Below are positions 1 through 13,512 of a stretch of 13,512 bases of DNA, one piece after another; position 1 is the stretch's first letter; every line of letters starts with the position of its first letter. Origin of the DNA: Nitrososphaerales archaeon TH5888 (lineage in GTDB: Archaea > Thermoproteota > Nitrososphaeria > Nitrososphaerales > Nitrososphaeraceae). Both the position numbers and the translations under genes were made by a program. The stretch spans positions 1 to 13,512 of the forward strand of contig JAATVN010000129.1 in the NCBI GenBank assembly GCA_014523595.1. The letters run 5' to 3'. The notes beneath the pieces were generated by a model. The model had not been told where the DNA came from. It searched no databases and saw nothing but the letters and a program-made list of their open reading frames with translations.

Positions 1-1
1 T

Positions 2-1054
2 AAAGCATTAAGGGATATATGTAAAAATGGTCCAATTACATATTCTAGAAAGGTATTCATAAACTTGATCAACCTCTGCAGGGATACGTGTTCTTACTGC
101 ACATACAAACAAGAGTTATCGGATCTTGATTTGTCAATGATTACAAAGGATCAGGCTTTACACATAGCAAGTCTAGGTAAGTGTCTAAAGTGTACCGAGG
201 CATTAATCGTCACTGGAGAAAGGCCCGAACAAAAATATCCAGAATACAGAGAATGGTTAAAAAAATATGATTGTTCAACTACTGCGGAATATGTAGACCA
301 GATAAGTAAATTAATTTTGGAAGAAACAGGACTGTTACCACATACTAATGCTGGTACATTAAACTATGATGAATTATCACTCCTTAAAAAATCAAATGTA
401 AGCCTTGGATGTATGTTGGAAACATCTAGTGAACGACTCACGGGTAAGAACATGCCACATGAATTTGCTCCCAGTAAAAATCCAAGAGCTAGAATTCGAG
501 TTCTTGAAAATGCAGGTAAATTAAAAATTCCTATTACAACAGGGTTACTAATTGGAATTGGGGAAACGCTAGAAGAAATAGTTGACTCATTAATTGTAAT
601 TAGGGAAATTAATCAAAAATATGGAAATATCCAAGAGGTAATAATGCAAAACCACGTTCCGAAAGATAATACCAAAATGAAGAGCTTTTTGCCACCAACA
701 CATGATTTATTTTTACTCACTGTTTCCTTAGCAAGGATTATTATGCCACATATGAACATTCAGGTCCCGCCTAACCTTAGTCCTAATCATTATCCGACCT
801 ATATTGAAGCAGGAATTAATGATTGGGGTGGGATATCTCCCTTAACAATTGATTTCGTAAATCCAGAGTCGCCATGGCCCGATATTAAAGAAGTTAAACA
901 GGTAACCAATATGGCAGGCTATAACTTTAGAGGAAGACTTGCAATTTATCCGGAATTTCTCTTGAACAAAAGAGAGTTTATCCCAAAGAATCTTTGGAAC
1001 TATATTACCCCACTATCCGATAGTTCTGGATTGGTGAAGGAGGAATTAAGTTGA
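2..1054 (+). CDS. cofG: CofG, FO synthase subunit 1 (7,8-didemethyl-8-hydroxy-5-deazariboflavin synthase), 5'-truncated by window edge
   Basis: Radical-SAM enzyme that, together with CofH, makes FO, the deazaflavin chromophore of coenzyme F420, in the cytoplasm. The frame is open to the left edge: residues before the TTG at 65 read ITYSRKVFINL, the conserved strand leading into the cluster motif. The TTG at 65 is therefore an internal Leu and the gene begins outside the window. The radical-SAM CX3CX2C motif (CRDTCSYC) lies at visible residues 26-33 and would bind a [4Fe-4S] cluster and S-adenosylmethionine. Other CofG-like stretches are GCMLETSSERL, TTGLLIGIGE and IQEVIMQNHVP. The stop TGA overlaps the start of cofH by one base (TGATG), so the two are probably translationally coupled. 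The family identification is secure; only the missing N-terminus is unknown. Confidence 0.95.
   Translation, partial: KALRDICKNGPITYSRKVFINLINLCRDTCSYCTYKQELSDLDLSMITKDQALHIASLGKCLKCTEALIVTGERPEQKYPEYREWLKKYDCSTTAEYVDQISKLILEETGLLPHTNAGTLNYDELSLLKKSNVSLGCMLETSSERLTGKNMPHEFAPSKNPRARIRVLENAGKLKIPITTGLLIGIGETLEEIVDSLIVIREINQKYGNIQEVIMQNHVPKDNTKMKSFLPPTHDLFLLTVSLARIIMPHMNIQVPPNLSPNHYPTYIEAGINDWGGISPLTIDFVNPESPWPDIKEVKQVTNMAGYNFRGRLAIYPEFLLNKREFIPKNLWNYITPLSDSSGLVKEELS
1039..1043 (+). promoter_or_regulatory. Shine-Dalgarno site for cofH
   Basis: GGAGG inside the end of cofG, 10 nt before ATG 1054 (7 nt before TTG 1051). Among the genes here this is the only clear ribosome binding site. That suits an internal operon gene, whereas the first genes of transcripts look leaderless. 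Confidence 0.6.
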
Positions 1055-2298
1055 TGCTTGAGTCTATGTTGAAAGAGATAGATCCGATTGTTTCAGATAT
1101 ATTAAATCAGTCACTTGATTCTAAGAATATCTCCATAGAACAAGCTCTTGAATTGTTTCACACAAAGGGGACCGAAATGATCATGACTACAATGGTGGCT
1201 GACATGTTAAGGAGAACAAAAGTAGGCGATAAAGTAACTTATGTTATCAACAGGAATATCAACTTTACAAATGTTTGTATCAAAAGATGCGGCTTTTGTG
1301 CGTACAGTAGAGATTTTAGAAATGATGAAGGTTATTTTCTCCCGATATCAGAGGTCGTGAGGAGAGCGGAGGAAGCATCGAACCTAGGCGCAACTGAAAT
1401 TTGTATCCAGGCAGGATTACCACCGCAGATGGATGGTTTATTGTATGTCGATATTTGCAAGGCGATAAAAAAGGAATTACCCGATATACACATTCATGCT
1501 TTTTCGCCTGAAGAAGTTATGTATGGGTGCAGCAGATCAGGACTTTCTGTCAAGGAATACTTGAGTATGTTGAAAGAAGCGGGATTAGGTAGCTTACCAG
1601 GGACAGCTGCAGAGATTCTGGATCAGGATTTAAGGGATCTGATATCGCCTGGTAGAATCTCGGTAGCTGATTGGATTAATGTTATTACAACAGCACATGG
1701 ACTAAAAATTCCTACGACATCCACAATAATGTATGGTCATGTAGAAACAACTGAACATAAGGCTAAACATTTAGAATTGATAAGATCGATTCAGAAACAG
1801 ACAGGAGGGTTTACTGAATTTGTACCCCTGAGTTTTGTTCATAAAGAAGCTCCAATGTATAATCATAATCTAGTCAATGGTATTTCACCAGGTCCTACAG
1901 GTCAAGATGTGATAAAGATGCATGCTGTTTCGAGAATCATGCTAAATAATTTCATAGACAATATTCAAGTTTCATGGGTCAAGGAAGGTGCGAAAATGTC
2001 TCAACTACTTCTTGACGCTGGGGTAAATGATTTTGGTGGGACTTTGATTAATGAAAGCATTTCCACCTCAGCAGGATCCGAATTTGGACAGCTAATGAAA
2101 CCTAAGGAAATAAGGTCATTGATAGTGTCTGCAGGTAGAGTACCTGCTCAGAGAAATTCGGTGTATGGAATCATTAAAGTATTTGATGAAAATAATAAAG
2201 AAAAAGAATCGTTGCTAGATGAGGCAGAAGCATCAAAGTTTGGTTCTTATCATGAATTGATAAAACTGGATAAATTCAGATACAATCATAAAAAATGA
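1051..2298 (+). CDS. cofH: CofH, FO synthase subunit 2 (5-amino-6-(D-ribitylamino)uracil--L-tyrosine 4-hydroxyphenyl transferase)
   Basis: Radical-SAM enzyme that joins a tyrosine-derived fragment to 5-amino-6-ribitylaminouracil; CofG then closes the ring to FO for coenzyme F420. The cluster motif CIKRCGFC (CX3CX2C) has cysteines at about residues 75, 79 and 82 counted from the ATG at 1054. Further CofH/MqnC-family blocks are ATEICIQAGLPP, IHIHAFSPEE and GLGSLPGTAAEIL. About 414 residues is normal length. Two starts are possible, TTG 1051 and ATG 1054. A strong Shine-Dalgarno GGAGG (1039-1043) serves either, and the ATG fits the TGATG overlap with cofG. The pair forms an F420 operon. MqnC or MqnE of menaquinone synthesis are distant relatives, but the direct pairing with CofG makes CofH the better call. 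Confidence 0.95.
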   Translation: MMLESMLKEIDPIVSDILNQSLDSKNISIEQALELFHTKGTEMIMTTMVADMLRRTKVGDKVTYVINRNINFTNVCIKRCGFCAYSRDFRNDEGYFLPISEVVRRAEEASNLGATEICIQAGLPPQMDGLLYVDICKAIKKELPDIHIHAFSPEEVMYGCSRSGLSVKEYLSMLKEAGLGSLPGTAAEILDQDLRDLISPGRISVADWINVITTAHGLKIPTTSTIMYGHVETTEHKAKHLELIRSIQKQTGGFTEFVPLSFVHKEAPMYNHNLVNGISPGPTGQDVIKMHAVSRIMLNNFIDNIQVSWVKEGAKMSQLLLDAGVNDFGGTLINESISTSAGSEFGQLMKPKEIRSLIVSAGRVPAQRNSVYGIIKVFDENNKEKESLLDEAEASKFGSYHELIKLDKFRYNHKK

Positions 2299-2352
2299 AG
2301 ATATGATTTTGTAGGTCAGCACTTTAGCCATGACAAATGACAGATATTCTAA

Positions 2353-2362
2353 TTTTTGTTTT
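2353..2362 (+). terminator. Possible poly-T terminator after cofH
   Basis: T-rich stretch (TTTTTGTTTT) about 55 nt after the cofH stop, with no strong hairpin before it. Archaeal RNA polymerase terminates at such T-runs, but AT-rich intergenic DNA yields them by chance, so support is weak. Confidence 0.3.
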
Positions 2363-2550
2363 GTAACGAATCAGGCATGTCTAATTGATTTTGTTTATTG
2401 TCATACATTTCATAAAGATAATACAGTCAAGACAATTAACATATGGAAAAATTTGATAGTAACAAGTTGATAGTCAAAGAAAAAGAATCATTACATTAGT
2501 TTACTGATAATAATTATATTCCAATTCGATACTTGTACTTCTTTCACTAC

Positions 2551-2557
2551 ATTTAAG
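2551..2557 (+). promoter_or_regulatory. TATA-like box before purN
   Basis: ATTTAAG centred about 30 nt before the TTG start of purN. This is the distance expected for an archaeal TATA box driving a leaderless or nearly leaderless transcript. No Shine-Dalgarno is present between it and the start. Confidence 0.35.
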
Positions 2558-2584
2558 AATCTCATACTTACACATTAGGAACAT

Positions 2585-3196
2585 TTGATAAACCTTGGGA
2601 TATTAATTTCTGGAAGAGGTAGTAACATGGAATCAATCTTAAATTTCTTGAAAGAAAATGCGATTGCAGATGTTTGTCCTAAAATAGTAATCTCCAGTAA
2701 ACCAGAAGTAGAAGGTCTCAAAAAGGCTACAAAGTTTGGAATTCCCACAAAGGTTGTTTCAAATAATTTAAAAGGCTGGAATTATGACAAGGAAATAGTA
2801 AATGTATTACAAAAATACGAGGTAAATCCAGAAAATGGGCTTGTATGTTTGGCTGGTTATATGCGACTACTAAGTCCGGAATTTGTAAGAACATACAAAA
2901 TGCGCATCATGAATATACATCCATCACTTTTGCCATCATTCCCCGGGCTTAATTCGCAAAAAAAAGCGCTAGATTATGGAGTAAAAGTAACTGGATGCTC
3001 TGTCCATTTTGTTGACGAGGGATTAGATTCAGGACCTATTATCGCGCAGAAACATGTGATAGTATCGGACAATGATACATATGAAACATTATCAGACAGG
3101 ATCCTTGAACAAGAGCATATTCTATATCCTTATTGTGTAAAGCTTTTTTCTGAAAGGAGGTTACTTGTTGAAGGTAGAAAAGTAGTCATTACTTAG
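2585..3196 (+). CDS. purN: PurN, phosphoribosylglycinamide formyltransferase
   Basis: Transfers the formyl group of 10-formyltetrahydrofolate to glycinamide ribonucleotide (GAR), the third step of purine synthesis. The N-terminal phosphate-binding loop is ILISGRGSN. The catalytic set matches the E. coli enzyme: Asn110 and His112 in NIHPSLLPSFPG, and Asp148 in LDSGPII. The blocks LAGYMRLLSPEFV and KVTGCSVHFVDEGLD are also typical. Length is 203 residues, normal for the family. The start is TTG; no ATG or GTG lies early enough to keep the first strand, and the TATA-like box 30 nt upstream supports it. The next genes, folD and a folate cyclo-ligase, handle its cofactor, and purD, which makes its substrate GAR, lies on the opposite strand nearby. 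Confidence 0.95.
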   Translation: MINLGILISGRGSNMESILNFLKENAIADVCPKIVISSKPEVEGLKKATKFGIPTKVVSNNLKGWNYDKEIVNVLQKYEVNPENGLVCLAGYMRLLSPEFVRTYKMRIMNIHPSLLPSFPGLNSQKKALDYGVKVTGCSVHFVDEGLDSGPIIAQKHVIVSDNDTYETLSDRILEQEHILYPYCVKLFSERRLLVEGRKVVIT

Positions 3197-3265
3197 CAGT
3201 GAAAGAAAAAATAATCTGGTCGATATAGTAAAGCAAAAAAATGACGTTGTGATTTTTTAAAATAT

Positions 3266-4126
3266 TTGGGCAAATTAATAGACGGAATGCTAGTGTCTCA
3301 ACACATTAAACAGACGATCAGAAATGAAGTATCAGCTTTAGCAAATAAGGGAATTAAACCTTGTTTAGCTACCGTCTTAGTTGGCAATAATCAAGCATCT
3401 GCCACATATGTTAAAAATAAGCAAATCGCGGCAAGCAGTGTAGGAATATTAACAAGAGATTTCAAACTTCCGGAAAACATTTCTCAAGAAGAGCTCGTCA
3501 AGACAATAAATGAATTAAATCATGATGAGAATGTTCATGGAATACTGATCCAACTTCCACTACCAAACCAAATTGAAACATCTATTACCAATATGGTAAA
3601 CCACGAGAAGGATGTGGATGGATTAACATCTTACAATTTAGGTCTTCTATTGGAGGGAACTCCGAAACTCGTACCATGTACTCCTTTAGGTATTCTCGAA
3701 TTATTAGATTTTTACAACATCAATGTTAAGGGGATTGATGTGGCTATAATAAATAGAAGTAATTTAGTTGGAAAGCCACTAGGGATCTTATTAATGAATC
3801 GCGATGCAACTGTAACGTTTTTCCATTCAAAATCAAAAGGAATGGAAGATAAATTGAAAAACTTTGATTGTATCATTACGGCGGTTGGAGATCGTCAAAA
3901 ATTTACTCTCACAAGCAATATGGTCAAGGATGGTGCTATAATATTTGACGTTGGAATTTCAAGAATAAATGGTAAAATTCAAGGAGATGTAGATTTTAAA
4001 TCAGTTTCAGAAAGAGCATCATACATTACTCCTGTGCCTGGTGGAGTCGGTCCAATGACAGTTACAATGTTATTAAAAAATACGGTGCATGCAGCCAGTC
4101 TCATAAATAAGATTAGCAATCATTAG
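3266..4126 (+). CDS. folD: FolD, bifunctional methylenetetrahydrofolate dehydrogenase / methenyltetrahydrofolate cyclohydrolase
   Basis: Interconverts 5,10-methylene-, 5,10-methenyl- and 10-formyl-tetrahydrofolate, usually NADP-dependent, and so supplies the formyl donor for PurN. The signature Y48-V-K-N-K52 (ATYVKNKQIA) carries the catalytic Tyr and Lys. GILIQLPLP, DVDGL and PCTPLGILELL form the folate domain. INRSNLVGKPLGILL is the nucleotide-binding loop, in which the usual GRS is NRS. The C-terminal ITPVPGGVGPMT is the second family signature. Length is 286 residues, normal. I take the TTG start because it retains the IDG strand; ATG 3287 would remove it. It follows purN by 69 nt and precedes the cyclo-ligase by 4 nt, so folD and the cyclo-ligase are surely cotranscribed. 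Confidence 0.95.
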   Translation: MGKLIDGMLVSQHIKQTIRNEVSALANKGIKPCLATVLVGNNQASATYVKNKQIAASSVGILTRDFKLPENISQEELVKTINELNHDENVHGILIQLPLPNQIETSITNMVNHEKDVDGLTSYNLGLLLEGTPKLVPCTPLGILELLDFYNINVKGIDVAIINRSNLVGKPLGILLMNRDATVTFFHSKSKGMEDKLKNFDCIITAVGDRQKFTLTSNMVKDGAIIFDVGISRINGKIQGDVDFKSVSERASYITPVPGGVGPMTVTMLLKNTVHAASLINKISNH

Positions 4127-4130
4127 AACG

Positions 4131-4721
4131 ATGAAATTAGACAATCAAGGACAGAAATCAATTTTGAGAAAAGAGATTCTTCACAAAAGAAACTCCTTGA
4201 GTCAATTTCAAATAGCCAGCATAAGTAAATTAATTCAAAAGAACCTCATAGAAAGTCCAGAATTTATTGAATCTAAATCTATTGGGATTTATCTACCCAT
4301 TGGTTCAGAAGTACGAACAGCTGATGTTATCAGAAATGCACTGGAATCAAAAAAGACATTACTGTTACCTCGTGTGATAACTAATGATCTCCAATTTTAC
4401 ATCATAGAAAAAAAGGAATTTGATCAAGATTCGTTTGACATAAATAAATTTGGAGTTAAAGAACCAAAGGAAACAAATGGGAATTTAGATTTTATTGACT
4501 TGCTAATTGTTCCCGGAATTGCATTTGATTACTATGGATACAGAATTGGATATGGACATGGTTATTATGATAAATACATGACTAATGGAAAATTTTCAAA
4601 ATCTATTGGTCTAGCATATGACCTTCAAGTAACAAAAAGTCCCATTCCAAAATCTGAATACGATAAAAAAATAGATGCTTTATTCACTGAGAGCGGATTT
4701 CATATATTTGATACCTTTTGA
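4131..4721 (+). CDS. 5-formyltetrahydrofolate cyclo-ligase (MTHFS family)
   Basis: ATP-dependent conversion of 5-formyltetrahydrofolate to 5,10-methenyltetrahydrofolate, which returns an inactive folate to the pool that FolD uses. The family pattern is clear: an N-terminal basic helix (ILRKEILHKRNSLS), IGIYLPIGSEVRT, LLLPRV, and the ATP/Mg loop VPGIAFDYYGYRIGYGHGYYDKY, whose GxGxGYYD core is at roughly residues 142-150. Length is 196 residues, typical. The ATG start lies 4 nt after the folD stop. The last 42 nt also encode, on the other strand, the end of purD. No membrane or signal segment is seen. I leave the symbol blank because naming differs between lineages. Confidence 0.93.
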   Translation: MKLDNQGQKSILRKEILHKRNSLSQFQIASISKLIQKNLIESPEFIESKSIGIYLPIGSEVRTADVIRNALESKKTLLLPRVITNDLQFYIIEKKEFDQDSFDINKFGVKEPKETNGNLDFIDLLIVPGIAFDYYGYRIGYGHGYYDKYMTNGKFSKSIGLAYDLQVTKSPIPKSEYDKKIDALFTESGFHIFDTF

Positions 4722-5984
4722 TGCTATGTCCCTTCTAAAGTATTCTTCATTATCTCCCCAGTGAATTTTAGATACCGCTGAATATGATTTATTTTTAGCT
4801 CTCTCAAGGGTATCAGCCAGTGAGGTAACTGATAAGACCCTCCCACCATTTGTAATAATTTCCCCCATTGAATTTTTCTTGGTTCCTGCATGAAATACGT
4901 ATGTATCAACATCAAATTTCGAATTTAATCCATGAATGACTTTCCCCGTTTGATACTTTCCAGGATAACCTCTTGAAGCCATGACTATACAAACTGAATG
5001 TCTATCCTTCCATCTAATGGGTGGCATTGAATCAAGCTTTTCATCCATAGTTGCTTCAAGATATTCCAAAAAACTAGAATCCATTCTTGACAATATAGAT
5101 TGGCATTCGGGATCACCCATTCTCACATTAAATTCCAGTACGTATGGTTCATTTGAACCGCGTTCTATCATGATTCCTGCATATAGAAAACCTCTGAACT
5201 TAATTCCTCTATCATTTAACCCCTTAAGTGTAGGATTCATTATTTTCTCCATAATCTTGGTACTTATTTTTTCTGTAATGAGAGGCGTCGGACAATAGCT
5301 ACCCATTCCCCCAGTATTAGGACCATTATCTTGGTCGAAGATACTCTTGTGATCTTGACTTGTTGCCAGTGGAACTATAGACTTTCCATCGCAAAGAACA
5401 ATAAATGATGCCTCATCGCCATAAATTCTCTCTTCTATGAGAATCTTATTTCTGGAATTTCTGAATTCATTGTCATTGAAGATTTTCTGAATGGCTTGGA
5501 GAGCTGACTTTTCGCTATCGCAAACAAACACACCCTTACCGGCGGCGAGTCCATCGAGCTTAACAACTACATTTTTTGCGGAGGATTTGACATGATTTAT
5601 AGCAGCATCGGCATCTGAAAAGATTGAAAAAGAAGCGGTTTGAATTCCCATGTCACGCATGAAAAGTTTTGCGAAAACTTTACTTGATTCTAATCTGGAT
5701 GCGCTTTTACTAGGACCAAATATTGGTAATTGATTCTTTTCAAATAAATCAACAATGCCCAGTGAAAGGGGTTTTTCAGGACCCACTATTGTAAAGGAAT
5801 TGTTCTCCTTTGCAAATTGACAAAGCTTCGTTAAATCGTTGGAATCTATTTCGATGTTATTATCTGTCCCTCCATTCCCTGGAGCAAAAAATACCTTTTT
5901 CTTTGTATCGTGCAAGAGCTTCCACCCAATGGAATGTTCTCTTCCTCCAGAACCGATAATCAAAATGGTATCATATTGATTCAA
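4680..5984 (-). CDS. purD: PurD, phosphoribosylamine--glycine ligase (GAR synthetase)
   Basis: ATP-grasp ligase for the second step of purine synthesis: phosphoribosylamine + glycine + ATP to GAR, the substrate of PurN. The N-terminal domain has ILIIGSGGREHSIGWKL, APGNGGT and VGPEKPLSLGIVD. The ATP-grasp region carries VVVKLDGLAAGKGV, EASFIVLCDG, SQDHKSIFD, GPNTGGMGSY, and the metal-binding LEFNVRMGDPECQ. The C-terminal domain begins with VCIVMASRGYPG. Length is 434 residues, normal. The start is TTG, with no alternative that preserves the first strand and no clear Shine-Dalgarno. It is the last gene of a minus-strand set with the SWIM and cyclophilin-like genes (38-nt gap to SWIM). Its 3' end overlaps the cyclo-ligase 3' end on the opposite strand by 42 nt. 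Confidence 0.96.
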   Translation of the reverse strand: MNQYDTILIIGSGGREHSIGWKLLHDTKKKVFFAPGNGGTDNNIEIDSNDLTKLCQFAKENNSFTIVGPEKPLSLGIVDLFEKNQLPIFGPSKSASRLESSKVFAKLFMRDMGIQTASFSIFSDADAAINHVKSSAKNVVVKLDGLAAGKGVFVCDSEKSALQAIQKIFNDNEFRNSRNKILIEERIYGDEASFIVLCDGKSIVPLATSQDHKSIFDQDNGPNTGGMGSYCPTPLITEKISTKIMEKIMNPTLKGLNDRGIKFRGFLYAGIMIERGSNEPYVLEFNVRMGDPECQSILSRMDSSFLEYLEATMDEKLDSMPPIRWKDRHSVCIVMASRGYPGKYQTGKVIHGLNSKFDVDTYVFHAGTKKNSMGEIITNGGRVLSVTSLADTLERAKNKSYSAVSKIHWGDNEEYFRRDIASKGIKYMKSALSE

Positions 5985-6022
5985 TTCAGATCATGAATTT
6001 AGAATTCAAAATTCCACCCAAC

Positions 6023-6357
6023 TCAAGCTAGATCGCCTGTTTCATTTCGAATCATGAGGTAATTATCATTTATCACTGATCTTACAAAATCATAATATTC
6101 TGAATCAGAAAAGCGAACAGTATCAACTTTTGAACTTATTTTTTCCTTAGCAAAACCTAAGTGATAACATAGACCCTGACCGGAAAGTGTCCTAAAATAG
6201 TAATCATTACATGAGCAATAATCCAAATCTAAATCAATCCAATATTCATGATGTTTTCCGACGATTGTCCAGATGATTTTTTTACTAGGTTCAAATAAAT
6301 GACACTTCAGTGATGGGAATATTGATAATATGCACCTCTTACCTGAATATCTGTCAT
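6023..6357 (-). CDS. SWIM zinc-finger protein, 5' end disturbed (start codon unclear)
   Basis: Small protein with a SWIM-type zinc motif CxCx13CxH: CSC in YCSCNDYYFRT, then CYH in GQGLCYHLG. SWIM domains bind zinc and often contact DNA or proteins; the specific role here is unknown. The shortest reading starts at TTG 6226 (67 residues), but the same frame clearly continues upstream through HLFEPSKKIIWTIVGKHHEYW, so that start is too short. The frame is open up to the stop just before 6369, yet it contains no ATG, GTG or upstream TTG, only ATT at about 6364. The obvious start, ATG 6357-6355 overlapping the TGA of the preceding gene, is one frame off and stops after 16 codons. Explanations are a non-AUG start, a one-base indel, or a tiny intron. 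The gene lies between the cyclophilin-like gene and purD in an apparent operon. Confidence 0.6.
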
Positions 6358-6746
6358 CTAGAATCCCGCTTTATAAATATGATTTCTCCCGATTCGATTG
6401 ATTCTAACAAGAGTGGGTCTTCGATGCAGTGGCCTATGTGATTCATGTTAATCCCTTTAGTATCTTGCAACACGATACAAATGGAACCATTGGAAACCAT
6501 GAATCCCAGATCTCCCCTCTTAAACGTTGATTTCTGTTTTTCTGCTCCTACAGTTACTCCGGTTTCTACATACCCTATTTTATGCTCCATAAAATGCAGT
6601 CTTCCGGAAATTGGCATTGTTTTAATAATAGTAGAAAAAGTGATGGGCGACAGATGACGTACAAGTTCCAATAGTATTTTCCCCTTGCCACCGGCCTCTA
6701 ACAGAACATGAATCCTTGAGACGGAGTTTGGATAGCTCCAGGTCAT
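6354..6746 (-). CDS. Cyclophilin-like domain protein (PF04126-type), function unknown
   Basis: A protein of 130 residues. The region from about residue 37 resembles the archaeal/bacterial 'cyclophilin-like' beta-barrel family (structure type TM1367). It has a P-x-SGRL block (MPISGRLHFMEHKIGY), then a glycine turn with charged strand (VTVGAEKQKSTFKRGDLGFM), then SICIVLQDTKG and an asparagine/histidine/glycine-containing strand (INMNHIGHC). The family shares the cyclophilin fold but has no firmly assigned peptidyl-prolyl isomerase activity. The N-terminus (SRIHVLLEAGGKGKILLELV) fits the first strand and helix. The start is ATG. It is the first gene of the minus-strand set leading to purD and is divergent from rpoK. 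The assignment rests on pattern memory and is moderate. Confidence 0.6.
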   Translation of the reverse strand: MTWSYPNSVSRIHVLLEAGGKGKILLELVRHLSPITFSTIIKTMPISGRLHFMEHKIGYVETGVTVGAEKQKSTFKRGDLGFMVSNGSICIVLQDTKGINMNHIGHCIEDPLLLESIESGEIIFIKRDSR

Positions 6747-6801
6747 ATCTAGCTATAAATTAATTTCTATATCGCTATTAATTTGTTGATTTATTAGCAA
6801 C

Positions 6802-6817
6802 ATTTAATTATATATTC
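6802..6817 (+). promoter_or_regulatory. TATA-like box of rpoK in the divergent promoter region
   Basis: The stretch ATTTAATTATATATTC lies 25-30 nt before TTG 6837, the spacing expected for a leaderless archaeal transcript. The 6747-6836 interval is shared with the divergent cyclophilin-like gene, whose own candidate box is TATATC at about 6769-6774 (read on the minus strand). Confidence 0.5.
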
Positions 6818-6824
6818 ACTTTTT

Positions 6825-7322
6825 TTGCTTTTATTCTTGGTTTTAAGACGTTCTAGCGCTGAAAAAAATAAGGAAAAAAAACTTGTCAAAGTGAAAAAAC
6901 AGCCCAAAGTAAAAAAAGATACAGGAACAAAGGGTAAGAATCCTCAAGAAAAAGAAAAGAAAAGTAAAAAAACCAAAATTGAGATACTGGAAACTGATGA
7001 AGAATCAAAAAGTGGCAGGCCGAAAGACGAAGTAGTAGTTTATCCAGAGATGAACTTTGAAGCTAGGGAAATAACCCCTCAAGATAGTCAGGTATTGATA
7101 GGTCCACCAACATTGACTCGATTTGAACGTGCGAGAATAATTGGTTCAAGATCGTTACAACTATCACTTGGTGCACCAATTTTAATTGATTCATCGAAAA
7201 AGTTTAATGATACAATATCAATTGCAATAGCAGAGTTGGATTTGAAAGTTCTTCCTATTTCCATAAGAAGAGTACTGCCTAACGGATTATATCAGGACAT
7301 TCCGATTGACTGGTTAAAATAA
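6825..7322 (+). CDS. rpoK: DNA-directed RNA polymerase subunit Rpo6/RpoK (omega/Rpb6 homologue) with lysine-rich N-terminal extension
   Basis: Small assembly subunit of archaeal RNA polymerase, homologous to bacterial omega and eukaryotic Rpb6, which clamps the largest subunit. The conserved core is the last ~60 residues: GPPTLTRFERARIIGSRSLQ, LSLGAPILI, IAIAELDLKVLPISIRRVLP and the C-terminal NGLYQDIPIDWLK. Ahead of it lies an unusual ~70-residue low-complexity segment rich in Lys and Glu, with repeated KK pairs, probably disordered and strongly basic. The longest reading begins at TTG 6825 and gives a hydrophobic leader (LLFLV) that is probably not translated. TTG 6837 fits better, because it is about 25 nt after the TATA-like box and gives MVLRRSSAEKN. 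Core identification is secure; the start is uncertain by four codons. Confidence 0.92.
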   Translation: MLLFLVLRRSSAEKNKEKKLVKVKKQPKVKKDTGTKGKNPQEKEKKSKKTKIEILETDEESKSGRPKDEVVVYPEMNFEAREITPQDSQVLIGPPTLTRFERARIIGSRSLQLSLGAPILIDSSKKFNDTISIAIAELDLKVLPISIRRVLPNGLYQDIPIDWLK

Positions 7323-7471
7323 GTAGAATAAATTAGGAAAAATAACCGTCCAAATTTTCGACGATCTACAACCCATTAGTATGAATCATGATCAAATCTG
7401 TGTAGGTAAAGTGTAGGTATTTGCTTGTCAATCAAGTTAGGAAAATTTAAATCTCGATATTTTACAACTCT
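7323..7471. promoter_or_regulatory. carA upstream region: spaced 9-mer direct repeat and TATA-like box
   Basis: The TATA-like TTTAAAT (7446-7452) is centred 23 nt before the carA ATG, so the transcript is probably leaderless. Upstream, the 9-mer GTGTAGGTA occurs at 7400-7408 and 7411-7419, an 11-bp period (one helical turn). This places both copies on one DNA face just upstream of the promoter and is a candidate activator or repressor site. CTTG and CAAG arms follow at 7423-7435. No gene or structured RNA is seen in this interval. Confidence 0.45.
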
Positions 7472-8689
7472 ATGAGGGTCAAAATTCCTACAATTCATGG
7501 TAATCACATAGGCCTTAATGCGATGATAATTTTAGAAGATGGTTCAACGTATCGAGGCACAGGTTTTGGCTATCCAAAGACAGTCGGCGGTGAATTTGTT
7601 TTTAATACGGGAATGGTAGGTTACACGGAGACTTTAACTGATCCATCGTATAGAGGGCAAATCTTGTGTTTGACTTATCCGCTTATTGGGAACTATGGAG
7701 TGCCGAGCAACTCCATTACTGATAGCTATGGATTGCCAAAATATTTTGAATCTGATAACATTCAAGTTTCTGGATTGATTGTTCACGAGCTGTCTACTGT
7801 AGCTAATCATAGAGAATGCCACAAGACTTTAGATCAATGGTTATATGATGAAAAAATACCAGGAATTAGCGGAATTGACACACGTGACTTAACCAAGAAA
7901 ATTAGAATAAAAGGAGTAATGAAAGGTGCTCTCTCAATTTCGGAAAAACAAATAAACACAAAAGAACTATTGAATACTATCAAGAGGACCAAATATGATG
8001 GATTTAACTTCATGTCTCAGGTATCCGTTGACAAAACAGTTGAATATGGAGATCCAAAATTAGAACCGATAGTGTTGATTGATACGGGCACAAAATATAG
8101 CATTATTCGTAATATTTTACGGATGGGATATAGGGTTATTCGAGTTCCATGGGATATGTCGTTTAATAAGATTATTTCTTATAAACCCAAGGGTATTATA
8201 ATAAGTAACGGTCCAGGGGATCCTAAAATGTGCAATAGTACAATAGATACCGTCAATAAATTGTTTGATTCAACATTACCAATATTAGGAATATGCTTAG
8301 GAAACCAAATTATCGCACTTGCTGCAGGGGGCGATACATACAAGTTGAAATTTGGACACAGAGGTCAAAATAAAGGATGTACTGAACTAAACACCAATCA
8401 AACCTTCATTACTACTCAGAATCATGGATATGGGGTAAAATCAAACACGCTTAATAAAACTGGATTCAAAGCTTGGTATATTAATTCTGATGACAATACT
8501 ATTGAAGGCATCAAACATGAATCGAAACCTATAATAGCAGTACAGTTTCATCCAGAAGCGTCTCCCGGACCATATGATTGTTTGCACATATTCGACAGTT
8601 TTAAAGCTCTTGTTGAACAAAATGGATCTAACGAAAAGTCTATTCATAGTGATAGAGTAAATGGAGGGGGAAAATTTTCCAAAGAATGA
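7472..8689 (+). CDS. carA: CarA, carbamoyl-phosphate synthetase small (glutaminase) subunit
   Basis: Hydrolyses glutamine and channels ammonia to CarB for carbamoyl phosphate, the precursor of pyrimidines and arginine. The N-terminal CPSase domain shows LEDGSTYRGTGFG, VVFNTGMVGY-like VFNTGMVGYTETLTDPSYRG and YPLIGNYGVP. GISGIDTRDLTKKIR precedes the class I amidotransferase domain. The triad is Cys275 (GICLGNQ), His360 and Glu362 (QFHPEASPGP); ISNGPGDP and FGHRGQN also match. Length is 405 residues. The ATG at 7472 fits the TATA-like box. ATG 7523 would align better with shorter relatives, so the first 17 residues are uncertain. The 3' end overlaps the carB start by 29 nt, so carA and carB share one transcript. 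Confidence 0.96.
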   Translation: MRVKIPTIHGNHIGLNAMIILEDGSTYRGTGFGYPKTVGGEFVFNTGMVGYTETLTDPSYRGQILCLTYPLIGNYGVPSNSITDSYGLPKYFESDNIQVSGLIVHELSTVANHRECHKTLDQWLYDEKIPGISGIDTRDLTKKIRIKGVMKGALSISEKQINTKELLNTIKRTKYDGFNFMSQVSVDKTVEYGDPKLEPIVLIDTGTKYSIIRNILRMGYRVIRVPWDMSFNKIISYKPKGIIISNGPGDPKMCNSTIDTVNKLFDSTLPILGICLGNQIIALAAGGDTYKLKFGHRGQNKGCTELNTNQTFITTQNHGYGVKSNTLNKTGFKAWYINSDDNTIEGIKHESKPIIAVQFHPEASPGPYDCLHIFDSFKALVEQNGSNEKSIHSDRVNGGGKFSKE

Positions 8690-11600
8690 AACCATAAAGA
8701 AAGCAATAGTATTGGGAAGCGGAGCAATAAAGATCGGAGAAGCGGGCGAAAGTCAGAAATTCTGACCGCCAATTTGACTATTCCGGTTCACAATGCCTCA
8801 AAGCTTTGTCCGAAGAAGGAGTTAAGACCGTACTCGTAAATCCCAATATAGCAACCATCCAAACAGATACTAGATTTGCGAATAAGGTATATTTGTTACC
8901 AGTAAACGGATATTACATAAACCAAATAATAGAGAAGGAACTTCCTGATTCAATAATGTTAGGTTTTGGTGGCCAGACCGCATTAAATTGTGGAGTATCA
9001 TTACATGATGAAGGAATTCTAGATAAATATAAAATACAAGTATTGGGCACTCCTATAAATAGCATAAAGATTACTGAAGATAGACAACAATTTAAAACCG
9101 CAATGATAAAGAGTAACGTTCCTGTGCTAGAGAGTTCTCCAGCATATAATTTAAGAGAGGCACTGGATGTTGCAGATAAAATAGGGTATCCGGTGATAAT
9201 CAGGGTTGCATACACTCTTGGCGGCAAAGGAGGAGGAGTTGCGCATAATGAATATGAACTGCAAGAGATTGTTCAGCGAGGACTTTCATTGAGTCTAGTA
9301 AATCAGGTATTAATTGAAAAATACATCGGAAGTTGGAAACAAATAGAATATGAAATGATGAGGGATTACGCTGGTAATAGCATCGCGATTTGCAATATGG
9401 AAAATGTTCTAGGAATGAGAGTTCATACAGGGGACAATATTGTTATCGCACCGTCACAGACAATCAATAATGAAGAATATCATAGATTACGTTCCGCTGC
9501 AATTAAAGCAGTAGAATATTGCGGCATTGTCGGAGAATGCAATATCCAATTTGGCTTGGATCCGCAAAGTGAATCATATTGCGCAATTGAAATAAATGCT
9601 AGACTCTCGAGATCATCGGCTCTAGCCAGCAAGGCAACTGGATATCCCTTGGCTTATATGGCAGCAAAAATGGGACTTGGTTACTCCCTCACAGAACTAG
9701 TAAATAGCATAACTAAGGCTACAACGGCTTGCTTTGAACCTTCATTAGATTATGTAGTCTTAAAAATGCCTAGATGGGACTTCAGGAAGTTTGAATTGGT
9801 TAACAGAAGGATTGGCACGAGTATGAAGTCAGTGGGGGAGGTTATGGCAATTGGGAGAACATTTGAAGAAGTCTTGCAAAAAGCAATCAGAATGACCGAT
9901 ACGGGAAAAATGGGCCTTGTTGGAAATGAACAAGATATGAAGGAAGAATTAGAATTAGTTGAACAAAAATTGTTGTATCCAAGTGATGAAATTTTATTTG
10001 ATATTGTTAAGGCTATGCGATTGGGAATTCCCATATCCAGAATAAGTAAACTTTCAACAATAGATTCATGGTTCTTGGAAAAAATCAAAAATATTGTGGA
10101 CATGTATGATAAATTGCATGGGGTCGATGTGTCTGATATTTCTGAGGGTTTATTGAGAGATGCAAAAAAGTACGGATTTTCAGATTTACAAATAGGAAAA
10201 TGTTTGGGTATAAAAGAAATAAGTGCCAGAAAATTGAGGCAAAAACTTGGTATTAATCCAGTTGTAAAACAAGTAGATACGTTAGCTGCAGAATGGCCTG
10301 CAAAGACAAATTATCTGTATTTAACTTATGGAGGAGATAAAGATGATATTGTTTTTAGGAAAGAGAAAAATTCTGTAATGGTACTTGGGGCAGGACCATA
10401 CAGAATCGGCAGTAGTGTAGAATTTGATTGGGGTACGGTCAACATGGTTTGGGGCCTAAAAAATAATGGCATAAAATCAGTATCAGTTATTAATTGCAAT
10501 CCTGAAACGGTTTCTACTGACTATGATATCTCGGACAGACTATATTTTGAGGAATTATCATTAGAACGAATTTTAGATATATATGAAAAGGAACGTCCTA
10601 AGGGAATAGTTACATGTGTTGGAGGGCAGACCGCAAACAATCTTGTACCTAAATTAGGAGAACTAAATGTACGTATTATTGGTACTGATAGTATCCATAC
10701 TGATATGGCAGAAAACAGAGAAAAGTTCAGTAGATTGCTAGATTCATTGAATATAAAGCAGCCTCCTTGGAATAAGTTTACGGATCTAAATGGAGCAAAA
10801 ACATTTTCTCAAAATGTAGGATTCCCTGTTTTAGTAAGGCCATCTTATGTGTTAAGTGGGGCGGCGATGAAAGTAATATGGAATGACGAACAATTAGAGC
10901 GATACATCAATGAGGCTGCTCAAGTAAGCCCCGAGTATCCAATTGTGATTAGCAAATTCTTTCAGGATTCAGCCGAGGTTGAAGTAGACGCAGTATGTAA
11001 TGGAAAGGATGTCATTATAGGCGCACTAATTGAGCACATTGATAACGCAGGTATTCATTCTGGAGATGCTATGATGTGTATACCTCCATGGAGATTGAAC
11101 AGACAAACCATGAACACAATAGTAGATTATTCAAATATGATAGCTAGAAAATTGGAAGTGAAAGGTCCGCTTAATATCCAGTACTTGGTCAAGGATGATG
11201 AGGTATATGTTATCGAGGCAAATGTCAGAGCATCAAGGACTACCCCCTTTGTATCAAAAATAGTTGGAATTAATTTAATTTCGTTAGCCGCCAAAGCGAT
11301 AACTAATGGTAAATTACCAGACGGTCTTAATGAACCTTGGTTAAAAATTAGTGGCTTTGGAATAAAAGTCCCACAGTTTTCATTTATGCAATTGGAAGGT
11401 TCAGACATAGTTTTGGGTGTTGAAATGCAGTCAACAGGAGAAGTTGCTTGTCATGGTAACAGTTTTTATGATGCTTTGTCAAAAGCCTATGAAGCAGCTG
11501 GATATAATTTACCACTGTCAGGATCGGCATTGATAACAATAGGAGGACAAAAAAACAAAGAAAAAATGCTTTCTCCGATCTCGCTCATAAACTCGATGAA

Positions 11601-11946
11601 ATTTAATATTATGGCAACAGAACATACAGCTGAATTTATCAAGAACAACATCACTACAAATGTGCAGGAAGTACACAAGATTAGCGAGCCGACAAGAAAG
11701 CCAAATATTGCAGATCTCTTATATGACAAAAAAATAGATTTCATAATAAATATTCCATCTACATCTACCATCGAAAAGTACGTAGGTATGCTAGATGATG
11801 AGTATCAAATCAGAAGAAAAGCTGTAGAAATGGGAATTCCAGTACTTACCACAGTGGAGTCAGCAATTTCATTCATACATTGTTTAGAGTGGAGAAATAA
11901 TAATAAACCGTCAATAAGCCCATTATCCAAGTATCATATTAACTAA
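8661..11946 (+). CDS. carB: CarB, carbamoyl-phosphate synthetase large subunit, split by a 22-nt BHB intron (join 8661-8750, 8773-11946)
   Basis: Makes carbamoyl phosphate from bicarbonate, CarA-derived ammonia and two ATP. Exon 1 (ATG 8661, 30 codons) encodes the first nucleotide-binding loop, IVLGSGAIKIGEAGE. Exon 2 resumes FDYSGSQCLKALSEEG, the exact continuation known in CarB. Without splicing the frame ends at TGA 8763-8765, and a naive reading would begin at Leu42 (TTG 8806), losing the loop. The spliced protein has 1087 residues, close to the usual ~1070. The first ATP-grasp half includes LGGKGGG and CAIEINARLSRSSALASKATG. The second half starts near residue 563 (VMVLGAGPYRIGSSVEFDWG) with CNPETVSTDYD, VRPSYVLSG and EANVRASRT. 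The C-terminal MGS-like regulatory domain spans about 940-1080. Its start lies inside carA (29-nt overlap), with no clear Shine-Dalgarno. Everything downstream of the intron is intact, so this does not look like a pseudogene. Confidence 0.93.
8751..8772 (+). other. Archaeal bulge-helix-bulge (BHB) pre-mRNA intron in carB, 22 nt
   Basis: Seen in sequence: central helix GGCG (8745-8748) pairs perfectly with CGCC (8767-8770). Each strand of it is followed by a 3-nt bulge, AAA (8749-8751) and AAT (8771-8773). Inside, GTCAGA (8752-8757) pairs with TCTGAC (8761-8766) around a 3-nt loop. A weaker outer stem joins 8736-8744 to 8774-8784, with G-U pairs, single bulged bases and one mismatch. Known rule: the archaeal splicing endonuclease cuts each bulge after its second base, here 8750/8751 and 8772/8773. 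Those cuts remove 22 nt and give ...GGC GAA TTT GAC TAT..., restoring Gly-Glu-Phe-Asp-Tyr of CarB exactly. Inference: spliced by the EndA-type endonuclease and joined by RtcB-type ligase, as for tRNA introns. A chance frameshifting insertion is the alternative but would not be expected to meet the 3-4-3 geometry and the frame together. Confidence 0.87.
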
Positions 11947-11948
11947 AG

Positions 11949-12728
11949 TCAGGAGTTAAAGACTTCACTTAAGAGATTTTCATTACCAATAATGGTTCCA
12001 TCAATTGATACAATCAGACACCTATCTATACTTTCCTTTCTTAGTATTTTTTTCAAAATAGGCGAATTAATTTTCCTATTTTTCACTCTGCCGTTACCAT
12101 AAATATATTTATTAAATGAAGGTAACAATATAAGATCCAATGAACCTTTTGTGCTTGGAAATATAGATTCTTTTTTTACTTTTAAGAAAATCCAGATTTT
12201 TTGTCCATTCAAAACACTGTTTTCTCTGAAAAACGTCGGATGAATGTGTCCCATAACAATTTTATCAATATTGGACCTAAGCTCTGACGGAAACGTATGT
12301 CCGTGTGTTAGGAGAATATCACCCAGTACCATCCCTTTAACTCCAATCAGATGTACTTTCTCTGGTGTAATCAATCCTATCCTCGAATCATGATTTCCTG
12401 GAATCAAATAGACTTCGCAGATTTCAGACAACGAATGTAAAAAATTAGGGATCAAATTCCAATCTTCCTTTCCTACTTTATAGATATTGTTTTTTATATC
12501 GCCGAGTAATACAATAGAAGTTACTTTGTTTGAAATAACAATATCACTCAACTCTTTTTCAATTTCTTTTACAATATGATACCAATCAATAGCGATATCA
12601 GTATTTTGTAACCAGTACGTTTTACCAATATGCAAGTCACTGATTACAAGCACTCTGTTTGTTTTATTATCATTAAATACATCAATCAATAAAGCTGGTT
12701 TGTTCTCAATTATATTGATTTGACTCAT
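11949..12728 (-). CDS. Archaeal SbcD-related metallophosphoesterase (MJ0037/TIGR00024-type)
   Basis: Calcineurin-like phosphoesterase of the stand-alone archaeal family often annotated as 'SbcD-related' or 'helicase-associated' phosphoesterase; the physiological substrate is not established. The two-metal motifs occur in order: SDLHIGK (~residues 30-36), VLLGDIKN, IPGNHDSR, LLTHGH and MGHIHP. They supply the Asp, His, Asp, Asn-His and His-x-His ligands. All key residues are present, so it should be active. Length is 259 residues, normal. The start is ATG 12728, with a TATA-like AT-rich box 23-32 nt upstream. It ends 2 nt from the carB stop in a tail-to-tail arrangement and is divergent from the THUMP gene. 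Confidence 0.85.
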   Translation of the reverse strand: MSQINIIENKPALLIDVFNDNKTNRVLVISDLHIGKTYWLQNTDIAIDWYHIVKEIEKELSDIVISNKVTSIVLLGDIKNNIYKVGKEDWNLIPNFLHSLSEICEVYLIPGNHDSRIGLITPEKVHLIGVKGMVLGDILLTHGHTFPSELRSNIDKIVMGHIHPTFFRENSVLNGQKIWIFLKVKKESIFPSTKGSLDLILLPSFNKYIYGNGRVKNRKINSPILKKILRKESIDRCLIVSIDGTIIGNENLLSEVFNS

Positions 12729-12882
12729 GATATCTTATAAAGTTCTATCGCATATTAAAAACATTAGATTCTTTCAAAAATAAGACAAAATTTTTCACAC
12801 TTCACAATCATATAGGAAGACAGAGTTTAGAAATAATTATCATCGAATAGAATAATACCATAAGAGTTAAGTCCCTCTATTC
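12729..12882. other. Divergent intergenic region with an 8-bp inverted repeat before the THUMP gene
   Basis: AT-rich interval holding promoters for both flanking genes. CGAATAGA (12844-12851) is repeated as its exact inverse complement TCTATTCG (12876-12883), with 24 nt between. The right arm touches the GTG at 12883, so it could be a leader hairpin or a protein-binding site. An 8-bp match over this distance in AT-rich DNA could also be chance. Confidence 0.35.
12751..12760 (-). promoter_or_regulatory. TATA-like box of the metallophosphoesterase gene
   Basis: On the minus strand the sequence reads TTTTAATATG, centred about 27 nt before the ATG. This is right for a leaderless archaeal transcript. 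No Shine-Dalgarno lies between it and the start. Confidence 0.45.
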
Positions 12883-13419
12883 GTGAACAATATCATGAAT
12901 TTTAATTTGCTGGTAACAACCTTTAGATACAGAGAAGGTGAAGCTTTTGATGAAGTATTGCAACTGTTAGACGTTCTAGGCGATAAGGATCCTTCAATTG
13001 AGATTTCGTCTGTTTCGGGGGTCATACTTGTAGATACTTGTCTTGATCCCTTTCAAGTTGTGGAAAATTGTAGGGAAATGGTTAGAAATGAACCATGGAA
13101 GTTCAGATATGTTCTCAGAATCATACCATTAGAAAAGAATTGTAAGGCAGAATTAACCGAGATCCATAGTGTTGTCAATCAGCTTTGTAGAAAAATGGAG
13201 GTACATGAGACCTTCATGATAATGATTGAAAAAAGACATTCTAAATTACATTCTAAGGACATTATTTCTACCGTGGCAAGCAAACTGGATATGAAAGTAA
13301 ATTTAGATGATCCAAATTGGATAATACTAGTCCAAATAGTAAATAGAGTAGCGGGTATTTCGATTCTCAGACCCAATCAAATATTTAGTTCTGTAAAAGA
13401 AAAAATATCTTTACAGTAA
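12883..13419 (+). CDS. THUMP-domain protein, Tan1-like (probable RNA-binding tRNA-modification factor)
   Basis: Stand-alone THUMP protein. THUMP domains bind the acceptor end of tRNA, and the eukaryotic relative Tan1/THUMPD1 assists the acetyltransferase that makes N4-acetylcytidine in tRNA. A similar role in archaea is an inference. Visible features: N-terminal NLLVTTFRYREGEAFDEVLQ-like strand-helix, GVILVDTCLDPFQVVENCRE, WKFRYVLRIIPLE, and a C-terminal block IISTVASKLDMKVNLDDPNW followed by IILVQIVNRVAGISILRPNQ, the typical THUMP ending. There is no catalytic domain. GTG 12883 gives 178 residues; ATG 12895 (MNFNLLVTTF) gives 174 and I prefer it because it begins just before the first strand. 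The nearest neighbour is the divergent phosphoesterase. Confidence 0.82.
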   Translation: MNNIMNFNLLVTTFRYREGEAFDEVLQLLDVLGDKDPSIEISSVSGVILVDTCLDPFQVVENCREMVRNEPWKFRYVLRIIPLEKNCKAELTEIHSVVNQLCRKMEVHETFMIMIEKRHSKLHSKDIISTVASKLDMKVNLDDPNWIILVQIVNRVAGISILRPNQIFSSVKEKISLQ

Positions 13420-13512
13420 TATAAAAAAAATATCAACACGGTAACATTCATGCAATGTAATTTGAACAACTGAATATATGATATCAGGATTTTGAATACG
13501 ACCAATTTCTCA
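13420..13512. other. Right-edge non-coding stretch
   Basis: AT-rich tail after the THUMP gene, starting with an A-run (ATATAAAAAAAATAT). No gene, RNA or promoter can be assigned before the window ends. Confidence 0.4.

Follow-up and report, generated by a model that had tools for sequence, protein, structure and literature searches.

The described case of a bulge-helix-bulge (BHB) intron in a protein-coding gene is that of cbf5 in Desulfurococcales and Sulfolobales (Yokobori 2009, PMC2738675; here and below, sources with PMC numbers are cited for the accessible parts of their text). The cbf5 intron is small, has a BHB-like fold with relaxed features and predicted cuts between the second and third bulge residues, shows patchy loss and leads to frequent mis-annotation (PMC2738675). 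All this is shared by the insertion described here, which sits in another gene, carB, and in another lineage, the class Nitrososphaeria; for Nitrosopumilus maritimus and Cenarchaeum symbiosum, the accessible part of PMC2738675 lists no cbf5 intron. An EndA-cut mRNA intron, as predicted for carB, is also the 46-nt BHB intron in the 5′ UTR of Haloferax HVO_1309 (PMC7714728), reported in a 2020 paper that names cbf5 as the only other archaeal mRNA BHB intron in its accessible text. The HVO_1309 intron lies in an untranslated region, was found by circRNA-seq and was cut in vitro (PMC7714728), and splicing of cbf5 has cDNA support (PMC2738675), whereas the carB insert interrupts codons and is known from DNA alone. 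Archaeal tRNA introns, with BHB or relaxed BHB motifs, share the motif and the predicted enzymes with carB (PMC6379350), and elements of the rudivirus SIRV1, which are viral, have been cited as putative introns in other protein-coding genes (PMC2738675). Unlike in the tRNA introns, the host RNA of the carB insert is an mRNA, and both exon strands of its helix are coding. For SIRV1, Peng in 2004 is said to have described 12-bp elements. Titles and abstract openings of the open literature held no report of a carB intron or of a protein-gene intron in the class Nitrososphaeria, in agreement with the sequence-only reading of this DNA, which knew of no BHB intron described for carB of this lineage. 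No carB intron is named in the accessible text of PMC6379350, PMC12397907, PMC13149111, PMC6125680, PMC3655853, PMC3491384, PMC12817955 or PMC13252144. As far as its sequence allows us to judge, the predicted carB intron works like that of cbf5, i.e., it is of a known broad kind in a new gene and a new lineage.

The window, by which we mean the whole stretch of 13,512 nt that was analysed, comes from contig C98 of a fragmented MAG with a completeness of 59.9%. The eight named loci nearest to its carB exon 2 show 91-95% identity over the best segment, and most of them are titled Nitrososphaeraceae, Nitrososphaerales or Thaumarchaeota archaeon. The features are as follows.

7472..8689, + strand: carA, carbamoyl-phosphate synthase small subunit (ORF; Pfam CPSase_sm_chain, GATase)
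8661..8750, + strand: carB exon 1, 30 codons, ATG start assumed (sequence; homology to intronless relatives)
8751..8772, + strand: predicted BHB intron, 22 nt (sequence, fold, homology gap, covariation in relatives)
8773..11946, + strand: carB exon 2, 1057 codons plus stop (ORF; Pfam CarB domains)
8734..8743, + strand: outer stem, 5′ strand, in exon 1 (nine counted pairs with 8776-8786; all nine in 86 of 88 distinct sequences)
8776..8786, + strand: outer stem, 3′ strand, in exon 2 (pairing kept in relatives; codon constraint)
8745..8748, + strand: central helix, exon strand GGCG (RNAfold; conservation)
8767..8770, + strand: central helix, intron strand CGCC (RNAfold; conservation)
8749..8751, + strand: 5′ bulge AAA, predicted cut between 8750 and 8751 (RNAfold; cut rule of PMC2738675)
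8771..8773, + strand: 3′ bulge AAU, predicted cut between 8772 and 8773 (RNAfold; cut rule of PMC2738675)
8752..8766, + strand: inner hairpin GUCAGA-AAU-UCUGAC with a 3-nt loop (RNAfold; covariation)

Exon 1 (8661-8750) reads MEGENFPKNETIKKAIVLGSGAIKIGEAGE and exon 2, from 8773 on, begins with FDYSGSQCLKAL. The 3′ end of carA overlaps carB exon 1 by 29 nt, and translation of carB may be coupled to that of carA, ahead of the intron. The carB frame is broken by the 22-nt insert between GEAGE and FDYSG, and reading the exon-1 frame onward leads to a stop inside the insert (GES QKF stop). The interruption at 8751-8772 stands in sequence and coordinates as the sequence-only reading had given it. 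We consider it highly probable that this segment is a BHB intron, predicted to be excised by EndA, with RtcB as the likely ligase of the exons, so that CarB would be restored, and that it is old and was lost repeatedly. Under the predicted splicing, EndA would cut the carB pre-mRNA between 8750 and 8751 and between 8772 and 8773, RtcB would likely join Gly-Glu of exon 1 to Phe-Asp-Tyr of exon 2, and CarB would be translated from the spliced message only. The predicted tryptic peptide across the spliced junction of the window is IGEAGEFDYSGSQCLK.

RNAfold returned this motif as the MFE structure of positions 8731-8790 (-21.4 kcal/mol; z -2.99), with equally low energy in 2 of 200 shuffles, and thereby agreed with the GGCG/CGCC central helix, the bulges and the 6-bp inner hairpin described earlier. 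The outer stem is likewise present and, reaching from 8732 to 8788 in the MFE structure, longer than had been stated. The term canonical, which the sequence-only reading had used, fits one side of the motif: the 4-bp central helix, the 3-nt 5′ bulge and the intron-side hairpin have the canonical form, and at the 3′ splice site the MFE structure leaves 4 nt unpaired, so that the strict form, a 3-nt 3′ bulge flush with the outer helix, is lacking. The modelled motif thus has a canonical intron side and a relaxed exon side. Because relaxed BHB forms have been described for archaeal introns (PMC6379350), the missing flush bulge denies the word canonical, not the word BHB. Restoration of Gly-Glu/Phe-Asp-Tyr holds as well, whereas homology does not by itself fix the cut, as had been supposed: A and AA repeat at the borders of the insert and three cut registers are therefore permitted, from which BHB geometry, with cuts between the second and third bulge residues (PMC2738675), picks the one given above. 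Such geometry is not rarer than chance in the window (3 equally tight motifs on the + strand, where 40 dinucleotide shuffles gave 2.9 on average), and was therefore dropped as an argument; the weight of the motif lies in its position at the homology gap and, decisively, in its occurrence in relatives. A group I or II self-splicing intron was also considered and rejected, given inserts of 20-40 nt and no Rfam match in the window.

The comparison covered 111 carB loci from the window itself, relatives and named contigs; 110 were scored, one (L053) being left out at a contig edge. An insert at the same codon junction was present in 82 of the 110, among which the window's gene counts twice (L001, L002), and the other 28 read GEAGEFDYSG without interruption. 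Most of these 28 carry names such as Nitrosopumilus, Nitrosopelagicus, Nitrosopumilaceae or marine group I, and a species may occur in both sets. For further comparison, copies distinct over 60-nt and 90-nt flanks were collected, leaving out those without the exon-1 codon pattern. In all 113 such copies the frame is broken by a shift or a stop. The inserts measure 20-40 nt, with 20-nt versions in 13 of the 113, so that 22 nt, which had been taken as close to the smallest size that can fold, is not the minimum.

That the insert stays in the mRNA and ribosomes get past the hairpin by translational bypass or programmed frameshifting is very unlikely in our judgement. Such events are usually marked by a hairpin where the frame breaks, and the published cbf5 introns were themselves formerly taken for frameshifts (PMC2738675). 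Insert lengths in our set, however, fall into all three classes modulo 3 (48, 39 and 26 of the 113 copies), and selection has kept pairs between the two exons as well as between exon and intron, in BHB register. Bypass as in gene 60 requires matched take-off and landing triplets; the take-off triplet is repeated at the end of the insert in none of the 113 copies. A split or truncated gene, with CarB beginning in exon 2 and exon 1 a mere leftover, deserves next to no credence: mechanical gene calling does yield such proteins (TTG start at 8806; P0002-P0004), but in 86 of the 113 copies the first 25 codons of exon 2 offer no ATG, GTG or TTG, exon 1 is in frame and alike in relatives right up to the junction, and a leftover would not maintain a covarying exon-exon stem. 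The fragmented state of the source MAG might suggest an assembly or sequencing artefact, which we regard as refuted, since the same fold is written in different letters in many independent assemblies, single-contig ones included.

Conservation of the predicted intron fold was quantified in an alignment of 52 sequences, in which 97.6% of 936 pairing cells can pair, compared with 93.5% in shuffles, and partners slid by 1-3 columns pair in just 18-47%. Cells with a double change numbered 39 versus 11.1 in shuffles, none of 500 shuffles reaching as many. Two of the five covariation measures stay at shuffle level in this alignment, i.e., the number of pairs with a double change (4 versus 3.8) and the number of pair types (20 versus 18.5). 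A wider set was drawn from 184 intron loci, which include repeated genomes and are not a genome count; it holds 88 distinct sequences with full 20-nt flanks and 77 distinct introns, copies without the exon-1 codon pattern being left out. Here, all 88 sequences keep hairpin pairs 1-3, and pair 4 is formed in 84 of them, pair 5 in 64. All four central pairs are possible in 76 sequences; the remaining 12 keep three, with G-A at the first central pair. All nine outer, exon-exon pairs are found in 86. One genome (G040) carries the double change to exon GGUG and intron CACC in the central helix, and one further sequence has a wobble there (GGUG/CGCC). The fold is kept, as these alignments indicate, by compensatory change. 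Relatives with the insertion and without a conserved fold would have spoken against the sequence-only reading; across 88 distinct insertions the fold is kept, and the same insertion with compensatory helix changes, by which that reading had proposed to check itself, was found in carB of relatives.

The exon strands of the helix have left their mark on codon choice. Among named contigs (50 intron-bearing, 28 intronless; L034 and L053 left out), all nine exon-exon pairs are possible in 50/50 intron-bearing versus 4/28 intronless genes; in the wider set, 5 of 39 distinct intronless flanks have all nine. At single stem codons the third base is close to fixed in genes with the intron and not in those without: C in Ile (50/50 intron-bearing versus 5/28 intronless), A in Gly (49/50 versus 4/28), C in Gly (50/50 versus 1/28), C in Asp (47/50 versus 1/28) and C in Ser (41/50 versus 0/28). 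Control codons vary more, on average, with the intron than without it (entropy 1.14 versus 0.90), and hence this fixation does not reflect general conservation. Averaged across the 12 stem codons, third-base entropy is not much lower with the intron (0.56) than without it (0.71); the codon signal comes from individual positions, and counts of this kind are inflated by shared descent. Two genomes document exact absence of the intron together with drifted stem codons. In G347 (L252, L215), exon 2 shares 93% identity with its counterpart in the intron-bearing G044, and within its genus a stop precedes exon 2 in frame in 15 of 16 genomes with a match, G347 having none. G182 (L251, L225), from the window's own family, has an exactly intronless carB among intron-bearing near relatives.

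The model R1 matched 241 of 400 genomes of the class Nitrososphaeria, of which 205 score as intron-bearing (E below 1e-10, counted from rows) and 36 match weakly; weak matches with a listed position span 40 nt and represent carB without the insert. The predicted intron is hence not peculiar to the source organism. Intron-scoring genomes belong to eight families (f1, f3, f5, f9, f10, f11, f12, f20). No insert was present in the carB genes read from f2, f4, f6, f8, f14, f15, f17, f18 and f21, nor in those of single genomes within f9, f10 and f12; carB of G048 (f13) lay outside the scored set. In a phylum sample (398 genomes, 77 matches), all 21 matches outside the class were carB without the insert, as seen with strict filters and a model built inside the class, with which distant intron-bearing genes could be missed. 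On a FastTree tree of 129 exon-2 proteins (81 with intron, 48 without; identical rows and loci covering less than 500 aa of exon 2 left out, L053 labelled intron by default), presence changes state 12 times versus 38.9 times with shuffled labels, and at least nine of the 12 changes are forced by well-supported (starred) branches. Such counts do not distinguish gain from loss; site and fold are the same throughout, however, which argues for one old gain and many losses. For G087, from outside the window's order, either descent or transfer could account for the intron. The carB of L072 (JAIQZO010000065.1), titled Candidatus Anammoxibacter (Planctomycetota), groups inside Nitrosopumilus in the tree, and the mismatch between title and gene is probably a binning error.

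Several loci show further irregularities. In the MAG G005, carB is spread over two contigs (C45 from base 41; C151:5788-5964), both intron-bearing and ending close to the exon junction, which probably reflects a split gene or overlapping contig ends. The shortened carB frames of L269 and L270 were rejected as second introns, since these loci run into contig ends there. In L258, from the single-contig genome G142, the carB frame breaks near residue 670 of exon 2 and continues in another frame; no BHB motif was seen there, and a simple small frameshift (error or decay) was preferred to a second intron. Further BHB introns were sought in one genome, G044 (1.60 of 1.62 Mb), with first thresholds that missed carB itself and relaxed ones that returned 17 candidates, one of them carB. 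The remaining 16 were judged by eye, and several of them resemble boundaries of neighbouring genes, which lends weak support to carB being the only such intron in G044. As a control, tRNA introns of G044 were searched with ARAGORN in 60 of 80 stretches, and none was clearly resolved.

Most of the genomes sampled for them encode the enzymes that the predicted splicing would employ. Of 21 genomes, 19 have EndA (PF01974), 17 of these as two matches (in G003 one match lies below the cut-off), and 19 have RtcB. The window's own MAG, 60% complete, yielded one EndA fragment at a contig edge and neither RtcB nor a second EndA gene. The first (alpha) EndA type, taken from G006, aligns to A. pernix 3P1Z_B (1.3e-44) over a range covering GPGIDHAP, the catalytic His of which is Ala in 3AJV; the second type is more distant. 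The G006 protein has Lys at the position of A. pernix K44 in the specificity loop (K44 and H133A of A. pernix EndA are named in PMC6379350). Judged by sequence, this set fits a broad-specificity (alpha-beta)2 enzyme, and a two-subunit EndA with the specificity-loop Lys would be expected to accept the relaxed exon side. As the sequence displays the mark of an endonuclease and ligation is inferred, the BHB motif might mainly turn carB off through EndA cleavage, with no productive ligation. This is extremely unlikely, since an unspliced message cannot yield CarB in any of the 113 copies, the BHB register restores the frame exactly and RtcB is encoded in 19 of the 21 genomes.

If the predicted splicing is true, carB would be the second protein-coding case, old and scoring in about half of the sampled genomes of the class, and EndA-dependent mRNA splicing would not be a peculiarity of one gene in hyperthermophiles. 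The carB set, with its 12 changes on the tree, offers a natural experiment on intron gain and loss. The class Nitrososphaeria, to which the ammonia oxidizers belong, includes cultured members. A wider interpretation is possible and is offered with more doubt than confidence: an old mRNA intron, spread through the class, would make EndA and RtcB the on-switch of CarB, selection would act on the coding parts of both exons as a splicing helix, and the many intronless relatives would record exact intron loss, several times over, in a prokaryotic protein gene. If true, it would tie carbamoyl-phosphate synthesis (arginine, pyrimidines) to the tRNA-splicing machinery.

Among the CarB proteins listed by three protein searches (best 120 matches each), no clear spliced product was present. 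Nine proteins among the matches listed reach 90% identity or more with an intron-bearing locus, and in seven of them the junction is not intact; the two intact ones, P0021 and P0061, are at least as close to an intronless locus. P0061, 96.4% identical to the intron-bearing L253, was accordingly rejected as proof of splicing, as it matches the intronless G347 equally. Two JGI proteins also have an intact junction: P0005 (208 aa) is 89.6% identical to the intron-bearing L221 and 73.3% to the nearest intronless locus, and P0144 (144 aa) is 83.2% identical to an intron-bearing versus 79.6% to an intronless locus. Either spliced transcripts or intronless strains would explain these two. The predicted intron accounts for N-terminally wrong CarB proteins in databases: P0001, P0048, P0060 and P0072 begin with out-of-frame residues from the insert, and P0060 carries the NCBI name CarB.
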